From Ignavibacteriota bacterium (GTDB lineage: Bacteria > Bacteroidota > Ignavibacteria > UBA10030 > BY39), in contig QOQV01000003.1 of NCBI GenBank assembly GCA_003327435.1, forward strand, positions 124,001 through 188,000: 64,000 nt of DNA, given 5' to 3'. The position numbers were made by a program, and so were the translations under genes. Below are positions 1 through 64,000 of this stretch, one piece after another. Under the pieces are notes generated by a model. It was not told where the DNA came from. It made no database searches and saw only the letters and a program-made list of their open reading frames with translations. Positions within the stretch are counted from its first letter, which is position 1, and each line of letters starts with the position of its first letter.

Positions 1-45
1 ATAAGGACGCAATAGGAAATTCAGTAAAAATTAAAAACAAATAAA

Positions 46-781
46 ATGATTTTTTAAAAGAACTTAAAATTATTATTTCTCTATTTCTGATTATTACTCA
101 TAATAACTGCTTTTGTATATTCTCAAGATAAAACTGAGATTATAAAATGCAACAAAAATTTTATATCTCATTTTTATCAATACAAAAAAGATAGCAATAT
201 TTTAAACATTATTAATATAGAACCCTCCATTAAATAAAAAAAAGATACATATCGTTATAAACAAGTAAATAACATTATCAAAGATGATTTTCTTGTGAAC
301 AAGTATACACAATTTGGTGCTGAACAACATTACCCATCAATAGTCCTGTCACCCAATGTAAATTTTGTTGTCAAATGGACAGATTTACGCAAGGGATTTC
401 TTCAAGCTTACTACCAAAGATATAATTTTGATTGACAGCACTCGATTGGTTAACAATTATACTATCATAGATACTTGAGCAATCATAAGCGCAATAGAAC
501 CTATATTTGCTGTAAACAATTCTCAGCTTCTTTTTGCATAGCTGGATAACAGAAATTCTATTGGTTAGGACATACACTCTAAAATTATAAGTTGGGATTT
601 AAATGGTGTGAATACTAATATTGAGGGAACTACTCTTCCTGATGATTTCACTTTATATTAAAACTTTCCAAATCCATTTAACCCAACTATCCGCTTCGAT
701 ATTCTTAAAACTACATTTGTATCTTTAAAGATCTATAATGTTCTTGGTCATAAAATTAATAGACTAATAAGTGTGAGGTAA
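46..781 (+). pseudogene. decayed gene for a T9SS-exported repeat protein
   Basis: Read in frame from the ATG at 46, this stretch gives a signal-peptide-like segment (hydrophobic core ending AFVYSQD, bases 61-129). A repeat unit follows with HYPSIVLSPNVNFVVKWTDL (328-387) and then YYQRYN. The frame moves by one near 427-434. It continues with a second, degenerate unit (FA-stop-LDNRNS at 533-559, DIHSKIISWD at 569-598). It ends in a T9SS sorting-domain start, LPDDFTLY-stop-NFPNPFNPT (635-688), and stops at 779-781. In-frame stops lie at 55, 88, 235, 476, 539, 566 and 659. At 659 TAA stands where the family has Gln (CAA), and at 539 TAG stands where the repeat expects Trp. Exported proteins with repeated W-x-D-x-R-N/K units and this tail are common in Ignavibacteria. 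Identity of the repeats is inference; the decay is seen directly. Confidence 0.8.
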
Positions 782-835
782 TTCCTCCCTTTGGAAATGA
801 CTATGGTTTCTTTTATATTTCAGTAGTCATTAACT

Positions 836-1861
836 ATGGAAAAACCCAAAAGATTTTTAATTGTCAGGACAGATAGAATTGGCGATGTAGTTCTAACCCT
901 ACCATTAGCTGATGTTATTAAAAAATTTTACCCGAATGCGTATATCGCAATGCTGGTTCGTCAATACACATCAGAATTATCTATAAACTATAAAAGCATT
1001 GATGAAACCATCATTTATGATAATAACGGTCGCAAAATAGGTTTTCTTCAACTTCTTAAGGTTATTAAATCTTACAATTTTGATGTTGCAATATCTGTTT
1101 TTCCAAGATTTAGATTAGCATTAATACTATCTCTTGCTAAAATTCCAATTCGAATTGGCACAGCATATCGATTTTATTCTTTCCTTTTCAATATAAAAAT
1201 AAAAGAACACAGAAAATTCGCTCAAAAGCACGAGTTAGAATACAACCTCAACTTGTTAAAACCATTAGGAATTGAACCTCCATCAATAAAGCCACCCTGG
1301 TTAATCCCAAATTCTGAACATATAAACTCGATTTTAACAAAACTAAATAAACTCGGAATTAACAGAAAGCAAAAACTTGTAGTTGTTCATCCTGGAACTG
1401 GTGGTTCAACACGCTCCTGGAGTATAACTAATTTTGCATTATTGTGTAAAAAATTATCTGACATTGATGATATTCAAATTCTTTTAACCGGCACACAAAA
1501 AGAAAACTACATTATTAAAAAATTACTAAACGAGATTGGAAATACATCAATACCATTTTTATACGATTTAACTTTAATGGAATATGCCGCACTTGTACAA
1601 CATTCTAAAGTATTTGTAGGGAACTCAACTGGACCACTGCATATTGCAGCTGCTGTTGGAACTCCAGTTGTTGGATTATACCCTCAAATTCCGGTTTTAA
1701 GTGCAAAACGCTGGGGACCATACACCGACAAATGTAAAATTTTAAGTCCTAAAAATAAACCTGACGATTGTAAAAAATGTAAAAAACTTGAAAAATGTGA
1801 ATGTATGGATTCAATTTCAGTTGATGAAGTTTTTGAAGCTGTAAAATTTTTTTTAAATTAA
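836..1861 (+). CDS. glycosyltransferase family 9 (heptosyltransferase-like)
   Basis: This 341-residue protein is a GT9-family transferase. These enzymes move an ADP-activated heptose or similar sugar onto lipopolysaccharide core on the inner face of the cytoplasmic membrane. The N-terminus has the family opening VRTDRIGDVVLTLP (residues 9-22). The second Rossmann half shows VVVHPGTGGSTRSW and the donor-site segment VFVGNSTGPLHIAAAVGTPVVG. The C-terminus has a Cys cluster (DDCKKCKKLEKCEC), also seen in other GT9 proteins. The length is normal for the family. It heads the co-directional block to 11498, with 3-6 bases to the next gene. No clear Shine-Dalgarno sequence precedes the ATG. The acceptor sugar cannot be told from sequence. 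Confidence 0.9.
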   Translation: MEKPKRFLIVRTDRIGDVVLTLPLADVIKKFYPNAYIAMLVRQYTSELSINYKSIDETIIYDNNGRKIGFLQLLKVIKSYNFDVAISVFPRFRLALILSLAKIPIRIGTAYRFYSFLFNIKIKEHRKFAQKHELEYNLNLLKPLGIEPPSIKPPWLIPNSEHINSILTKLNKLGINRKQKLVVVHPGTGGSTRSWSITNFALLCKKLSDIDDIQILLTGTQKENYIIKKLLNEIGNTSIPFLYDLTLMEYAALVQHSKVFVGNSTGPLHIAAAVGTPVVGLYPQIPVLSAKRWGPYTDKCKILSPKNKPDDCKKCKKLEKCECMDSISVDEVFEAVKFFLN

Positions 1862-1867
1862 GCTGTG

Positions 1868-2707
1868 ATGCTTAAGTTAAAATTTAAATACTTCAAAATA
1901 ACGCTCGTTTTAATGAGTTTTTTATTCAATTTACATGCACAAAATTCATTAAAACCAGCAACGGACAATTCTAATTCAGAAAATCCAAAACTTCCACCCC
2001 ACATTATAAACAACGAAGCTTTTGATGTAGGTGAAATTCTTGAATTTGACGTGCGATACGGTTTCATAGTTGCCGGAAAAGCTGTCCTTTCCATACCAAG
2101 TTACGAATATTACAACGGTCGCAAGAGCTATTATGTCGAATCCAGAGTAAATTCATTACCATTTTTCTCAACTTTTTACAAAGTGGAAGACTTATACATA
2201 TCGGTTATAGATGCAGAAGGAATTTTCCCGTGGCGGTTTGAGCAACATATTAGAGAAGGACGATACAAGAGAGATTTTGAAGCAGAATTTGATCACCAAA
2301 GCAGCATAGCAAAAACATCTGAAGGTGTATATCCAATCGAACCCTATGTTCACGACATAGTTTCGGCTTTTTATTATACCCGCACACTCGATTTTTCACA
2401 TATGAAGCCAGGTCAAAAAATTACTCTTCGAAATTTCTTTAAAGACACTATTTACGCACTTGAAGTTAAGTATAAAGGTAAACAACAGGTCGAAGTTAAA
2501 GCTGGCAAATTCAATTGCATAATTGTTGAACCAATAATTCAGGAAGGAGGCTTATTCAAAAGCGAAGGTACGCTTCACATATGGTTAACTGATGATAAAA
2601 GAAAAATTCCGGTTATGGTAAAATCGAAAATTCTAATTGGCTCAATTACAGCTGAACTTACAAAATATTCAGGCATACTTGGCGAAATCGAAGCAAGGGT
2701 TAAATAA
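1868..2707 (+). CDS. DUF3108 exported protein
   Basis: An exported protein of 279 residues with a signal peptide (hydrophobic run LVLMSFLFNLHAQ). The body matches the DUF3108 family: the GEILEFDVRYGFIVAGKA opening, the segment FEQHIREGRYKRDFEAEFD, and VKAGKFNCIIVEP near the C-terminus followed by a polar-strand tail (LHIWLTDDKRKIPVMV). DUF3108 proteins are periplasmic or outer-membrane-associated and of unknown function, often found beside envelope biogenesis genes. A GTG at 1865 directly precedes the chosen ATG at 1868; either could be used. The stop codon abuts the ATG of the next gene, so the two are probably translationally coupled. Confidence 0.82.
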   Translation: MLKLKFKYFKITLVLMSFLFNLHAQNSLKPATDNSNSENPKLPPHIINNEAFDVGEILEFDVRYGFIVAGKAVLSIPSYEYYNGRKSYYVESRVNSLPFFSTFYKVEDLYISVIDAEGIFPWRFEQHIREGRYKRDFEAEFDHQSSIAKTSEGVYPIEPYVHDIVSAFYYTRTLDFSHMKPGQKITLRNFFKDTIYALEVKYKGKQQVEVKAGKFNCIIVEPIIQEGGLFKSEGTLHIWLTDDKRKIPVMVKSKILIGSITAELTKYSGILGEIEARVK

Positions 2708-3655
2708 ATGGCAAAAATAAAGCAAATTGATTTAAGCAAAATTAAAACATATTCAATAAAATCCCGTAAAAGTAAAGTAAGGCAAAAAGATTTTGCAAAA
2801 GTATTTGATCCCAAAAGGCAAAACTTTGCAGGATTTGTAAAATCTTTTCCAGATATTCTTGCAGCAAAGGAGCTATTGGAATTTGCAGATGATTTTGTGA
2901 AAGCAGTACATAATAATAGACCAAGAATTTTTTTAATAGGAGCGCATGTGATTAAAGTTGGGTTATCTCCTTTATTAGTTGACTTAATCAAAAATAAAAC
3001 AATCACATGTATAGGAATGAACAGTGCAGCAGCAATACACGATGTTGAATCAACCCTTTTTGGTAAAACATCTGAAGATGTGGCTAAAAACATAATTAAC
3101 GGAAAATTTGGCATGGCACGCGAAACCGGTGAGTTTATAAATGGTACCCTTAAAAATTCTGTATCAGAAGACATTGGTTATGGAAGTGCATTGGGTAGAG
3201 AATTAATCAGGAAGAAAGCAAAAAATATAAAAAACAGCATACTTGCAACCTGTTATAAAAATAACATTCCTGTGACAATTCACGCTGCAATTGGAACAGA
3301 TATAATTCATCAACAGCCTACTATGGACGGAGCTGTGACCGGAGAAATGAGTTTTAGAGATTTCAAAATATTTTGCAATGTATTAAAAGATTTGAATGGC
3401 GGTGTAGTTTTAAATATCGGATCGGCCGTAATTTTACCTGAAGTTTTTCTAAAAGCTCTTACCGTCGTTAGAAATTTAGGTTATAATGTGAAAAAATTTT
3501 CAACTGCAAATTTTGATATGATTCCACAATACAGACCATTTATGAATATCGTAACTCGCCCTACACAGCAAGGAGGAAAAGGTTATAACTTTATAGGTCA
3601 TCACGAAATTATGATTCCACTATTCATAGCAATTATTAAGCAAAAGATGAAATGA
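2708..3655 (+). CDS. deoxyhypusine-synthase-like protein, function unknown
   Basis: A 315-residue soluble protein. Segments GAHVIKVGLSPLLVDLI, CIGMNSAAAIHDVESTLFG and KTSEDVAKNIINGKFGMARE resemble the NAD-binding core of the deoxyhypusine synthase superfamily, as does the NNIPVTIHAAIGTD stretch. Bacteria lack eIF5A, and some family members are homospermidine synthases. Most bacterial relatives of this particular type have no known role. The catalytic-lysine region of eukaryotic deoxyhypusine synthase is not recognisable here. Its start abuts the upstream stop and its end overlaps the next gene by 4 bases (ATGA), so it sits inside a tightly coupled operon. Family assignment is from remembered motif similarity and is moderately sure; the substrate is unknown. 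Confidence 0.55.
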   Translation: MAKIKQIDLSKIKTYSIKSRKSKVRQKDFAKVFDPKRQNFAGFVKSFPDILAAKELLEFADDFVKAVHNNRPRIFLIGAHVIKVGLSPLLVDLIKNKTITCIGMNSAAAIHDVESTLFGKTSEDVAKNIINGKFGMARETGEFINGTLKNSVSEDIGYGSALGRELIRKKAKNIKNSILATCYKNNIPVTIHAAIGTDIIHQQPTMDGAVTGEMSFRDFKIFCNVLKDLNGGVVLNIGSAVILPEVFLKALTVVRNLGYNVKKFSTANFDMIPQYRPFMNIVTRPTQQGGKGYNFIGHHEIMIPLFIAIIKQKMK

Positions 3656-4593
3656 CAAATTCAGACAATCTAAATATTGAAAATGATAAGCAAGAAACTT
3701 CTTTACCATTAACTTTCATTGAACGACATAATATCTCGCCAGTTTTTTTCGCTTTACTTGCAATCTCAATATTATTTGTAATGTATCAAGGAATTGGTGG
3801 AATAATTACTCTACTTTTTGTAGGATTCAAATTTGATGAAACCAATGTTGGTTTAATTAGATTGATAACCATATTCGGTCAAATAATTTTACTGCTGATT
3901 CCAGCATTAATATTCTCAAAATTTGTAACTCACAAAGTTTCAAGCTATTTAAAAGTAAATGGCGCCAGAGTATTGTTATATTTTCTAACCATAGTTGGTA
4001 TTTTTTCACTACAACAAATATTACAGGTATATCTCTATTTTCAGGAAATGATTCCTTTACCAGATAATCTTCAACAATTATTACAAAAATTAAAAGATAG
4101 TATTGAAAGCTCATACAAGCTTGTAGCGGGAGCAAAAAATTTTCCCGAACTCCTGGTTGTAATGTTTACAGTTGCTCTTGTTCCATCAATTGTTGAAGAA
4201 ACAGTTTTTAGAGGTTTTCTGCAAAATACATTAGAAAAATCGCTTAATCCAATTAAAAGTATTTTATTCAGTAGCTTAATCTTTGGTGTTTTTCATTTAA
4301 ACCCGATTAATTTGATACCTCTGTTTATTATGGGCATTTATTTAGGATTTATATATTATCAATCAAATAGTTTGATAATACCGATACTTGCACATTTTTG
4401 CAATAACATTTTTGCTGTCATTTCAATATATTTTGATCAAGAGAATGAAACCCTTATTGGAATTCAGGAAAATAATGTATCATCTGGATTACTTTTGATG
4501 AATTTTGCATTTTTTGGATTTATTTTCTTATTTTCATTGTATTATTTTATAAAAATTTCAAACTTAAGTACAAAAACAATAGAAGGAGCATAA
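3652..4593 (+). CDS. CPBP-family intramembrane metalloprotease
   Basis: An integral membrane protein of 313 residues with about eight hydrophobic segments. It carries the CPBP (CAAX protease and bacteriocin-processing) motifs: EExxxR as E182-E183-T-V-F-R187 in a VEETVFRGFLQ context, the FGVFHLNP segment with the metal-binding His, and the later PILAHFCNN motif with the second His/Asn. These glutamyl proteases cleave within membranes; bacterial members are mostly uncharacterised and some act in bacteriocin immunity or envelope processing. All catalytic motifs are present. It overlaps the upstream gene by 4 bases and is 1 base from the next, so it is part of the same operon. Confidence 0.88.
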   Translation: MTNSDNLNIENDKQETSLPLTFIERHNISPVFFALLAISILFVMYQGIGGIITLLFVGFKFDETNVGLIRLITIFGQIILLLIPALIFSKFVTHKVSSYLKVNGARVLLYFLTIVGIFSLQQILQVYLYFQEMIPLPDNLQQLLQKLKDSIESSYKLVAGAKNFPELLVVMFTVALVPSIVEETVFRGFLQNTLEKSLNPIKSILFSSLIFGVFHLNPINLIPLFIMGIYLGFIYYQSNSLIIPILAHFCNNIFAVISIYFDQENETLIGIQENNVSSGLLLMNFAFFGFIFLFSLYYFIKISNLSTKTIEGA

Positions 4594-4594
4594 T

Positions 4595-5161
4595 ATGCCG
4601 TACTGTCCAATTTGTGGATATGAATATGAAGAAGGAATTAAAATTTGTCCTGATTGTAATTCACCACTTGAAGAATCTGAGCCACTAATCTGTTTTAATT
4701 GCGAAGATATTCTACCAAATAAAAATATTTTCTGTCCACATTGTGGATATATCCAAACGGAATTTTTATCTGATGAAGAAGATATAATGTGCGAAGTTCA
4801 TCCAGATGTTGAAGCAACAGGATGTTGTGTGATATGCGGGAAAGCTGTATGTTCAGACTGTGCTGTTGAACATAACGGTCGTCTCTTCTGTAATAAAGAT
4901 GAACATATTAAAATTTCAGAAAATTGGGTTGTCATTTTTACGACAAATTTAGAATACGAAGCTGAAATGGTGAAAGCAAATCTTGAAGGCGCTGGTATTC
5001 CCTGTATGGTCTTTTCTCAACGAGATCATGCTTACGGAGTTACAATAGGAGATATGGCGATAGTCAATGTGATGGTACAAAAAACAAACCTAAAGGAAGC
5101 TCAGGAATATCTGAACCAAATTAATCTATTTGGAGAAAATTCAGAAGAAGAAGATAATTAA
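4595..5161 (+). CDS. zinc-ribbon / B-box / DUF2007 protein
   Basis: A 188-residue protein made of metal-binding modules followed by a small signalling-type domain. Residues 1-50 hold paired CxxC knuckles (CPICGYEYEEG, CPDC, CFNCEDI, CPHCGY), a double zinc-ribbon pattern. Residues about 65-105 form a B-box-like finger (CEVHPDVEATGCCVICGKAVC, DCAVEHNGRLFC). The C-terminal 75 residues match DUF2007 (putative signal-transducing protein): VVIFTTNLEYEAEMVKANLEGAGIPC. A strong ribosome-binding site (AGAAGGAG) precedes the ATG. Its biological role is unknown; such proteins are frequent in Bacteroidota and Ignavibacteria. Confidence 0.8.
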   Translation: MPYCPICGYEYEEGIKICPDCNSPLEESEPLICFNCEDILPNKNIFCPHCGYIQTEFLSDEEDIMCEVHPDVEATGCCVICGKAVCSDCAVEHNGRLFCNKDEHIKISENWVVIFTTNLEYEAEMVKANLEGAGIPCMVFSQRDHAYGVTIGDMAIVNVMVQKTNLKEAQEYLNQINLFGENSEEEDN

Positions 5162-6112
5162 ATGAAGCTTAGCAATTTAACAATTAGGACTCTTACAGCT
5201 ATAATAGGAATCCCTATAATTTTGTCTGCCTCCTTTGTTGGCGACCTTTATTTTTTATTGCTGATACTTTTATTCTCGATTATGTCTCAATTAGAATTAT
5301 ATCGGATCACAGAAATAAAAGGAGCAAAACCTCAGAAAATTCCTGGAATTATATCAGGTGTTTTTATCGTTGCTGCATTTTTTCACAACAAGATTGAATA
5401 TCAAACTATAAATTATTTTTTACAAAAAGGTGTTTATCTCCCATTCCCTTCTCAGGCACAGCTTCTATTGATAGTTTTCATACTTTCAATTTTGTTAATT
5501 TTAATCATTGAACTTTTCCGTAACAATGGGAGTGCGATACTGAATATCTCAAGCACTCTGTTTGGAATTTTTTATATTGCTTTATTTATGGGTACATTGG
5601 TTGGAATTAGAGAGCTGTTTATTCCGAATAGTTTTCCATTAGACAGATATTCCAACATATTTGAACCATTTACAAACGGAAATATAGAAAAAATATATAT
5701 GTGGGGCGGATATACTGTAATCTCAATATTTTGTATAATCTGGATTTGTGATACAATGGCTTACTTCGGTGGAATGTTGTTTGGAAAACACAAACTCTTT
5801 GAAAGAGTAAGTCCAAAAAAAACCTGGGAAGGTGCTATTGCAGGTTTTATCTTTGCAATTGTCGCATCAATTTTAGCCAAATACGTTTTACTTGAATATT
5901 TAACACTTATTGAAGCTCTAATTTTCGGTTTGGTTATTGGTACTATTGGACAGATAGGAGATCTGGTTGAATCTTTAATCAAAAGAGATGCTGGTGTAAA
6001 AGATTCCGCTTCAATCATTCCAGGGCATGGCGGGTTTCTTGATCGATTCGACAGTTTGCTTTTTGTTTCGCCTGTTCTATATCTTTATCTAGATTTTATA
6101 ATTTTTTCATAA
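5162..6112 (+). CDS. cdsA: phosphatidate cytidylyltransferase
   Basis: CdsA makes CDP-diacylglycerol from phosphatidate and CTP at the cytoplasmic membrane, the branch point of phospholipid synthesis. The 316-residue protein has about eight hydrophobic segments and the C-terminal family signature: SPKKTWEG (about residues 217-224), GQIGDLVESLIKRDAGVKDS and IPGHGGFLDRFDS, which supply the metal- and substrate-binding Asp residues. The length is normal. It starts directly at the stop of the zinc-ribbon gene and is followed 4 bases later by rimO. Confidence 0.95.
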   Translation: MKLSNLTIRTLTAIIGIPIILSASFVGDLYFLLLILLFSIMSQLELYRITEIKGAKPQKIPGIISGVFIVAAFFHNKIEYQTINYFLQKGVYLPFPSQAQLLLIVFILSILLILIIELFRNNGSAILNISSTLFGIFYIALFMGTLVGIRELFIPNSFPLDRYSNIFEPFTNGNIEKIYMWGGYTVISIFCIIWICDTMAYFGGMLFGKHKLFERVSPKKTWEGAIAGFIFAIVASILAKYVLLEYLTLIEALIFGLVIGTIGQIGDLVESLIKRDAGVKDSASIIPGHGGFLDRFDSLLFVSPVLYLYLDFIIFS

Positions 6113-6116
6113 TAAT

Positions 6117-7415
6117 ATGAACAAGAATAACAGATTAGCAGTCGTAACTTTAGGATGTGCTAAAAACACAGTCGATTCAGAAGAACTACTTAGCCAGATA
6201 GAAAATAGCAATTACAAAATCGTTGAAAACCCACATAAAGCTGATATATTAGTTATTAACACTTGTGGCTTTATAGAAGACGCAAAAGAAGAATCTCTGG
6301 ACGCAATCTTTGAAGCTGTTCAATTGAAAAAAGCAGGCAAATTGAAAAAAATCGTTGTTATTGGATGTCTGTCAGAAAGATATATGTCGGAATTAAGAAA
6401 AGAAATTCCAGAAGTGGATGAGTACATTGGCGCAAACAAAATAGAAGAAGTTACAGAAAAATTAGGCATAAGCTTCAAATATGAACTGCTTGGAGAAAGA
6501 CATCTAACAACACCAAAGCACTATGCGTATTTAAAGATTTCTGAAGGGTGCAATAACCCCTGTTCCTTTTGTGCAATTCCATTAATTAAAGGAAAATACA
6601 GAAGCAAACCGATTGAGAGAGTTTTACTTGAAGCTGAACGACTTGCATTGCTTGGTGTTAAGGAATTAATTATTATTGCTCAGGATACAACGTATTATGG
6701 ATTAGATTTGTATGGAAAAAAGCGAATAGCTGAACTGCTGGAAAAAATTTCAAGCATTAAAGGAATTGAGTGGATCAGGTTGATGTATACTTATCCTTCA
6801 AAATTCCCTGAAGATTTATTTCAAGTTTATAAGAATGAAAAAATTTGTAAATATATTGATATACCTATCCAACATATTTCTGACAAAATCCTGAAATCGA
6901 TGAGGCGAGGAATCAGTTCAAATGCCACACGAAAGCTGATTGACAAGATAAGGAACAAAATTCCAGATGTAGCGATCAGAACATCTTTGATTGTAGGTTA
7001 CCCATTAGAAACAGAAAAAGAATTTAATGAGCTAACCCACTTTGTAGAAGAAAGTGAATTTGAAAGATTGGGTGTTTTTACTTATTCTATGGAAGAAGAT
7101 ACATATGCCGAAATGTATGGTGATCCCATACCGAAAGATATAAAAGAAGAACGAAAGAATATTTTAATGACTATACAGAAAGAGATCAGCTTAAAGAAGA
7201 ATAGTCAGTTTGTCGGGAAAAAAATAAAAGTATTAATTGATACCAAATCTAAAGATGTTGCATATGGGCGCACAGAGTTTGATGCACCTGAAATAGATAA
7301 TGAAGTAATCATAAATAATGTAGATTCTCTGAATATTGGAAATTTTTATGATGTAAAAATCGTTGATTATCTTGAATACGACCTTATTTCTGAATTAGCT
7401 AAACAAAGAAAGTAG
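6117..7415 (+). CDS. rimO: ribosomal protein S12 methylthiotransferase RimO
   Basis: RimO is a radical-SAM enzyme that adds a methylthio group to the conserved Asp of ribosomal protein S12. The 432-residue protein has the three domains in order. The N-terminal UPF0004 domain has cluster cysteines C14, C50 (NTCGFIEDAKEES) and C84. The radical-SAM domain has C145-x3-C149-x2-C152 (EGCNNPCSFCAIP). A C-terminal TRAM domain starts at about residue 365. The NTCGFIEDA and SEGCNNPC forms are typical of RimO rather than MiaB. All cluster cysteines are present. It lies between cdsA and a GWxTD gene in the same operon. Confidence 0.95.
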   Translation: MNKNNRLAVVTLGCAKNTVDSEELLSQIENSNYKIVENPHKADILVINTCGFIEDAKEESLDAIFEAVQLKKAGKLKKIVVIGCLSERYMSELRKEIPEVDEYIGANKIEEVTEKLGISFKYELLGERHLTTPKHYAYLKISEGCNNPCSFCAIPLIKGKYRSKPIERVLLEAERLALLGVKELIIIAQDTTYYGLDLYGKKRIAELLEKISSIKGIEWIRLMYTYPSKFPEDLFQVYKNEKICKYIDIPIQHISDKILKSMRRGISSNATRKLIDKIRNKIPDVAIRTSLIVGYPLETEKEFNELTHFVEESEFERLGVFTYSMEEDTYAEMYGDPIPKDIKEERKNILMTIQKEISLKKNSQFVGKKIKVLIDTKSKDVAYGRTEFDAPEIDNEVIINNVDSLNIGNFYDVKIVDYLEYDLISELAKQRK

Positions 7416-7422
7416 TGAAATT

Positions 7423-8721
7423 ATGAATTTTTTAATAAAAACTTTTACCTTCATTTGTTTTATAAACTTTTATTTAATGGCTCAGGTTGAAACCCGTAAA
7501 CCAGCTGAACTTGATATACCAAATATATATTTTGACCTCCTGGGTTTTGCACCAGATAGCGGTTCTGGTAGCAGATTAGATGTGTACATTCAAATACCAT
7601 ACGAAAACATATTTTTTCTAAAGGAAGGTCCTACATTTACAGCAAGTTATGAACTCACCATATCACTACTTGATTCCAATAAAAAACTCATAAAGGAAAA
7701 ACTCTGGAATGAAACTGTAAAAACCGAATTCTACGAAGAAACCATATCGCCAAAGCATTACAAAATTAGTCAACAATCTTTTTTATTACCATCTGGCAAA
7801 TATTTTATTAGAGTTCAGATAAGGGATAATCAAACAAAAAAATCCATAAGTGCAACGAAGTCAATTGAGCTTAGAAATTATAATGATTCTAAATTCTCTG
7901 CATCTGATATGATGATTTTGAATAAACTCACATATGAAGGAGAAAAAAAGATTATATCACCAAATATATCAGGTAATGTTGTAGACTTGCCGGGCGGATT
8001 TTATGTCTTTTTAGAAGTTTACAATTACCTTTCAGCCGATACATTACAATTAGATTACGAAATTTTTAAAGATGAGAGAAAAGTCATACGAAGTGGAACA
8101 TCAATTCACCCACTACAAACTACAAAAAACGCTATTTTCTTTAAAGTAAATTCAAATGAACTTCCAATAGGAGAATATATTTTAAATGTAATACTATCCC
8201 CGAAAAATTTTAGTAATTCGACTGACGAAAATTTCAGATTTAAATATTCACTTGCAAAACCTTTTTCTATACACTGGCGAGGTATGCCAACTTCAATTGT
8301 TGATCTTGATGCTGCAATTGATCAAATGATATATATCGAAGATGCAGCTGAGCTAAAACGGATCAAATCGTTACCTTTAAATGAAAAAGTTGCGGCATTT
8401 AAAGAGCTCTGGAAGAAAAAAGATCCAACACCTAACACCGAGCGAAATGAATTAATGGAAGAATACTATTCAAGAGTAGAATACGCTAATAAAAATTTTA
8501 AACATTACATTGATGGATGGAAAACAGATATGGGTATGGTATTTATAATTTTTGGCTCACCGAATAATGTGGACAGACACCCATTCGATATTGACTCAAA
8601 ACCCTATGAGGTCTGGTATTATTACCAACTGAATCGCCAATTTGTTTTCGTTGATGAATCCGGTTTTGGTGATTATAAGCTCGTTACTCCAATATGGGAT
8701 ATATGGCAAAGAACAAGATAA
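7423..8721 (+). CDS. GWxTD-domain exported protein
   Basis: A 432-residue exported protein with a signal peptide (FTFICFINFYLMAQ). Two beta-rich domains occupy the middle. The C-terminal GWxTD domain shows IDGWKTDMGMVFIIFGSPN and KPYEVWYYYQLNRQFVFVD, followed by a helix-poor end. GWxTD proteins are found in Bacteroidota, Ignavibacteria and Acidobacteria and are of unknown function; they often lie near outer-membrane or T9SS genes. Here the gene is 7 bases downstream of rimO and just before an Omp85 family gene, which suggests an envelope role. No catalytic motif is recognised. Confidence 0.8.
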   Translation: MNFLIKTFTFICFINFYLMAQVETRKPAELDIPNIYFDLLGFAPDSGSGSRLDVYIQIPYENIFFLKEGPTFTASYELTISLLDSNKKLIKEKLWNETVKTEFYEETISPKHYKISQQSFLLPSGKYFIRVQIRDNQTKKSISATKSIELRNYNDSKFSASDMMILNKLTYEGEKKIISPNISGNVVDLPGGFYVFLEVYNYLSADTLQLDYEIFKDERKVIRSGTSIHPLQTTKNAIFFKVNSNELPIGEYILNVILSPKNFSNSTDENFRFKYSLAKPFSIHWRGMPTSIVDLDAAIDQMIYIEDAAELKRIKSLPLNEKVAAFKELWKKKDPTPNTERNELMEEYYSRVEYANKNFKHYIDGWKTDMGMVFIIFGSPNNVDRHPFDIDSKPYEVWYYYQLNRQFVFVDESGFGDYKLVTPIWDIWQRTR

Positions 8722-8744
8722 ATTTTAATATCTAAAATGCTTCA

Positions 8745-10532
8745 ATGCTTAATAAATTCTCGATACTAATTTTATCAGTATTCTTCTTATCAACTTACCA
8801 TAATTTTTCCTTCACTGAAACAAAAGCTCGAAATATTTTAATTTATCAAACAACCAATATATTTAACACAGATTATTTACTCCAGAACATTCCTCTTAAA
8901 CAAAATATCCCAATTTCAAATCAAATCCTGGAAAGTACACTCGCAAAACTTAACCAGCTCTACCAGAACGATTGTTATTTTGATGCCCAAATAGTATTAG
9001 ACTCAATATCCATAACAAAAGATTCCGCATCGGCAGATATTTTTATGACAATAACACCAGGAAAACAGTATATCATCGATAAAATATCAATCATTGGAAA
9101 TACTTATTTCAATGTAGATGAACTAAGCAATTTAATGCAAACAAAACCTGGTATTTGCCTGAATAAAAACACAATAGAATCCGACATTGAAAACATTCTG
9201 TCATTATATGAGACCAATGGATTCCCATGGGCGACAATAAAAATTAATAGTATTCAACTTAATGATTCAAACAAAACAATCGCCATCGAACTTGAAATTG
9301 ATGAAAAAGGAAGAGCAAAAATTGATGAGGTTAAAATCGAAGGTAACAAAGAAACAAAATCGAGCGTTATAATAAGAGAAATGCGAATAAACCCGGGAGA
9401 AATCTATAATCACCAAAAATTTAAAAAAATTCCAACCCGCCTACAAAAAATGCAATTGTTTGAAAATATTGAGGAACCAATACTATTTGTTATTAAGAAT
9501 TTAGATACAAATCAAAAAAAAGAAAAGAATGGTTCTAATGAAAGTATAAATATCATCTCATCCGGAATTCTTATAAAGCTTACGGAAGGGAACGCAAATT
9601 ATTTTGACGGATTGATTGGTTACTTACCAGGTAGCTTACAGGAAAATGGCTATTTTATTGGAACTGCTGAAATATCCATGCGGAATTTATTTGGAACAGC
9701 CAGAAAATTAAATTTCAAATGGTCAAAGGATGAAAGATTTTCACAGGAAATCGGTATTAAATACACAGAACCGTGGTTAATTGGTTATCCTATAAATTTA
9801 AAAGGCACTTTTTTTCAGCGTAAGCAAGATACAACTTACATAAAGCGATTTGCTGAATTGAAAACCGAATTTATGATAAGCGATTTATTTTCTGCCAGCA
9901 CAATAATTAGTCAGGAAAACATTATAAAATCAAACACTTCAAACAGAACTCAATTATTTAATAGTGGTATTCTTTCATTAGGTTTCGAATTACAATACGA
10001 TACCCGCGACTATATTTACAATCCAACAAGTGGAATTTTTTATAAAAATGATTATTTTTATGGTAGAAAAAAAATTTATTTATTATCTCAGTCAATTTCG
10101 GTACAACGCTACGGTCTGGATTTAGAATTTTACAAGTCGATATTACCTAAACAAGTAATAATGTTGAGCATTCATGGAAAGCAGGTAAATAGTTCCAGAA
10201 TTGAAATCAGTGATATGTATAGATTAGGCGGAACGAATACTTTACGAGGTTATCGAGAGAATCAATTCTTAGGTTCACGAATTTACTGGTCGAATTTTGA
10301 ATACAGATTCCTGCTTGCCAGTCGTTCGTTCTTTTATGGATTTTTTGATATGGGATATTATTATAGAAAAATACCAGAAGCGAACGAAAAAGCAGAAGCT
10401 TTCAAACTTGGTTATGGTATTGGAATTAGAGTACGAACAACCCTTGGGACAATAGGCATTTCTCTTGCACTTGGGAAAGGTGACAATTTAAATCAAACAA
10501 AAATACACTTTGGTTTAATCAATGAATTCTAA
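8745..10532 (+). CDS. Omp85-family outer-membrane protein (BamA/TamA-like)
   Basis: A 595-residue protein with a signal peptide, POTRA-type repeats and a C-terminal 16-strand-type barrel. POTRA features are seen around residues 95-250: ITPGKQYIIDKISIIGNTYF, then IDEVKIEGNKETKSSVIIREM with NPGEIYNHQKF. The barrel has the Omp85 motif RLGGTNTLRGYRENQFLGS, which holds the conserved RGY of loop 6. It is shorter than a full five-POTRA BamA (about 750-850 residues), so it is more likely TamA-like or an accessory translocon than the main BamA. The end overlaps rnhB by 11 bases. Confidence 0.82.
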   Translation: MLNKFSILILSVFFLSTYHNFSFTETKARNILIYQTTNIFNTDYLLQNIPLKQNIPISNQILESTLAKLNQLYQNDCYFDAQIVLDSISITKDSASADIFMTITPGKQYIIDKISIIGNTYFNVDELSNLMQTKPGICLNKNTIESDIENILSLYETNGFPWATIKINSIQLNDSNKTIAIELEIDEKGRAKIDEVKIEGNKETKSSVIIREMRINPGEIYNHQKFKKIPTRLQKMQLFENIEEPILFVIKNLDTNQKKEKNGSNESINIISSGILIKLTEGNANYFDGLIGYLPGSLQENGYFIGTAEISMRNLFGTARKLNFKWSKDERFSQEIGIKYTEPWLIGYPINLKGTFFQRKQDTTYIKRFAELKTEFMISDLFSASTIISQENIIKSNTSNRTQLFNSGILSLGFELQYDTRDYIYNPTSGIFYKNDYFYGRKKIYLLSQSISVQRYGLDLEFYKSILPKQVIMLSIHGKQVNSSRIEISDMYRLGGTNTLRGYRENQFLGSRIYWSNFEYRFLLASRSFFYGFFDMGYYYRKIPEANEKAEAFKLGYGIGIRVRTTLGTIGISLALGKGDNLNQTKIHFGLINEF

Positions 10533-11148
10533 AGAAGATTTTGAAAACACAATTGAGAATTTAACTTTTGAGACTGAGTTATGGAATTCTGGGAAACGAT
10601 TTATAGCTGGAGTTGACGAAGCAGGTAGAGGACCACTTGCCGGTCCGGTTGTTGCCGCTGCGGTAATTTTTCCCCGTCATCTAAGATTGGATGGAATTAA
10701 AGATTCCAAAACTATCTCGGCAAAAAAAAGATATGAGCTTTTCGAAATTATTAAGTCAAAAGCTTTAAGCATAGGAATTGGAATAGTTGATAATAGAATC
10801 ATCGATGAAATAAATATACTGAATGCTACATTTCGTGCAATGCACAAAGCAATAGAAGAACTAATACCAACACCTGATTATTTACTTGTTGATGGACCTT
10901 ATTTTGCTGAGTTGAATATACCTGCAAAAAAAATTGTTGATGGTGATTCACGATGTTACACAATCGCTGCCGCTTCAATAGTAGCAAAGGTAATTCGTGA
11001 TGAGATTATGGTTCAATACGATAAACAGTATCCTGATTACGGTTTTGCTCGCAATAAAGGTTATGGAACACGCGAACACATTGAAGCAATCAAAAAATTT
11101 GGTTTGACAGATATTCATCGGAAAAGTTTTAAACTTCATAAATTATGA
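10522..11148 (+). CDS. rnhB: ribonuclease HII
   Basis: RNase HII cuts RNA-DNA hybrids and starts removal of single ribonucleotides from DNA. The 208-residue protein has the family N-terminal motif GVDEAGRGPLAGPVVAAAV with catalytic D32 and E33. It also has IKDSKTISAKKR, the third acidic residue in LLVDGPYF, and IAAASIVAKVIRD before the C-terminal helices. The start ATG overlaps the Omp85 gene by 11 bases and the stop overlaps yraN by 4 (ATGA), so expression is coupled. The length is typical. Confidence 0.96.
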   Translation: MNSKEDFENTIENLTFETELWNSGKRFIAGVDEAGRGPLAGPVVAAAVIFPRHLRLDGIKDSKTISAKKRYELFEIIKSKALSIGIGIVDNRIIDEINILNATFRAMHKAIEELIPTPDYLLVDGPYFAELNIPAKKIVDGDSRCYTIAAASIVAKVIRDEIMVQYDKQYPDYGFARNKGYGTREHIEAIKKFGLTDIHRKSFKLHKL

Positions 11149-11498
11149 AGAACACAAGGAAAAAAGGGACAAGCGGAGAACAAATCGCTGAAAAGTTTTT
11201 AACTGAGAAGGGATATAAAATTCTTGATAGGAATTTTTATTTTGAGCGTGGAGAAATAGATATAGTTGCTGAAGATAATGGTGTGATAGTTTTTGTGGAA
11301 GTTAAATCTCGTAGTTCAGAGGAGTATGGAGAACCAGAGGACTCGATTACACCTAACAAAAGAAAACAACTAAGGAAGGTTGCTGAAGGCTATTTCTATG
11401 AAAAAAACATTTCAGATGTTGAAGCTCGATTTGATGTAATTTCAATAAAATGGAAAAAAGGGAATCCAATTATCGAGCACATAGAGAATGCTTTTTAA
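11145..11498 (+). CDS. yraN: YraN/UPF0102 nuclease-fold protein
   Basis: A small 117-residue member of the UPF0102 (YraN) family, which has an archaeal Holliday-junction-resolvase-like PD-(D/E)XK fold. Visible are GTSGEQIAEKFLTEKGYKIL, RGEIDIVAED (Asp of the site) and VFVEVKSRSSEEYG (the ExK part). The cellular role of the family is not established. It is commonly adjacent to rnhB, as here, where the ATG overlaps the rnhB stop. Its last 4 bases overlap the convergent FmdB-type gene. Confidence 0.9.
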   Translation: MKNTRKKGTSGEQIAEKFLTEKGYKILDRNFYFERGEIDIVAEDNGVIVFVEVKSRSSEEYGEPEDSITPNKRKQLRKVAEGYFYEKNISDVEARFDVISIKWKKGNPIIEHIENAF

Positions 11499-11770
11499 GT
11501 TTTCCCTATTTCATTTTTTGATTCAGAGGATTTTTTAACTTCGTTTTTTTTCTTATCGCCTTTTTTATCTGAACCTGAAGAGTTAGAATTTTTGTAGTCA
11601 GTAATATAGAAACCATTGCCTTTAAAAATTAGTCCAGCACCACCATCAATAATTCTGACCAGGGTTTCGGTATTGCAGGTTGGGCATATTTTAAGCGGTT
11701 CTGAATTAATATTTTGGAATTTCTCAAATTCTATCTGACATTTTTTGCATTTATATGTATAAGTTGGCAT
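11495..11770 (-). CDS. FmdB-type zinc-ribbon protein
   Basis: A 91-residue protein that begins PTYTYKCKKCQIEFEKFQ, the FmdB-family zinc ribbon with CxxC at residues 8-11 and CPTC further on. The segment LVRIIDGGAGLIFKGNGFYITDY is also diagnostic. The C-terminus is a Lys/Ser/Glu-rich low-complexity tail. The family was named after a putative regulator of formamidase and amidase genes, but the function is really unknown. It is transcribed convergently with yraN and overlaps it by 4 bases; no terminator hairpin is visible between them. Confidence 0.88.
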   Translation of the reverse strand: MPTYTYKCKKCQIEFEKFQNINSEPLKICPTCNTETLVRIIDGGAGLIFKGNGFYITDYKNSNSSGSDKKGDKKKNEVKKSSESKNEIGKT

Positions 11771-12021
11771 AGTATCCTTGTTCTAAAATTTTTCATTAAA
11801 TATATTAAAAATAGATGAGGATTACAAAGTGGAAATTTTTTTATCCAGGATTGTGAAATATAAATTAAACTACTATTGAATTCTTGTATTTGAAATTAAA
11901 TTTTGTTTAATTATTAAAAGATAACAATTTAAATTGAAGTTTTTAAAAATACTCAACGGAAAATAACATACAACTATTTTAGTTTTATAATCTATAATAA
12001 TTTTAAAATTAACATTAAATT

Positions 12022-13626
12022 ATGGACCAGCATACAATATTTGAGGATGATGATAAAAACCTAATGAACTTAAAAGAGGCAAGTATTTGGGCTTCTAAAC
12101 ATTTAAAACGCAAAGTTACTGTTTCCAATATATCATATTTAATTCAGTATGGGAAAATAAAAAAATATAGCAATAATGGAAATCTATTTATAAATATAGA
12201 GGAATTAAAAAATTATTATAATTCATTTTCCAGAGAAAAAGAGTGGAAACAGATATTAGGAAAGGATATTAATTGGCATCTTTCTTTTGCTCAATATAAA
12301 GAAGCAGAAAGAACAAAGCATGTCCATAGGTTACATCCATACAAAGGTAAATTTATTCCACAGTTAGTGGAGTATTTTCTTGATTCTCATACGGATGAGT
12401 TTAAAAAAGAGGTTTACTTTAATAAAGGTGATATAGTATTAGATCCATTTTGCGGAAGCGGAACAACATTAGTTCAGGCAAACGAATTAGGAATGCACGC
12501 CATAGGAATAGATATTTCTGCTTTTAATGTTTTGATTTCCAATGTAAAAGTTGAAAAACATAATATAAGTTTAATTGCAGATACAATTCATAAATTAACT
12601 TTAAAATTAAAAGAATTTCAAAAAACAGAGAATAATATTATTTTTGAAGAAGAATTATTGTCCGAACTTGCAAAATTTAATACAAAATACTTTCCATCAC
12701 CCGAATACAAAAGAAAAGTTGCCAATGGAACAATTAATGAAATTGAATATTCAAAAGAGAGAGAAAAAGAATTTCTTCCTATTTATAATAAATTGATACA
12801 AAGATATCACATAAAAATAGATCAGGATAAAAAAGAAACTTTTTTAGATAATTGGTTTTTAGACCCTGTGAGAAAGGAAATAGATTTTTTATCACAAGAA
12901 ATAAAAAGAATAGATAACACAGATGCAAAGAAAGTTTCTACTATAATTTTAAGTAGAACCGTTCGCTCTTGTAGAGCAACGACTCATGCAGACCTAGCTA
13001 CCTTAAAAGAGCCAGTTACCACCACTTACTATTGCAAAAAACATGTAAAAATCTGCAAACCGATCTTTTCTATAACAAAATGGTGGGATTTTTACACAAG
13101 AGACACCTTAAATCGTCTTAAAGAATTTGATAAGTTAAGGTCAGATACATTTCAGGTGTGTTTGACAGGAGATAGTAGAACCATAGATATTTATGAGGAA
13201 ATTAAAAAGAAAAACCCAGATTTTGCAGAAATTTTATTAAAACAAAAAATAAGAGGAATATTTTCAAGTCCACCTTATGTTGGACTAATTGATTATCATG
13301 AACAACATGCTTATGCTTACGAGATCTTTGGTTTTGAACGAAAAGACGAATTAGAGATAGGCCCTTTATCAAAGGGTCAAGGTGAAGAACAAAGGAATTC
13401 TTATATTAAAGGTATAACCGAAGTTCTTGTGAATTGCAAAAAATATCTTCAAGACAACTATGATGTATTTTTGGTCGCGAATGATAAATTTAATCTTTAT
13501 CAAAAGATTGCAGAATTATCTGGAATGAAAATCGTAAATGAGTTTAAACGCCCTGTTCTTTGCCGAGTGGAAAAAGACAGAGACACACCTTATTCTGAAT
13601 CAATATTTCATTTAAAAGAAAAATAA
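12022..13626 (+). CDS. type II DNA methyltransferase (TdeIII-type system)
   Basis: A 534-residue DNA amino-methyltransferase. Residues 12-66 look like a small winged-helix DNA-binding module (LKEASIWASKH, VTVSNISYLI, INIEELKNYY). Motif X is HRLHPYKGKF (103-112). Motif I, which binds AdoMet, is DPFCGSGTTLVQA (141-153) with GIDISAFN after it. A long target-recognition region follows, then catalytic motif IV SPPY at 416-419. SPPY favours N4-cytosine methylation, with an alpha-like motif order. The 250 bases upstream are very AT-rich and hold no recognisable gene; no ribosome-binding site is evident. The next gene, 1 base on, is a TdeIII-type endonuclease, so this is the protective half of a restriction-modification system. 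Confidence 0.88.
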   Translation: MDQHTIFEDDDKNLMNLKEASIWASKHLKRKVTVSNISYLIQYGKIKKYSNNGNLFINIEELKNYYNSFSREKEWKQILGKDINWHLSFAQYKEAERTKHVHRLHPYKGKFIPQLVEYFLDSHTDEFKKEVYFNKGDIVLDPFCGSGTTLVQANELGMHAIGIDISAFNVLISNVKVEKHNISLIADTIHKLTLKLKEFQKTENNIIFEEELLSELAKFNTKYFPSPEYKRKVANGTINEIEYSKEREKEFLPIYNKLIQRYHIKIDQDKKETFLDNWFLDPVRKEIDFLSQEIKRIDNTDAKKVSTIILSRTVRSCRATTHADLATLKEPVTTTYYCKKHVKICKPIFSITKWWDFYTRDTLNRLKEFDKLRSDTFQVCLTGDSRTIDIYEEIKKKNPDFAEILLKQKIRGIFSSPPYVGLIDYHEQHAYAYEIFGFERKDELEIGPLSKGQGEEQRNSYIKGITEVLVNCKKYLQDNYDVFLVANDKFNLYQKIAELSGMKIVNEFKRPVLCRVEKDRDTPYSESIFHLKEK

Positions 13627-13627
13627 A

Positions 13628-14401
13628 ATGCCACTTACAAAAGAACAAATTAATAAGATTGAAAATACAATAAGAGAGAATCTTAGAAATAAATTTAAAA
13701 CATACAAGCCAGAAACAAGTAATATGCCATTTCATTATCGGTTATTGGGTAAAGATAAAATGGCGCTGTATTCTTTTATTCAATCCTTAAATACTACTTT
13801 TGGCACTTCTATTTTTGAGCCTGTGGCTGAAACACTGGCAACTTTAAAATTCCCTCTTGCACAAAAACAATTTGTGGTAGGTGATACAATAAGTGAACAT
13901 GCACAACTTGAAATCCAACATATAATGAATGAACTCACGACAGGAAAAAATCCGAATAAAATTGAAGAAATTGAAAGGATAAGAAAAGTTGCTGTTTCTG
14001 GCAAATTGAACAAGTTAAAAACCGTTAAGGTAGATTTATTTGTTAAAAGTAAGGATGGAACTATCCATTTATTTGAATTAAAAACAGTGAAACCCAATAT
14101 AAGCAATTTCAAAGATTTTAAGAGGACCTTATTAGAATGGGTAGCAATCTATTTATCAAAACATCCAGATGCAAATGTCCATTCTTATATTGCTATTCCT
14201 TACAACCCTTATGAACCAAAACCTTATGAAAGATGGACTTTAAAGGGAATGCTGGATTTAGATGATGAATTAAAGGTAGCTGATGAATTTTGGGACTTTC
14301 TTGGGGGCAAAGGCACTTATTCAGAATTATTAAATTGTTTCGAAAGAGTTGGTATCGAACTAAAAGCAGAGGTAGAAGAGTACTTCTCGAAGTTTAAATA
14401 A
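13628..14401 (+). CDS. TdeIII-family type II restriction endonuclease
   Basis: A 257-residue protein matching the TdeIII restriction endonuclease family from its N-terminal segment (FHYRLLGKDKMALYSFIQSLNT, GTSIFEPVAETLA) and its middle region. A PD-(D/E)XK-like site is seen as D136 (TVKVDLFVK) with E150-x-K152 (HLFELKT). The family is named after a Treponema denticola enzyme reported, as I recall, to recognise GGNCC; whether this one shares that site is unproven. Its start is 1 base after the methyltransferase stop, the usual coupled arrangement. The pair is visibly more AT-rich than its neighbours, which fits horizontal gain. Confidence 0.83.
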   Translation: MPLTKEQINKIENTIRENLRNKFKTYKPETSNMPFHYRLLGKDKMALYSFIQSLNTTFGTSIFEPVAETLATLKFPLAQKQFVVGDTISEHAQLEIQHIMNELTTGKNPNKIEEIERIRKVAVSGKLNKLKTVKVDLFVKSKDGTIHLFELKTVKPNISNFKDFKRTLLEWVAIYLSKHPDANVHSYIAIPYNPYEPKPYERWTLKGMLDLDDELKVADEFWDFLGGKGTYSELLNCFERVGIELKAEVEEYFSKFK

Positions 14402-14438
14402 TTGTTTAAATTAAATATATCCAACTTTTTGATACATT

Positions 14439-15977
14439 CTAAATTTTCCGATCCAACAAACTCCTCACTTGCTTTCCTAACTCAGCAGGTGTAAATGGCT
14501 TCATCAATACATCAATCCCTGGATCTAAAATAAAATTGTGATGAATTACATTTTGTGTGTAACCACTTATGAATAGGAAAGGTTTCTTGTAACTGGATTC
14601 TTTTAATTTTTCATATAACTGCTTCCCACTCATTTTGGGCATTACAACATCCGAAATGATTAAATCTATCTTATCTCCACACTCTGATATAATCTTTAGT
14701 GCCTCTTCCCCATTCTCTGCGCTCATCACAAAATAGCCATAATTCTCCAGAGTTGCTTTTAACATTTCTCTCAATCCCTTTTCATCTTCTACAAGCAATA
14801 TTTTTTCATTCCCTCCTACAACTTCTTCTTTTCTGAATTCGACTTTTTTTACCGCCGGTCTTTTAACTGATGGAAAGTAAATTTTAAAAGAAGTACCTTT
14901 TCCAACTTCACTATAAACATTGATAAATCCATTATGTTGATAAACAATTCCGTGAACGACTGACAATCCCAGTCCAGTACCCTGTCCGGATTCTTTGGTG
15001 GTAAAGAAAGGTTCAAAAATTTTGTTTTTTACTTCCTCGCTCATCCCCTCGCCAGTATCAGTCACTGTAAGCAATGTATATTCTCCCACTTTTGCACTTA
15101 TATGCGTATCTACATATTCCTGCTCAAGAGTTATATTTGATGTTTCGATTATTAACTGACCTCCATCCGGCATCGCATCTCTTGCATTAATACAAAGATT
15201 CATTAGAACCTGTTCAATTTGAATTGGATCAGCATATACAGTTCTAAGATTTTTCTCAGGAATAAATTTTAATTCAATATGCTCACCTAAAGTTTTTATA
15301 AGCAATTTAAGTGTTTCTTGAATAATCTCATTCAAATTCACATCTTGAGGTGAAATGAGCTGCTTCCGAGAAAACGCCAGAAGCTGGCGAGTTATTTGCG
15401 CACCTTTAACTGCAGAGTCACTTATCCTTAACAAGTTTTCCGATAGAGGATGATTCATACCAATGGTTTTCATGGATAAATCTGAAAAACCAAGGATGAT
15501 TCCAAATATGTTATTTAAATCGTGAGCAATGCCGCTTGATAGTAGCGCAATTGATTCTAATCTTTGTGCAGTAATTAGTTGTTTTTCAATTTGCTGAATT
15601 CTAATTTTATGATGTTCCGATTCGGTTATATCTTGAAAAACAAGAAATATATGAGATGGGAAAAACTCTGATGATAAATTCCGAGCGTTTAGTACAATTA
15701 CCCGTTCGCCAAATGAGGGTATAGATTTTTGAAACTTGAATTTACTAATTTTATCACTCTTCAGTTTTAAATTTTTGAAAATATTCCGAATTTCAATTTT
15801 ATCAAGAGACTTATCCAGAATTTCAAAAAATGATTTTCCAATTAAAGATAGTTTATCAATTTTAAACAAATCAAGAAAGCTTTGGTTTACAAGTTCGATA
15901 ATATATTTATCATCAAGAATTAGAACGCCGTCCTCAATTGTATCAAAAATATCGCGTAAAATGTTTTTTTCTTTCAT
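14439..15977 (-). CDS. PAS-type hybrid sensor histidine kinase
   Basis: A 512-residue soluble hybrid kinase. A PAS domain covers about residues 5-120 (IEDGVLILDDKYIIELVNQSF). The HisKA box has phospho-acceptor H152 (SSGIAHDLNNIFGIILGFS). The HATPase domain shows an N-box around 260-268 (MNLCINARDAMPDGG), G1 DTGEGM (307-312) and G2 GQGTGLGLSVVHG (331-343). A C-terminal receiver domain has phospho-acceptor D443 (IISDVVMPKMSG). No transmembrane segment is present, so it senses a cytoplasmic signal. There is no DNA-binding output domain and no partner regulator next to it, so it is an orphan. The signal is unknown. Confidence 0.93.
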   Translation of the reverse strand: MKEKNILRDIFDTIEDGVLILDDKYIIELVNQSFLDLFKIDKLSLIGKSFFEILDKSLDKIEIRNIFKNLKLKSDKISKFKFQKSIPSFGERVIVLNARNLSSEFFPSHIFLVFQDITESEHHKIRIQQIEKQLITAQRLESIALLSSGIAHDLNNIFGIILGFSDLSMKTIGMNHPLSENLLRISDSAVKGAQITRQLLAFSRKQLISPQDVNLNEIIQETLKLLIKTLGEHIELKFIPEKNLRTVYADPIQIEQVLMNLCINARDAMPDGGQLIIETSNITLEQEYVDTHISAKVGEYTLLTVTDTGEGMSEEVKNKIFEPFFTTKESGQGTGLGLSVVHGIVYQHNGFINVYSEVGKGTSFKIYFPSVKRPAVKKVEFRKEEVVGGNEKILLVEDEKGLREMLKATLENYGYFVMSAENGEEALKIISECGDKIDLIISDVVMPKMSGKQLYEKLKESSYKKPFLFISGYTQNVIHHNFILDPGIDVLMKPFTPAELGKQVRSLLDRKI

Positions 15978-16117
15978 ATAAGTGAATGTTTATTTTATGG
16001 TCATTTTGCGAGTTTTTGGGGATATTTCAGGATTTGGGTAGGATAAATATCTCATAATTCTCACAAACCGAAATCAATATAATCATAAATTAATCATAAT
16101 CAAAAATCTAAAATGAA

Positions 16118-16148
16118 AAGCCGATTCTTCTCAGGGAAGAACCGGCTT
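16118..16148 (-). terminator. rho-independent terminator of the M16-GH13 operon
   Basis: On the minus strand the hairpin has a 13-base-pair stem (AAGCCGGTTCTTC with GAAGAATCGGCTT, one G-U pair) and a 5-base loop (CCTGA), followed by a T-rich run. It lies about 40 bases past the stop of the GH13 gene. Confidence 0.85.
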
Positions 16149-16185
16149 GGAAGAAATTGACAAATCAAAAATCGTAATTTGAAAA

Positions 16186-18957
16186 TTATTTTATCAAAAG
16201 AATTTTCTTCACTGATGTAAACTTACCTGCCTGCAATCTGTAAAAGTATACACCACTTGGTAAATTATCTGCATAAAATTTTACAGATTTATATCCAGCA
16301 CTTTGATACTCATCAATCAATTTTGAAACCTCTCTACCAAGCATATCATAAATAACAATTTTTACATTATTGTCTTCAGGTAAATCGTAATTAATAGTTG
16401 TCACTGAATTAAATGGGTTAGGATAGTTTTGATGTAAATAATATTTTTGAGGAACTTCCACGATAAAATCTTTAACATTTAACAGTACACTATCAGGTTT
16501 ATTAGAAAATACTTTTGCAGTATAACCGTCTATTACAAATGAAGGAACAGGAACTGCATCAACAGTAAATATACTTTGATCAAAAATATTATACCATTCA
16601 CCTATAGCCAACCAGGGAACATTTAATATTGTTTGTTGTGTTGTGCCCAGATTTGCTATACACATTACCATTGCACCTGATAATGTGTCTTCAAATCCCC
16701 ATACCAGCACCCTCTGTGTTTCATATCTATAAAGTTTACGCAGCTCACCTCTGAAAAGTGCAGGATTGTTTAACCTTTGGAATATCAGTTTTTTGTAATA
16801 CTGGTAGTGTGATTGACCTCGATCTGATGGATAGAGATAAAATTCAACAGGTCTATAGGAGAGTTTTTCATTATCATTTTGCCAACCACGAGGCGCACTG
16901 AATTCCATTCCCTGCCACAACATCGGAATACCAAGCGATGTGAAGATAAATGTTCCATAAAGTTTATCTCTTATCAATGCCTGTTCGAGTGGAACACCCT
17001 GAAATGTAATCATCTCATAAATTAAGGATTGCTCGTCGTGATTTACAGTAGCATTAACAGGTTCGGTTCGATTTGCATATCTCGAAGGCGAAGAAGGACT
17101 ATCGTTACCTGGATACGCACCTAAATCAATTATCAAATTTTCAAAAGTGGATAATGAACGATTTTTATAGATCACTTCCCAGAAAATTTCATCTCTAAAA
17201 CTATCGTGCCAGCCACTTGTAAGCCCGCTATAATAAAGAAGTGCTGGACTTTCCGGTAAATGTTCAGCAATTTGATAAATTTTACCGCCATATTCCTGAT
17301 GAATTTTATTTGCCCACCCTAAAATTCCCTTTGTTGGTTCACTGATGTTCCAACCAATACCCTGCGTCAAATCATATCTGAATCCATCAACTTTATATTC
17401 GTCAATAAACATTTTGAGTGCGGTATATACCAGCTCCTGAGTTTCAACTGCCCAGTGATCCAGGTCTTTGAAGAAACATAATTGATCCTCATTGTAATTA
17501 AGCTGATTACAGCGTTTGAAATATGGATTAATATCTTCATTTGGTGCCATTTGCCATAGTGCACTGGTTTCATTCAAATGATTAAATACTACATCAACAA
17601 TCACAGCAATACCTCTTCCGTGAGCTGAATCCACAAAAGTTTTAAAATCTCGTGGTGTACCATATCCAGGTTCTAACGACAGGTACGAATTCACATCATA
17701 ACCCCAGGAAAAACCAGATTTCCCAATTAAGCCATAATCAGTAATTGGCATCAATTCAATTGCATTAATTCCGAGTGAGTCCAGGTATGGTAGTGTCTCT
17801 ATCAGATGCAGGAAAGTTGCTTCACCAGCACCTAAATTTAGTTTTCCACCAGCAAACTCACCAACATTAAGTTCGTAAATTACAAGTTTGTTCAAAGGTG
17901 GGCGTTGAAAATCCATGTTCTGCCAAACATAATCATCAGCTGTTAAACCTGTTGAATCTGTAGAAAATCTACTACCATTTGTGCCATTCCATCTACCCCA
18001 TGGATCATAAATCAGTTTACCATTTTCTATTTCGTATAAATATTCATAAGTGCCTTTCGGAAGCTTAACATTAATCCACCATTCATTATTTAGAGTAGCT
18101 CGGCGCATTACAATCGGAGGTGCAGTTGAAGGTTGTTGTCCTAAAGGTGCAACACGCAAAAGCACATACTCCTTGCCTGGAACCAATATACGAAATGATG
18201 TCGAATCATTTGATGCTGAACTTGGTAGTGTAACCCCATGCTTTACATAAGCAGGCATAGGTAATGTCGGAATCACATAACCACCTCTTTTATAAACTAC
18301 GGAATCACCTTTATCATTATATCCTACCAGTCGAATAAAATATGATTTTGGTATTGGAGAACTCAATGTATAATCTAAAATCCTTGTTTGTGTATCGAAG
18401 TATTGAGTAACATCAATTGTAGTTCTTGGGGAAGATTCTGTTTGAGCAGTTGATAGTAAAATTGAAGTAATCGAATCGCTATTTGCATGAATAAGTGAAA
18501 TTGTAATTCTTGTAATTTGTTGTGAAACTTCAAATGCATAATATTGGAACCAGAACAAGCGCGTCATCCTGAACACAGAATTATTATAATCAGATGGATT
18601 GGTTTCAGGGTTCAATGGATCGCTATACCAGCCATCAATAGTTCCGCCACGATTGAATTTATACTGAAAAATAGAATCTGCCATTTTTCGTCGCGTATCT
18701 AATGGATCTTTTATCTTAAATGTGTAAGTTTTAACCCATGCTGATAAAGTATTATCATAAGTCATTTGTGAAGGTGCACCAGGATTGATTACGCCACCGG
18801 TATTTGGTCCCCAATTGTTGAATTCGCCTGGAACATATACAAGTGGTGATACCGGCTGGTAAGTTCTGAAAGTTACTGTTATACTATCCGACGGATTAGA
18901 AAAAATGTTGTGTATACAGATCACAGTTAAAATAAAAATCAAAACTTTGTTCTTCAT
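16186..18957 (-). CDS. T9SS-exported GH13 alpha-glucan hydrolase
   Basis: A 923-residue exported alpha-amylase superfamily enzyme. A signal peptide (VLIFILTVICIHNIFS) is followed by a starch-binding-like domain at about 26-115 (VSPLVYVPGEFNNWGP). A second beta domain follows at about 235-320. The GH13 barrel has VVFNHLNE, nucleophile D529 (GFRYDLTQG), acid/base E565 (IAEHLPESP) and D641 (VNHDEQ). The C-terminal 85 residues are a T9SS type A sorting domain (LHQNYPNPFNSVTTINY, then SGVYFYRLQAG). The CBM48-like N-terminus points to isoamylase, pullulanase or branching-type activity rather than plain amylase. It is expected on the cell surface or secreted. A ribosome-binding site (CAGGAGATGAT) precedes the ATG, 1 base after the upstream GH13 gene. 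Confidence 0.9.
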   Translation of the reverse strand: MKNKVLIFILTVICIHNIFSNPSDSITVTFRTYQPVSPLVYVPGEFNNWGPNTGGVINPGAPSQMTYDNTLSAWVKTYTFKIKDPLDTRRKMADSIFQYKFNRGGTIDGWYSDPLNPETNPSDYNNSVFRMTRLFWFQYYAFEVSQQITRITISLIHANSDSITSILLSTAQTESSPRTTIDVTQYFDTQTRILDYTLSSPIPKSYFIRLVGYNDKGDSVVYKRGGYVIPTLPMPAYVKHGVTLPSSASNDSTSFRILVPGKEYVLLRVAPLGQQPSTAPPIVMRRATLNNEWWINVKLPKGTYEYLYEIENGKLIYDPWGRWNGTNGSRFSTDSTGLTADDYVWQNMDFQRPPLNKLVIYELNVGEFAGGKLNLGAGEATFLHLIETLPYLDSLGINAIELMPITDYGLIGKSGFSWGYDVNSYLSLEPGYGTPRDFKTFVDSAHGRGIAVIVDVVFNHLNETSALWQMAPNEDINPYFKRCNQLNYNEDQLCFFKDLDHWAVETQELVYTALKMFIDEYKVDGFRYDLTQGIGWNISEPTKGILGWANKIHQEYGGKIYQIAEHLPESPALLYYSGLTSGWHDSFRDEIFWEVIYKNRSLSTFENLIIDLGAYPGNDSPSSPSRYANRTEPVNATVNHDEQSLIYEMITFQGVPLEQALIRDKLYGTFIFTSLGIPMLWQGMEFSAPRGWQNDNEKLSYRPVEFYLYPSDRGQSHYQYYKKLIFQRLNNPALFRGELRKLYRYETQRVLVWGFEDTLSGAMVMCIANLGTTQQTILNVPWLAIGEWYNIFDQSIFTVDAVPVPSFVIDGYTAKVFSNKPDSVLLNVKDFIVEVPQKYYLHQNYPNPFNSVTTINYDLPEDNNVKIVIYDMLGREVSKLIDEYQSAGYKSVKFYADNLPSGVYFYRLQAGKFTSVKKILLIK

Positions 18958-18958
18958 A

Positions 18959-20431
18959 TCATCTCCTGCTTATTAAAATAATTCCATTCATAGGTGGGAT
19001 GTTTTTAATATTGATAATTGTATTTTCCTGTTTATATTTTTTTCGACTCAGTACATCGTTCCATGTTTTGACACTTTTAAATGGTGATATCAATTTGAGA
19101 TTTTTGCATTCATTTGAATTGTTTAAAATAATAATAGCTTTTTCATTTTGAATTTCTCTTGTAAATGCATAAATATTGTTTTTTTGATCCTTGAGAATTG
19201 TATTAAAGTTTCCTCTCCTCAAAGAAGGAAACTGGTTTCGAATATTGATCAGTTTTTTGTAGTAATTTTGTAGATCTCTATTCCAACGGAGTGTATCCCA
19301 GAGCATAGTTCTTCTGCAATCTGGATCTTTACCGCCCATCATTCCAATTTCATCACCATAATAAATCATTGGTGCACCGATATAAGTCATTTGAAAAAGC
19401 ACCGCAAGCTTTACTTTTTCTATATTGCCACCCGTGAGGGTGAGAAATCTTTCGGTATCGTGGCTTCCTAACAGGTTTTGTAAAGCATATTGTGATTCAA
19501 GAGGATATTTTCTTGGGATAGAAAGTATGGAATCAAATTGATGAATATTTATTTTGTTAAAAACGAAATATAAGTTAACTGCGTCTCTAAAAAGGTAATT
19601 CATTACAGCATCGAACTGGTCACCTTTTAACCAGGGAGAGGCATCTTCCCAGATTTCGCCAACGATATAACAATCTGGATTGATTGATTTTACAAGTTTA
19701 CGCCATTCAATCCAGAAATCGTGCGACATTTCATTTGGTACATCCAAACGCCAACCATCAATCCCCATTTCGGTCCACTTACGAGTAGCATCAAATAGAT
19801 ATTTTCGCACATCTGGTTCATCGGTCATTAATTTCGGTAAATCACCAATTCCCCACCATGCTTCATAATTAGGTTTTGCAGGCGGAAGTTGAACAGGAAA
19901 ACTATGCACTTTATACCAGTGCAGATAACGAGAGTTTTTCTCGTTCTTAACAATATCCTGAAAAGCAAAAAAATCTATACCTGTGTGATTAAATACTCCA
20001 TCAATTACAACTCTTATACCTCTTTTATGACATTCCTCAATCAATTTCTTGAAAGTTTCATCATCACCGAAGTTATCATCAATTTGAAAATAATCTTTAG
20101 TATGATATTTATGGTTTGAATTTGATTCAAAGATTGGGTTAAAGTAAATAGCATTTACGCCTAAACTCTGAATATAATCAAGTTTCTGAATAACACCTTG
20201 AAGGTCGCCACCAAAATAGTTATAATATTTTGGATCTGCGCTCCAGTTTTCAACATTTGGTGGATCATTAGTTGTATCACCATTATAAAAGCGCTCAGGG
20301 AATATCTGGTAAAATATCGCATCTTTAACCCAATCAGGAACGAAACTATTTTGAGAATACAGAGATTGTGTAAAAGGTAAAATAAAAAGTACGAGTATCA
20401 ATCCTGTTAATTTCTTCATAATGATTCTCAT
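18959..20431 (-). CDS. exported GH13 cyclomaltodextrinase/neopullulanase-like enzyme
   Basis: A 490-residue GH13 enzyme with a signal peptide (LILVLFILPFTQSLYSQ). It has DAIFYQIFPERFYNGD at residues 37-52, VIDGVFNHTG (143-151), nucleophile D230 (GWRLDVPNE), acid/base E259 (IVGEIWEDAS) and D325 (LLGSHDTERF). The DVPNE form is typical of the cyclomaltodextrinase, maltogenic amylase and neopullulanase group (GH13_20-like). It lacks the N-terminal dimerisation domain of that group, and it has no T9SS tail, so it is likely periplasmic. The start at 20431 overlaps the M16 stop (ATGA); an ATG 12 bases further in is an alternative. It probably trims oligosaccharides released by the surface enzyme encoded next. 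Confidence 0.88.
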   Translation of the reverse strand: MRIIMKKLTGLILVLFILPFTQSLYSQNSFVPDWVKDAIFYQIFPERFYNGDTTNDPPNVENWSADPKYYNYFGGDLQGVIQKLDYIQSLGVNAIYFNPIFESNSNHKYHTKDYFQIDDNFGDDETFKKLIEECHKRGIRVVIDGVFNHTGIDFFAFQDIVKNEKNSRYLHWYKVHSFPVQLPPAKPNYEAWWGIGDLPKLMTDEPDVRKYLFDATRKWTEMGIDGWRLDVPNEMSHDFWIEWRKLVKSINPDCYIVGEIWEDASPWLKGDQFDAVMNYLFRDAVNLYFVFNKINIHQFDSILSIPRKYPLESQYALQNLLGSHDTERFLTLTGGNIEKVKLAVLFQMTYIGAPMIYYGDEIGMMGGKDPDCRRTMLWDTLRWNRDLQNYYKKLINIRNQFPSLRRGNFNTILKDQKNNIYAFTREIQNEKAIIILNNSNECKNLKLISPFKSVKTWNDVLSRKKYKQENTIINIKNIPPMNGIILISRR

Positions 20432-21726
20432 TTATAGTTAAAAAGTTCTTCTGTTACTTTCTTTTTCTTTCCTACATAAACGAACGAAAGATTTTTGATA
20501 TATTTGTTTGCCATCTCTTGAATTTGAGCGGAAGTAACCTCATTTATATAATCGACTAATTTTTGAGCATTTTTCCAGTCGCCGGTGTACAATTCAGCAG
20601 CAGCAAGGGCGCCTGCCTGCATTGCATTTGTCTCCTGTCGCATAAAATCCATAGTAATGAAACGCATTTTATGATTGTTCAACTCTTTTCCCGGAATTGG
20701 TTCTTTTTTTAATCTATCTAATTCGGCAAGCATAACCTTAATCGCGGAATCAGGATCTGTAGTTGATACATAGATGAAACCTGTCGAGGTTTTTTCTGTA
20801 ACAACAGCTGCTGTGGGTGCATAACTCAAATTTCTCTTTGTTCTAACTTCTTCGAAAACCCGATCCCTTAAAATCGAATGACCAAGTAGAGCTGCATAAT
20901 AATCTTTTTCATTCATACGTGGTAGTAAATACTGACCCATAATGTAATTAGTTGGAATTGGTTTTTCCACTATATGGTATCCGCCAGTTTTAGCACGAGC
21001 TGGCACAGGAAGCTCAGCTTCCTGATAACTCCCAGCGGGAATTTTACTTAACAAGTTCGAGATTTTATTTTCAACATCCTTGATATCGAGTTTGCCTACT
21101 ATTACAAATAAAAGGCGAGATTTAACTATTAGATTTTTATAATAGTTTACCAGTTCATCTCTTGTAAATTTATTTACATTATCCAGATTTCCTATCCAGC
21201 GATTTGAATATGGGTGGTCCTGATAAAACCATAAAATCATTTCTTTTCTAATAAGAGCATCCGGGTTGGTATCTTCGGTTTTGATAGAACTGATTAATTG
21301 TTCACGAGTTAATTCGACTTCGCTGCTATCAAATGCCGGATTCAGAATAACATCTTGAAAAAGCTCGTAGGTTTTATTAAAATTATCCTTAATCGAACGA
21401 ATTGAGATTACAGAAAAATCATTAGCACAATTTGCTGATATACTTGAACCGAGTTTTTCAAGAATTCTATTGTATTCTTCTTTAGGATAATTTTCAGTAC
21501 CTCCGGTAGTAGCTACATTAAGTGCGAAGTTTTCAATTCCTGCATTTTCTTTTGTAAGGTTTGTAGTACCACCTTTAATAAACATTCTAAATGCAACAAC
21601 ATCATTTTCTGCCTGTTTAAATATGACTTTTACACCATCAATATTCATTTCTTTAACATCCTTTTGTGCATATATTTGGTTTAACATTAAAATAGAGAGT
21701 AAAAATATTTTGGTTATAATTTTCAT
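20428..21726 (-). CDS. M16-family peptidase, non-catalytic subunit
   Basis: A 432-residue M16 (insulinase/processing-peptidase) protein with a signal peptide. Where active members have HxxEH, this one has N66-F-A-L-N70, so it cannot bind the zinc. The C-terminal half keeps the RTKRNLSYAP segment, whose Arg and Tyr bind substrate in partner subunits. It is therefore the alpha-type half of a heterodimer, with the active subunit encoded 17 bases upstream at 21744-23132. A good ribosome-binding site (AAAGGAGC) precedes the ATG. It probably acts in the periplasm on exported proteins or peptides. Confidence 0.9.
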   Translation of the reverse strand: MKIITKIFLLSILMLNQIYAQKDVKEMNIDGVKVIFKQAENDVVAFRMFIKGGTTNLTKENAGIENFALNVATTGGTENYPKEEYNRILEKLGSSISANCANDFSVISIRSIKDNFNKTYELFQDVILNPAFDSSEVELTREQLISSIKTEDTNPDALIRKEMILWFYQDHPYSNRWIGNLDNVNKFTRDELVNYYKNLIVKSRLLFVIVGKLDIKDVENKISNLLSKIPAGSYQEAELPVPARAKTGGYHIVEKPIPTNYIMGQYLLPRMNEKDYYAALLGHSILRDRVFEEVRTKRNLSYAPTAAVVTEKTSTGFIYVSTTDPDSAIKVMLAELDRLKKEPIPGKELNNHKMRFITMDFMRQETNAMQAGALAAAELYTGDWKNAQKLVDYINEVTSAQIQEMANKYIKNLSFVYVGKKKKVTEELFNYK

Positions 21727-21743
21727 TTTTAGCTCCTTTCCTT

Positions 21744-23132
21744 TTATTTTCCACTTTTTTCAATAGCTGATGTTCCTAACAGCAGATCGCTTTCTTTTAA
21801 ATCAATAGTTTTTGCTGCTTCTTCAGAGATTAAAACACCAATAGCATAATTTTTTCCTTTTATATACTTCCTCACATAATCATTAATATCTTCCCTGCTT
21901 ACTCTTTTCAGGTTTTTAAGATAATTTTCATAATAATCCAATCCAGCAATAGCCCACCAGTAACTGACATTATGAACCCAGCTGGAAGTAGATTCTCTGG
22001 AATAAATCTCCTCAACAGCCATAGTATTTATAGCTGTTTCGAGTTGTTCATCGGTGTAATAATCTGGAGAATCAAAATTTTCAATTTCCTGACCAAGAGC
22101 TTTAATAGCATCTTTAAGTTTATCCTGAGTTGATTGGAAGAAAAACATTATTGGACCAACATTTTGTTCGGTTTGATATCCGACATTAATCCCCAACATC
22201 AATCCAGATTCTACAAGGTTTTTATAGAACCTGGAAGTTTTCTGATTTAAGATATTCGAAAAAACATCTGCAGCGTAAGTTGCTTTTACATCGCGTTTTG
22301 TATCAGGTCCGTGAAATCCAACCATACAAACAGGAACTGGAAATTGCTTTTCAATAATAATCGTTTCCGGTTTATCAAGCGGTCTAAAAGTTACAGGAGG
22401 ATTTTTAATAAAAGGATCCTCACTCTTTTTCCACTCTGAAAAATATTTTTCTACAAGTTTAAAAACTTCTTCCGCTCTTACATCTCCTGCAATCAATAGT
22501 GCAGAATTATTTGGAATGTAGAACTTTTTTTGAATTGTTCTCATTTGTTCCTGTGTGGCGGCAAGTATTGTACTCCTTTCACCCAGTGCATTTTTACGAT
22601 TATAATGTTCACCCCAGAGTTTCTTATTTACAGCAACCATAAGATGATATGGTGGTTGCGATTCTGCCCTGTCATATTCACCTATAACAACAGGTCTTTC
22701 CTTTTCAAGTTCATTTTGATCAAAAAGTGGATACAGGGTTGCATCACGCATAAATTCGATTGCCTGTTCTAAATTTTGTTTTGGGCAGGTGAAGAAATAA
22801 TTCACCCTTTCATTACCGGTGGTCCCATTAAAGATAATTCCCAACTCTCGAGTTCTTTCGAGAAATGCTTCCTGATTTGGAATTTTCTGGTTTGCTTTAA
22901 AGAACATATGTTCGTACAAATGTGATAAACCACTATATTCGGGTGGTTCAGTAAAAGCACCGTTCTTAACACAAATTTCGATCGTCACTAACGGAACTGA
23001 ATGATTTTCAATTACCAGAACTTCAAGTCCATTCTTCAAAATTTTCTTTTTAATGCCTAAATCTTTGCTCATAATATTTCCTTGAATTAGTGAAAGAATA
23101 AGGAGAAAAACGAACATTTTTAAAATCTTCAT
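21744..23132 (-). CDS. M16-family zinc metallopeptidase, catalytic subunit
   Basis: A 462-residue M16B peptidase with a signal peptide (MFVFLLILSLIQGNIMS). The inverted zinc motif HxxEH is intact as H71-L-Y-E74-H75 (GLSHLYEHMFFKAN), and the downstream zinc-ligand Glu lies in the segment VVIGEYDRAESQ. The C-terminal half holds the second M16 repeat. It pairs with the motif-less subunit encoded just downstream, like mitochondrial processing peptidase or the bacterial PqqL/YmxG-type pairs. It heads a four-gene minus-strand operon ending at the terminator near 16118. Substrate unknown. Confidence 0.92.
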   Translation of the reverse strand: MKILKMFVFLLILSLIQGNIMSKDLGIKKKILKNGLEVLVIENHSVPLVTIEICVKNGAFTEPPEYSGLSHLYEHMFFKANQKIPNQEAFLERTRELGIIFNGTTGNERVNYFFTCPKQNLEQAIEFMRDATLYPLFDQNELEKERPVVIGEYDRAESQPPYHLMVAVNKKLWGEHYNRKNALGERSTILAATQEQMRTIQKKFYIPNNSALLIAGDVRAEEVFKLVEKYFSEWKKSEDPFIKNPPVTFRPLDKPETIIIEKQFPVPVCMVGFHGPDTKRDVKATYAADVFSNILNQKTSRFYKNLVESGLMLGINVGYQTEQNVGPIMFFFQSTQDKLKDAIKALGQEIENFDSPDYYTDEQLETAINTMAVEEIYSRESTSSWVHNVSYWWAIAGLDYYENYLKNLKRVSREDINDYVRKYIKGKNYAIGVLISEEAAKTIDLKESDLLLGTSAIEKSGK

Positions 23133-23161
23133 AAATCTACCCTTTCAAGTTTTTAAACAAT

Positions 23162-23190
23162 TTGACATTTGTTGTAAGAATAATTATAAT
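23162..23190 (+). promoter_or_regulatory. consensus sigma-70 promoter of glnA
   Basis: TTGACA at 23162-23167 and TATAAT at 23185-23190 are separated by exactly 17 bases, 35 bases before the glnA ATG. The minus strand also reads TATAAT at 23183-23188, so the same AT-rich core may serve the divergent M16 operon, although no good -35 is visible for it. Confidence 0.8.
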
Positions 23191-23225
23191 AGATAAAAAA
23201 TTCAATTAAATATGGATAAAATTCT

Positions 23226-24554
23226 ATGAAAGAACAAATTTTTGCGCAACTGAAAAAAGATAAAGTAAAGTTTATACAATTGCAATTTACCGACCTCTAT
23301 GGCATTGTTAAGAGTTTAACAATACCTGCCAGCAAGCTTGCTGATTCATTGGAATATGGTACCTGGTTCGATGGTTCATCAATTGAGGGTTTTGCTCGAA
23401 TTCATGAAAGCGATATGTTTTTAAAGCCAGACATAGCAACTTACGCAGTAATGCCCTGGTTAAACTCACCTGATGGTAATACTGCCAGATTCATCTGTGA
23501 TGTTTATAATCACGATGGTACTCCATTCGAAGGTGATCCGAGATATATACTTAAAAAAGTTGTTGCCGAAGCCAGAAAAATGGGTTACGAGTTTATGACC
23601 GGTCCTGAACTTGAATTTTTTATCTTCAGAAGGTCAAATGGATTACACGCATTACCACATGATCAAGCGGGTTATTTTGATTTAACAACGGATCAGGCAT
23701 ACAATTTAAGACGCGAGATGATTGTTGCACTGGAAAAATTTGGAATAGATGTAGAAGCATCGCATCATGAAGTTGCAATTGGTCAGCACGAGATTGATTT
23801 TAAATATGGAGACGCACTTAAAACTGCCGATAATGCTTCAACATTAAGATTTGTATTGAAAGCAATTGTTCAGCCATACGATTTACATGTCACATTTATG
23901 CCAAAACCGCTTATGGGAGTTAACGGCTCAGGCATGCATGTGCATCAAAGTTTGTTTGATATAAAAACAGGAAAGAATATTTTCTATGATTCCAAAGATA
24001 AATACCAACTTTCGAAAAAAGCATACAACTTTATCGCTGGGTTGATGAAACACATAAAAGGAATGTCGGCAATCCTTTCACCTACGGTAAATTCTTATAA
24101 GAGGTTAGTGCCTGGATATGAAGCGCCCGTATACATTTGCTGGGCAAGAACAAATCGTTCAGCATTGATCAGGGTTCCAAAGATATCCAAAAATAAAATT
24201 AATTCAACAAGAATTGAATTAAGATGCCCGGATCCTGCATCCAATATTTATCTCGCTTTTGCAATAATGCTTAAAGCTGGACTTGATGGCATCAAAAGAA
24301 ATTTAATTCCTCCTGCTGCAGTTGAAGAAGATGTTTACCATTTCGATGATAGTAAACTGAAAACATTAAAGATTGATACACTTCCAAACTCATTACTGGA
24401 AGCTATAAAAGAAATGGAAAAAAGCGATATTGTGAAGCAAACTTTAGGTGAACACACCTATACAAAATTCCTTGAAGCAAAAATGAAAGAATGGGACGAA
24501 TTCAGATTACAGGTTACTCAGTGGGAATTGGATAAATATCTCGAAATTTATTAA
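23226..24554 (+). CDS. glnA: glutamine synthetase type I
   Basis: GlnA makes glutamine from glutamate, ammonia and ATP. The 442-residue protein has the beta-grasp opening VKFIQLQFTDLYGIVKS and the latch region WFDGSSIEGFARIHESDM (residues 48-65). Metal and substrate sites include GPELEFFIF, VNGSGMHVHQSLF and NRSALIRVPK. The length and the lack of the NLYDLP adenylylation segment place it with the short GSI-alpha group (Bacillus/Thermotoga type), so control by adenylylation is not expected. It is monocistronic, with a consensus promoter in front and a hairpin terminator behind. Confidence 0.96.
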   Translation: MKEQIFAQLKKDKVKFIQLQFTDLYGIVKSLTIPASKLADSLEYGTWFDGSSIEGFARIHESDMFLKPDIATYAVMPWLNSPDGNTARFICDVYNHDGTPFEGDPRYILKKVVAEARKMGYEFMTGPELEFFIFRRSNGLHALPHDQAGYFDLTTDQAYNLRREMIVALEKFGIDVEASHHEVAIGQHEIDFKYGDALKTADNASTLRFVLKAIVQPYDLHVTFMPKPLMGVNGSGMHVHQSLFDIKTGKNIFYDSKDKYQLSKKAYNFIAGLMKHIKGMSAILSPTVNSYKRLVPGYEAPVYICWARTNRSALIRVPKISKNKINSTRIELRCPDPASNIYLAFAIMLKAGLDGIKRNLIPPAAVEEDVYHFDDSKLKTLKIDTLPNSLLEAIKEMEKSDIVKQTLGEHTYTKFLEAKMKEWDEFRLQVTQWELDKYLEIY

Positions 24555-24579
24555 TTATACATTTGCTCATACTATAAAG

Positions 24580-24608
24580 TGGGGCTAACTAAAATTAAGA
24601 TAGCCCCA
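24580..24608 (+). terminator. terminator between glnA and the cytochrome-porin gene
   Basis: TGGGGCTA (24580-24587) pairs with TAGCCCCA (24601-24608) over a 13-base loop and is followed by TTTTTA on the plus strand. It lies 26 bases past the glnA stop and 12 bases past the end of the convergent gene, so it may stop transcription from both sides; the T-run favours the plus strand. Confidence 0.8.
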
Positions 24609-24620
24609 TTTTTATTTCCA

Positions 24621-25787
24621 TTAGAAAGCAGTTACGAAACCAATAGTAATATTATTTGATTTTGCTTCTAAATCGTAACCATATTCAAACATTAATTTTA
24701 AATTTCTGGCAAGCAGATAACTAAAGTTACCTGCTATTGAGTGATAATTGAAATAATCAGATTTGATTTTATTATACAACAAAAATAAATACCACTTGCT
24801 TTTATCACCTTCCGGTGCATACATTAGTTCGGCAAATCCCCCGCGAGCAATCTGTGAATGTTCGGTTTCAGTGAAGTCAGGATTTGTATCTTTTCTATAA
24901 AGAAACTGTCCACTTAACTCGAATGGTTCAAATTCAAGACTGAAATCAGCACCAAACATATTTATATTGTTAATGAATTTACCGGCAGGTTCCACTCGAC
25001 TTTCTTTACCAAGATATGCAAGAGTACCAATTGAAATATTATCACTCACTGATTGTGCAACTCTGAAGAAAAAGTTTTTATAGGCATCATCATCGAAACC
25101 GAAATCGCTTGCAGGTCCTATTCCGTTGCCGTTAAGAACAGAGGCAAACAAATCGGTACCGGTTGGTAATGTATAATTTAACATTAAACCACGATCATAA
25201 GTCAAATCTGCTTTTGATTTTTCTGGTTTAATTTTATAAGCCCAGTAATCCTCAAATGTTGGTCTTAGTTCTCTCTTGAATATTGGATCTGCAACCTGAT
25301 ATTGTCCGACCATTAAATCAAATTCTTGATTAGCAATGTTATTGAAATAAATAAAAGCATCTTCAACACCTGCTATTTCACCTCTTTCATCGAAGAGAAA
25401 GTAAAAAAAGTAAGATATGTCTTTTGCAATTTGTCCACTTGAAAGAATTTTTATTATAAATGGCCATTCAATATCGGATTTGGGTTCATTTTTCTGTTGA
25501 TAGCGTGCAAAACCATCAATTCTGAGTGCAAGCGGAAGTTCACGCATAAGAAGCAAAAAATCGTCACCTGTTTCCCGAGTAAATCTCGGAGCTTCTTTAT
25601 CCTTGAGTTGATAGGCATTAGCCGCGAACTCATTACCGTAAGGTTTCAATTTAGGAACTGGTGAATGACAAACATTGCACGACATATCATATTTCCGAGC
25701 GTAAGCCGGAATTGACTGAAGTTGTTGAAAAACAAAAAGTACTAAAATAATGGTAAATAAAATCACTTTGAATAAATTTTTCATCAT
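24621..25787 (-). CDS. Cyc2-like fused cytochrome-porin
   Basis: A 388-residue outer-membrane protein with one haem c site at its N-terminus. After the signal peptide (VILFTIILVLFVFQQLQS) comes PAYARKYDMSCNVCH, with C37-x-x-C40-H41, then PKLKPYGNEFAANAYQ. This matches the pattern of Cyc2-type fused cytochrome-porins (P-x-F/Y-A-R ... CxxCH ... P-x-L-x-x-F/Y-G). The rest (about residues 70-388) is alternating beta-strand sequence ending in Phe, as outer-membrane barrels do. Cyc2 oxidises Fe(II) at the cell surface in iron oxidisers, but relatives with the same motif occur in organisms not known to oxidise iron, so the substrate is open. It is 13 bases downstream of a pentaheme cytochrome gene, with a ribosome-binding site (AAGGAAA). 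Confidence 0.78.
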   Translation of the reverse strand: MMKNLFKVILFTIILVLFVFQQLQSIPAYARKYDMSCNVCHSPVPKLKPYGNEFAANAYQLKDKEAPRFTRETGDDFLLLMRELPLALRIDGFARYQQKNEPKSDIEWPFIIKILSSGQIAKDISYFFYFLFDERGEIAGVEDAFIYFNNIANQEFDLMVGQYQVADPIFKRELRPTFEDYWAYKIKPEKSKADLTYDRGLMLNYTLPTGTDLFASVLNGNGIGPASDFGFDDDAYKNFFFRVAQSVSDNISIGTLAYLGKESRVEPAGKFINNINMFGADFSLEFEPFELSGQFLYRKDTNPDFTETEHSQIARGGFAELMYAPEGDKSKWYLFLLYNKIKSDYFNYHSIAGNFSYLLARNLKLMFEYGYDLEAKSNNITIGFVTAF

Positions 25788-25800
25788 TCATTTCCTTCTT

Positions 25801-27147
25801 TTATTTTACAATATTTATTGTTGTTTCGTGAAAATTCACTTCAATTGGCTCTGCTTCCTCCATAGGAACACCTAAAAACTCGGCAACAGGTCCAGGAAGT
25901 TTTTGGTAGTACATTGTAGCCCTAACAGTTAAATTTCCAGGTGCAATATCTCCTGGAATTGTCCAGGTAAATGTTTCGATTTTAGTTTCCCTTGGTCCAA
26001 TTCTATAATCAACACCGTGCGAAGCGGTATTCCATTGCATAATAGTCATACGACCCTGCGGATCAAGATAAGGCAATCTAAAAATTCGGTCACCTTCAGG
26101 AACTCCATCTCTTTGAATTCCTTTGAAATCTGGAATATTAAGCGGTATGCCCATATCCTGATAAGCCAGGGTATTGGTTGCAATCGTGTACTCTTCACCA
26201 GCAAAACCTTTTTTATCAACTTTGAGGTGATAGGTTTTGCCTTTGGAATCTTTGGCTTCAACATGTAACCAGAGAAGTCGTTCTTCTGCAGAACCGGTTG
26301 GGAATTTATGTCCAGTTTTCTGATTGAATATTGCGCAGGTAAATTTAACCTTTTCTCCTGGTTCTACTTCTCTGATATCAGGATGAATTCTCAATTCAAC
26401 CACTCCTCTAACCTTACCTGGGTCGTGAGCGCCGTGGAAGAGATGTTGTGCAACATCTGGTAATTCAGGACCCATAGAAGCGTTACTTCCTTTTGCAAAG
26501 GTCATATGACAATCCTGACACTTGACACCTTCTTTTGAATAAGGTCCTTCCTTCCATTCAAGGTGAGTTGATTTTACCCATACATCATAAGGACTTTTTT
26601 CGTTGTGACAGGTTCCACATAACTCAGCTGTTTTGTGAAATTGTGAGTAAACAGTTTTATGAGCTGGTGAAACAGCACCTTCTCTGTTTCCATATTTTGT
26701 TTTCCCCGGTTCAGAAATATAATTGAAATTATAAGGGATATCTCCTTTAAAACCTGTAATTGTATGACATACATCGCAAGAAACTGACTCATTAGCCCTG
26801 CTATTTGCTTCTGGTTTTGGCGGTGGAACATCACCAGCAAGAAACGCAATTGGAGAATGACAACCATTACATCCAGCTTTTACTCCAGCCACTTTTGGGT
26901 CTTTCTCAGCATGCGGTACAGCAAGTTTGAAATACTCAATTTCATCCCAATGGTGAGTATATGCCTGCGACATCATTGCCTGTTTCCATTGTTGGTAAAA
27001 ATCGATATGGCAGGAACTGCCACAAACTCCAGGTTTTTCAAAGTCATCATACTTCCTACTACCTAAAGCTTCATCCCCAGCTTTCTTTTCCTGTGTATAA
27101 ACGGTCAAACTAACAAATAACCAAAAAAAGTAAAATATTTTTTTCAT
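25801..27147 (-). CDS. pentaheme c-type cytochrome, exported
   Basis: An exported multihaem cytochrome of 448 residues, from the ATG at 27147. That start is chosen because AAGGAG lies 6 bases upstream of it; a TTG at 27162 would add five residues. Four standard CxxCH sites are C93-H97 (CNGCH), C124-H128 (CDVCH), C177-H181 (CGTCH) and C210-H214 (CQDCH). A fifth near the N-terminus is unusual: C42-G-S-S-C46-H47, that is CX3CH. Several His residues (H65, H66, H79, H163, H171, H195, H235) could be distal ligands. The C-terminal 200 residues are a beta-sandwich-like domain without haem. It is likely periplasmic and the natural electron partner of the cytochrome-porin encoded directly downstream. 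Confidence 0.85.
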   Translation of the reverse strand: MKKIFYFFWLFVSLTVYTQEKKAGDEALGSRKYDDFEKPGVCGSSCHIDFYQQWKQAMMSQAYTHHWDEIEYFKLAVPHAEKDPKVAGVKAGCNGCHSPIAFLAGDVPPPKPEANSRANESVSCDVCHTITGFKGDIPYNFNYISEPGKTKYGNREGAVSPAHKTVYSQFHKTAELCGTCHNEKSPYDVWVKSTHLEWKEGPYSKEGVKCQDCHMTFAKGSNASMGPELPDVAQHLFHGAHDPGKVRGVVELRIHPDIREVEPGEKVKFTCAIFNQKTGHKFPTGSAEERLLWLHVEAKDSKGKTYHLKVDKKGFAGEEYTIATNTLAYQDMGIPLNIPDFKGIQRDGVPEGDRIFRLPYLDPQGRMTIMQWNTASHGVDYRIGPRETKIETFTWTIPGDIAPGNLTVRATMYYQKLPGPVAEFLGVPMEEAEPIEVNFHETTINIVK

Positions 27148-27209
27148 ATGATGCTCCTTCAATTTGTTAAAGTTGCTGTAATGTAAAAAATTTCTAAAAC
27201 AGAATCAAA

Positions 27210-28829
27210 CTATTTTACCAATATCATTCGTCGCGTAAAGCCAGGTGTTTGATTGTTAAGGATATTTTCTTGAAGAACACTCAACTTATAATAATAAACC
27301 CCACTTGCAAGTTCAGTACCGTCAAATATAAAATTATATATTCCTGCGATTTTATATCCCTCAAAGAAATTTTTTATGAGTTGACCAAACAAATTATAAA
27401 CTTTAATACTAACATAACCAGCTTCATTAAGTGTGTATTGTATATTTGTTGAATTGTTGAACGGATTAGGATAATTTTGATATAATTGGTAAGCGTAAAT
27501 ATTGTTAAATTCTTCTCTAATATCTAATTCTATAAAATTTATTCTACAGGTCCATATCTGATAAATTCCTGTTGAATTGTCCATCCACACCGGCAATATA
27601 ATATTACCTGAAGATGTGATATTAATATTATCCCCTTGGTAACCCTGTCCCAAACCACCAATTGGTTGAGGTTTAAAATTGTGATCACTAATTTCATATT
27701 CATTCCAGGTCTCACCACCGTCTGTTGAACGTGCTAAAAATACACCTGTTGAATCACTTGTTGTGTTTCTATCATCATAAAAAATAATATTTATTCCACC
27801 CAGATCATCCACATGAATTGCAGGAAAATACTGTATTTTACCATTATTCAAAGGATCTTGATTTACTCTGATACCAGAAGACCAGCTTAATCCTTGATTT
27901 GTTGAACGATAAAGTATTATATCAGGATCATTGCCAGCTGGAGTGTTATTTATTTGTGTTGTTACTATGTATATGTAACCCTTTCTTGGTCCGTTACTTT
28001 TGTCAACATCTATTCTTGGTAAACCATTAACTCGTATATTTGCTTTCTGGTTCAAAACTCCTGCAATTCCGTTGATATCAATTATATTTTCTTTAACGAT
28101 CCAGCTGTCGCCGCCGCTGGTGGAGTAAGCAAAACCTACAAAATCTTCTGTAAAAGGTGAAGTTGGAATAACTCCAGCCCAACAGGCATAAATTTGACCT
28201 TCAGGACCAATTGCTGCATCACCACCCTGACATCTCTGTACAGGACTGTTTACCTGTTTTGGTTGTGTCCAATTTTTTGCCCCGTCATCTGTATAAGAGA
28301 AAACTACTGGAAAGGGTGGTGAAAATTGTACCCAAATTGCATAAGTTCTTCCATAATAATTACTTGTTGGAATCACATCCGAAATCAGTGCTGCACGATC
28401 CTGATCCTCCGATGCAATTTGCTTTTGTATTGACCAGCTTACACCATTATCAGTGGAATAGTGAGAATAAAGACCAGGTATAAATCCAAGTCTTATCAAA
28501 ATAAAAGTTCCGTTTTTATCTATAGCTATTCCTGGATCACCTCTATGAAAATTAATCGGAGCACCTTTACAGGTATCACTTCCATACCAGTTAACACCAG
28601 CATCAGTCGAAACATAAATACCTTCGCTTATAAAACCAGTGCTTAAATTGATAGTATTTGCACAAGCAAATAAAATTTGTGGCTGTATTGGATGGCGAAC
28701 AATAAAAGTCTCAGATTGTGTTACATTACTTGGATATATCCTAAAATTGTACCATTTGCTGTTTTTCTCGCCACCAATACAGCTTGCAACTAAAATTAAT
28801 GAAATAAATATTTTAAAAACTATAGCCAA
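27210..28829 (-). CDS. T9SS-exported BNR/sialidase-like propeller protein
   Basis: A 539-residue exported protein of BNR (sialidase-type) repeats. Asp-box motifs are seen as STDAGVNWYG, STDNGVSWS, STSGGDSW, STNQGLSWS and STDGGETWNE, the mark of a six-bladed propeller. The C-terminal 90 residues are a T9SS type A sorting domain (YQNYPNPFNNSTNIQY, then SGVYYYKLSV). Real sialidases need an Arg triad and catalytic Tyr/Glu that I cannot assign, so enzyme activity is uncertain. The only start giving a signal peptide (FKIFISLILVASCIGG, possible lipobox VASC) is TTG at 28829, which overlaps the TonB receptor gene by 17 bases and implies coupled translation. Confidence 0.82.
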   Translation of the reverse strand: MAIVFKIFISLILVASCIGGEKNSKWYNFRIYPSNVTQSETFIVRHPIQPQILFACANTINLSTGFISEGIYVSTDAGVNWYGSDTCKGAPINFHRGDPGIAIDKNGTFILIRLGFIPGLYSHYSTDNGVSWSIQKQIASEDQDRAALISDVIPTSNYYGRTYAIWVQFSPPFPVVFSYTDDGAKNWTQPKQVNSPVQRCQGGDAAIGPEGQIYACWAGVIPTSPFTEDFVGFAYSTSGGDSWIVKENIIDINGIAGVLNQKANIRVNGLPRIDVDKSNGPRKGYIYIVTTQINNTPAGNDPDIILYRSTNQGLSWSSGIRVNQDPLNNGKIQYFPAIHVDDLGGINIIFYDDRNTTSDSTGVFLARSTDGGETWNEYEISDHNFKPQPIGGLGQGYQGDNINITSSGNIILPVWMDNSTGIYQIWTCRINFIELDIREEFNNIYAYQLYQNYPNPFNNSTNIQYTLNEAGYVSIKVYNLFGQLIKNFFEGYKIAGIYNFIFDGTELASGVYYYKLSVLQENILNNQTPGFTRRMILVK

Positions 28830-30963
28830 TATTTAAAATTCCGAAGTAGTTTCTTGGCTCACCAGCTTCATAATATTCTTTCCTGTCTGAATTTATATTG
28901 ATAAAGCCAACATACTTTTTGTTAAGCAAATTATTTACACCACCCGAGAGCATAATATTAAATTTACCTAACTTGATATCCGTACCAATCAAAAAGTTCA
29001 ACAATTGATAACTCTCTGTTTCCTCCGTATTTGCATCATTAACATACATACTGCTTACAAATCGATCACTAACTTTTACAAATCCTACAATATCTTCCAC
29101 CAGAGGTTGTTCGTATGAAACTGCTAAATACAAATTATGCTTTGGTACACTGGGGACATACTTACCCGAATATGGAATATCAATTACCTTTGTAATACTA
29201 TCAATTCTTGCTATATATTCATCGTACTTGAAGTTTGAAAAGGCATATGAGAGTTTGAAGTTAAGATTCTTATAAATATCCACATCTGAACCAAGCTCTA
29301 TACCGAATCGGTTTGTTTTAGCTGCATTTCTATAAAATACACCAACACCCGCTACATCAAACGGGACAATTTCATCTTTTATTATGTAATTAAAAACTGC
29401 AGCTTCAAAATTAACTTTGTTAAAGAAAGTCCACTCATCAAAAAGCAAATTTCCTTTAGAACCAATTTCCATTATTGTAGATTTTTGTGCTTTTAAATCG
29501 GGGTTCAAGAGTTTTGGATATGTAGAGCTTGTCGGATAATTATCAAGCTCATTTCCAGCAGGTGAATCAAAACTTAAACCATATGAGGCAAACAAAGCTA
29601 TTGAAGGCAAAATTTTATAATTCAAGGCAATCTTTGGTGTAAAGGCCTCATAATTTCTATTATCACTTCTGGCATCAAGACCTCTATCCTTATCTTCAAA
29701 CTTAACTTTATCAAAGCGACCTGATAAAAGTAAACTTAACCTGTCTTGAATTAAATCAGTGGAATTTAATATGTAAAAACCTGCATTAGAGGTACGATCA
29801 TCGACGAGCGCTTTTACACCATCACCCCGTCTCCCATTGATATTATCATAAGTTTCAACCGGACCATATTGTAAGAAGAGATCACCACCAAGTGAAAACT
29901 CATTTTTTAATTCAAATAAATGAGTATGGTTTATATACCTTGCTGATGCACCAAGTACATTTCTATTCATTATACGGAAATCTTTAGCAGTTCTTTCAAA
30001 ATTTTTCACTGCAATGTAACCAGTCAATTCAAATTCATTATTTTTATTTTCTCCGAAAAATTTGTTGTAACTTATTCCTAAACGTCCCTTCTTTGATACT
30101 CTTCTTGTATCACGACTTATATCTCTCGGATTTGCCTGATATGGATCATCATTAAATTGAGCTTTTGTTAACGAACCAGGTAATTTTATTAGCCCATCAA
30201 CATAATATGTGTAAATGTTGACCTTTGTAAATGGATCCGGAGTTGCCTGTAAAATTGAATTAATAATGTGCCAGTAATCCTGGCTATGAGCACGATAACC
30301 TTTATAATTGTGATAACTATAAGTTAGTAGAAATTTAAAGTTATCGGCAATCATTCCGGTTTTAAACCCGTTTCTTGACAGGCCGTATGATCCAATTTCG
30401 TTAAAATTTACAAAGAAGTTCTTATCAAAATTAATATCGTTCAGGAAATTGATTACACCACCTGGAGCATTAGTGTAAAGAGAAGACAGATTCCCTCTTA
30501 CCACTTCAATCGAACCAATAGAATTGAAATCGATGGCTTCAATTCGTGTCTGCCCGTCAGGTTCTGATTCTGGAATTCCATCAAGTAAAATCCTTACACC
30601 TCTAATACCGGAATTGGATCTGCTTCCAAATCCACGTATTGATATCCTGACATCATGATTTCCATATCTATTTTGCATAAAAAGCCCTGGCACATCGTTC
30701 AATACATTATCCACTGCAATTTTACTGTCGAATTTAAAATTGTAGTTGTCGATTTTCTGAATTGGATAAGGAACATCAATAATCTTCTTTGCAGTTCTTG
30801 TGCCAGTTATAACAACCTCATCAATTAGATAAACTTTTGCAGTGTCCTGTTGATCATTATAACTTACCTCATTACCGGATAATATTTCATTTGAGAGGAT
30901 ATTAGTTTGATCTAACATTATAACGAAAATGAATGTTGCTAATTTTTTGATAAAATATTTCAT
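28813..30963 (-). CDS. TonB-dependent outer-membrane receptor, FecA-like
   Basis: A 716-residue TonB-dependent receptor. A signal peptide is followed by a TonB-box-like stretch (IDEVVITGTR, residues about 48-57). The plug domain has DVPGLFMQNRYG, VRISIRGFGSRS, ILLDGIPESEPDGQTRIE and SIEVVRGNLSSLYT. A barrel follows and ends in IGYSF with the terminal Phe. The plug wording resembles the FecA/PupB siderophore-receptor group, so iron-chelate uptake is the leading guess. No FecR/FecI regulators or TonB are nearby. It is the first gene of a minus-strand run that continues into the BNR protein and two cytochromes, with a 117-base upstream gap that would hold the promoter. Confidence 0.9.
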   Translation of the reverse strand: MKYFIKKLATFIFVIMLDQTNILSNEILSGNEVSYNDQQDTAKVYLIDEVVITGTRTAKKIIDVPYPIQKIDNYNFKFDSKIAVDNVLNDVPGLFMQNRYGNHDVRISIRGFGSRSNSGIRGVRILLDGIPESEPDGQTRIEAIDFNSIGSIEVVRGNLSSLYTNAPGGVINFLNDINFDKNFFVNFNEIGSYGLSRNGFKTGMIADNFKFLLTYSYHNYKGYRAHSQDYWHIINSILQATPDPFTKVNIYTYYVDGLIKLPGSLTKAQFNDDPYQANPRDISRDTRRVSKKGRLGISYNKFFGENKNNEFELTGYIAVKNFERTAKDFRIMNRNVLGASARYINHTHLFELKNEFSLGGDLFLQYGPVETYDNINGRRGDGVKALVDDRTSNAGFYILNSTDLIQDRLSLLLSGRFDKVKFEDKDRGLDARSDNRNYEAFTPKIALNYKILPSIALFASYGLSFDSPAGNELDNYPTSSTYPKLLNPDLKAQKSTIMEIGSKGNLLFDEWTFFNKVNFEAAVFNYIIKDEIVPFDVAGVGVFYRNAAKTNRFGIELGSDVDIYKNLNFKLSYAFSNFKYDEYIARIDSITKVIDIPYSGKYVPSVPKHNLYLAVSYEQPLVEDIVGFVKVSDRFVSSMYVNDANTEETESYQLLNFLIGTDIKLGKFNIMLSGGVNNLLNKKYVGFININSDRKEYYEAGEPRNYFGILNIGYSF

Positions 30964-31080
30964 AAAAATACACTCATTAATTATTTTTGTTGAAGTATTA
31001 TAATTATAAAAAGAACTCCAAGGAGGATTAATTTGAGGGTATATGATTAAGATTTTATTATTTATAAATTTAAAAAAAAA

Positions 31081-34000
31081 TTACCAATTTTCAATCTTTT
31101 CCAGCTCTTCGAAATATTTTCGTATCAATTCTTCATAATCTTTAGAATATTTTTCTTCTAAAACTTTTAAAAGCTCTTCTCTTAAACGGTTTTTACTTTC
31201 CTGATTTGTCAAATCAATATCAGCAGGTGAAATGTGTTTATAATCTTTTGCAACTTCGGCTCTGCGCCTTTTTTCGTAATCTCTTTCTCTCATAGAGCGT
31301 TGTGAATCAAGTAACCTGGATAATATTCTCTCCTGTTTCTTCAATGTCTCTGGATTTACATCACCTTGTTCTAAATCTGTTTGAACCTCAGCCATATCTT
31401 TTGCGATTCTATCCAGGTCTCCAAGCAATTTACTGAATTCACCCATATCTTTTGCTTCTTTAGCAAGTTGTTCAAGCGATTTCTGAAGTGCAGCCTGCTG
31501 TCCTGCAAGTCGTGCATACTCAGCCATCTGTTGAGGTGTCAAACCCTGACCCTGCCCCATAGCTTCAGCAGTTTGAGCGTTAATTCCAGCTTGAATCCCA
31601 GCCATCTGTCCAAGACGTTGCATCAAACTTGCCATCCCCATTCCTTTACCACCACCTTTTTTCATAGCACTTATTGCATTTTGCATCATCATAGCAGCAC
31701 GATTAATTGATGACATTGCTTCAGTTTGTTTTTGAGATGAAGCAAACGGATTTCGCTGTTCCATATTTTGTATTGCCTCACCCATACCTCGCATAGCGTT
31801 GCCAATCTCCTTTCCCATTTCTGGACTTATCGCAAAGGATTTTTTCGAAATTTCAGCCATAGAATTGGCAATGCTGGTAAGATTTTCAAGCAATCCAAAT
31901 TGCTTTTGTGTGTTTTCCCTGAAACGCTGGGAATTTGGATCAAGATTCTTTGTATCCTGTTTCAATTCTTCCTGTTGTTGAGATGTTTCAATTAAATCCT
32001 GTACAACTTTTCGCATTTTATTTAAAACTTCTCTCTGCATCTGTTCCTGCATTGATTTTTGGACATCCTGCATCTGCTCAAGAAAATCCTGTAAGTCGTC
32101 CGCCATCTCAGATTGTGTTTGTGATGCTTCTTTCATCTGCCCAGCCATCATTTGTCTGGAAGATTTCTGTGATTTTTGTTGAAGTTGTTTTTGAGTTAAA
32201 TTTTTCTCAGCACTATTTATCTTATCTAAGGGCATATCTTCAGGAAATTCAGACATCTTCTCTTTCAATTTTTTTGTCTCTTCCTGTAGTTTATCTATTT
32301 GCTCCTTTATATTTTCCTGCTGCTTGAGCAAACTCTCTAATTTGTCTTTATCCTGCGAATTGGTATTGGATACTTCCTGTTGTAAAGCTTTTTGTTGTTT
32401 GATAAGTTCCTCTGTTCTTTTTATCAATTCATCCACCTTTTGCTCAATGTGGATTCTTTTTAAAAGTTCCAGAGTTCGTTCAAGATTTTTTTTGAAATCC
32501 TCTTCAGAAAAATTCATCTGTTGTAACGCCTGTTTCATTTGCTCTGGAGACATTTGTTGCATACGTTCCTGTAACTTCTTCAATGCTTCTTGAAGTTCAG
32601 GGTTCTTTAATTCCTCCATAAGTTTTTGTAATTCGAGATATTTCTCAAGAGTTTGCTGGGAGAGAAGTTTATTATCATCCATTTTTTGTATCATTTCCTC
32701 AACTTTTTTTGCAGCTTCTGTAATATTCTTTCGTAGATTCTCATATTTCTTAGTTATATCTTCAATTTTCTTTTGTTGTTGCCAATCTAACTTTTGAGGA
32801 TTTTTTTTGACCTCTCTCTCAAGCTCATCAAGTTGCTTTTTTAACTGCTCAGCTTCCTTAACAGCATTTTGCATTGACTCAATGGTTTGTTTTTGATTTT
32901 CAGCTACATCCGCAAAAACCTCTTCAAGAGATGGAAGTCGAATCAGATAAGTCTCACTTTTAGTTGATTTTGGCCCACTCACAAAATCATTATCAAAAAC
33001 TTCAACATAATATGCTACAACATCCTCTGGAACGAGTCGTAATCCAGCCAAATTCCAATCGTACCAGAACTCCTGATTGAGTTGATCTTTCGTTGGAAGC
33101 TGAATATCAATGAAAGAAAAATTTTCCTGTGGCATTTCATACTTTGATTGAACCAGTCGATATGCAAGCTGCATTTTTGTAAATCCATAATCATCTTTTA
33201 TTTTTAACAACATATTAAGGAGCATACTTTCTGAGACATCAATATTTTTACCAGGTACAAGTATCGAAACTGATGGATATTCATCCGGTATTATCTTTAG
33301 TTGATAAGTAATAGGATCCGCATTTGTTAAATTATTTTCGTCTCTTAAAATTATCTTATAAGAAGTTTCCTTTGTTAGTCTTATTCTACTTTGAGCAGAA
33401 TTTTCATTAACTGAAAATTTTACAATGCTGCTATCCTCAAAAATCAACTCCGCAGAAGTTATATTTTTGCTTGATAAGATAGCGTAATTTATGATGGTTC
33501 CCGGGAGTGCCATCACATCACCAATGTTTTCTTCCAATTTCCTTTGGGATAATTTTGTATAGGAAGGATAATCAAGTGTCAGTTGTAGTGATTTAATTAT
33601 AGGTCTATCTAATACGGTAATTTTGTAATTTTCTGTTTTTACATCCAATGCTTCTACGAAATATTCTAATGAAGATTTGATGTTTGGAATGGTATGGTGG
33701 AAGAAATATTCGTTTGTTTCATAATTCATAGAAGCTGGTTTTAAAACTATCGGTTCAAACTTTATTACTCCTTCCTGTCTTAAATTTAGCGTTAAATTTT
33801 TTACAGGCGCGCCATTTGCATTAATCGTTATCGTAACATTTTCACCTTTTACAGCTTCAGAGTTGCCTGGTGTTACAAATAGATTTATTTCGGGTGGTTT
33901 AATAAAATTTACATTATATCGCAAAAGTTGATATACAGAATTTGACATCTTTTCAGGCATAATAATTACAATCATCAAAATAAAAAGTGAAATATAAAAC

Positions 34001-34521
34001 AATCCTCTTTTAGAAAGATTTACCCTTCTATAATCAAGGGCTTTAAGAAAATCGATACTTTTAATCTCTTCAAAAAAATCTTTAAAAGCTGCATCAATCA
34101 ATTCATAAGAGTAAATAGGGAATTTGGAATTCTTAAGCTCCTTTTCTTTGTGTTCATAAATTTGGATAGTATTTAAGAGTCGGTCGTGGATATCTGGAAA
34201 GTTCTTACCAATTTTAATAGCAATCTGGTAATCATCTTCGTATTTCAATAAACCAAATTTTTTTAAAATTGGAATCAATATAAACAACGAAGAAGAGCAA
34301 AGTTGTATAAAAATAAAAGTGTAGAAGAGAATTGTTCTACCAGCTACATTAAACTGGAAAATAACATTGAGCAGTGAGAGAAATGCAACTAAAACGAGAG
34401 ACAAAATGAAAAATTTTAAGATACCATCAATAATATTAATTGAATTCTGTTTCTTCCGAACAACATTTATTCTATTTTTTAGTTCCTGATAGAAATTTGA
34501 TATTTGAGCTGAATTTTGCAT
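31081..34521 (-). CDS. DUF4175 membrane protein with long coiled coils
   Basis: A 1146-residue protein of the DUF4175 type. The N-terminus has three hydrophobic segments (about residues 29-55, 63-85 and 173-188), followed by an Ig-like beta region to about 530. A very long charged, Gln/Lys/Glu-rich coiled coil covers about 540-860 (many QQ, EELKK and MQEQM runs). A Gln/Met/Gly-rich part follows, and a charged C-terminal helix. Function is unknown. The family travels with DUF4159, MoxR and Bat-type genes in Bacteroidota-like genomes; here only DUF4159 is next to it, 17 bases upstream, suggesting one transcript. The N-terminus anchors it in the inner membrane with the coiled coil outside or inside; topology is not decided by the sequence. 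Confidence 0.8.
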   Translation of the reverse strand: MQNSAQISNFYQELKNRINVVRKKQNSINIIDGILKFFILSLVLVAFLSLLNVIFQFNVAGRTILFYTFIFIQLCSSSLFILIPILKKFGLLKYEDDYQIAIKIGKNFPDIHDRLLNTIQIYEHKEKELKNSKFPIYSYELIDAAFKDFFEEIKSIDFLKALDYRRVNLSKRGLFYISLFILMIVIIMPEKMSNSVYQLLRYNVNFIKPPEINLFVTPGNSEAVKGENVTITINANGAPVKNLTLNLRQEGVIKFEPIVLKPASMNYETNEYFFHHTIPNIKSSLEYFVEALDVKTENYKITVLDRPIIKSLQLTLDYPSYTKLSQRKLEENIGDVMALPGTIINYAILSSKNITSAELIFEDSSIVKFSVNENSAQSRIRLTKETSYKIILRDENNLTNADPITYQLKIIPDEYPSVSILVPGKNIDVSESMLLNMLLKIKDDYGFTKMQLAYRLVQSKYEMPQENFSFIDIQLPTKDQLNQEFWYDWNLAGLRLVPEDVVAYYVEVFDNDFVSGPKSTKSETYLIRLPSLEEVFADVAENQKQTIESMQNAVKEAEQLKKQLDELEREVKKNPQKLDWQQQKKIEDITKKYENLRKNITEAAKKVEEMIQKMDDNKLLSQQTLEKYLELQKLMEELKNPELQEALKKLQERMQQMSPEQMKQALQQMNFSEEDFKKNLERTLELLKRIHIEQKVDELIKRTEELIKQQKALQQEVSNTNSQDKDKLESLLKQQENIKEQIDKLQEETKKLKEKMSEFPEDMPLDKINSAEKNLTQKQLQQKSQKSSRQMMAGQMKEASQTQSEMADDLQDFLEQMQDVQKSMQEQMQREVLNKMRKVVQDLIETSQQQEELKQDTKNLDPNSQRFRENTQKQFGLLENLTSIANSMAEISKKSFAISPEMGKEIGNAMRGMGEAIQNMEQRNPFASSQKQTEAMSSINRAAMMMQNAISAMKKGGGKGMGMASLMQRLGQMAGIQAGINAQTAEAMGQGQGLTPQQMAEYARLAGQQAALQKSLEQLAKEAKDMGEFSKLLGDLDRIAKDMAEVQTDLEQGDVNPETLKKQERILSRLLDSQRSMRERDYEKRRRAEVAKDYKHISPADIDLTNQESKNRLREELLKVLEEKYSKDYEELIRKYFEELEKIENW

Positions 34522-34538
34522 AGATGAAATTTACCAAT

Positions 34539-35207
34539 CTATTGGCTTAACGCCCACACGACAATGTTTGTTCCAAATTTTAGAGCTGCGTCCCTTTTAT
34601 CTGGAGGTGTGTTGTGAACTTCTGGATCATTCCAACCATCGCTCGGATTTGATTCATAGGTGTAATAAACTACAAGTCGATTGTTGTGAAATATTCCAAA
34701 ACCCTGAGGAGGTTTACCATCGTGTTCGTGAATTTTAGGTGGTCCATCGGGAAAACTGTAGTGACAGTGGTAAAGTCCGTATGAATATGGAATTTCTATC
34801 AAATCCTTGTCTGGAAAAACTTTTTTCATCTCACGCCGGAATGCTTTATCCATTCCGTAATCGTCGTCAGCATAAAGAAAACCACCGTTCTCGAGATAGC
34901 TTCGCAATCTCTTTGCTTCATAATCTGTGAAGACAATATTGCCGTGGCCTGTCATAAACAAAAACGGATATGTGAAGAGTTTATCGCTCGATATTTCAAC
35001 AAATTCATATTTTGGTTCGACATCAATAAGTGTATTTTCTCTTATAAATTTTAAAAGATTAACTTCTTCATTAGGATCATTATACCAATCTCCACCACCG
35101 TTATATTTAAGTCGGGCAATTTTGAATGCACTTGAAACATTTGTTTGAGAAAATCCTGAACTAGCTAAAAAAACTATCAAAAGTATATATTTAAAAATTT
35201 CTTTCAT
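34539..35207 (-). CDS. DUF4159 exported protein
   Basis: A 222-residue exported protein with a signal peptide (FKYILLIVFLASSGFSQ). The body matches DUF4159: FKIARLKYNGGGDWYNDP, PFLFMTGHGNI, LRSYLENGGFLYADDDYG and NRLVVYYTYESNPSDGW, ending TNIVVWALS. The fold is class-I-glutamine-amidotransferase-like, but no catalytic Cys is visible. Family members lie beside DUF4175 and MoxR/DUF58 clusters and are thought to act in the envelope; the function is not established. It is the upstream partner of the DUF4175 gene. Confidence 0.82.
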   Translation of the reverse strand: MKEIFKYILLIVFLASSGFSQTNVSSAFKIARLKYNGGGDWYNDPNEEVNLLKFIRENTLIDVEPKYEFVEISSDKLFTYPFLFMTGHGNIVFTDYEAKRLRSYLENGGFLYADDDYGMDKAFRREMKKVFPDKDLIEIPYSYGLYHCHYSFPDGPPKIHEHDGKPPQGFGIFHNNRLVVYYTYESNPSDGWNDPEVHNTPPDKRDAALKFGTNIVVWALSQ

Positions 35208-35273
35208 TATAAATTTCCTGTTATCCTAATAAGAATTTAGGAAATAATAGAGATGGAAACAAATTTAATAAAA

Positions 35274-35297
35274 AGGCACGGTTTTTAAACCGTGCCT
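35274..35297 (-). terminator. terminator of the subtilisin-like gene
   Basis: AGGCACGGTTT and AAACCGTGCCT form an 11-base-pair stem with a 2-base centre (36-44 bases past the stop). On the minus strand it is followed by TTTTTATT. Confidence 0.85.
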
Positions 35298-35327
35298 CAA
35301 AGAAAGGAGAGAAAAAATGAAATGGAT

Positions 35328-37154
35328 TTAAGGTTTAATTAAATAAAACTCATAGCTACCGCTACCTGAATAACTGTATATTCTCCACCTATAATATCCT
35401 GATGTACCAGTGTATGAAATATTCTCATATGATGTTGAAGAAGTTGAGCTGGCTACATTAGCCCAGGTTAAACCATTCCACTTCTGGAGATAGAGATCAA
35501 AATCAGCATTGGAAGGACCAATTAAACAACCTTTATGAGTGCCACTCACACTACTATAATAATAAGTTCCATTAGGTTGAATTTGAGACGCACCGGTGCC
35601 AGAAAGTGTACCAGTGTATTTTGTTCCGGTACAGGTTTGCGATGAAGCTGCAGTTGTAAAACTCCAGACAGATGACCAGGCACTAGTACCAGCTGAATTG
35701 GAAGCGTTAACCCTCCAATAATATGTAGTACTGTTTGCAAGTCCAGAGATAGCCTGTGAAGTTGCTGTAATACCACTTTGATCAAATGTTAATGTGGAGA
35801 AGGATGAACTTGTTGAAACTTGCAATCTGTAAGATGTAGCACCACTAGAAGCATTCCATACCAGAGTTGGTGATGTTGAAACTCCAGTAGCTCCATTTGC
35901 AGGTGAAGATAAAGTTGGCGCAGCCGGTGGAGTTGGTGTACTTGAAAACAGAGTATAAAGCAAACGGTTTGGTGTACCAGAGGGCACGCTGGTAATTTTA
36001 TTCAGTGTTGCGTTATTTATTATTGCACTTTGAACAGTTGCAGGTGAAGCAGTCGGATTTGCCTGCAAGTAAAGAGCAGCAGCACCGGCAACATGAGGTG
36101 AAGCCATTGAGGTTCCAGAGATAGTATTCGTTGCAGTTGTTGAAGTGTACCAGGCAGAAGTTATATTTGAACCAGGCGCAAGGATATCAACTACAGAGCC
36201 ATAATTTGAAAACGATGAGAAAGCATCTGTACTGGTTGTTGAGCCAACAGTTATTGCTTCAGTAACACGCGCAGGTGAGTAATTTGCTGCATTTGCATAA
36301 GAATTTCCCGCAGCCACAACATAAGTTATTCCATCAGCAATTGATCTCCTGACAGCATCATCAAGTGAAGTAGATGCACTTCCACCTAACGACATATTCG
36401 CAACAGCTGGATTTGTTGTGTGATGAGATGTAACCCAGTCAACACCCGAAATTATACCAGAGATGGTACCACTTCCGCTGTTATCAAGCACGCGTACTGC
36501 ATATAGCCGGACCTTCTTAGCAATTCCGTATGTCTTGCCACCTATTGTTCCAGCTACATGTGTACCATGCCCATTCCCATCAGTAGCAGTTCCTCCGCTT
36601 GTGATGATATCAATACCAGTATAAGCTCTACCTTCAAACTCTGTGTGATCAAGTCGAATTCCTGTATCAATTACATAAACATCAACGCCCTCACCAGTAT
36701 AGTCGTATGTGTAAGTTGTACTAAGTGGTAAATCTCTTTGATCAACACGGTCAATTCCCCAGGTTGCATTAGTTTGCGTAACTGAAATATTGACAACCTG
36801 ATCTTCTTCAATATAAGCAACATTAGGATTGTTTAAGAGTCCTTTAACGGCTTGTTCTGGAACCTGAACTGCAAACCCTTTGATGGTATGTTGATAAACA
36901 TATTTGAGTTTCCCGCCAATTTGACTTGCCATAAGATTTGCATTATCAGCAACTTTTGTAACATCCTCCTTGAAAACGACAATATAGTGGTCTGGGATTC
37001 GTGTTGCTGGAGAAGCTTTGAAGAATTGCAGCGGGGATACATTTTGATTAACGACTGGCTCTTGTGGTGAATAGGTTTGCTGGTCCTGACAACCAACAAA
37101 CACAAGAGTAATTACAAGTGCCACCAAACTAAAAAACCTGACAAAGTTTTTCAT
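35328..37154 (-). CDS. subtilisin-like S8 serine protease, lipoprotein
   Basis: A 608-residue exported protease. The signal peptide ends in a lipobox-like LVFVGC with C22, so it may be a lipoprotein. An I9 inhibitor propeptide covers about 50-125 (DHYIVVFKEDV, NPNVAYIEEDQ). The catalytic domain has D163 (DVYVIDTGI), H196 (NGHGTHVAGT), oxyanion N284 (AAGNS) and S349 (SGTSMASPHVAG). These resemble the proteinase K/aqualysin group. A fibronectin-III-like domain (about 412-500) and a pre-peptidase C-terminal-like beta domain (about 505-608) follow. It has no T9SS tail. The ATG has GGAG in front. The Thr/Ser-rich sequence and slightly higher GC differ from neighbours, which may reflect composition or transfer. 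Likely a surface or secreted scavenging protease. Confidence 0.93.
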   Translation of the reverse strand: MKNFVRFFSLVALVITLVFVGCQDQQTYSPQEPVVNQNVSPLQFFKASPATRIPDHYIVVFKEDVTKVADNANLMASQIGGKLKYVYQHTIKGFAVQVPEQAVKGLLNNPNVAYIEEDQVVNISVTQTNATWGIDRVDQRDLPLSTTYTYDYTGEGVDVYVIDTGIRLDHTEFEGRAYTGIDIITSGGTATDGNGHGTHVAGTIGGKTYGIAKKVRLYAVRVLDNSGSGTISGIISGVDWVTSHHTTNPAVANMSLGGSASTSLDDAVRRSIADGITYVVAAGNSYANAANYSPARVTEAITVGSTTSTDAFSSFSNYGSVVDILAPGSNITSAWYTSTTATNTISGTSMASPHVAGAAALYLQANPTASPATVQSAIINNATLNKITSVPSGTPNRLLYTLFSSTPTPPAAPTLSSPANGATGVSTSPTLVWNASSGATSYRLQVSTSSSFSTLTFDQSGITATSQAISGLANSTTYYWRVNASNSAGTSAWSSVWSFTTAASSQTCTGTKYTGTLSGTGASQIQPNGTYYYSSVSGTHKGCLIGPSNADFDLYLQKWNGLTWANVASSTSSTSYENISYTGTSGYYRWRIYSYSGSGSYEFYLIKP

Positions 37155-37279
37155 TGATAAACTCCTATTTGGTGGTTGATAATTTGTTAATTAAATTAAC
37201 TAAAAAGAACCAAGGACATTTAATTATAATAAATCCTTAATAATAAGTCAAGTCAGTTATACAATTGAATATGAAATCT

Positions 37280-37978
37280 TTATAAATCTATAGAAGAATT
37301 ATTTCGTTTCATCAATATTAATAGATTAGTTGTAAAATTATAACACAAATCAAAATATTTAAAAATATCATTCCCCAGTAACCCCTGAATATTTACAAGT
37401 TGCAAAGCATTTCTCAGAAATTCCGGAAGAATACCACAAGTAACTAGAAATTCTTTCTCATCGATAATCACTGGTAAATGATAAATTTTTGTTTCAAAAT
37501 TTCCTATAGTAGGATAAAAATCTTTTATTGAACCCAATGGTTCAAAATTGTATACAATGTCCGGTCCAAAATATGATATCTTTGCTCCAGTATCTAAAAA
37601 CAATCTCAAGTTCTGTTGATTTACATTTAAATCTACAACTGGTACATTCTTATAGAAATGCAGAGGGATACATATACCATTATGATTAAATGGTTTTTTT
37701 GAGAAATGTATGAGCTTATTCTCCCATCTAACATAAAAATTTATCTTGGTAAGTACATCACCACCTAATAGGATATTTATTTTTGTTCCGATAAATTCAC
37801 TCAACTGATCTAAGGAGATTCCACAAAAACTTTCAGGGAATGTATAATTCTCTTCTAAGATCGATAATGAACTCCCATCACTTAGGCTAATATGTGAACC
37901 AGTGTCAATTAGCATCCGCTTCCCATCAATTAATACAATTAAATGATTATCAAATATATCGAGTGGATATTCATTCAT
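37280..37978 (-). CDS. two-lobed retropepsin-like aspartic protease candidate
   Basis: A 232-residue protein with an internal duplication of a retropepsin-like half. Lobe one has D25-T-G (MLIDTGSHISL) and a later LLGGDVL (70-76). Lobe two has D129-T-G (LFLDTGAKISYFG) and LLGNDIF (200-206). Each half shows the flap-strand and psi-loop order expected of an aspartic protease lobe, so the single chain could form a pepsin-like active site with both Asp residues. No signal peptide or membrane anchor is seen, so it is probably cytoplasmic. Its start is 25 bases downstream of the barrel protein at 38004. Activity is inferred from the motifs only. Confidence 0.65.
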   Translation of the reverse strand: MNEYPLDIFDNHLIVLIDGKRMLIDTGSHISLSDGSSLSILEENYTFPESFCGISLDQLSEFIGTKINILLGGDVLTKINFYVRWENKLIHFSKKPFNHNGICIPLHFYKNVPVVDLNVNQQNLRLFLDTGAKISYFGPDIVYNFEPLGSIKDFYPTIGNFETKIYHLPVIIDEKEFLVTCGILPEFLRNALQLVNIQGLLGNDIFKYFDLCYNFTTNLLILMKRNNSSIDL

Positions 37979-38003
37979 AACAATTCATATAAATTGAAAT
38001 ATT

Positions 38004-38876
38004 TTACTTTCTAACTCCAAAGTTGTATGCAAATCCCAGCCAGGGAAAGAACGGAAAACCTTCCATCTCTGCACCGGATGGATGAATAAGCCCGAAATCC
38101 GCAGCTAAATTTTCACCAAAGAAACGAATTCCAAATGAGAGCAGGTTAACTTCAGAATTAGGCATAAGCCAGTTTTCAGTTATGAACTTGATAGATTTTG
38201 TGGCTCTAAGTTCTCCACCTATTAGTACAATTGGTTTATCCGCAACATCACTCCCATAAAAACCCCAACCAAGCCCTGCTGTTATAGAAGTATTCGATGT
38301 CCCATATGTTGCAACTCCATAGTAAATGCCTAATCCTTTTTCAGAAGTTTTTGTAGAATTCAAATAAAGTAATCCACCAGCAACACTGAATTTTTTATTT
38401 TCAAAGGGCGTGATTTTGGGAGCAAAGTATATTATCTGACTTGTTGCACCGGGTATAAGCGATAAACCACCTGCAAGGGAAAGAAAATCTGTTACACCAA
38501 CAGCAAAAAAAGGGAAGAATATCTGATATGCTGAAAAATATCCCTGTCCTGTTCTTAGGGCTCGAGCAGTTGGAGAAAAAAACAGCCGCGTGTGATTCGG
38601 ATCCTGTCTTACATATTCGCCTCCAATCATTTCACCCGTAAGATGCTCTATTTTTTTAATCTGATTTTTTTGGATAGTCATAGAAACATTACCGAGCATC
38701 TTAAAATAAACTGTTAAAGAATCTTCAGCTTCAATAATCCCCATGAGTTCTGAGCCATCTTTTAGAATTAACCTGGTTGGCTTTTGAGTTGAAGTGTCCT
38801 GTTGCGTAAAACAATTTCCCGTTAAAAGTACGGTAAAAACAACTATAATTAAAGCTGTTAAATTGCGTAACTTCAT
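38004..38876 (-). CDS. exported beta-rich protein, function unknown
   Basis: A 290-residue protein with a signal peptide (LTALIIVVFTVLLTGNCFTQ). The first 80 residues form a small beta domain with RLILKDGSELMGIIEAED and MTIQKNQIKKIEHL, which looks like a short SH3/LSm-like fold. The rest (about 100-290) is alternating strands rich in Gly and aromatics, ending FGVRK, as in an outer-membrane barrel. I do not recognise a named family. It precedes the retropepsin-like gene on the same strand. Confidence 0.6.
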   Translation of the reverse strand: MKLRNLTALIIVVFTVLLTGNCFTQQDTSTQKPTRLILKDGSELMGIIEAEDSLTVYFKMLGNVSMTIQKNQIKKIEHLTGEMIGGEYVRQDPNHTRLFFSPTARALRTGQGYFSAYQIFFPFFAVGVTDFLSLAGGLSLIPGATSQIIYFAPKITPFENKKFSVAGGLLYLNSTKTSEKGLGIYYGVATYGTSNTSITAGLGWGFYGSDVADKPIVLIGGELRATKSIKFITENWLMPNSEVNLLSFGIRFFGENLAADFGLIHPSGAEMEGFPFFPWLGFAYNFGVRK

Positions 38877-39056
38877 ATTAAACTCTTCTATTCAAAATTT
38901 TACCAACTGATTATCCCGATCAAAAATACTAAGAAACTCGTTTAAAATTAAAAAAAAAAATATCGAAAAGCAAATTTAGAAATCATTAACGCGAACTGAT
39001 TTTAATAAAGTTAAATCTCCGATTAAAATATTGATCTATTTACTAAATTTTCTGAT

Positions 39057-40436
39057 TTAGATTTTTATCTTCAATCCGAAACCGAACGAGAATCTATCGA
39101 AAGAATTTGGTGAGATTGCTGCTTCAAAATTTTCTGTTGCAAACTCAATATCCATAAAACTGAGTAAGATACCTGTCCCAAATGCTAAATTAAATCCCTG
39201 AATTCCACCAACCGAAATCCCAGTTCTGATCGGCATCCATTTCCAGGGTTTATATTCCACTCCAAGTGAGAATCTTGGCTTTGTTGTGTTACCAGCAATA
39301 TTATTAAAGCCCTGATTATAATCTAATGCAATCAATAATTCTCCAGGAAATTTTGTTATGAAAGGAGCTTTATCGAGACGATAGGCAGCACCAATTCTCA
39401 AAATTGTCGGCAAAGCCGAATTAAAACCTGATATTGACTTATTTGTGCCTTTCATTATATTATCTAAACTATCTAACTGCTCCTGCCCTGTTTTTGGATC
39501 ATCGAAATTAAATTCAGCATAACCGGAATGTTCGTATGTATTTTCCCGCCAGCGAATTTTTCCCATATCCACAAGTGCTAAACCGACCGTCAGTTCTTCC
39601 GCAACAACGGCTTGCAATCCGATATCAAAGCCCACTCCGGTACCTGCTGGTTTTGGAAAAGGAGTATAATCACTACTATAATCATCTCTAAATAGATTTA
39701 ATCCTGAAAATTTAACCTGATAATCTACTTTTCCGCTTATTTTCGAATCGGCATCTGTTGTAAGAAAAGTGCGATTGTGGCTGACTTCTGCAAAACCGAA
39801 GCCATGAACTAATTTTAAACTTATTCCAGCAGATAAATATTTCAGGAATTCAGGTGCCGGAATTTCACGAGCATACGACAAAGAATATTCCCGATGCCAT
39901 AATGCATTAAAATATGTTTTACTAAAATCATATCTACTATTTAGTGGATTACCATATAAAATAAATTCGAGATAAGATTTTGGTAAAAGTAAATTAACAC
40001 CGGCTTTTTCGCTAACATTCAAAGCAAAAGCACCTACAGCATCAAGGTTGAACGATAATGCAACTAAATTTATATCAATACCTGAACCTGTTTGTGCCAA
40101 TCCCGCAGGGAACATTGAAAGAATTTTTCTCTTGTCAGCTTCGTTCAGATAAACTGGTTCTCCATTTTCATCACCAGTAAAATATTTATTGTACAAATTT
40201 ATATCAATCAGGTCGCTACCTGTCGTAATTGTAAAGTTAATGAGGTTAAATTCAAATGACTTTTCACCTGACGGTGCTAAGTTAGCTGGGTTAATGTTTA
40301 ATGTATTAATACCGCGAGCAACTGCTGTAAAGGTTCTCGCCATACTAAACCCCTGCAAGTTCGTTCTCTCGGTACAAAAACTGAAATTCTTAAACAAAAA
40401 TATCAATAAAATTATTTTTATACACCTATTTAACAT
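39057..40436 (-). CDS. outer-membrane barrel protein (DUF5723/PorV-like), unknown role
   Basis: A 459-residue protein with a signal peptide (IILLIFLFKNFSFCTE) and a mature start GFSMARTFTAVARGINTLNINPANLAP. That Gly/Ala/Asn-Pro-Ala opening is usual in FadL/PorV/DUF5723-type barrels of this phylum. The body is alternating strands to the C-terminal FGFGLKIKI. No substrate can be inferred. It starts 3 bases after the end of the 688-residue exported protein gene, so they form one transcript. Confidence 0.62.
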   Translation of the reverse strand: MLNRCIKIILLIFLFKNFSFCTERTNLQGFSMARTFTAVARGINTLNINPANLAPSGEKSFEFNLINFTITTGSDLIDINLYNKYFTGDENGEPVYLNEADKRKILSMFPAGLAQTGSGIDINLVALSFNLDAVGAFALNVSEKAGVNLLLPKSYLEFILYGNPLNSRYDFSKTYFNALWHREYSLSYAREIPAPEFLKYLSAGISLKLVHGFGFAEVSHNRTFLTTDADSKISGKVDYQVKFSGLNLFRDDYSSDYTPFPKPAGTGVGFDIGLQAVVAEELTVGLALVDMGKIRWRENTYEHSGYAEFNFDDPKTGQEQLDSLDNIMKGTNKSISGFNSALPTILRIGAAYRLDKAPFITKFPGELLIALDYNQGFNNIAGNTTKPRFSLGVEYKPWKWMPIRTGISVGGIQGFNLAFGTGILLSFMDIEFATENFEAAISPNSFDRFSFGFGLKIKI

Positions 40437-40439
40437 ATC

Positions 40440-42506
40440 TTAATCATCATTTCTAAATCTGTAATTAAAAGAACTAAACACTCTCACCTGAATAAAATCA
40501 GTATTTCTTATCTTAACTGAGGGTGCAGAAGGTAAAGAATTAATTTCCAACTCTACAACAGCGTATTTTGCTCTATTAAAATTATCAATATCATTCTTGT
40601 TCATATTAATTGAGATTTTTGATTGAACAGCATCAGTACTAAATCCATCACCACCAATTTGTGCAGGATTAACCAGTACGGGTCCAGTAGCTGGTAGGTA
40701 TTGAATGAATCTTCGCTCTTTATCCAATAATATTATTAAAAGTTTTAAACCTATCGGAATACGATTATTCAAATTAAAATTCACAGCCCCATTTTGGACT
40801 CTATCTAAAAAAGTAGAATCAATATCTACTTTATTCCCATTATCGTCTTTCTCATCTCCGACTAATAAAGTATCTCTAAAGAATCCTTTTTTAATGCCAA
40901 CATTGAGTGGTAAATCTAGGATTACATTACCATTAACTTTATCAGAACTGCTTATTGAACCTGAAGTGTAGTCTGGGTTAATGAGAAAGTTTGTATTTAC
41001 ATTGTAACTTTCTGGTAAATTTTTATTTCTCAAAATATAATTTGTTAATGAGGAAACTAACTCGTTGCCACTTATCTGTACTGTCGTTGATGTATTTGCA
41101 TTAAGAGTTGTTTGTGGAATTGATATTCTATATATAGCTGAATCCGCGAGCAAAATATTTCCAGCAAACCTAAGGGGAATATTGGGACAGGACAATACAA
41201 AATTAAATCTTGAATCGGGAAGTTTTAAACTATCAAATTTAAATTTATCAGGTAATTCACCCAACTTTATATTTAATGTCGTATCAAAATCAATCACTGT
41301 TGGTTTTATAATACCTTCAACATAAGAAAGGACGAATTCGTTATCTGGAGGAGGTGAAATTATGATTCTTGCGATAAGTTTATCTGTTGCTTTAAATATC
41401 CGAAAAGCAGTTGTATCATCTTCTGAACCCAATTGTCTAATTGATGCATTAAAATAAACTGTGTCCGTCGGATATGGAGAATTGAATTCGTAATCAGGCA
41501 GGTTAATGTTTATTTGAAATGAATCTTTCCTGGCTATAATTCTATTTAAGTCAAAATTTTGTCGTGTAATTCTATTTAAAAATTGAGGAAGCTGAAACCT
41601 AACTTCTGCAGCTACATCAAAATCATTTATTATTTTTAAGGATAATGCACCTTTTTTAAATCGTGCAATTTTTAGCTTAGATGGGTATGCGGATGTATCA
41701 ATGACTAATTTAGAATTATTAATTCTGAAAATTTCTGTTGGAGGTATTTTCGCACGTGCACTATTAATTTTTAAGGTACTAAAATTTAGTTCGACTTTTA
41801 GTATCGAATCTGGCATTGTTACCACTCCTGAACTGCCAGGTGTTCTTGCGTATGCTGTATCCAATTTTAAAGGCATTGTAAGCCTTTTATTTTCAAGCGA
41901 TATTTCTGAAGATTTTTGAGTAAAGGGTGCAATAGTACCTATATCAAAAATAAATGTATTGTTTTCACCATCAATAAAAGTTATTGGACTAGTGAATTCA
42001 ATTGTAATTGGGCTATAATTAAACATATTTAGTTTTACCCTGCCACTATCAAATTCAAGATAATCAAATTGATCTGTTGAAGGCAGGGTAACTGAAAAAG
42101 GCGGTAAATTACCCGGTGGAATTATTCCAGATGGTATACCAGGATTATGAACATAAGTTATTAATTTAAAATCTCTGTATGGAATTGAACCTGCATCAAT
42201 TGATAATGGATTCGGTTGTTCAGGTTTAATATTTAATTTTTCTCCGACTGAATCAGATATAATTCGTTGAGAGTAGGAATAACTCACAAGTCCATTTTGT
42301 GCATTAATCTGGAACAGCTCTGGATTTTTATTGATTAAAGAATCTATCGAATAAGGCCTGTTAACCAACGGAAGATTTAATTGAACATCCCATTGAGGTG
42401 CAACAGGTTTTTTAAAATCGCAGTTGAATGAAATGATAGAAAAACAAATAATTATAAGGAGAGAAAAAATTCTAATAAAATTCTTCAATTTAGTTTCATT
42501 CTTCAT
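40440..42506 (-). CDS. large exported beta-rich protein, function unknown
   Basis: A 688-residue protein with a hydrophobic leader (IFSLLIIICFSIISFNC) ending in a Cys that could be lipidated, though the lipobox is not canonical. The mature start FKKPVAPQWDVQLNLPLVNRPY is a recurrent opening in exported Ignavibacteria proteins. The rest is Ser/Thr/Asn/Pro-rich beta sequence without catalytic motifs that I recognise. It is followed 3 bases later by a barrel protein, so a surface or outer-membrane-associated role is likely. The name of its family, if any, is not known to me. Confidence 0.6.
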   Translation of the reverse strand: MKNETKLKNFIRIFSLLIIICFSIISFNCDFKKPVAPQWDVQLNLPLVNRPYSIDSLINKNPELFQINAQNGLVSYSYSQRIISDSVGEKLNIKPEQPNPLSIDAGSIPYRDFKLITYVHNPGIPSGIIPPGNLPPFSVTLPSTDQFDYLEFDSGRVKLNMFNYSPITIEFTSPITFIDGENNTFIFDIGTIAPFTQKSSEISLENKRLTMPLKLDTAYARTPGSSGVVTMPDSILKVELNFSTLKINSARAKIPPTEIFRINNSKLVIDTSAYPSKLKIARFKKGALSLKIINDFDVAAEVRFQLPQFLNRITRQNFDLNRIIARKDSFQININLPDYEFNSPYPTDTVYFNASIRQLGSEDDTTAFRIFKATDKLIARIIISPPPDNEFVLSYVEGIIKPTVIDFDTTLNIKLGELPDKFKFDSLKLPDSRFNFVLSCPNIPLRFAGNILLADSAIYRISIPQTTLNANTSTTVQISGNELVSSLTNYILRNKNLPESYNVNTNFLINPDYTSGSISSSDKVNGNVILDLPLNVGIKKGFFRDTLLVGDEKDDNGNKVDIDSTFLDRVQNGAVNFNLNNRIPIGLKLLIILLDKERRFIQYLPATGPVLVNPAQIGGDGFSTDAVQSKISINMNKNDIDNFNRAKYAVVELEINSLPSAPSVKIRNTDFIQVRVFSSFNYRFRNDD

Positions 42507-42582
42507 TGCAAGTTAAATATATGAAGAATAAAAATTATTATCAATAGGATATTGAAAAGTTATGCCTCAAATCACAAAAATT

Positions 42583-44313
42583 TTAATTCCCAGATTTCCA
42601 GATTTTTAAGTCAATATTTGGGAAAAGGAAGTTTCTCTCAAGACATTCGTTAGCATATTCCCAATCATCCTGAGAGAGAGTTCCTGTTTCTGCGTACTGC
42701 TCGATAAATTTGATTAATTTATTAAAGTCGCTGTTGTGATTAAAGAAACGTTCTTCTGCATATTTACGTGCTGATTGTGTGGAAATTAAAAATTGCCAAT
42801 CGGAAGCTTGTAAAAGGAGGAGTTCTCTTGCAGCCTGAGTTAGCAGGAAGGTTAATTTTTCATCTGCTTTATCTAAATATTTTGAAACAATCTTTTTAAA
42901 CACAATTTCATTTTTATATATCTCTTTCCAGGTCCACTCTGTATTTTCATTTAACCAGATGAAATGGTGTCCTCCTTCGCCCCATGAACCTTCGGGTAGT
43001 TGTATAACTTTATCAGGTTTAAATGTATCCAGAGCTTGTGATGTGTTTGTAAGTTCAATTAGTTTTGAATTTTCAATTTTTTGTAAAACTTTTTTTAGAA
43101 AGCGTGGACCTTCGAACCACCAATGACCGAAAAGTTCAGTATCGAATGGTGCTGTTAATATTCCTTTCTTTTTTGTCATTGTATGATATGAACTTAAAGT
43201 TTCTTCCACAAGGTATACAAAATGAGAAGAGTGAGCTTCTAATCTTTCTTCTACTGCCTCAGGGACATATTTCAATTTATCAGCAAGATCCGCTTCTGAA
43301 TGTGTAACGCGCCAGTATCTGTGACCACTGAGATGATGCTTTTTGTGAAATTCTAAATAATTACCATCACCCGGATAGCCCCATTCACCACTCCAGACCT
43401 GCAATGCTGTTTTGGGATCACGTGTAAAAACCGCCACCGAAGGAGAAATTGGGCTGTTTGGTGAATCAACTAAATATATTTCATATACGGATTTTTCAAA
43501 TTCTTCCGGTCTGATAGAAATTTGTTTTTGATGTTGCTCCCATATTTCTTTTAATCCACCAAATCGTTCGAGATAGACACCAATCGGTTTACCACCTAAC
43601 AACATTGCTGAATCAATAATAAAAAACTCCAAGCCATATTTAGCAAGAATTTCTTCTACACCCTGTCGCTCATATTCACCTGTTAAATATTCTGTTTTCA
43701 CTGGAGCTTTCCAAATATATCTCGGCCTATAAGCACATTCAGGCAACCAAATACCTCTTGGTTTTACACCAAACAATTCTTTGTGTGTATCGACTGCAAC
43801 TTTTACCTGAGCTTCTATACTTTCATCCTGACTGAGTAGAGGGAAGTAACCATGTGTAGCACCACAGGTAAGTATATCCAGAACTCCATTTTGCATCAGT
43901 TTCCGAAATGCGGAAATTAAATCTGCTTTATACTTATCACAAAAATCTTTTTTTCTTTCAGTATACCAGTTAATCCAGAATTGAGCTGTTGATTTAAGAT
44001 GTGAATCTCCGTTCTTATGAAAATAAATTTCATCTTTCTCGGCAGCTGTAATTTTTTCCTGAAGATATTGTGTAAAAGTTTCTTTAAAAAGGGGATCAGA
44101 AAGTTGTTCAGCTAAAACTGGACTTATCCCTATTGAAAGTTTTGGATGATAACCCTCTTCCAATAGTTCATTTAAAATATTTAAAATTGGAATGTATACT
44201 TCTGCTGCTGCTTCATTTAGCCAATCGGATCCGTGTGGCCACTTACCATGAGTGATCACATAAGGTAGATGTGTATGCAATACAAATGTAAAGCTACCGA
44301 TTTTCCCATTCAT
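42583..44313 (-). CDS. GH57 1,4-alpha-glucan branching enzyme-like
   Basis: A 576-residue GH57 protein with the DUF1957 C-terminal domain, the layout of GH57 glycogen branching enzymes. These make alpha-1,6 branches in glycogen in the cytoplasm. Visible are FVLHTHLPYVITHGKWPHG (residues 10-28), GATHGYFPLL, nucleophile E192 (GIWLPECAYRPR) and acid/base D391 (TAPFDTELFGHWWFEGP). There is no signal peptide. It overlaps no neighbour, and the upstream DUF3467 gene is 13 bases away. With the exported GH13 enzymes at 16186-20431 it suggests intake and storage of alpha-glucan. Confidence 0.92.
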   Translation of the reverse strand: MNGKIGSFTFVLHTHLPYVITHGKWPHGSDWLNEAAAEVYIPILNILNELLEEGYHPKLSIGISPVLAEQLSDPLFKETFTQYLQEKITAAEKDEIYFHKNGDSHLKSTAQFWINWYTERKKDFCDKYKADLISAFRKLMQNGVLDILTCGATHGYFPLLSQDESIEAQVKVAVDTHKELFGVKPRGIWLPECAYRPRYIWKAPVKTEYLTGEYERQGVEEILAKYGLEFFIIDSAMLLGGKPIGVYLERFGGLKEIWEQHQKQISIRPEEFEKSVYEIYLVDSPNSPISPSVAVFTRDPKTALQVWSGEWGYPGDGNYLEFHKKHHLSGHRYWRVTHSEADLADKLKYVPEAVEERLEAHSSHFVYLVEETLSSYHTMTKKKGILTAPFDTELFGHWWFEGPRFLKKVLQKIENSKLIELTNTSQALDTFKPDKVIQLPEGSWGEGGHHFIWLNENTEWTWKEIYKNEIVFKKIVSKYLDKADEKLTFLLTQAARELLLLQASDWQFLISTQSARKYAEERFFNHNSDFNKLIKFIEQYAETGTLSQDDWEYANECLERNFLFPNIDLKIWKSGN

Positions 44314-44326
44314 CTTAGTATCTTAA

Positions 44327-44650
44327 TTAATGGACTTTACTACCTGATTCGGGTGGTTGAAACCCAAATCCACCCTGGTTTGGCTCACCTTGAATTTTTA
44401 TCTCTCCAAATCTTTTCTCAAACTTATCAATATTATCTTCGAGCGCTTTTAGCAACAACTTTGCATGTTGTGGAGTCATTATTATTCTTGCGTGAACTTT
44501 AGCTTTTGGAATACCGGGTAATACTCTTGTAAAATCCACAACAAATTCTGCAGGTGAGTGAGTAATAATTGCCAGATTTGAATAAATACCTTCAGCTTCT
44601 TTTTCACCAAGTTCGATATTTATTTGCTGTTGCTGAGGTTGATTTGTCAT
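44327..44650 (-). CDS. DUF3467 protein
   Basis: A 107-residue protein of the DUF3467 family: GIYSNLAIITHSPAEFVVDFTRVLPG and ARIIMTPQHAKLLLKALEDNI are diagnostic. The N-terminus is Gln-rich and the C-terminus is Gly/Pro-rich (QGGFGFQPPESG). The function is unknown; homologues are widespread in bacteria, sometimes near housekeeping genes. A good ribosome-binding site (AAAGGAAGG) precedes the ATG. Confidence 0.85.
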   Translation of the reverse strand: MTNQPQQQQINIELGEKEAEGIYSNLAIITHSPAEFVVDFTRVLPGIPKAKVHARIIMTPQHAKLLLKALEDNIDKFEKRFGEIKIQGEPNQGGFGFQPPESGSKVH

Positions 44651-44689
44651 TTAAATCCTTCCTTTCTTTAAAACTTCATTTGAACAGAT

Positions 44690-44713
44690 ACCCCGACTTT
44701 AAAAAGTCGGGGT
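44690..44713 (-). terminator. hairpin behind the TPR gene
   Basis: ACCCCGACTTT and AAAGTCGGGGT can pair as an 11-base-pair stem with an AA centre, 14 bases after the TPR stop. No clear T-run follows on the minus strand, so it could be a weak terminator or an mRNA-end stabiliser. Confidence 0.55.
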
Positions 44714-44726
44714 TAAACCTAATAAA

Positions 44727-45926
44727 CTATTTTGCTTTCCTTAAGCTGTCTGCTTTATCGAATGCTTCTTTAGCTTCTTTTGGATAATTCAAAATTGTAT
44801 TTGCCATTCCAAGTGTTTCCCAGGCAGCAATATCGTTTGGAGAAATTTCAATTAACTTTTCTAAATAATATTTTGCCTTACGGAATTTCTCCTCATAAGC
44901 TTTGTTAATTGGTTTAGTTTTATCGTTTTTAACTTCTTCATCTGCCTTTTCCTTCATCTTTGCACCCCATTGCATATATGTGGCGCTAAGGTTGTAAAGT
45001 GCATCAGAGAATTTTTCATCTAACTTGATAGCTGCTTCAAATTGTTCCGCAGCTTCTTCAAAATTCAAATTTTTTAGTAAGAGCACGCCATAATTGTAAT
45101 GAACATATTTGTTGTTTGGATCAGCAATAATTGCTTTTTGATAAGATTCCATTGCTTCTTGCGTTCTTCCTGCTCCGATATAAGAATCATTCAAAATTGC
45201 GAGTAAGTTCGGATCCTGTGGTGCAACTTTCAAAGCATTTTCCACAACCTTAATGGCTTCATCAAAATTCTTATTCGCACTTTCAATCGCTTTTGTTTTT
45301 GCATCACCTTCTAAGTTAGCCGCTTCATTTTTTGCAGCAACTGCCCTTTCATAAAATATCCCCGCCAGAATCCTTCCAAGCTGAACATCGTTCTGTCGCT
45401 CAAGTGCCTGCTTAAGGTAAACAACGGCATTATCCTTGTCCTTCATACCATAATAAGTAAGCGCCAAAATTCGATATCCAGGGAAACTGTCAGGCATTAC
45501 CATAATTGAGGTCTTCAAATAATCAATTGCTTTGTTGAAATGTACAATTGAACTATCAGTACTTGAGCGAATTGCTTCATTATAATGATCAACACCTTTG
45601 TTTAAATTACTTGCCCAAACACTCAACAACACCTTATCAATTTCAGTCTTGAATTGGTTGCTTTGTTTTAGAGAATTCTTGAAAGCATCCAACATATCCT
45701 TGTAGTTTTTCTGCTCGAAGTGAATCCTACCAAGTAAATACCACGCTTCTGCATTTTCAGGATGCTTTTCTAACTCCTTTTGAAGTTGTACTTTTGCATT
45801 TTCCCACTCGGATCTCTGAATATAGAGCTTTGCACTTGTCATTTCCGCGGTACTGCACTGATATCCAGTGAATAAAAAGCTTGAAATAATAAAAATAATG
45901 ATCAGAGTAAAGATCGTATTTTTCAT
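44727..45926 (-). CDS. exported TPR-repeat protein
   Basis: A 399-residue protein with a signal peptide (TLIIIFIISSFLFTGYQC; the Cys may be lipidated, but the lipobox is weak). The mature part is a run of tetratricopeptide repeats: YIQRSEWENAKVQLQKELEKHPENAEAWYLLGRIHFEQKNY opens it, and further units are seen at SFPGYRILALTYYG, NLLAILNDSYIGAGR, YVHYNYGVLLLKNLNFEEAAEQF and IAAWETLGMANTIL. TPR proteins mediate protein-protein contacts; nothing fixes the partner. It is divergent from the aconitase operon, separated by 190 bases. Confidence 0.85.
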   Translation of the reverse strand: MKNTIFTLIIIFIISSFLFTGYQCSTAEMTSAKLYIQRSEWENAKVQLQKELEKHPENAEAWYLLGRIHFEQKNYKDMLDAFKNSLKQSNQFKTEIDKVLLSVWASNLNKGVDHYNEAIRSSTDSSIVHFNKAIDYLKTSIMVMPDSFPGYRILALTYYGMKDKDNAVVYLKQALERQNDVQLGRILAGIFYERAVAAKNEAANLEGDAKTKAIESANKNFDEAIKVVENALKVAPQDPNLLAILNDSYIGAGRTQEAMESYQKAIIADPNNKYVHYNYGVLLLKNLNFEEAAEQFEAAIKLDEKFSDALYNLSATYMQWGAKMKEKADEEVKNDKTKPINKAYEEKFRKAKYYLEKLIEISPNDIAAWETLGMANTILNYPKEAKEAFDKADSLRKAK

Positions 45927-46031
45927 TTAATCTCCTATAAAATTATGTTTAAATTAAGTAATTTTTGTTAAATATAAATATATATAGAATGATAAACAAA
46001 CTTTAAGGAATTTCATTTTTAAGCTAATTCA

Positions 46032-46060
46032 TTGCATTTCATTAGAAAATTTAGTATAAT
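46032..46060 (+). promoter_or_regulatory. sigma-70-type promoter of the aconitase-icd operon
   Basis: TTGCAT at 46032-46037 and TATAAT at 46055-46060 are 17 bases apart, placing the start of transcription near 46067 and leaving an untranslated leader of about 50 bases. Confidence 0.72.
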
Positions 46061-46116
46061 TCAAATAAGTATTTGTATCAAATCTAATCATATAATCAAA
46101 GTTCTCAGGAGAAAAA

Positions 46117-48198
46117 ATGGCTATGAATTTATCACAAAAAATTATCAGTGAGCATCTAATTTCGGGAAAGATGGAACCCGGTTCAGAAATTGCAATTCGG
46201 ATTGATCAAACCCTAACACAGGATGCTACAGGAACCGTAACCTATCTCCAGTTTGAAGCAATGGGAGTTCCGCGAGTAAGAACCAAATTATCCGTAAGTT
46301 ATGTAGACCACAATATGTTACAGGAAGATTTTAAAAATGCCGATGATCATGTTTATCTACAGACGGTTGCGTCAAAATATGGAATTTATTTTTCAAGACC
46401 CGGTAATGGAATTTGCCATCAAGTTCACAGGGAGAGATTTGGGGTACCAGGAGAAACTTTAATTGGTTCCGATTCGCATACACCAACTAATGGTGGATTG
46501 GGTATGCTGGCGATAGGGGCTGGTGGACTCGATATAGCACTTGCAATGGCAGGCGAACCATATGTTCTTTCAATGCCTAAAATTTTAGGAGTAAAACTTA
46601 TCGGCAAACTGCAGCCATGGGTTTCAGGTAAAGATGTAATTCTTGAACTACTCAGGCGTTTAACCTGCAAAGGCGGAATCAATAAAATTATAGAATATTA
46701 CGGACCCGGTGTTGAATCCCTTACAATTGGAGACCGCTTTACGATTACAAATATGGGAGCAGAGTTAGGTGCAACGACTTCAATTTTCCCAAGCGATTAT
46801 ATAACAAAAAAATATCTTGAAGCACAGGGCAGAGGAAATGTATGGAAAGAATTAAAAGCAGACCCTGATGCAAAATATGACAGATGTGATATTCGCTTGC
46901 ATATTGAAAATGATGCAAGAGCAATATCAGCACTCAAAGAAGGAGATGTCATAAATTTATCCATCAGCAATCCCGATGAAGCAGGATTTGTTAAAGTCGA
47001 ATTTGATGGACTTGTTATTGATTTAGATAAACTCGAACCACTTATCGCTCAACCACATTCACCCGATAATGTTATAAAGGTTAGTGAACTTGCAAAGCAA
47101 AATATAAAAGCCGCACAGGCTTGCATTGGCTCGTGTACAAATTCCAGTTATTTCGACTTAAAAGTGGCTGCACATATGCTTAAAGGTAGAGCAGTACACC
47201 CAGATACTTCTTTTACATTGACACCTGGTTCTCGCCAGGTTTTTGAGATGATCGCTCGAAACGGAGAATTAGCTGATATCATAGCATCGGGTGCAAGAAT
47301 ATTAGAATCAGCATGTGGTCCATGTATTGGAATGGGTCAGGCACCACCAAGTGGTTCAGTATCAGTCCGCTCCTTCAATAGAAATTTTGAAGGCAGAAGT
47401 GGAACAATGGACGCTAAAGTTTACCTGTCGTCCCCAGAAACAGCAACAGCAACTGCTCTGATGGGTAAAATCGCTGATCCACGAGAGGTGGCTAAATTAT
47501 TCAACATCAAACCACTTAATAGAGAGGAACCAGAAAAGTATATAATTAACGACTCTATGATAATCCCACCTTCTCAAGAGCCAGAGAAAGTTGAAATCAT
47601 TCGTGGACCAAACATCAAGCCGATTCCACAATTTGAAGAGATGCCAGATACAATAAAAGGCAGAGTTTTATTAAAGGCAGGTGATAATATTTCGACTGAT
47701 CACATCTCGCCAGCCGGGGCTAAAGTTTTACCGCTGCGTTCAAATATTCCGGCAATTTCTGAATTCACATTCACACGCATTGATCCCGATTTTCCCAAAC
47801 GAGCAAAAGAATGGGGAGGTGGATTCGTCATCGGTGGTGATAATTATGGTCAGGGTTCAAGTCGTGAACACGCTGCACTCGCTCCAAGGTATTTAGGAGT
47901 TAAAGCAGTTATAACCAAAATATTTAACCGCATTCATAGATCAAATTTAATTAATTTTGGTATCCTCCCATTAACTTTCTCTGATCCTAACGATTATAAT
48001 AATATTGATTTTGGAGATGAGCTTGTTCTTGAGAATATAAAAGAACAATTAAAATCAAAAGGACAAAAAGGTCAGGTAATCCTAAAGAATATTACAAAAA
48101 ATATTGAAATCAAATTAGATTATGATTTAACAGATCGGCAAAAAGAAATACTATTTGTCGGTGGTATGTTGAATATTGCAAGAAAAAATAAAAAATAA
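46117..48198 (+). CDS. aconitate hydratase
   Basis: Aconitase isomerises citrate to isocitrate in the TCA cycle. The 693-residue protein is the short bacterial form (Aquifex-type/putative aconitase) rather than the 890-residue AcnA. The [4Fe-4S] ligands are C340 (GSCTNSSYFD), C400 and C403 (SACGPCIGMG). Substrate motifs GSDSHTPTNGGLG and QGSSREHAALAPRYLG (swivel domain, with the catalytic Ser segment) are intact. A GGAG ribosome-binding site precedes the ATG. It is followed 18 bases later by icd. Confidence 0.95.
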   Translation: MAMNLSQKIISEHLISGKMEPGSEIAIRIDQTLTQDATGTVTYLQFEAMGVPRVRTKLSVSYVDHNMLQEDFKNADDHVYLQTVASKYGIYFSRPGNGICHQVHRERFGVPGETLIGSDSHTPTNGGLGMLAIGAGGLDIALAMAGEPYVLSMPKILGVKLIGKLQPWVSGKDVILELLRRLTCKGGINKIIEYYGPGVESLTIGDRFTITNMGAELGATTSIFPSDYITKKYLEAQGRGNVWKELKADPDAKYDRCDIRLHIENDARAISALKEGDVINLSISNPDEAGFVKVEFDGLVIDLDKLEPLIAQPHSPDNVIKVSELAKQNIKAAQACIGSCTNSSYFDLKVAAHMLKGRAVHPDTSFTLTPGSRQVFEMIARNGELADIIASGARILESACGPCIGMGQAPPSGSVSVRSFNRNFEGRSGTMDAKVYLSSPETATATALMGKIADPREVAKLFNIKPLNREEPEKYIINDSMIIPPSQEPEKVEIIRGPNIKPIPQFEEMPDTIKGRVLLKAGDNISTDHISPAGAKVLPLRSNIPAISEFTFTRIDPDFPKRAKEWGGGFVIGGDNYGQGSSREHAALAPRYLGVKAVITKIFNRIHRSNLINFGILPLTFSDPNDYNNIDFGDELVLENIKEQLKSKGQKGQVILKNITKNIEIKLDYDLTDRQKEILFVGGMLNIARKNKK

Positions 48199-48216
48199 TT
48201 AAGTGAGGAAAAAATT

Positions 48217-49467
48217 ATGCCAAATTACCAAAAATTAGTTCCACCTAAAGAAGGACAAAAGATAACTGTAACAAATGGGAATTTAAATGTCCCAGACAAC
48301 CCAATAATACCGTTCATTGAAGGCGATGGAACTGGTCCTGACATCTGGCGTGCTTCAGTTCGAGTTTTTGATGCAGCAGTAAAAAAAGCTTATGGTGGAA
48401 AAAGAAAAATCGTTTGGTTCGAAGTTTACGCAGGAGAAAAATCTAATGAAGTATACGGTCCAAATACCTGGCTTCCCGATGATACACTCGAAGCCATTAA
48501 AGAACACATAATTGGAATAAAAGGTCCTTTAACGACACCTATAGGTGGTGGGTTTAGATCAATTAATGTTTCATTAAGACAGTTACTTGATCTTTATGTT
48601 TGCCTGAGACCAGTGAGATATTTTCCTGGGGTACCTTCACCAGTTAAGCACCCAGAATTGGTTGATATGGTAATTTTTAGAGAAAACACAGAAGACATTT
48701 ACGCTGGTATTGAGTGGAAAGCCGGAACCCCTGAAGTAAAGAAAGTGATCGAATTTTTACAGAAAGAGATGGGTGTCAAAAAAATTCGATTTCCTGAAAC
48801 TTCAAGTATTGGGATAAAACCGGTTTCAATAGAAGGTTCAAAGCGATTAATCAGAGCTGCAATTAAATACGCTCTAAAAAACAATCGCAAATCAGTCACA
48901 ATTGTTCACAAAGGTAATATTCAGAAATTCACTGAAGGAGGTTTTAGAGAATGGGGCTACGAACTGGTACGTGAAGAATTTTCAGATGTTGCAGTATCAT
49001 GGGATGACTGCGGTGGAAATCCGGGTAGCAAGTTGCTCGTAAAGGATGCAATTGCTGATGCATTCTTACAACAAATTCTAACACGTCCAAACGAATTTGA
49101 TGTAATTGCAACACTTAATCTGAATGGTGATTATATTTCAGATGCACTCGCTGCTCAAGTTGGTGGTATAGGAATAGCGCCGGGTGGGAACATCAACTTT
49201 GATAATGGCTACGCAATGTTCGAAGCCACACACGGAACAGCCCCGAAATATGCAGGACTGGATAAAGTTAATCCGGGTTCCGTTATCTTAAGTGGCGAAA
49301 TGATGCTCCGTTATATGGGTTGGACAGAAGCAGCAGATTTGATTATCAAAGGACTTGAAAATACTATAAAATCGAAAATTGTAACTTATGATTTTGCACG
49401 CCTTATGGAAGGTGCAAAGGAAGTTAAGTGTTCCGAATTCGGAGACGCTATAATTAGCAATATGTAG
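48217..49467 (+). CDS. icd: isocitrate dehydrogenase, NADP type
   Basis: Icd oxidatively decarboxylates isocitrate to 2-oxoglutarate. The 416-residue protein matches the bacterial homodimeric enzyme: [14 protein letters not shown], the substrate segment [14 protein letters not shown] with the Ser that can be phosphorylated in other bacteria, [14 protein letters not shown], and [14 protein letters not shown]. The cofactor region [13 protein letters not shown] followed by Lys fits NADP use. The order acn-icd in one transcript is a natural TCA pairing, and the operon ends in a strong terminator 19 bases on. Confidence 0.95.
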
Positions 49468-49485
49468 CAGATTGATTATTTTTTT

Positions 49486-49518
49486 AAACCCCATTTTCCA
49501 CAAAAATGGGGTTTTTTT
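49486..49518 (+). terminator. rho-independent terminator of the acn-icd operon
   Basis: AAACCCCATTTT pairs with AAAATGGGGTTT over a 5-base loop (CCACA) and runs into a stretch of T residues (49512-49518). Confidence 0.92.
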
Positions 49519-49580
49519 ATTTTTTATGTGAAACTATTATTATACCATTTCGTAAACTGCTTTAAAGAATACAAAATGCT

Positions 49581-51398
49581 ATGTTAAATAAAGTTTTGAA
49601 ATACAGTAAAAAAGCAAGTTTGATAAACCAAATTCTTCTGTTATCTTTCCTGACTCTTAAAACATCTAACTTAATATCTGCTCAGGAAAAAGTAATAATT
49701 GAACTAAAAAATTTCACCAATACAGAATTAAAATCAGGTGGATTTTCATCACCCGAAAATTTTAAAATTCATATTAAAGCAACAGGAAGTTCTTTAGATA
49801 CTCGAAACAGAAGCGAGAATTTATTCGCATACTGCTGGATTATCAATTCCGATACCCGTGAAAAAATCTGGGAGATGAACAAATACAATTCAACCAAAAG
49901 CGGTAAATATTCAAAATTTGATGATTACCTAAATTTACCTGCAGGTTCATACGAAATTTACTATACCTGTCCAATCTTTCGTTACTCTTCAACATTCATT
50001 CATATCGAAACTAATATAGATCACAGAGCACCAGATGAAATAATTGATTGGGAATTGAAAAGAGGTTTCTTCTATGATTTACTAAACGATTGGTTTGGAG
50101 GGGATATACGGGATGAGTTTAAAAAAATTGCGAAAAATTTCGGTGTAGAAATTCTTGTCGATGAAAAAACCCCAGTATTTTTATTTCAACCACCGGTTGA
50201 ATTTCAGAATGTGCTTTATCAAGCAGTTGAATTAGGAGAAAATAAAAGGATTAAACAAGCTTTCAAAATTACAAGTCCAATAACAATAAAAATATATGCT
50301 ATTGGAGAAATTACTTCGTCTGATAATTTCGCAGATTATGGATACATTGTTGATACAAAAACCCGTAAAAGACAATGGGAAATGAAACCATCCAATCTTT
50401 CCAGTGCAGGCGGTTCAAGTAAAAACAAAATTTTTAACGGTGATGTGTTTTTTCAGCCCGGAACCTATGTCCTCTACTACTTTACTGATGATTCACATTC
50501 TTTTGCAGACTGGAACGCCCTACCACCTTATGATCCTCTTAATTACGGTATAACATTGATCGCTAAAAATTCAGAAGATAGAAAATACTTTCAACTTGTA
50601 GAGCTTGAACAGGAAGATCAAGTAATTTCAGCTATAATAAAAGTTGGAAGTAATGAACTTAAAAGTAAAGGATTCACGCTAAAAAAAGATCTGGACTTAA
50701 GAGTTTACGCAATTGGAGAAAGGTATTCCTCCCGCCGGCAAATGGCTGACTACGGCTGGATTATCGATGCAAAAACCCGACAGAAAGTTTGGGAAATGAC
50801 CGTTGATCAAACTACACACGCAGGTGGTGCAAACAAAAATAGAATGGTAGATGAAATTATTAACCTGCCAGCCGGAAATTATATTCTATTCTACAAAACT
50901 GATGATTCACATGCTTATGATGATTGGAATTCAGCTCCCCCATATGATTTAGAAAACTACGGTATTACTTTATATGCAGCTACCGAAAATTTTCAAAAAG
51001 ATTGGGTACAGGAATTTTCAGAGGAAAAGAACGAACATATAATAGCACAAATTATTAAAGTAAAGGACAACGCAAACAAAACCGAATACTTTGAGTTGAA
51101 AGAACCTACAAGAATTAGAATTTACGCAATTGGTGAAGGATTCCGAAACGAAATGTTCGATTATGGCTGGATAGAAGACGCAATTTCCAACAAGGTAATA
51201 TGGGAAATGACTTATTCTATGACTTTCCATGCAGGCGGTTCCCGTAAAAACAGAATTGTAAATACAACTTTATTGCTTGATAAAGGCTCATACCGACTCA
51301 GATACAAATCTGACGATTCACATTCTTATAATAATTGGAACGACGATCCACCTGAAGATGCGGCTTTCTGGGGTATAACATTATACAAAGAAAAATAG
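49581..51398 (+). CDS. exported protein with four WEM/HAGG repeats, unknown function
   Basis: A 605-residue exported protein (signal peptide LLSFLTLKTSNLISAQ). Four related units are seen. Each has a strand with ADYGWIID-type wording, then (K/R)xxWEM, a HAGG or SAGG turn followed by (S/N)KNR, and LPAGxYxLxYxTDDSHSxxDWN ending in PPYDxxNYGITL. Clear copies lie at about residues 235-335, 365-465 and 505-605; a weaker first copy is at about 30-140. Between copies 1 and 2 there is a segment (FFYDLLNDWFGGDIRDEFKK) without repeat features. I know similar repeats in exported proteins of this phylum without an assigned function. It is followed 11 bases later by an Omp85-like gene. Confidence 0.7.
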   Translation: MLNKVLKYSKKASLINQILLLSFLTLKTSNLISAQEKVIIELKNFTNTELKSGGFSSPENFKIHIKATGSSLDTRNRSENLFAYCWIINSDTREKIWEMNKYNSTKSGKYSKFDDYLNLPAGSYEIYYTCPIFRYSSTFIHIETNIDHRAPDEIIDWELKRGFFYDLLNDWFGGDIRDEFKKIAKNFGVEILVDEKTPVFLFQPPVEFQNVLYQAVELGENKRIKQAFKITSPITIKIYAIGEITSSDNFADYGYIVDTKTRKRQWEMKPSNLSSAGGSSKNKIFNGDVFFQPGTYVLYYFTDDSHSFADWNALPPYDPLNYGITLIAKNSEDRKYFQLVELEQEDQVISAIIKVGSNELKSKGFTLKKDLDLRVYAIGERYSSRRQMADYGWIIDAKTRQKVWEMTVDQTTHAGGANKNRMVDEIINLPAGNYILFYKTDDSHAYDDWNSAPPYDLENYGITLYAATENFQKDWVQEFSEEKNEHIIAQIIKVKDNANKTEYFELKEPTRIRIYAIGEGFRNEMFDYGWIEDAISNKVIWEMTYSMTFHAGGSRKNRIVNTTLLLDKGSYRLRYKSDDSHSYNNWNDDPPEDAAFWGITLYKEK

Positions 51399-51409
51399 GA
51401 ATTGTACCG

Positions 51410-52810
51410 ATGAAACTAAAAATCTTGATTTTATTACTTTTGGTGAGTGTAGCATACAACCAACTTATTGGTCAGGACTCTACTTCACAGGGAAAAGAAA
51501 AAATTAAAACAAGGGTTGATAAAATTGTAAAAGATGTTTTTCGACAGATAGAAAACGAACTCGGAGCAGATATCTACGATAACGAATCCGAGAGTGAAGC
51601 AGAAGAATCTGAATTTACAAAGGAGGACGAATTTGATAATTATGAGAAACACAACCTATATGCGTTTCCGAGAGGTAAAAAAATTCCTCGCAATAATTCA
51701 GCATTTTTTATAGCTGAAAACCTGGAGGATAAATTCTTGTTCAGGTACAACCGTGTCGAAGGTTTATTTCTCGGACTACAATCCCCACATCAGTATTTCT
51801 GGGATCATAATAGAAAATTTACAATATTTGGTTCGATTGGTTATGGGTTTGGAGTTCACAGATGGGAATATAAAATCGGTCTGGCACATCAGTTAATTTA
51901 CAACCAAAATCTCTTCGAAGCGGGTATCGAAGCACATAATTCTGTAGATTCTCGTGATCAATGGCTGGTTGGAAATCTGGAAAATTCTCTAAGCGCTATG
52001 TTGTTCAAGTACGATTACAAAGATTATTTTCTGAGAAAAGGATTTTCTACCTGGTTAAGCTACAATACGCGCTCGGAATTTGCTGATCTTCAGGCAAAAG
52101 TAGCTTTCAACAATGATAATTTTACATCTCTTCAAAAGGAAGTTAACTGGTCTTTATTTAGATCAAAAAGGATATTCAGGGAAAATCCTGAGATTTCTGA
52201 AGGACACTTTAAAAGTATTTCACTAATATTTGCAATTCACAAACTTGATAGCAAAAAAATGCATCTCGCCGGTTGGAGTGCCACGATGAGTGCCGAATTT
52301 GCTGGTAAATCGCTCAAAGGTGATTATGATTTTGATCGCTATCTGATAGACATAAGACGATATCAACCAATTAGTAGATACGATAATCTTAATTTTCGTT
52401 TAAGAGCTGCAACATCACAGGGACATTTACCTTTACAATACAAATTTGAATTAGGTGGAATTAGTACATTACCTGCATATAGTTATAAAGAGCTACAGGG
52501 GAATCGATTATTATTGGCTAACATCGAGTATATTGTTAATGGAAGTATGTTCAGCGGCGAAACAACTTTCCCATTATCATTACTTGATAAATTCAATTTA
52601 ATTCTTTTTTATGATGCTGGATTCATCGGTAATGTTTATGACAATGAATCCTTTACAAGTGGATTTCAAAATTTTAAATTTAATTCATTAAAGAGCGATT
52701 GGGGAATTGGGATTGGTTCAGCGGATGGAAAATACAGGTTATCATTTGCCTGGAAAACTGATAAAAAATCCACTGCCAATGTATTTTTAAGAATTAGTCG
52801 TCCGTTCTAA
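51410..52810 (+). CDS. Omp85-superfamily barrel protein
   Basis: A 466-residue exported protein (signal peptide LLLLVSVAYNQLIGQ). An acidic stretch at residues about 45-75 (ESESEAEESEFTKEDEFD) precedes a large beta-barrel. The C-terminal half carries the Omp85/surface-antigen signature in altered form: LGGISTLPAYSYKELQGNRLLLANIEYI in place of the usual GGxxxLRGY. The end is FLRISRPF with terminal Phe. It has no POTRA domains, so it resembles the DUF5686-like or patatin-associated barrels rather than BamA. It follows the WEM/HAGG repeat gene by 11 bases. Confidence 0.72.
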   Translation: MKLKILILLLLVSVAYNQLIGQDSTSQGKEKIKTRVDKIVKDVFRQIENELGADIYDNESESEAEESEFTKEDEFDNYEKHNLYAFPRGKKIPRNNSAFFIAENLEDKFLFRYNRVEGLFLGLQSPHQYFWDHNRKFTIFGSIGYGFGVHRWEYKIGLAHQLIYNQNLFEAGIEAHNSVDSRDQWLVGNLENSLSAMLFKYDYKDYFLRKGFSTWLSYNTRSEFADLQAKVAFNNDNFTSLQKEVNWSLFRSKRIFRENPEISEGHFKSISLIFAIHKLDSKKMHLAGWSATMSAEFAGKSLKGDYDFDRYLIDIRRYQPISRYDNLNFRLRAATSQGHLPLQYKFELGGISTLPAYSYKELQGNRLLLANIEYIVNGSMFSGETTFPLSLLDKFNLILFYDAGFIGNVYDNESFTSGFQNFKFNSLKSDWGIGIGSADGKYRLSFAWKTDKKSTANVFLRISRPF

Positions 52811-52905
52811 TTAAGTTTTTAAATTTTCATTATACAGAAAATTTATTTATATTTTTGTATCAAAATTTCTATTTCCTTTCCAAAAAATCAATTAACGGAG
52901 AAATA

Positions 52906-54153
52906 ATGAATATTTTAGTAATTAACTGTGGTTCATCCTCAGTAAAGTTTCAGATTATCAGAACAGATTTAGAGCTCATTGAAAAAAATGAAGACCGGCG
53001 CTTAGCCAGTGGATATTTAGAAAGAATTGGTAGTCAATCATTAATTACCTTGCAGGTAGAAGGTCAACCAAAAATTAAACAAGCAGTACCAATTAGAGAT
53101 CACCGTGCAGCACTCGACTATATTTTAAGATGGATCGTGTCTCCAGAAACAAAAATCAATGGTATAAGCTCTCTTGCTGATATACACGCAGTTGGACACC
53201 GTGTTGTTCATGGAGCTGAAAAATTTACAATGTCAACACTCATCAACGATGAGGTGATCGAAGGTATTGAAGATTGTATCGACTTAGCACCATTACACAA
53301 TCCAGCAAATCTGAAAGGTATACTTGCAGCAAGAGAACTATTAGGTCCAGGTGTTCCCCAGGTAGCCGTTTTTGATACTGCTTTTCACTCAACAATGCCT
53401 GAAACATCCTATCTTTATGCTATTCCTTATCAACTTTACCGAAGGCATAAAATCAGAAGATATGGTTTTCACGGAACATCTCATCGTTACATTGCATATA
53501 GGTATCGTCAATTAAATGGGATTGAACGCGAACAGGTAAATATTATATCGTTACACTTAGGAAACGGTTGTTCTGCCTGTGCAATTCAGAATGGTGAATC
53601 CATTGATACATCAATGGGACTTACACCGCTTGAAGGTTTAGTTATGGGAACTCGAGGTGGTGATATGGATCCATCAATTATTGAATTTTTACATCATAAG
53701 GAAGGTATGACTTTAAATGAAATTGATGCTATGCTGAACAAACAATCTGGATTGCTTGGACTATCGGGGCTTACAAACGACATGAGAGATTTAGTCGCCG
53801 AAGAGACCGAACATAATGACCGTAGAGCCCGTCTTGCAATTGATATTTTCTGCCGAAGAGTGAAAAAGTATATTGGTGCATACATAGCAATTATGGCTGG
53901 CACTGATGCAATCGCATTTGCTGGTGGTATTGGTGAAAATAGTGCAGAGATCAGGAAAAGAATATGCGTTGGACTCGAAACCTTAGGAATAATACTGGAT
54001 GAAAAATTAAACTCTACAACAGTTGGTGGAAAAGAAGGCCTTATCTCTAAACCTGAATCAAAGATCAAGGTTTTTGTAATACCAACTAACGAAGAACTTT
54101 TAATTGCTCGCGATACAGTTAGATGTGTAAAAAATGTACCAAGAAGATGGTGA
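52906..54153 (+). CDS. ackA: acetate kinase
   Basis: AckA interconverts acetyl phosphate plus ADP and acetate plus ATP. The protein is 415 residues from the ATG at 52906, which has CGGAG in front and opens with the family start MNILVINCGSSSVKFQ; the longer frame from 52855 would add 17 residues and is unlikely. Motifs are HRVVHGAEKF, FHGTSHRYIA and LGNGCSACAI with the catalytic and phosphate residues, and FAGGIGENSAEIRKR near the C-terminus. No phosphotransacetylase (pta or pduL) is in the window. A terminator-like hairpin follows at 54193. Confidence 0.95.
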   Translation: MNILVINCGSSSVKFQIIRTDLELIEKNEDRRLASGYLERIGSQSLITLQVEGQPKIKQAVPIRDHRAALDYILRWIVSPETKINGISSLADIHAVGHRVVHGAEKFTMSTLINDEVIEGIEDCIDLAPLHNPANLKGILAARELLGPGVPQVAVFDTAFHSTMPETSYLYAIPYQLYRRHKIRRYGFHGTSHRYIAYRYRQLNGIEREQVNIISLHLGNGCSACAIQNGESIDTSMGLTPLEGLVMGTRGGDMDPSIIEFLHHKEGMTLNEIDAMLNKQSGLLGLSGLTNDMRDLVAEETEHNDRRARLAIDIFCRRVKKYIGAYIAIMAGTDAIAFAGGIGENSAEIRKRICVGLETLGIILDEKLNSTTVGGKEGLISKPESKIKVFVIPTNEELLIARDTVRCVKNVPRRW

Positions 54154-54192
54154 TAATCTTATAAACAGTTATCTCAAGGATCATTCTAAAAT

Positions 54193-54257
54193 AAGCCGAT
54201 TCTTATATATTTGCTGGTTGTACGAGTAATCAGTAAGCAATTGTAGAATCGGCTTTT
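54193..54257 (+). terminator. large hairpin behind ackA, probable terminator
   Basis: AAGCCGATTCT (54193-54203) pairs with AGAATCGGCTT (54245-54255), ending in TTTT. The 41-base loop can itself fold (TTGCT with AGCAA and GGTT with AATC). The same 12 bases AAGCCGATTCTT occur in the terminator at 16118. Confidence 0.65.
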
Positions 54258-54346
54258 ATTATAATAAGCAAAATTATTTTTATTTAAAATTCTTCTAAAA
54301 TTTTAAGATGTTGAATATAAAAAAGTTACCTGATCCAAATTAACCA

Positions 54347-54952
54347 TCATTTTCCCTTTGATACCCATGGTGAATTTTTAACATAAAATCTCCACTTCTT
54401 CTCTAAACCATCTCGTATTCCAATTCGATTTGATTTACCAATTTCATTTGCTGAAAAAGATTTTCCAGAATCCACAATGAAAATTTCATTACCACACAAG
54501 TCAATTCCATTGTCTTTTTTGGTAATATTTAATGCTTGGCAAACTTTTGCAGGTCCATTCGTAAGATTGAAAATCTTTTTTTCATTTTTTAAATTTCTTA
54601 ACTTAATCATAGTATTCAAACCTTCCATTGGTTCAATAGCCCGAATAAGTACGGCACAACCTTTTCCTTCAGCTTCTGTTACCACATTACAACAGTAATG
54701 CATACCATAAGTAAAATAAACATACAAATACCCACCTAACCAGAACATAACCTCATTTCTTTGAGTTTTCCCGTTATAAGCGTGACTTGCAGGATCATCA
54801 TCCTTATAAGCTTCTGTTTCGACTATCTTACCAACAAGATATTTCCCTTTATATTTTCTAAATAAAATTTTCCCTAATAACTCTTTTGCAACATATAGAG
54901 TATCCTGAAGGTAAAAATCTCTCTCGAGCCTGTTACCTTTTACTAAACTCAC
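54347..54952 (-). CDS. DNA-3-methyladenine glycosylase (AAG/MPG family)
   Basis: A base-excision glycosylase that removes alkylated purines. The frame shows LGKILFRK, IVETEAYKDDDPASHAYNGKT (the catalytic Glu), YVYFTYGMHYCCNVVTE, GCAVLIRAIEP and LTNGPAKVCQALNI. The frame is open upstream to 55096, but that part runs antiphase inside the aldehyde dehydrogenase gene. I prefer the GTG at 54952 (202 codons with the stop, normal for the family), which overlaps the aldehyde dehydrogenase by 20 bases. The exact start is uncertain. Confidence 0.88.
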   Translation of the reverse strand: MSLVKGNRLERDFYLQDTLYVAKELLGKILFRKYKGKYLVGKIVETEAYKDDDPASHAYNGKTQRNEVMFWLGGYLYVYFTYGMHYCCNVVTEAEGKGCAVLIRAIEPMEGLNTMIKLRNLKNEKKIFNLTNGPAKVCQALNITKKDNGIDLCGNEIFIVDSGKSFSANEIGKSNRIGIRDGLEKKWRFYVKNSPWVSKGK

Positions 54953-56537
54953 GAATAATTCTCTCAACTTCTTCTTCTGTGATTCCACTTCCAAGTATTC
55001 GTTGCGATGACTCTGATTTATCTGGTTGTTCCTGAGGTTTTTTCCAGACAGGTATATTTCCAGCACCTTCTCTGAGACGGGCTTCAATTTCTTCAATCCA
55101 GGAACGAGTGGGTTTTTCTTTTTGATCAGGAGTCAATGACTTTTGTGTTTCAATAAATACTGGCGAAGCGTCATCAATCTTATTTACAGGGCGAGTTTCA
55201 AAAACTAATCGTTTTATATTTATCAGATGCTTAGCTGAGACATTTTCGGAAATAATTGAGCCACCAAGTGTACCAGGACCAAGTGTGAGCGATGGTAAAA
55301 GCTCATTTGTACCACCAATTGCACCAAGTGCTGATTGGGTATTTACCAGAATTCTTGATGCTGGTTTTTCCATTGCAAATTTCATTATAATATCCTCATC
55401 CCTTGAATGGATTACCATTGTATGACCAAGTCCACCAAATTCCAACAATTCAATACATCGATGACAGGCATCTCGCCAGTTCATTTCAGTGTAAAATGAG
55501 AGAACAGGAGAAAGCTTTTCGTGCGATAACGGTTCATCAGGACCAACTTTAGCCAACTCAGCAATCAATACTTTGGTATCGGACGGTACTTTAATCCCCG
55601 CCTGTTCTGCAATGAAAACAGCGGATTTTCCAACAACGGCGGGATTCAATTCACCCTTTGGAGTAAACATCAAGCGTGCTAACTTTTGCTTGTCCTCACC
55701 CTCAACGAAATATCCACCAAGTCGTTTGCATTCTGCTACGACCTGCTCTTTTATTGGAGCATCGCAGACAAGAGCAGATTCAGTCGAACAAAGCACACCA
55801 TTATCAAATTGTTTTCCTGAGAGAATATCAGCAACAGCTTTACGAATATTTGCCGTCCTTTCAATAAACGCAGGTACATTGCCCGGTCCAACTCCATATG
55901 CAGGTTTTCCAGAACTATATGCCGCTTTTACCATTGCACTACTTCCAGTTGCAAGTATAACTGCAGTAAGTTTGTGTTTCATTAGTTCGTTTGTACCTTC
56001 AATTGTAGGATTGCTCATACAGTGAATCAATCCTTTGGGCGCACCGGCTGCATCAGCTGCTTCTCTCAGAATCTTTGTTGCTTCGAGCGTACATAAAACC
56101 GATTTGGGATGTGGACTCGCTACTATTGCATTCCTCCCCTTAATCGAGATTAAAGTCTTAAAAATCATAGTAGATGTTGGATTGGTAGATGGAATTAGCG
56201 CAGCCACCACTCCCATTGGCTCACCAATCTCAATAATTTTCTTCTCTTTATCTTGATTGATAACACCTACTGTTTTCAAATCTTTAATTGATTCCCAAAC
56301 CCTCATTGAAGCAAATTGGTTCTTCTTAATTTTATCTTCAATTTTACCAAATCCTGTCTCTTCATGTGCCATTTTTGCAAGTTTTTCGGACGCTTCATAT
56401 GCAGCTTCAGCCATTGCCTTTACAATCTTATCAACTCTTTCCTGATTAAATGCTTTAAATTCCTGTACAGCTTCGTATGCTTGCTGAACAAGCTCGCGCA
56501 CTTCTTCAATTGAAATTAAATCTTTGTAAGATGCCAT
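54933..56537 (-). CDS. CoA-acylating aldehyde dehydrogenase with targeting-like tail
   Basis: A 534-residue aldehyde dehydrogenase of the CoA-acylating (EutE/PduP/AdhE N-terminal) group, which interconverts acyl-CoA and aldehyde with NAD(H). The active site is C250 (FDNGVLCSTESALV). Further family motifs are LIPSTNPTSTMIFK and AYGVGPGNVPAFIE. The catalytic part ends near 455. It is followed by a linker (about 470-518) and a short amphipathic helix (519-534, ITEEEVERIIREFSKR). That layout is typical of encapsulation peptides that target enzymes to bacterial microcompartments. No shell protein is in the window. ackA lies close by and would use acetyl phosphate made from acetyl-CoA. Confidence 0.88.
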   Translation of the reverse strand: MASYKDLISIEEVRELVQQAYEAVQEFKAFNQERVDKIVKAMAEAAYEASEKLAKMAHEETGFGKIEDKIKKNQFASMRVWESIKDLKTVGVINQDKEKKIIEIGEPMGVVAALIPSTNPTSTMIFKTLISIKGRNAIVASPHPKSVLCTLEATKILREAADAAGAPKGLIHCMSNPTIEGTNELMKHKLTAVILATGSSAMVKAAYSSGKPAYGVGPGNVPAFIERTANIRKAVADILSGKQFDNGVLCSTESALVCDAPIKEQVVAECKRLGGYFVEGEDKQKLARLMFTPKGELNPAVVGKSAVFIAEQAGIKVPSDTKVLIAELAKVGPDEPLSHEKLSPVLSFYTEMNWRDACHRCIELLEFGGLGHTMVIHSRDEDIIMKFAMEKPASRILVNTQSALGAIGGTNELLPSLTLGPGTLGGSIISENVSAKHLINIKRLVFETRPVNKIDDASPVFIETQKSLTPDQKEKPTRSWIEEIEARLREGAGNIPVWKKPQEQPDKSESSQRILGSGITEEEVERIIREFSKR

Positions 56538-56633
56538 AAACTTTCCTTTTGAAATTTTATTGTAAATATATTACAAATAACATTTTGAAATTTATTATTT
56601 TATTTTAAAGATCCAAAAAGATTAGATATAGTA

Positions 56634-57074
56634 TCAAATTAAACTTCTACCCCTCCAGAGAAAAAGTCCTGTTACATTATCTTTTTCACGATTTAAATCT
56701 TCTCCGGAATATTCATCAATGATAACTTCGCATGCAAAAACTTTTGTACCGTTCATCAAATGTCCGCCAAACACTTTTCCATCCTTATCACCTAAAATTA
56801 TATGTGCGTGCACAAATGGTTTACCTTCCTTCAAACTAATATTACCTGAGCAATTTAGTATTTCATGTTCTGTAGAAAGGAAGATTTTATTATATTCATT
56901 TAGCTTTTGATCAAAGAAACCGATCACTGCCTCGGTTACAGCACCAATTGCGATTAGTTTTCCAGTTCTAATATCTTCTTCAAGTGCAATTTTTGTTAAT
57001 GCATCATATAGGTCTTCACCTTTTGGAATATTCCCTATATATGTGCGTTTGTAATTATATTTTACTCTAAACAT
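56634..57074 (-). CDS. PPC/DUF296-domain protein
   Basis: A 146-residue PPC (plant and prokaryote conserved, DUF296) protein. The fold is seen in PKGEDLYDALTKIALEEDI, GAVTEAVIGFFDQ, CSGNISLKEGKPFVHAHIILGDKDGKVFGGHL and FACEVIIDEY. The His residues of HAHIIL and GGHL are typical metal-site positions of the prokaryotic members. In plants the domain occurs with AT-hook DNA-binding motifs; here there is none. The bacterial role is not established. It lies between ruvB and the aldehyde dehydrogenase, 8 bases downstream of ruvB. Confidence 0.85.
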   Translation of the reverse strand: MFRVKYNYKRTYIGNIPKGEDLYDALTKIALEEDIRTGKLIAIGAVTEAVIGFFDQKLNEYNKIFLSTEHEILNCSGNISLKEGKPFVHAHIILGDKDGKVFGGHLMNGTKVFACEVIIDEYSGEDLNREKDNVTGLFLWRGRSLI

Positions 57075-57082
57075 AGAAATAT

Positions 57083-58123
57083 TTATAAATTAAATCCTAA
57101 TTGAGGTGACTGTTTGGATTTGTAACCAAAGTGTTCATATGCGAGTTTATTGGCAACTCTTCCGCGCGGAGTTCTTTGAATAAATCCTTCCTGGATTAGG
57201 TAAGGTTCGTAAACTTCTTCAATAGTTCCTGGATCCTCATTGACAGCCGTTGCAAGAGTTGTTAAACCAACAGGTCCACCATTAAATTTTTCTATTATAG
57301 TTAGAATTATTCTCTTATCCATTTCATCCAGACCACGACTATCAACTTCAAGGGCTTGAAGTGAGTATTCAGCAACTTCTTTATTAATTATGCCTTTATG
57401 AATTTTCAGATTTTTATCTGCTTGAGCAAAATCGCGACAGCGTTTAAGAAGCCGATTTGCAATTCGTGGAGTTCCACGCGAACGAGTTGAAAGTATATCG
57501 AGTCCTTCTTCTGTAATTTCAACATTCAAAATCTTCGCTGAACGTACGATAATTTTCTTTAAGACATCAGGACTATAGTAATCAAGTCGGTTTGTAACAC
57601 CAAAGCGTGCTCTGAGAGGCGCAGTTAGTAATCCTGCTCTTGTAGTTGCTCCAACAAGTGTAAATTTTGGAAGTTTTATCTGTACATTCCTTGCATTTGG
57701 ACCAGAGTCAATAACAATGTCGATCACAAAATCTTCAAGAGCTGGATATAAATACTCTTCAATTGTTGGATTGAGGCGATGTATTTCATCAATAAAAAGT
57801 ACATCCCCTTCGTTTAAGCTTGTAAGAATACCGGCAAGATTATAAGGTTTATCGAGAGCTGGACCTGAAGTTATTTTAATATTTGATTCCATCTCGTTTG
57901 CTATAATATGTGCAAGAGTAGTTTTTCCCAAGCCAGGTGGTCCAGTCAATAAAACATGATCAAGTGTTTCTTTGCGCTTTTTTGCAGCAGAGATAAATAC
58001 CTTTAGATTGTTGACAATTTTTTCCTGACCATAGAATTCGTTAAAACTCAATGGTCGTAAGGTTTGATCAAGCTCAACTTCACCTTCAAATTTTTCAGGA
58101 GATGTAATATCTGATTTACGCAT
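57083..58123 (-). CDS. ruvB: Holliday junction ATP-dependent helicase RuvB
   Basis: RuvB is the hexameric motor of Holliday junction branch migration together with RuvA. The 346-residue protein has [19 protein letters not shown], Walker [11 protein letters not shown] (61-70), Walker [13 protein letters not shown], sensor [21 protein letters not shown] (begins about residue 155) and the arginine finger region [13 protein letters not shown]. The C-terminal winged helix ends [19 protein letters not shown]. All ATPase motifs are intact. ruvA and ruvC are not in the window. Confidence 0.96.
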
Positions 58124-58162
58124 TGATTAAAATTTAATTATAATATATCTCATTTACAAAAA

Positions 58163-59437
58163 TCAATATCTGATGTATATCATACCACCTGAAGACCCAA
58201 ACCGTGGATTTACTATACTCTGATAAATTGAACCAAATGTATAACTTAAACCAACATATCCATTATAGCTATAATTAGTTGCAAGTTGCTTTCTACGAAG
58301 CAACACTTCTTCTGGTGTTGCACCTGCCTTAGGAATTCCAAGCTGGTCATTAATTCTTGAATAGCTTGCGAATAAATTTAATGATAAACCTTCAAAAATG
58401 CGCAAATTCAAATTTGAATAAAGTGTTATCCTCTTTTTATTAAAATCATGTAAATATGCTGAACCGGAAATCGTTGTTGAAACCGAGCCCCAGGGCTGTT
58501 GAATATCCAGAGTTAAAGAAACTGAGTTGCGTACTAAATTTTCTGCAGTTTTATCAAATAATGTTTCCTCCCGATATTTAATGTTTTTATAAGTAACTTT
58601 ATACATCAACCTCAATTGCTTGCGGGTAAATTCCTTATATGGGAAAAAATTATATTCAAATGCTGGACTAATTGAAAAGGAGATTCTGTCGTTTTCAAAA
58701 GTCGAGGAAGAAACCTCGAAAAACCCACCACCAGAATATTTCTCGCCCAAACTTTTTACAATCATGCTATTAAATTCATATCCCCTTAATACATTTAAAT
58801 ATTTTAATATATCATAGTCGTATTCACTTTCATTATAGCTCATTGATATTGAGTTTTGGATTTTCCATTCTTCAGTAATTCTGGTTATGCTGAAACCGCT
58901 CATCAAATAATAATACTTATAAGATTTTTCTCCACTAAAATTTGAGTTAGCATAAATTGAAAATACCCAGTTATTCCATTTATCTACAACTGGTTTTACT
59001 TCCACTGGGCTTTTATAGTGAATTTGTAAATTCTCTTTTACCGATGTTTTACTGGCATATTTTACAAGTCCAAGTTTCATCGACTGAGCTAATTTTTCTC
59101 GTATGATGTCTGGTGAATCTGTTGGTTTCGATATAAATACTAAAGTATCATTGATATTCTTAAACCTTTTGTTCCCATAGAATGTTAGCGTGTATTCTTC
59201 GCCACCAGCAGAAGTTGGTACGGTAGTTACTAATATTTGAACATCAGCCAGATTAGGATCCCTTACATAATTTACAAATGTAATTTCAGTTTTAATGAAA
59301 TCTTCATCGCATAAAAAGCAATCGAGATAAACATTTGGTATGTCCTGATCTTGTGTAATAACCGTATCGGTTGTAATATTAGCGAAATACTTCTCCTGAA
59401 TAAATATTAAAGCAATAATAAACAACCATTGTTTCAT
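58163..59437 (-). CDS. exported outer-membrane barrel protein, unknown function
   Basis: A 424-residue exported protein from the ATG at 59437, which has AGGGAAG in front; the frame is open to 59488 but that would overlap the NFACT gene. Signal peptide is LFIIALIFIQEKYFA. The mature N-terminus has a distinct opening, LDCFLCDEDFIKTEITFVNYVRDPNLADVQILVT, and GGEEYTLTFYG. I have seen this conserved pattern in barrel proteins of several phyla without a function. The rest is alternating strands ending IYIRY. It might be an assembly or transport barrel. Confidence 0.65.
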   Translation of the reverse strand: MKQWLFIIALIFIQEKYFANITTDTVITQDQDIPNVYLDCFLCDEDFIKTEITFVNYVRDPNLADVQILVTTVPTSAGGEEYTLTFYGNKRFKNINDTLVFISKPTDSPDIIREKLAQSMKLGLVKYASKTSVKENLQIHYKSPVEVKPVVDKWNNWVFSIYANSNFSGEKSYKYYYLMSGFSITRITEEWKIQNSISMSYNESEYDYDILKYLNVLRGYEFNSMIVKSLGEKYSGGGFFEVSSSTFENDRISFSISPAFEYNFFPYKEFTRKQLRLMYKVTYKNIKYREETLFDKTAENLVRNSVSLTLDIQQPWGSVSTTISGSAYLHDFNKKRITLYSNLNLRIFEGLSLNLFASYSRINDQLGIPKAGATPEEVLLRRKQLATNYSYNGYVGLSYTFGSIYQSIVNPRFGSSGGMIYIRY

Positions 59438-59459
59438 AATCAGCTTCCCTAATTTTTTA

Positions 59460-61142
59460 TTAATTGTTAACAGGAATTTCCGGATCAACGAATATTACTT
59501 TTTCTCTATCGAGTACTACGGTGCCTGGTTGGCTTCCTTTTGGTTTTCTTATATACTTTCTTTCGCAATAGGAAACAGGTACATTTGAAGCATTTCGCAT
59601 TTTTGAAAAGTATGCGGCAATACCTGCAGCTTGCATTATTATTTCTTTTGGAGGTTTAATTTTCGTATTAGTTATTTTAAGAACGACATGTGAACCACCC
59701 ACACCCCGAGCATGAAACCACAAATCATTTGGTTTTGCATATTTCATTGTCAACAAATCATTTTTCTCAGCACTTTTTCCAACCCAAACTTCAAAACCAC
59801 CTTTAAGTGTAAAAACTCTAAACGGCAAGGATTCTGATTTTTCTTTATCTGCAATTAAACCTAAACGCTTTAGTTCTTTTTCGTTCTCCTCTTTGAACTC
59901 ATTTAGATGTTCTCGAGTCTGGCAACCATCAAGATGAAGCAAGAATCTTTCAAGTAACGAGATATCTTTTTCTATTGCTTCAAGTCGAACCTGTGCATTA
60001 GTTGCTGCAGCACGAGCTTTCCTTGCTTTTGCAAAATAATGTTCAGCATTCTGAACCGGACTCAACTTTGGATCAAGAGTTATATGGATTAGTTTATTGT
60101 TATTAAAAATATCTTCAATATCAATTTCTTTAGTGCCTTTAGTTAAATGCTGTAAATTTGCCATTATTATTTTTGCTATCTTTTCATACTCATCTGCTCT
60201 CTTTGCATTAAGGATCTCTACTTCAATTGCTTTTTTAGTTCTTATTATTTTATCTAATTCGTTTTTGATTCGAATTATCAGATCTTTCTTCTCTTTATCA
60301 ATATCATGAATTCTAAAAGATTTTATTATAAATGTCTTAATTGCCTCGTTCACACTTTCGTAAGTTTCAGAACTTGAACCCGACAGATGCCGAAGCTTAA
60401 TAATTGAAAATACTCTGGGCAAATCCCCACTATAATAAATAGTTGGTGATGGTTTACTGGCTTCAGTAAAAATATTTATCAGTTCCTGAAAAATTCTCCT
60501 ACAATCCTCATTCGTTAGTTTATCAAGATGTAGCTTATCTTCAACTCCAGAGCGGTGAAGTACCTCTCTTGTAATTGTAGAACCTAAAAAAGGATATGTG
60601 GATTTAAGAGCACTATAAGTAGTTTTTTCAAAATCTTTAAGGAAGATATTTTTAAAAGTATTAAAATCAGCTATTAAATTTTCATAACTGAAGTCAGATT
60701 CATCAAAGACAATCTTATATTGCTTATTTATGAACTCTTTCGAGTTTTTAAAGGCATTGATAATAATTTTATCTTGGTTTAATAGAAATACATTACTGGA
60801 AGCTGTTCCAAAAAGATGAAACAGCAATTGCAATCCACTTGATAGATTTATTTTAACAATTCTTTCAAACAGATGTGAGGTTATACTTGAAATTTGATCA
60901 TTTTTTATTTCAGTGAAGAGTGAGATTGAATTTCTCTTTGCTCTTGGTACCTGTTCTCTTACAAAAAGATAATTCATCTGTGGATCTATCGATGCACTAA
61001 GAGTATTTGTTTGCAAATCCTTTTTAATGTTAATAAGTAGCTCACCCTTTTGCTGTGTAAAAACATCCTGAATTATACCATTTTTTAATATATTGTTGAG
61101 CTCATCGGCTAATATTTGTAAAGTTATAAAGTGATTGATCAT
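59460..61142 (-). CDS. NFACT-domain protein (RqcH-like ribosome quality control)
   Basis: A 560-residue NFACT protein. RqcH-type proteins bind stalled 50S subunits and add C-terminal alanine tails to the nascent chain; the older name is fibronectin-binding protein. The NFACT-N domain covers the first 250 residues. A coiled-coil (about 280-420) follows with KDLIIRIKNELDKIIRTKKAIEVEIL. The NFACT-R domain begins near 440 with GFEVWVGKSAEKND and the DLWFHARGVGGSHVVLK core, and ends in VSYCERKYIRKPKG and the PGTVVLDREKVIFVD stretch. The DLWFHAR motif is intact, supporting RNA binding. Confidence 0.9.
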   Translation of the reverse strand: MINHFITLQILADELNNILKNGIIQDVFTQQKGELLINIKKDLQTNTLSASIDPQMNYLFVREQVPRAKRNSISLFTEIKNDQISSITSHLFERIVKINLSSGLQLLFHLFGTASSNVFLLNQDKIIINAFKNSKEFINKQYKIVFDESDFSYENLIADFNTFKNIFLKDFEKTTYSALKSTYPFLGSTITREVLHRSGVEDKLHLDKLTNEDCRRIFQELINIFTEASKPSPTIYYSGDLPRVFSIIKLRHLSGSSSETYESVNEAIKTFIIKSFRIHDIDKEKKDLIIRIKNELDKIIRTKKAIEVEILNAKRADEYEKIAKIIMANLQHLTKGTKEIDIEDIFNNNKLIHITLDPKLSPVQNAEHYFAKARKARAAATNAQVRLEAIEKDISLLERFLLHLDGCQTREHLNEFKEENEKELKRLGLIADKEKSESLPFRVFTLKGGFEVWVGKSAEKNDLLTMKYAKPNDLWFHARGVGGSHVVLKITNTKIKPPKEIIMQAAGIAAYFSKMRNASNVPVSYCERKYIRKPKGSQPGTVVLDREKVIFVDPEIPVNN

Positions 61143-61310
61143 AAAAATTTTAATTTTACCCAGTGAAATATATGAAAATTTTAGCTTATCTCAAACTTAT
61201 TTGATAGAAGCAAAATTTTTTCGTAACTTATATTGTGTTTTTATATTTTCCTTTGATTTTTAATAAAAATAGCGACTTTTGACTCATATTATTTTAACAA
61301 AAGGTAGATC

Positions 61311-62192
61311 ATGATTAAAAGTATGACGGGCTATGGGCATGGGGAAGCTGTTGCTAAAGGTAAAAAAGCTTCTGCAGAGATTCGAAGCGTAAACAGCAGA
61401 TTTTTAGAACTAACAATCAGACTTCCCAAAGAATTAGCCCACCGCGAAGGTGATGTTAAAGAAATTGTTCAACAAAAACTCGACCGCGGTAAAATAAATT
61501 TGACTGTTAACCTTGACTCTGAAATTGAACATCGCTCTGCTTTAGTTATTAACAAAGATGCCGTCAAGCATTATTACAAACTTCTAAACGACTTAAAAAA
61601 ATCTGTAAATTTGAAGGAAGAAATAACTATAGATCACCTTCTGAAATTTTCTGAGATTATTCAACCTGAAGAAAAGCAAATTGAAGAAGAATTTGACTGG
61701 AATTTGTGCGAAAAGGCAATAATTAAAGCCCTTGATAACTTAATCAAAATGCGAGAAAACGAAGGTAACGAACTTGCTAAAGATCTGATAAAAAGAATCA
61801 ACAACATTGAAAAGAATATTTTAAAAATAGAAAAAATCTCCAGGAAAAGAATTCCGATAGAAAGAAATAATCTTCGAGCTAAAGTTAAAAAGCTACTCGA
61901 GGACAAAGATAAAATTGACGAGCAGCGGTTAGAATTGGAAATAATTTTCCTTGCTGAAAAACTCGATATAACAGAAGAATGCGTTAGAATTAAAAGCCAC
62001 AAAAAATATTTTATTGATACGATGAAATCAACTGAACCTTCTGGTAGAAAACTTAACTTTCTGGTACAGGAAATTCATCGTGAAGTGAATACTATTGGCG
62101 CCAAATCAAATGATGCGAGCATCTCACAGCTGACAATTGAAATAAAGGAAGAATTAGAAAAAATTCGTGAACAACTCCAGAACATTGAATAA
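61311..62192 (+). CDS. yicC: YicC-family endoribonuclease
   Basis: A 293-residue protein of the YicC family, reported as an endoribonuclease in E. coli. It opens MIKSMTGYGHGEA and continues with SVNSRFLELTIRLP. The C-terminal DUF1732 part ends with GRKLNFLVQEIHREVNTIGAKSNDASISQLTIEIKEELEKIREQLQNIE. The coding region runs from the ATG at 61311, preceded by AAAGGTAG. It heads the yicC-gmk-rpoZ-coaBC block, an order conserved in many bacteria. Confidence 0.93.
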   Translation: MIKSMTGYGHGEAVAKGKKASAEIRSVNSRFLELTIRLPKELAHREGDVKEIVQQKLDRGKINLTVNLDSEIEHRSALVINKDAVKHYYKLLNDLKKSVNLKEEITIDHLLKFSEIIQPEEKQIEEEFDWNLCEKAIIKALDNLIKMRENEGNELAKDLIKRINNIEKNILKIEKISRKRIPIERNNLRAKVKKLLEDKDKIDEQRLELEIIFLAEKLDITEECVRIKSHKKYFIDTMKSTEPSGRKLNFLVQEIHREVNTIGAKSNDASISQLTIEIKEELEKIREQLQNIE

Positions 62193-62748
62193 TATAAAAC
62201 TTTTAGTAATTTCTGCCCCAAGTGGTTGCGGTAAAACTACTATCGTACAGGAAATTTTAAAACGACATCCAGAGTTCTACTTCTCAATCTCTGCGACCAC
62301 AAGAAAAAAACGCGAATATGAAATTGATGGTAAAGATTATTATTTTATAAGCAAAAGTGAGTTTGAAAAAATGATTCAGCAGAACGAGCTAATAGAGTGG
62401 CAGAAAATATATGATGATTATTACGGAACACCTGTATCAGAGATAAAAAAAGCTGAAAAAAATGGTAAGTCGATAGTATTCGACATTGATGTTTTAGGCG
62501 CATTAAATATAAAAAAGAAATTTCCAAATGATACAGTAACAATATTCATTGATGTACCAAGTTTAGAAGTTCTTGTTGAAAGATTAAAAAATAGAAAGAC
62601 CGAAAATGAAGAAACTCTTCGCAAGCGACTCGAAAGAGTTGAAATGGAAATGAAACAAAAAGAATTTTTTGATTACATCGTTATAAATGACGATTTATCT
62701 AAAGCTGTAAACGAAGTAGAAAATATAATTAACAAACAAATAAACTAA
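62167..62748 (+). CDS. gmk: guanylate kinase
   Basis: Gmk phosphorylates GMP to GDP. The 193-residue frame has the P-loop SAPSGCGKTT and the GMP-binding segments SATTRKKREYEIDGKDYYF, and FIDVPSLEVLVERLKNRKTENEETLRKRLERVEMEM with the conserved Arg pair. The first codon of the frame is GTG at 62167; a TTG at 62185 gives a start six residues later and avoids most of the overlap with yicC. No strong ribosome-binding site decides between them. Confidence 0.95.
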   Translation: MNNSRTLNNIKLLVISAPSGCGKTTIVQEILKRHPEFYFSISATTRKKREYEIDGKDYYFISKSEFEKMIQQNELIEWQKIYDDYYGTPVSEIKKAEKNGKSIVFDIDVLGALNIKKKFPNDTVTIFIDVPSLEVLVERLKNRKTENEETLRKRLERVEMEMKQKEFFDYIVINDDLSKAVNEVENIINKQIN

Positions 62749-62760
62749 AAGAGGAAAAAT

Positions 62761-63081
62761 ATGGCAGTAAAACCAATTGATCTAAAAAGATTAGAAGAAA
62801 AAGTTGAGAATATTTACGAAGCTGTAATAGTATTATCTAAAAGAGCTCAACAGATCAATGAAGAAATTAAAATCGAATTTAATCAACAAATAGAAATGAT
62901 TAAATCAAAGCTTTCAAGTATATATGCTGATGATCCAGATACAATGGAAACTTACATTAATCCCGATCAGGTAAACATAGCCAAAGAATTTGAGAAGCGG
63001 CCAAAACCCACACAAATTGCAATCGACGAATTGCTCAACGACAAGATAGAATACAGATACAAAGATACAGACAGCGAGTAA
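62761..63081 (+). CDS. rpoZ: RNA polymerase omega subunit
   Basis: A 106-residue RpoZ of the Bacteroidota/Chlorobi type: the segment NIYEAVIVLSKRAQQINEEIK is the conserved omega core, which contacts the beta-prime subunit and helps polymerase assembly. The C-terminal half is more variable, as usual. A strong ribosome-binding site (AAGAGGAAAAAT) precedes the ATG. Position between gmk and coaBC agrees with the call. Confidence 0.88.
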   Translation: MAVKPIDLKRLEEKVENIYEAVIVLSKRAQQINEEIKIEFNQQIEMIKSKLSSIYADDPDTMETYINPDQVNIAKEFEKRPKPTQIAIDELLNDKIEYRYKDTDSE

Positions 63082-63084
63082 AAA

Positions 63085-64000
63085 TTGTTGAGAAACAAGA
63101 AAATACTCCTAGGAGTAACTGGCGGAATAGCAGCTTATAAAACAGCAAATCTGATTCGGGAATTCAGAAAAGCTGGTGCATCAGTTCGGGTTGTGATGAC
63201 AAATGCAGCTACATACTTCATTAGCCCTGTAACACTTTCGGCTCTTTCTGAAGGTCCTGTTATTGCAGATACATTTCCTGACCTCCACCACTGGCAAATA
63301 AGTTCGGATACATGGCATATTACATTAGGAGAGTGGGCTGATATTTTCCTGATTGCTCCTGCAACAGCTAACACCATTGCAAAAATTGCATACGGAGTCG
63401 CTGATAATCCTGTAACCATAATGGCTCTATCAATCAGATGTCCAATTGTAATTTCACCTGCTATGGATACCTTTATGTGGGAAAATAAAGCGACTCAGGA
63501 AAACATCTCAAAATTAATCCAGAGAGGAATTTCTGTGCTTGAACCTGAAGTAGGTGAACTGGCAAGTGGCTTAAAAGGAAAAGGCAGATTACCAGAATTA
63601 AAATCAATTGTAAAAGCCGTTGATGAAATCCTTAAAAAGCAAAAGATGATCCTCAAAGGCAAAAAGATTCTGGTTACAGCGGGACCGACATACGAACCAA
63701 TTGATCCTGTAAGATTTATTGGAAATCGTTCATCCGGTAAAATGGGTTTTGCAATTGCACGAGCTTCAGCTAAACTTGGTGCAGATGTTACTCTAATAAC
63801 AGGACCCACTACGCTCGAAACCCCAATGAATGTGAAAAGGATAAACATTGAAACTGCTGATGAAATGTTCAAATACACAAAAAAATATATGCGAACTTCT
63901 GATGTGATAATTATGTCGGCAGCAGTTTCAGATTTTAAACCGATACAGAAATCAAAACGCAAAATTAAAAAGGAAAATCTAAAGGAAGAAAATCTAACCA
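63085..64000 (+). CDS. coaBC: CoaBC, cut by the window end
   Basis: A bifunctional phosphopantothenoylcysteine decarboxylase/phosphopantothenate-cysteine ligase of CoA synthesis. The frame has no ATG; it opens at two adjacent TTG codons (63085, 63088). The CoaC part shows ILLGVTGGIAAYKTA, MTNAATYFISP, IAPATANTIAKIAYGVADN and SPAMDTFMW. The CoaB part begins near residue 190 with ILVTAGPTYEPIDPVRFIGN, then RSSGKMGFAIA and the TLITGPT stretch. The last codons visible lie in the middle of CoaB, so about a quarter of the gene is missing. Four bases separate it from rpoZ. Confidence 0.93.
   Translation, partial: MLRNKKILLGVTGGIAAYKTANLIREFRKAGASVRVVMTNAATYFISPVTLSALSEGPVIADTFPDLHHWQISSDTWHITLGEWADIFLIAPATANTIAKIAYGVADNPVTIMALSIRCPIVISPAMDTFMWENKATQENISKLIQRGISVLEPEVGELASGLKGKGRLPELKSIVKAVDEILKKQKMILKGKKILVTAGPTYEPIDPVRFIGNRSSGKMGFAIARASAKLGADVTLITGPTTLETPMNVKRINIETADEMFKYTKKYMRTSDVIIMSAAVSDFKPIQKSKRKIKKENLKEENLT

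Follow-up and report, generated by a model that had tools for sequence, protein, structure and literature searches.

Homologues of the cytochrome-porin Cyc2 are used to flag iron oxidation in genomes; many of them sit in organisms not known as iron oxidisers, and the definers of the family leave their role there open. In the sections of the family description that set out its definition (Keffer 2021, PMC8406198), a Cyc2 homologue carries an N-terminal CXXCH in the setting AXPXFAR[QK][TY]...PXL, is at least 365 residues long, has 16 strands, with OprP/OprO near, and belongs to one of three clusters, assigned by HMM or tree, with blastp to a reference at 1e-5 or less. The partners named for Cyc2 and Cyt572 are rusticyanin, Cyc1/CycA1 or HiPIP. 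In the extHIJKL cluster of Geobacter the porin ExtI is encoded with the pentaheme cytochrome ExtKL (PMC6148476, PMC5877670), and the passages on ExtI describe a haem-free porin of the OprO/OprP family whose loss lowers selenite and tellurite reduction. Five haems and a C-terminal beta domain characterise the PHC family, which includes T. tepidum c552 (5ze8) and the sPHC of cable bacteria; by the account in PMC11976967, no porin gene lies near those of the cable-bacteria PHCs. Finally, in MtrAB and OmbB-OmaB-OmcB a large, haem-free porin and a periplasmic multihaem cytochrome form a trans-outer-membrane conduit; the cytochrome has eight haems or more, up to twelve and beyond, and a further cytochrome sits at the surface.

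Here we describe a locus in the window (the whole 64,000-nucleotide stretch of DNA that was analysed) that brings together a single-haem porin and a pentaheme cytochrome. Its features are listed in Table 1. A sequence-only reading of the window had described a run of four minus-strand genes with a 17-base overlap between receptor and propeller followed by gaps of 62 and 13 bases, and the ORF coordinates bear this out; the overlap hinges on the TTG start of the propeller gene. For the cytochrome we use the ATG at 27147, which is preceded by an AGGAG-like site, where a mechanical ORF list gives a TTG at 27162. The hairpin that had been placed near 24590 was also recovered (-16.7 kcal/mol, z -2.5, with equally good folding in 3 of 200 shuffles), and a terminator scan of the region made no call at this position. 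The scan found 4 terminator-like sites with 3.4 expected and 31 promoter-like sites with 29.2 expected; since these counts are close to chance, nothing about the operon structure can be read from it.

Table 1. Features of the receptor-propeller (module A) and cytochrome-porin (module B) genes, in window coordinates.
Feature	Position	Strand	Basis or remark
TonB-dependent receptor gene (module A)	28813..30963	-	ORF; nearest NCBIfam model PqqU, far below cut-off
BNR-type propeller gene with T9SS type A sorting domain (module A)	27210..28829	-	TTG start
Pentaheme cytochrome gene, ExtKL/c552-like, 448 aa (module B)	25801..27147	-	ATG start
Haem 1, CGSSCH (CX3CH; CX2CH in some relatives)	27007..27024	-	motif
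Haem 2, CNGCH	26857..26871	-	motif
Haem 3, CDVCH	26764..26778	-	motif
Haem 4, CGTCH	26605..26619	-	motif
Haem 5, CQDCH	26506..26520	-	motif
C-terminal beta-rich domain with invariant GHKxPxGS	25810..26406	-	alignment; collinear 5ze8 match
Cyc2-like monohaem cytochrome-porin gene, 388 aa (module B)	24621..25787	-	ORF and orthologues
Cyc2-type haem setting, SIPAYARKY...CNVCH...PKLKPYG	25635..25715	-	motif of Keffer 2021, 47 aligned orthologues
Single CXXCH haem c site, CNVCH	25665..25679	-	alignment
Long loop following strand 5 of the barrel (residues 164-195)	25200..25295	-	model and alignment
Hairpin between porin gene and convergent glutamine synthetase gene	24580..24608	.	folding

The porin has a hydrophobic N-terminus and, as had been read from the letters, one haem c site in the setting PAYAR...CNVCH...PKLKPYG and a terminal Phe. 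It was aligned with 46 of the 51 full-length porins, leaving out copies, near-copies or a second named MAG (L031, L032, L035, L038) and one sequence that was too distant (L085). The aligned proteins are 382-407 residues long with one CXXCH each, and the only His that never varies in the family is that of CNVCH. The Keffer 2021 motif is found in its strict form in 30 of the 47 and in a relaxed form (first residue free, F/Y, A/G/S, PX[LV], spacing 3-5 and 3-4) in all of them; the window porin fits the relaxed form only, with S for A and Y for F, and has three residues between motif and CXXCH where the text of the Cyc2 paper gives five (PMC8406198). The structural model has 16 long barrel strands (mean pLDDT 78.2, pTM 0.75), and because its haem segment, residues 24-44, has a pLDDT under 50, the model does not say where in the barrel the haem would sit. 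VIA-align of the model gave OprP (Z 24.7) and OprO (24.6), tied with Omp32 (24.1), and Foldseek placed general porins first (Omp36) with OprO at rank 15 and OprP at rank 40. OprP/OprO are thus among the nearest solved structures, as they are in the published comparison for Cyc2/Cyt572 (PMC8406198). It is the model only that shows a barrel of 16 strands like those of OprP/OprO and the general porins. A PDB search with the sequence gave nothing convincing, and in Pfam the BBP2 model matched 4 of the 47 proteins (best 1.2e-6). The long loop after strand 5, in which D166, P167, K170, E172, R174 and Y180 are invariant, occupies the place of the porin constriction loop L3 and may take its role. We conclude that the porin has the motif, length, single haem and fold by which Cyc2 homologues have been defined, as in Cyc2/Cyt572 themselves.

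The pentaheme assignment of the neighbouring protein also stands, with one CX3CH (CGSSCH) and four CXXCH found. Five haem motifs are a feature shared with the PHC family, and they (one CX2-3CH, four CXXCH) are invariant in an alignment of 29 cytochromes, made up of the window protein and 28 of 30 that passed a motif filter (L031 and L035 were omitted as near-copies); the cytochrome loci beyond these 30 failed the filter or were fragments, and the complete ones hold four or five CXXCH. All 29 match the ExtKL model NF040886, with E values no higher than 0.001 and 5.6e-18 as the lowest. The window protein, for which the score was compared, reaches 40.3 bits with a cut-off of 250 and so is not an ExtKL equivalog. 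Profile and fold searches of the PDB both put 5ze8 first (E 8e-10 and 2.8e-11), with a match in three collinear pieces. The fold and the C-terminal immunoglobulin-like domain of the PHC family may be present, but the model of the cytochrome itself is poor (mean pLDDT 54, TM 0.28 to 5ze8) and was used with caution. The cytochrome is distantly related both to ExtKL of Geobacter and to the pentaheme c552 of T. tepidum. Tetra- and pentaheme domains are common and the similarity to ExtKL is weak (40 bits of 250), an observation that speaks against a conduit.

It can be seen from a survey of the class that the two proteins belong together. A porin orthologue is present in 53 of 245 genomes and the cytochrome in 52 of those 53, so that 52 genomes have both, one has the porin only, none has the cytochrome only and 192 have neither (Fisher p 8.5e-53, kinship not corrected). 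The cytochrome lies directly upstream of the porin on the same strand in 51 of the 52 genomes with both, the exception being G120, in which a TonB receptor ORF stands between them. The genes that flank the pair differ from family to family: no conserved third gene was found among 64 neighbourhoods, and beyond the pair no gene cluster exceeds 11 of the 64. The mean column identity is 73% for the cytochrome (29 rows) and 55% for the porin (47 rows), and co-occurrence and adjacency hold while divergence of the pair reaches down to 42% identity. The porin tree (51 rows, L031 omitted) follows genome families with 13 family changes, the minimum possible. When relatives were sought in 395 genomes of the phylum, of which presumably about 297 come from other classes, matches with E below 1e-60 were found in 25 genomes, all of the same class, and other classes gave matches in two genomes only (2.8e-12 and 6.5e-11). 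In a plasmid collection the porin had no match at E 0.01, and the cytochrome had 13 weak relatives (21.7-27.2% identity), none with 80% coverage. It might be argued that these are chance or decayed neighbours that share no function, as the pair is patchy in the class and broken in one genome of the window's genus (G150, see below); we consider this scarcely credible, given near-perfect co-occurrence and adjacency down to 42% identity with changing flanks. We conclude that the cytochrome and porin are a conserved unit that has been inherited mostly vertically within one class. In the literature searched, mostly at listing level, we found no description of a pentaheme cytochrome paired with a Cyc2-like porin.

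The other two genes of the run behave differently. The propeller carries a T9SS type A sorting domain above the cut-offs of both Pfam and NCBIfam, as the sequence-only reading had it, and its BNR models fall slightly under the Pfam cut-offs. The receptor had been called FecA-like, a name that does not survive the NCBIfam comparison: PqqU ranks best (250.9 bits, cut-off 1200), FecA scores only 47.9 bits, and we reject FecA identity on this comparison. Receptor and propeller form a pair of their own in all nine genomes of the order that were checked, and in seven of these it occurs without, or away from, the cytochrome-porin pair. The two modules adjoin in the remaining two, both from the window's genus; besides the window's own genome only G150 has the four-gene order, and there 454 bases are deleted from the cytochrome gene and a stop interrupts the porin (possibly an assembly fault), whereas both genes of module A are open. 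A single iron operon of receptor, surface propeller, cytochrome and porin would account for the common strand and short spacings in the window, for the identical order in G150 and perhaps for the different TonB receptor that adjoins the pair in three genomes of family f21. It is nevertheless very unlikely in view of the independent occurrence of module A, the damage in G150 and the NCBIfam result for the receptor, which is not FecA. Receptor and propeller form a unit of their own that lies outside the conduit, and we reject a four-gene conduit on the independence of module A together with G150, in which module B only is broken. Thus, of the outer-membrane electron conduit with an iron-linked receptor that had been proposed for the run, the association of cytochrome and porin holds and the membership of receptor and propeller does not; a survey of other genomes for the order, as that reading had suggested, finds it kept for cytochrome and porin (51/52) and not for all four genes (2/9, one genus).

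The pair can be compared with described conduits. Like extHIJKL, it joins an outer-membrane porin of the OprO/OprP sort to a pentaheme cytochrome of the periplasm, and the cytochromes of both systems fall into one wider family. However, ExtI is haem-free whereas the porin here has a haem motif, no counterpart was seen here of ExtH (a rhodanese lipoprotein), ExtJ or the selenocysteine of ExtKL, and the nearest flanking genes of the pair, which were partly annotated, showed nothing rhodanese-like; we do not regard it as an extHIJKL system. In contrast to the cable-bacteria PHCs, the cytochrome here always has a porin as partner, and in contrast to Cyc2/Cyt572, the porin is strictly paired with a pentaheme cytochrome. 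A far smaller, 16-strand barrel with its own haem, a five-haem partner, and a conserved unit with neither a third gene nor an outer-surface cytochrome likewise separate the pair from the MtrAB/OmbB type.

The Geobacter system also suggests a different function, in which the porin would admit a soluble oxidant such as an oxyanion, the pentaheme cytochrome would reduce it in the periplasm, and the pore haem would sense or pre-reduce the solute. The same scheme has been discussed, in the ExtI/ExtKL passages, for selenite and tellurite, the barrel model is nearest OprP/OprO in VIA-align (tied with Omp32), and the charged loop after strand 5 is conserved. However, a haem within the porin is unneeded for simple uptake, and six His outside the haem motifs of the cytochrome are invariant and two more are 97% conserved, which suffices for five bis-His haems, so that there is no sign of an open catalytic haem. 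We consider such gated uptake improbable.

The pair instead probably passes electrons through the outer membrane as a minimal two-component conduit, and that it is a two-protein redox conduit, in one direction or the other, we regard as likely. The N-terminal haem c would lie inside the barrel close to its periplasmic mouth, the soluble pentaheme cytochrome would dock beneath it, and a small redox-active solute entering the pore would exchange electrons with the pentaheme. We favour flow from the periplasm to the outside, where candidate substrates are Fe(III) in soluble complexes, further metal species and quinones of the humic type; iron as the substrate is not supported. This lean has two grounds. 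The relatives of the pentaheme, c552 and ExtKL, are low-potential or reductive (c552 is called 'low-potential' in the title of its paper, cited via PMC11976967), as against +208 mV for the haem of the neutrophilic Cyc2 of PV-1, the one such value measured (PMC8406198). Secondly, the pair is present in three genomes (G136, G090 and G151) with no match to PF00115, the haem-copper oxidase and the only oxidase searched. The outward form as proposed, from pentaheme to pore haem to small solute, is close to evenly balanced, with doubt slightly the heavier.

Electrons could also run inwards, from the porin haem to the pentaheme, in Fe(II) oxidation of the Cyc2 type. The porin has the Cyc2 motif, length and fold, the three Cyc2 proteins characterised according to PMC8406198 all oxidise Fe(II), the direction opposite to the outward model, and work based on FeGenie, as reported, has assigned Cyc2 homologues to Ignavibacteriales MAGs. 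In the sister genus g2, both genomes carry an NRAMP-family gene immediately upstream of the pair and on its strand, and a haem-copper oxidase match in 50 of the 53 pair genomes counts for the inward reading and against the outward one. On the other hand, if the potentials are like those of relatives, electrons leaving a haem of about +200 mV for a low-potential pentaheme would have to move uphill, three pair genomes are without PF00115, and the Cyc2 authors themselves warn, in the parts that treat this point, of uncertain function outside the well-studied clades. On balance we think Fe(II) oxidation unlikely, if a serious contender.

One Cyc2-like clade now has a fixed partner, which makes a defined set of two proteins available for expression and measurement, and pipelines that infer iron oxidation from Cyc2 hits should be used with caution in this class. 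A more far-reaching proposal, which we put forward tentatively and with more doubt than conviction, is that the pair is a Cyc2-type porin run in reverse, a minimal outward conduit ancestral to the class in which an ExtKL/c552-type pentaheme feeds a pore haem at which small solutes are reduced within the barrel. If this were true, the Cyc2 superfamily would not be a marker of iron oxidation, and two conduit families thought to be separate would share one machine.

A link of the pair to aerobic respiration was uninformative, as PF00115 is matched in 232 of the 245 class genomes. In the genome of the window, a search at E 1e-10 gave no match to quinol cytochromes of the NapC/NirT type, a point against the proposed outward conduit; in the class as a whole such matches occur in 31 of the 53 pair genomes as against 48 of the 192 others (odds ratio 4.2, p 1e-5, kinship not corrected).

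The four minus-strand genes of the sequence-only reading, with their spacings, haem motifs and the hairpin near 24590, all agreed with a re-check of the sequence. The most plausible start of the pentaheme cytochrome gene is the ATG at 27147, which an AGGAG-like site precedes, and haem motif 1 of its product is CX3CH. The receptor is TonB-dependent, with plug and barrel both exceeding Pfam cut-offs; however, its earlier FecA-like label does not hold, as the FecA model scores 47.9 bits against 250.9 bits for PqqU, the nearest NCBIfam model (cut-off 1200). The propeller protein has a sorting domain of T9SS type A. Elsewhere in the window, two genes of the alpha-amylase family lie side by side, and the larger one encodes a T9SS sorting tail (see table).

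The porin, and after it a cytochrome profile, was searched against one set of 245 genomes from the class. Orthologues of the porin (E < 1e-50; next match 1.9e-37) were found in 53 genomes and those of the cytochrome (E < 1e-60; next match 1.8e-36) in 52; both genes occur in 52 genomes, the porin alone in one (G130) and the cytochrome alone in none. The cytochrome gene is directly upstream of the porin gene, on the same strand, in 51 of the 52, the sole non-adjacent case being genome G120, where an 825-aa TonB receptor ORF separates them. When flanking ORFs were clustered over 64 neighbourhoods (the window plus 63 loci, ten or so with distant porins), every gene cluster apart from the pair was confined to 11 or fewer; flanks are common to pair loci within one family (for example L045, L060 and L062).

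Strong propeller matches (E < 1e-150) were present in nine genomes of the order covered by both propeller and receptor searches, and the receptor gene adjoins the propeller gene in all nine, although their order is reversed in G102 and G023, with about 0.9 kb between. Of these genomes, five lack the cytochrome-porin pair and two carry it on a different contig; the remaining two, the window's and G150, belong to one genus and show the four genes in a row. We conclude that the run is two modules, cytochrome-porin and receptor-propeller, and this replaces the earlier proposal of one four-gene conduit. The TonB receptor and T9SS BNR propeller are a conserved pair in the order, possibly a capture-and-import unit. 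In G150 the cytochrome gene has lost 454 bases, which takes out haems 3 to 5 and causes a frameshift, and the porin gene is interrupted by an in-frame TAA; the receptor and propeller frames are open. These two separate lesions, in the cytochrome-porin module only, fit decay of that module alone; a possible alternative is an assembly fault.

Coordinates of features (pair, cytochrome and porin genes)
Feature	Location	Positions	Remark
TonB receptor	window	28813-30963	minus strand
T9SS BNR propeller	window	27210-28829	minus strand
Pentaheme cytochrome	window	25801-27147	minus strand
Cyc2-like cytochrome-porin	window	24621-25787	minus strand; 388 aa
Receptor-propeller locus	window	27210-30963
Receptor-propeller locus	G043 C17		pair absent
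Receptor-propeller locus	G184 C89		pair absent
Receptor-propeller locus	G234 C394		pair absent
Receptor-propeller locus	G146 C107		pair absent
Receptor-propeller locus	G109 C27		pair absent
Receptor-propeller locus	G102 C48		pair on different contig
Receptor-propeller locus	G023 C45		pair on different contig
Cytochrome and porin	G150, L034	9117-11164	deletion in cytochrome; in-frame stop in porin
NRAMP-family gene	g2, L035	7062-8486
NRAMP-family gene	g2, L036	5312-6604
Distant cytochrome-porin locus	G244, L085	5983-8612
Cytochrome_C554-family matches	G000 C18	302064-424985	four
Alpha-amylase-family genes	window	16186-20431	two

In a quick IQ-TREE porin tree (51 rows, SH-aLRT support only), the 14 family labels need 13 changes, the least possible; f13 and f3 are the only families not forming one side of a branch, and f13 also encloses a single f20 row together with the named MAG. 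Strong cytochrome matches in the phylum sample of 395 genomes came from 25 genomes, all of the window's class. Because family changes are minimal, the pair has been inherited mostly vertically within the class, with frequent loss and no recent spread.

The cytochrome is the more conserved partner (mean column identity 73% against 55% for the porin). All 29 cytochrome rows match the NCBIfam ExtKL model, the window protein at 40 bits against the 250 needed. Among solved structures the profile found T. tepidum pentaheme c552 (5ze8; 8.1e-10, three collinear pieces), which also ranked first (2.8e-11) for a poor AlphaFold model (pLDDT 54), although the TM-score, 0.28, was low. In a 2025 paper (PMC11976967), c552 is placed together with ExtKL and the pentaheme cytochromes of cable bacteria in a single family, PHC, that has an immunoglobulin-like domain at the C terminus. 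Outside the haem motifs six histidines are invariant and two more are at 97%, a number that would suffice for, and hints at, bis-His ligation at all five haems.

The haem setting used by Keffer and colleagues to define Cyc2 homologues (PMC8406198) is kept in the porin family (strict motif 30/47 rows, relaxed motif 47/47). The porin was modelled with 16 long strands; pTM is 0.75 and pLDDT averages 78.2, falling below 50 in the haem segment. OprP (Z 24.7) and OprO (24.6) lead in VIA-align, with Omp32 tied at 24.1, much as OprO/OprP likeness was reported for Cyc2 in the same paper; in Foldseek general porins come top and OprO ranks 15. Conservation peaks at the haem region (0.79), strand 6 (0.80) and the long loop that follows strand 5 (0.75), which holds six invariant residues. 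Since the CXXCH histidine is the sole invariant His and the start Met the sole conserved Met, a sixth haem ligand, if any, would be neither a conserved Met nor a conserved His.

Geobacter ExtKL is encoded with ExtI, a haem-free OprO/OprP-family porin; their gene cluster plays a part in reducing Fe(III) and Mn(IV) (PMC6148476), and extI loss lowers selenite and tellurite reduction, Fe(III) citrate being unaffected (PMC5877670). The two-part layout is common to both systems, whereas the porin here has a built-in haem motif, and we therefore read the pair as a putative two-protein electron conduit. Its direction is argued by analogy: as c552 is called low-potential (title cited in PMC11976967) and Cyc2 PV-1 lies at 208 mV (PMC8406198), outward flow from pentaheme to porin haem would be downhill. 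Cyc2 homologues in Ignavibacteria-related MAGs (PMC6344600, PMC8478452) and OmbB-type and MtrB-type porin-cytochrome complexes in Ignavibacteria (PMC7399161, PMC6137239) are already published; our searches of the open literature turned up no description of a pairing between a Cyc2-like porin and a pentaheme of ExtKL type.

A search for haem-copper oxidase gave a match in 50 of 53 pair genomes and none in G136, G090 and G151. NapC/NirT cytochromes are commoner with the pair (31/53 genomes against 48/192 without, kinship ignored), but no match passed the threshold of that count in the window's own genome. A single contig of this genome (G000 C18) holds another four matches to the Cytochrome_C554 family, three within 35 kb and one in a 943-aa open frame.

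A neighbour scan of 56 porin loci, covering the receptor-propeller module, NRAMP-family genes and CarboxypepD-reg TonB receptors, showed a transporter gene co-directional with the pair in three lineages. The receptor-propeller module lies beside it in the window's genus; in both genomes of sister genus g2 an NRAMP-family metal transporter gene is directly upstream on the same strand (134 and 279 bases); and in 3/3 genomes of family f21 (L065, L067, L073) a CarboxypepD-reg TonB receptor lies downstream, or in L073 between the two genes. Given these neighbours, a metal substrate remains plausible.

At L088 (G085 C83) and L091 (G196 C162), paralogous cytochrome-porin genes immediately follow a gene for a dihaem peroxidase of the CCP/MauG type (Pfam for L088 only), and thus cytochrome-porin paralogues of the class seem to differ in their fixed redox partner. 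At L090 (G060 C263) and L093 (G130 C48), with response-regulator genes upstream, a paralogue is followed by plastocyanin-like, cupredoxin/CoxII-like, Rieske and cytochrome b genes, reminiscent of Cyc2-to-bc-complex layouts. The L087 paralogue (G072 C1) precedes a gene whose product has two cytochrome c domains, and adjoining genes resemble a phosphate (Pst) transport operon. Distant cytochrome-porins at L085 and L086 (G233) lie behind an OmpA/PD40-propeller protein (Pfam for L085 only), and distant pentaheme relatives are on other contigs of G244 and G233.
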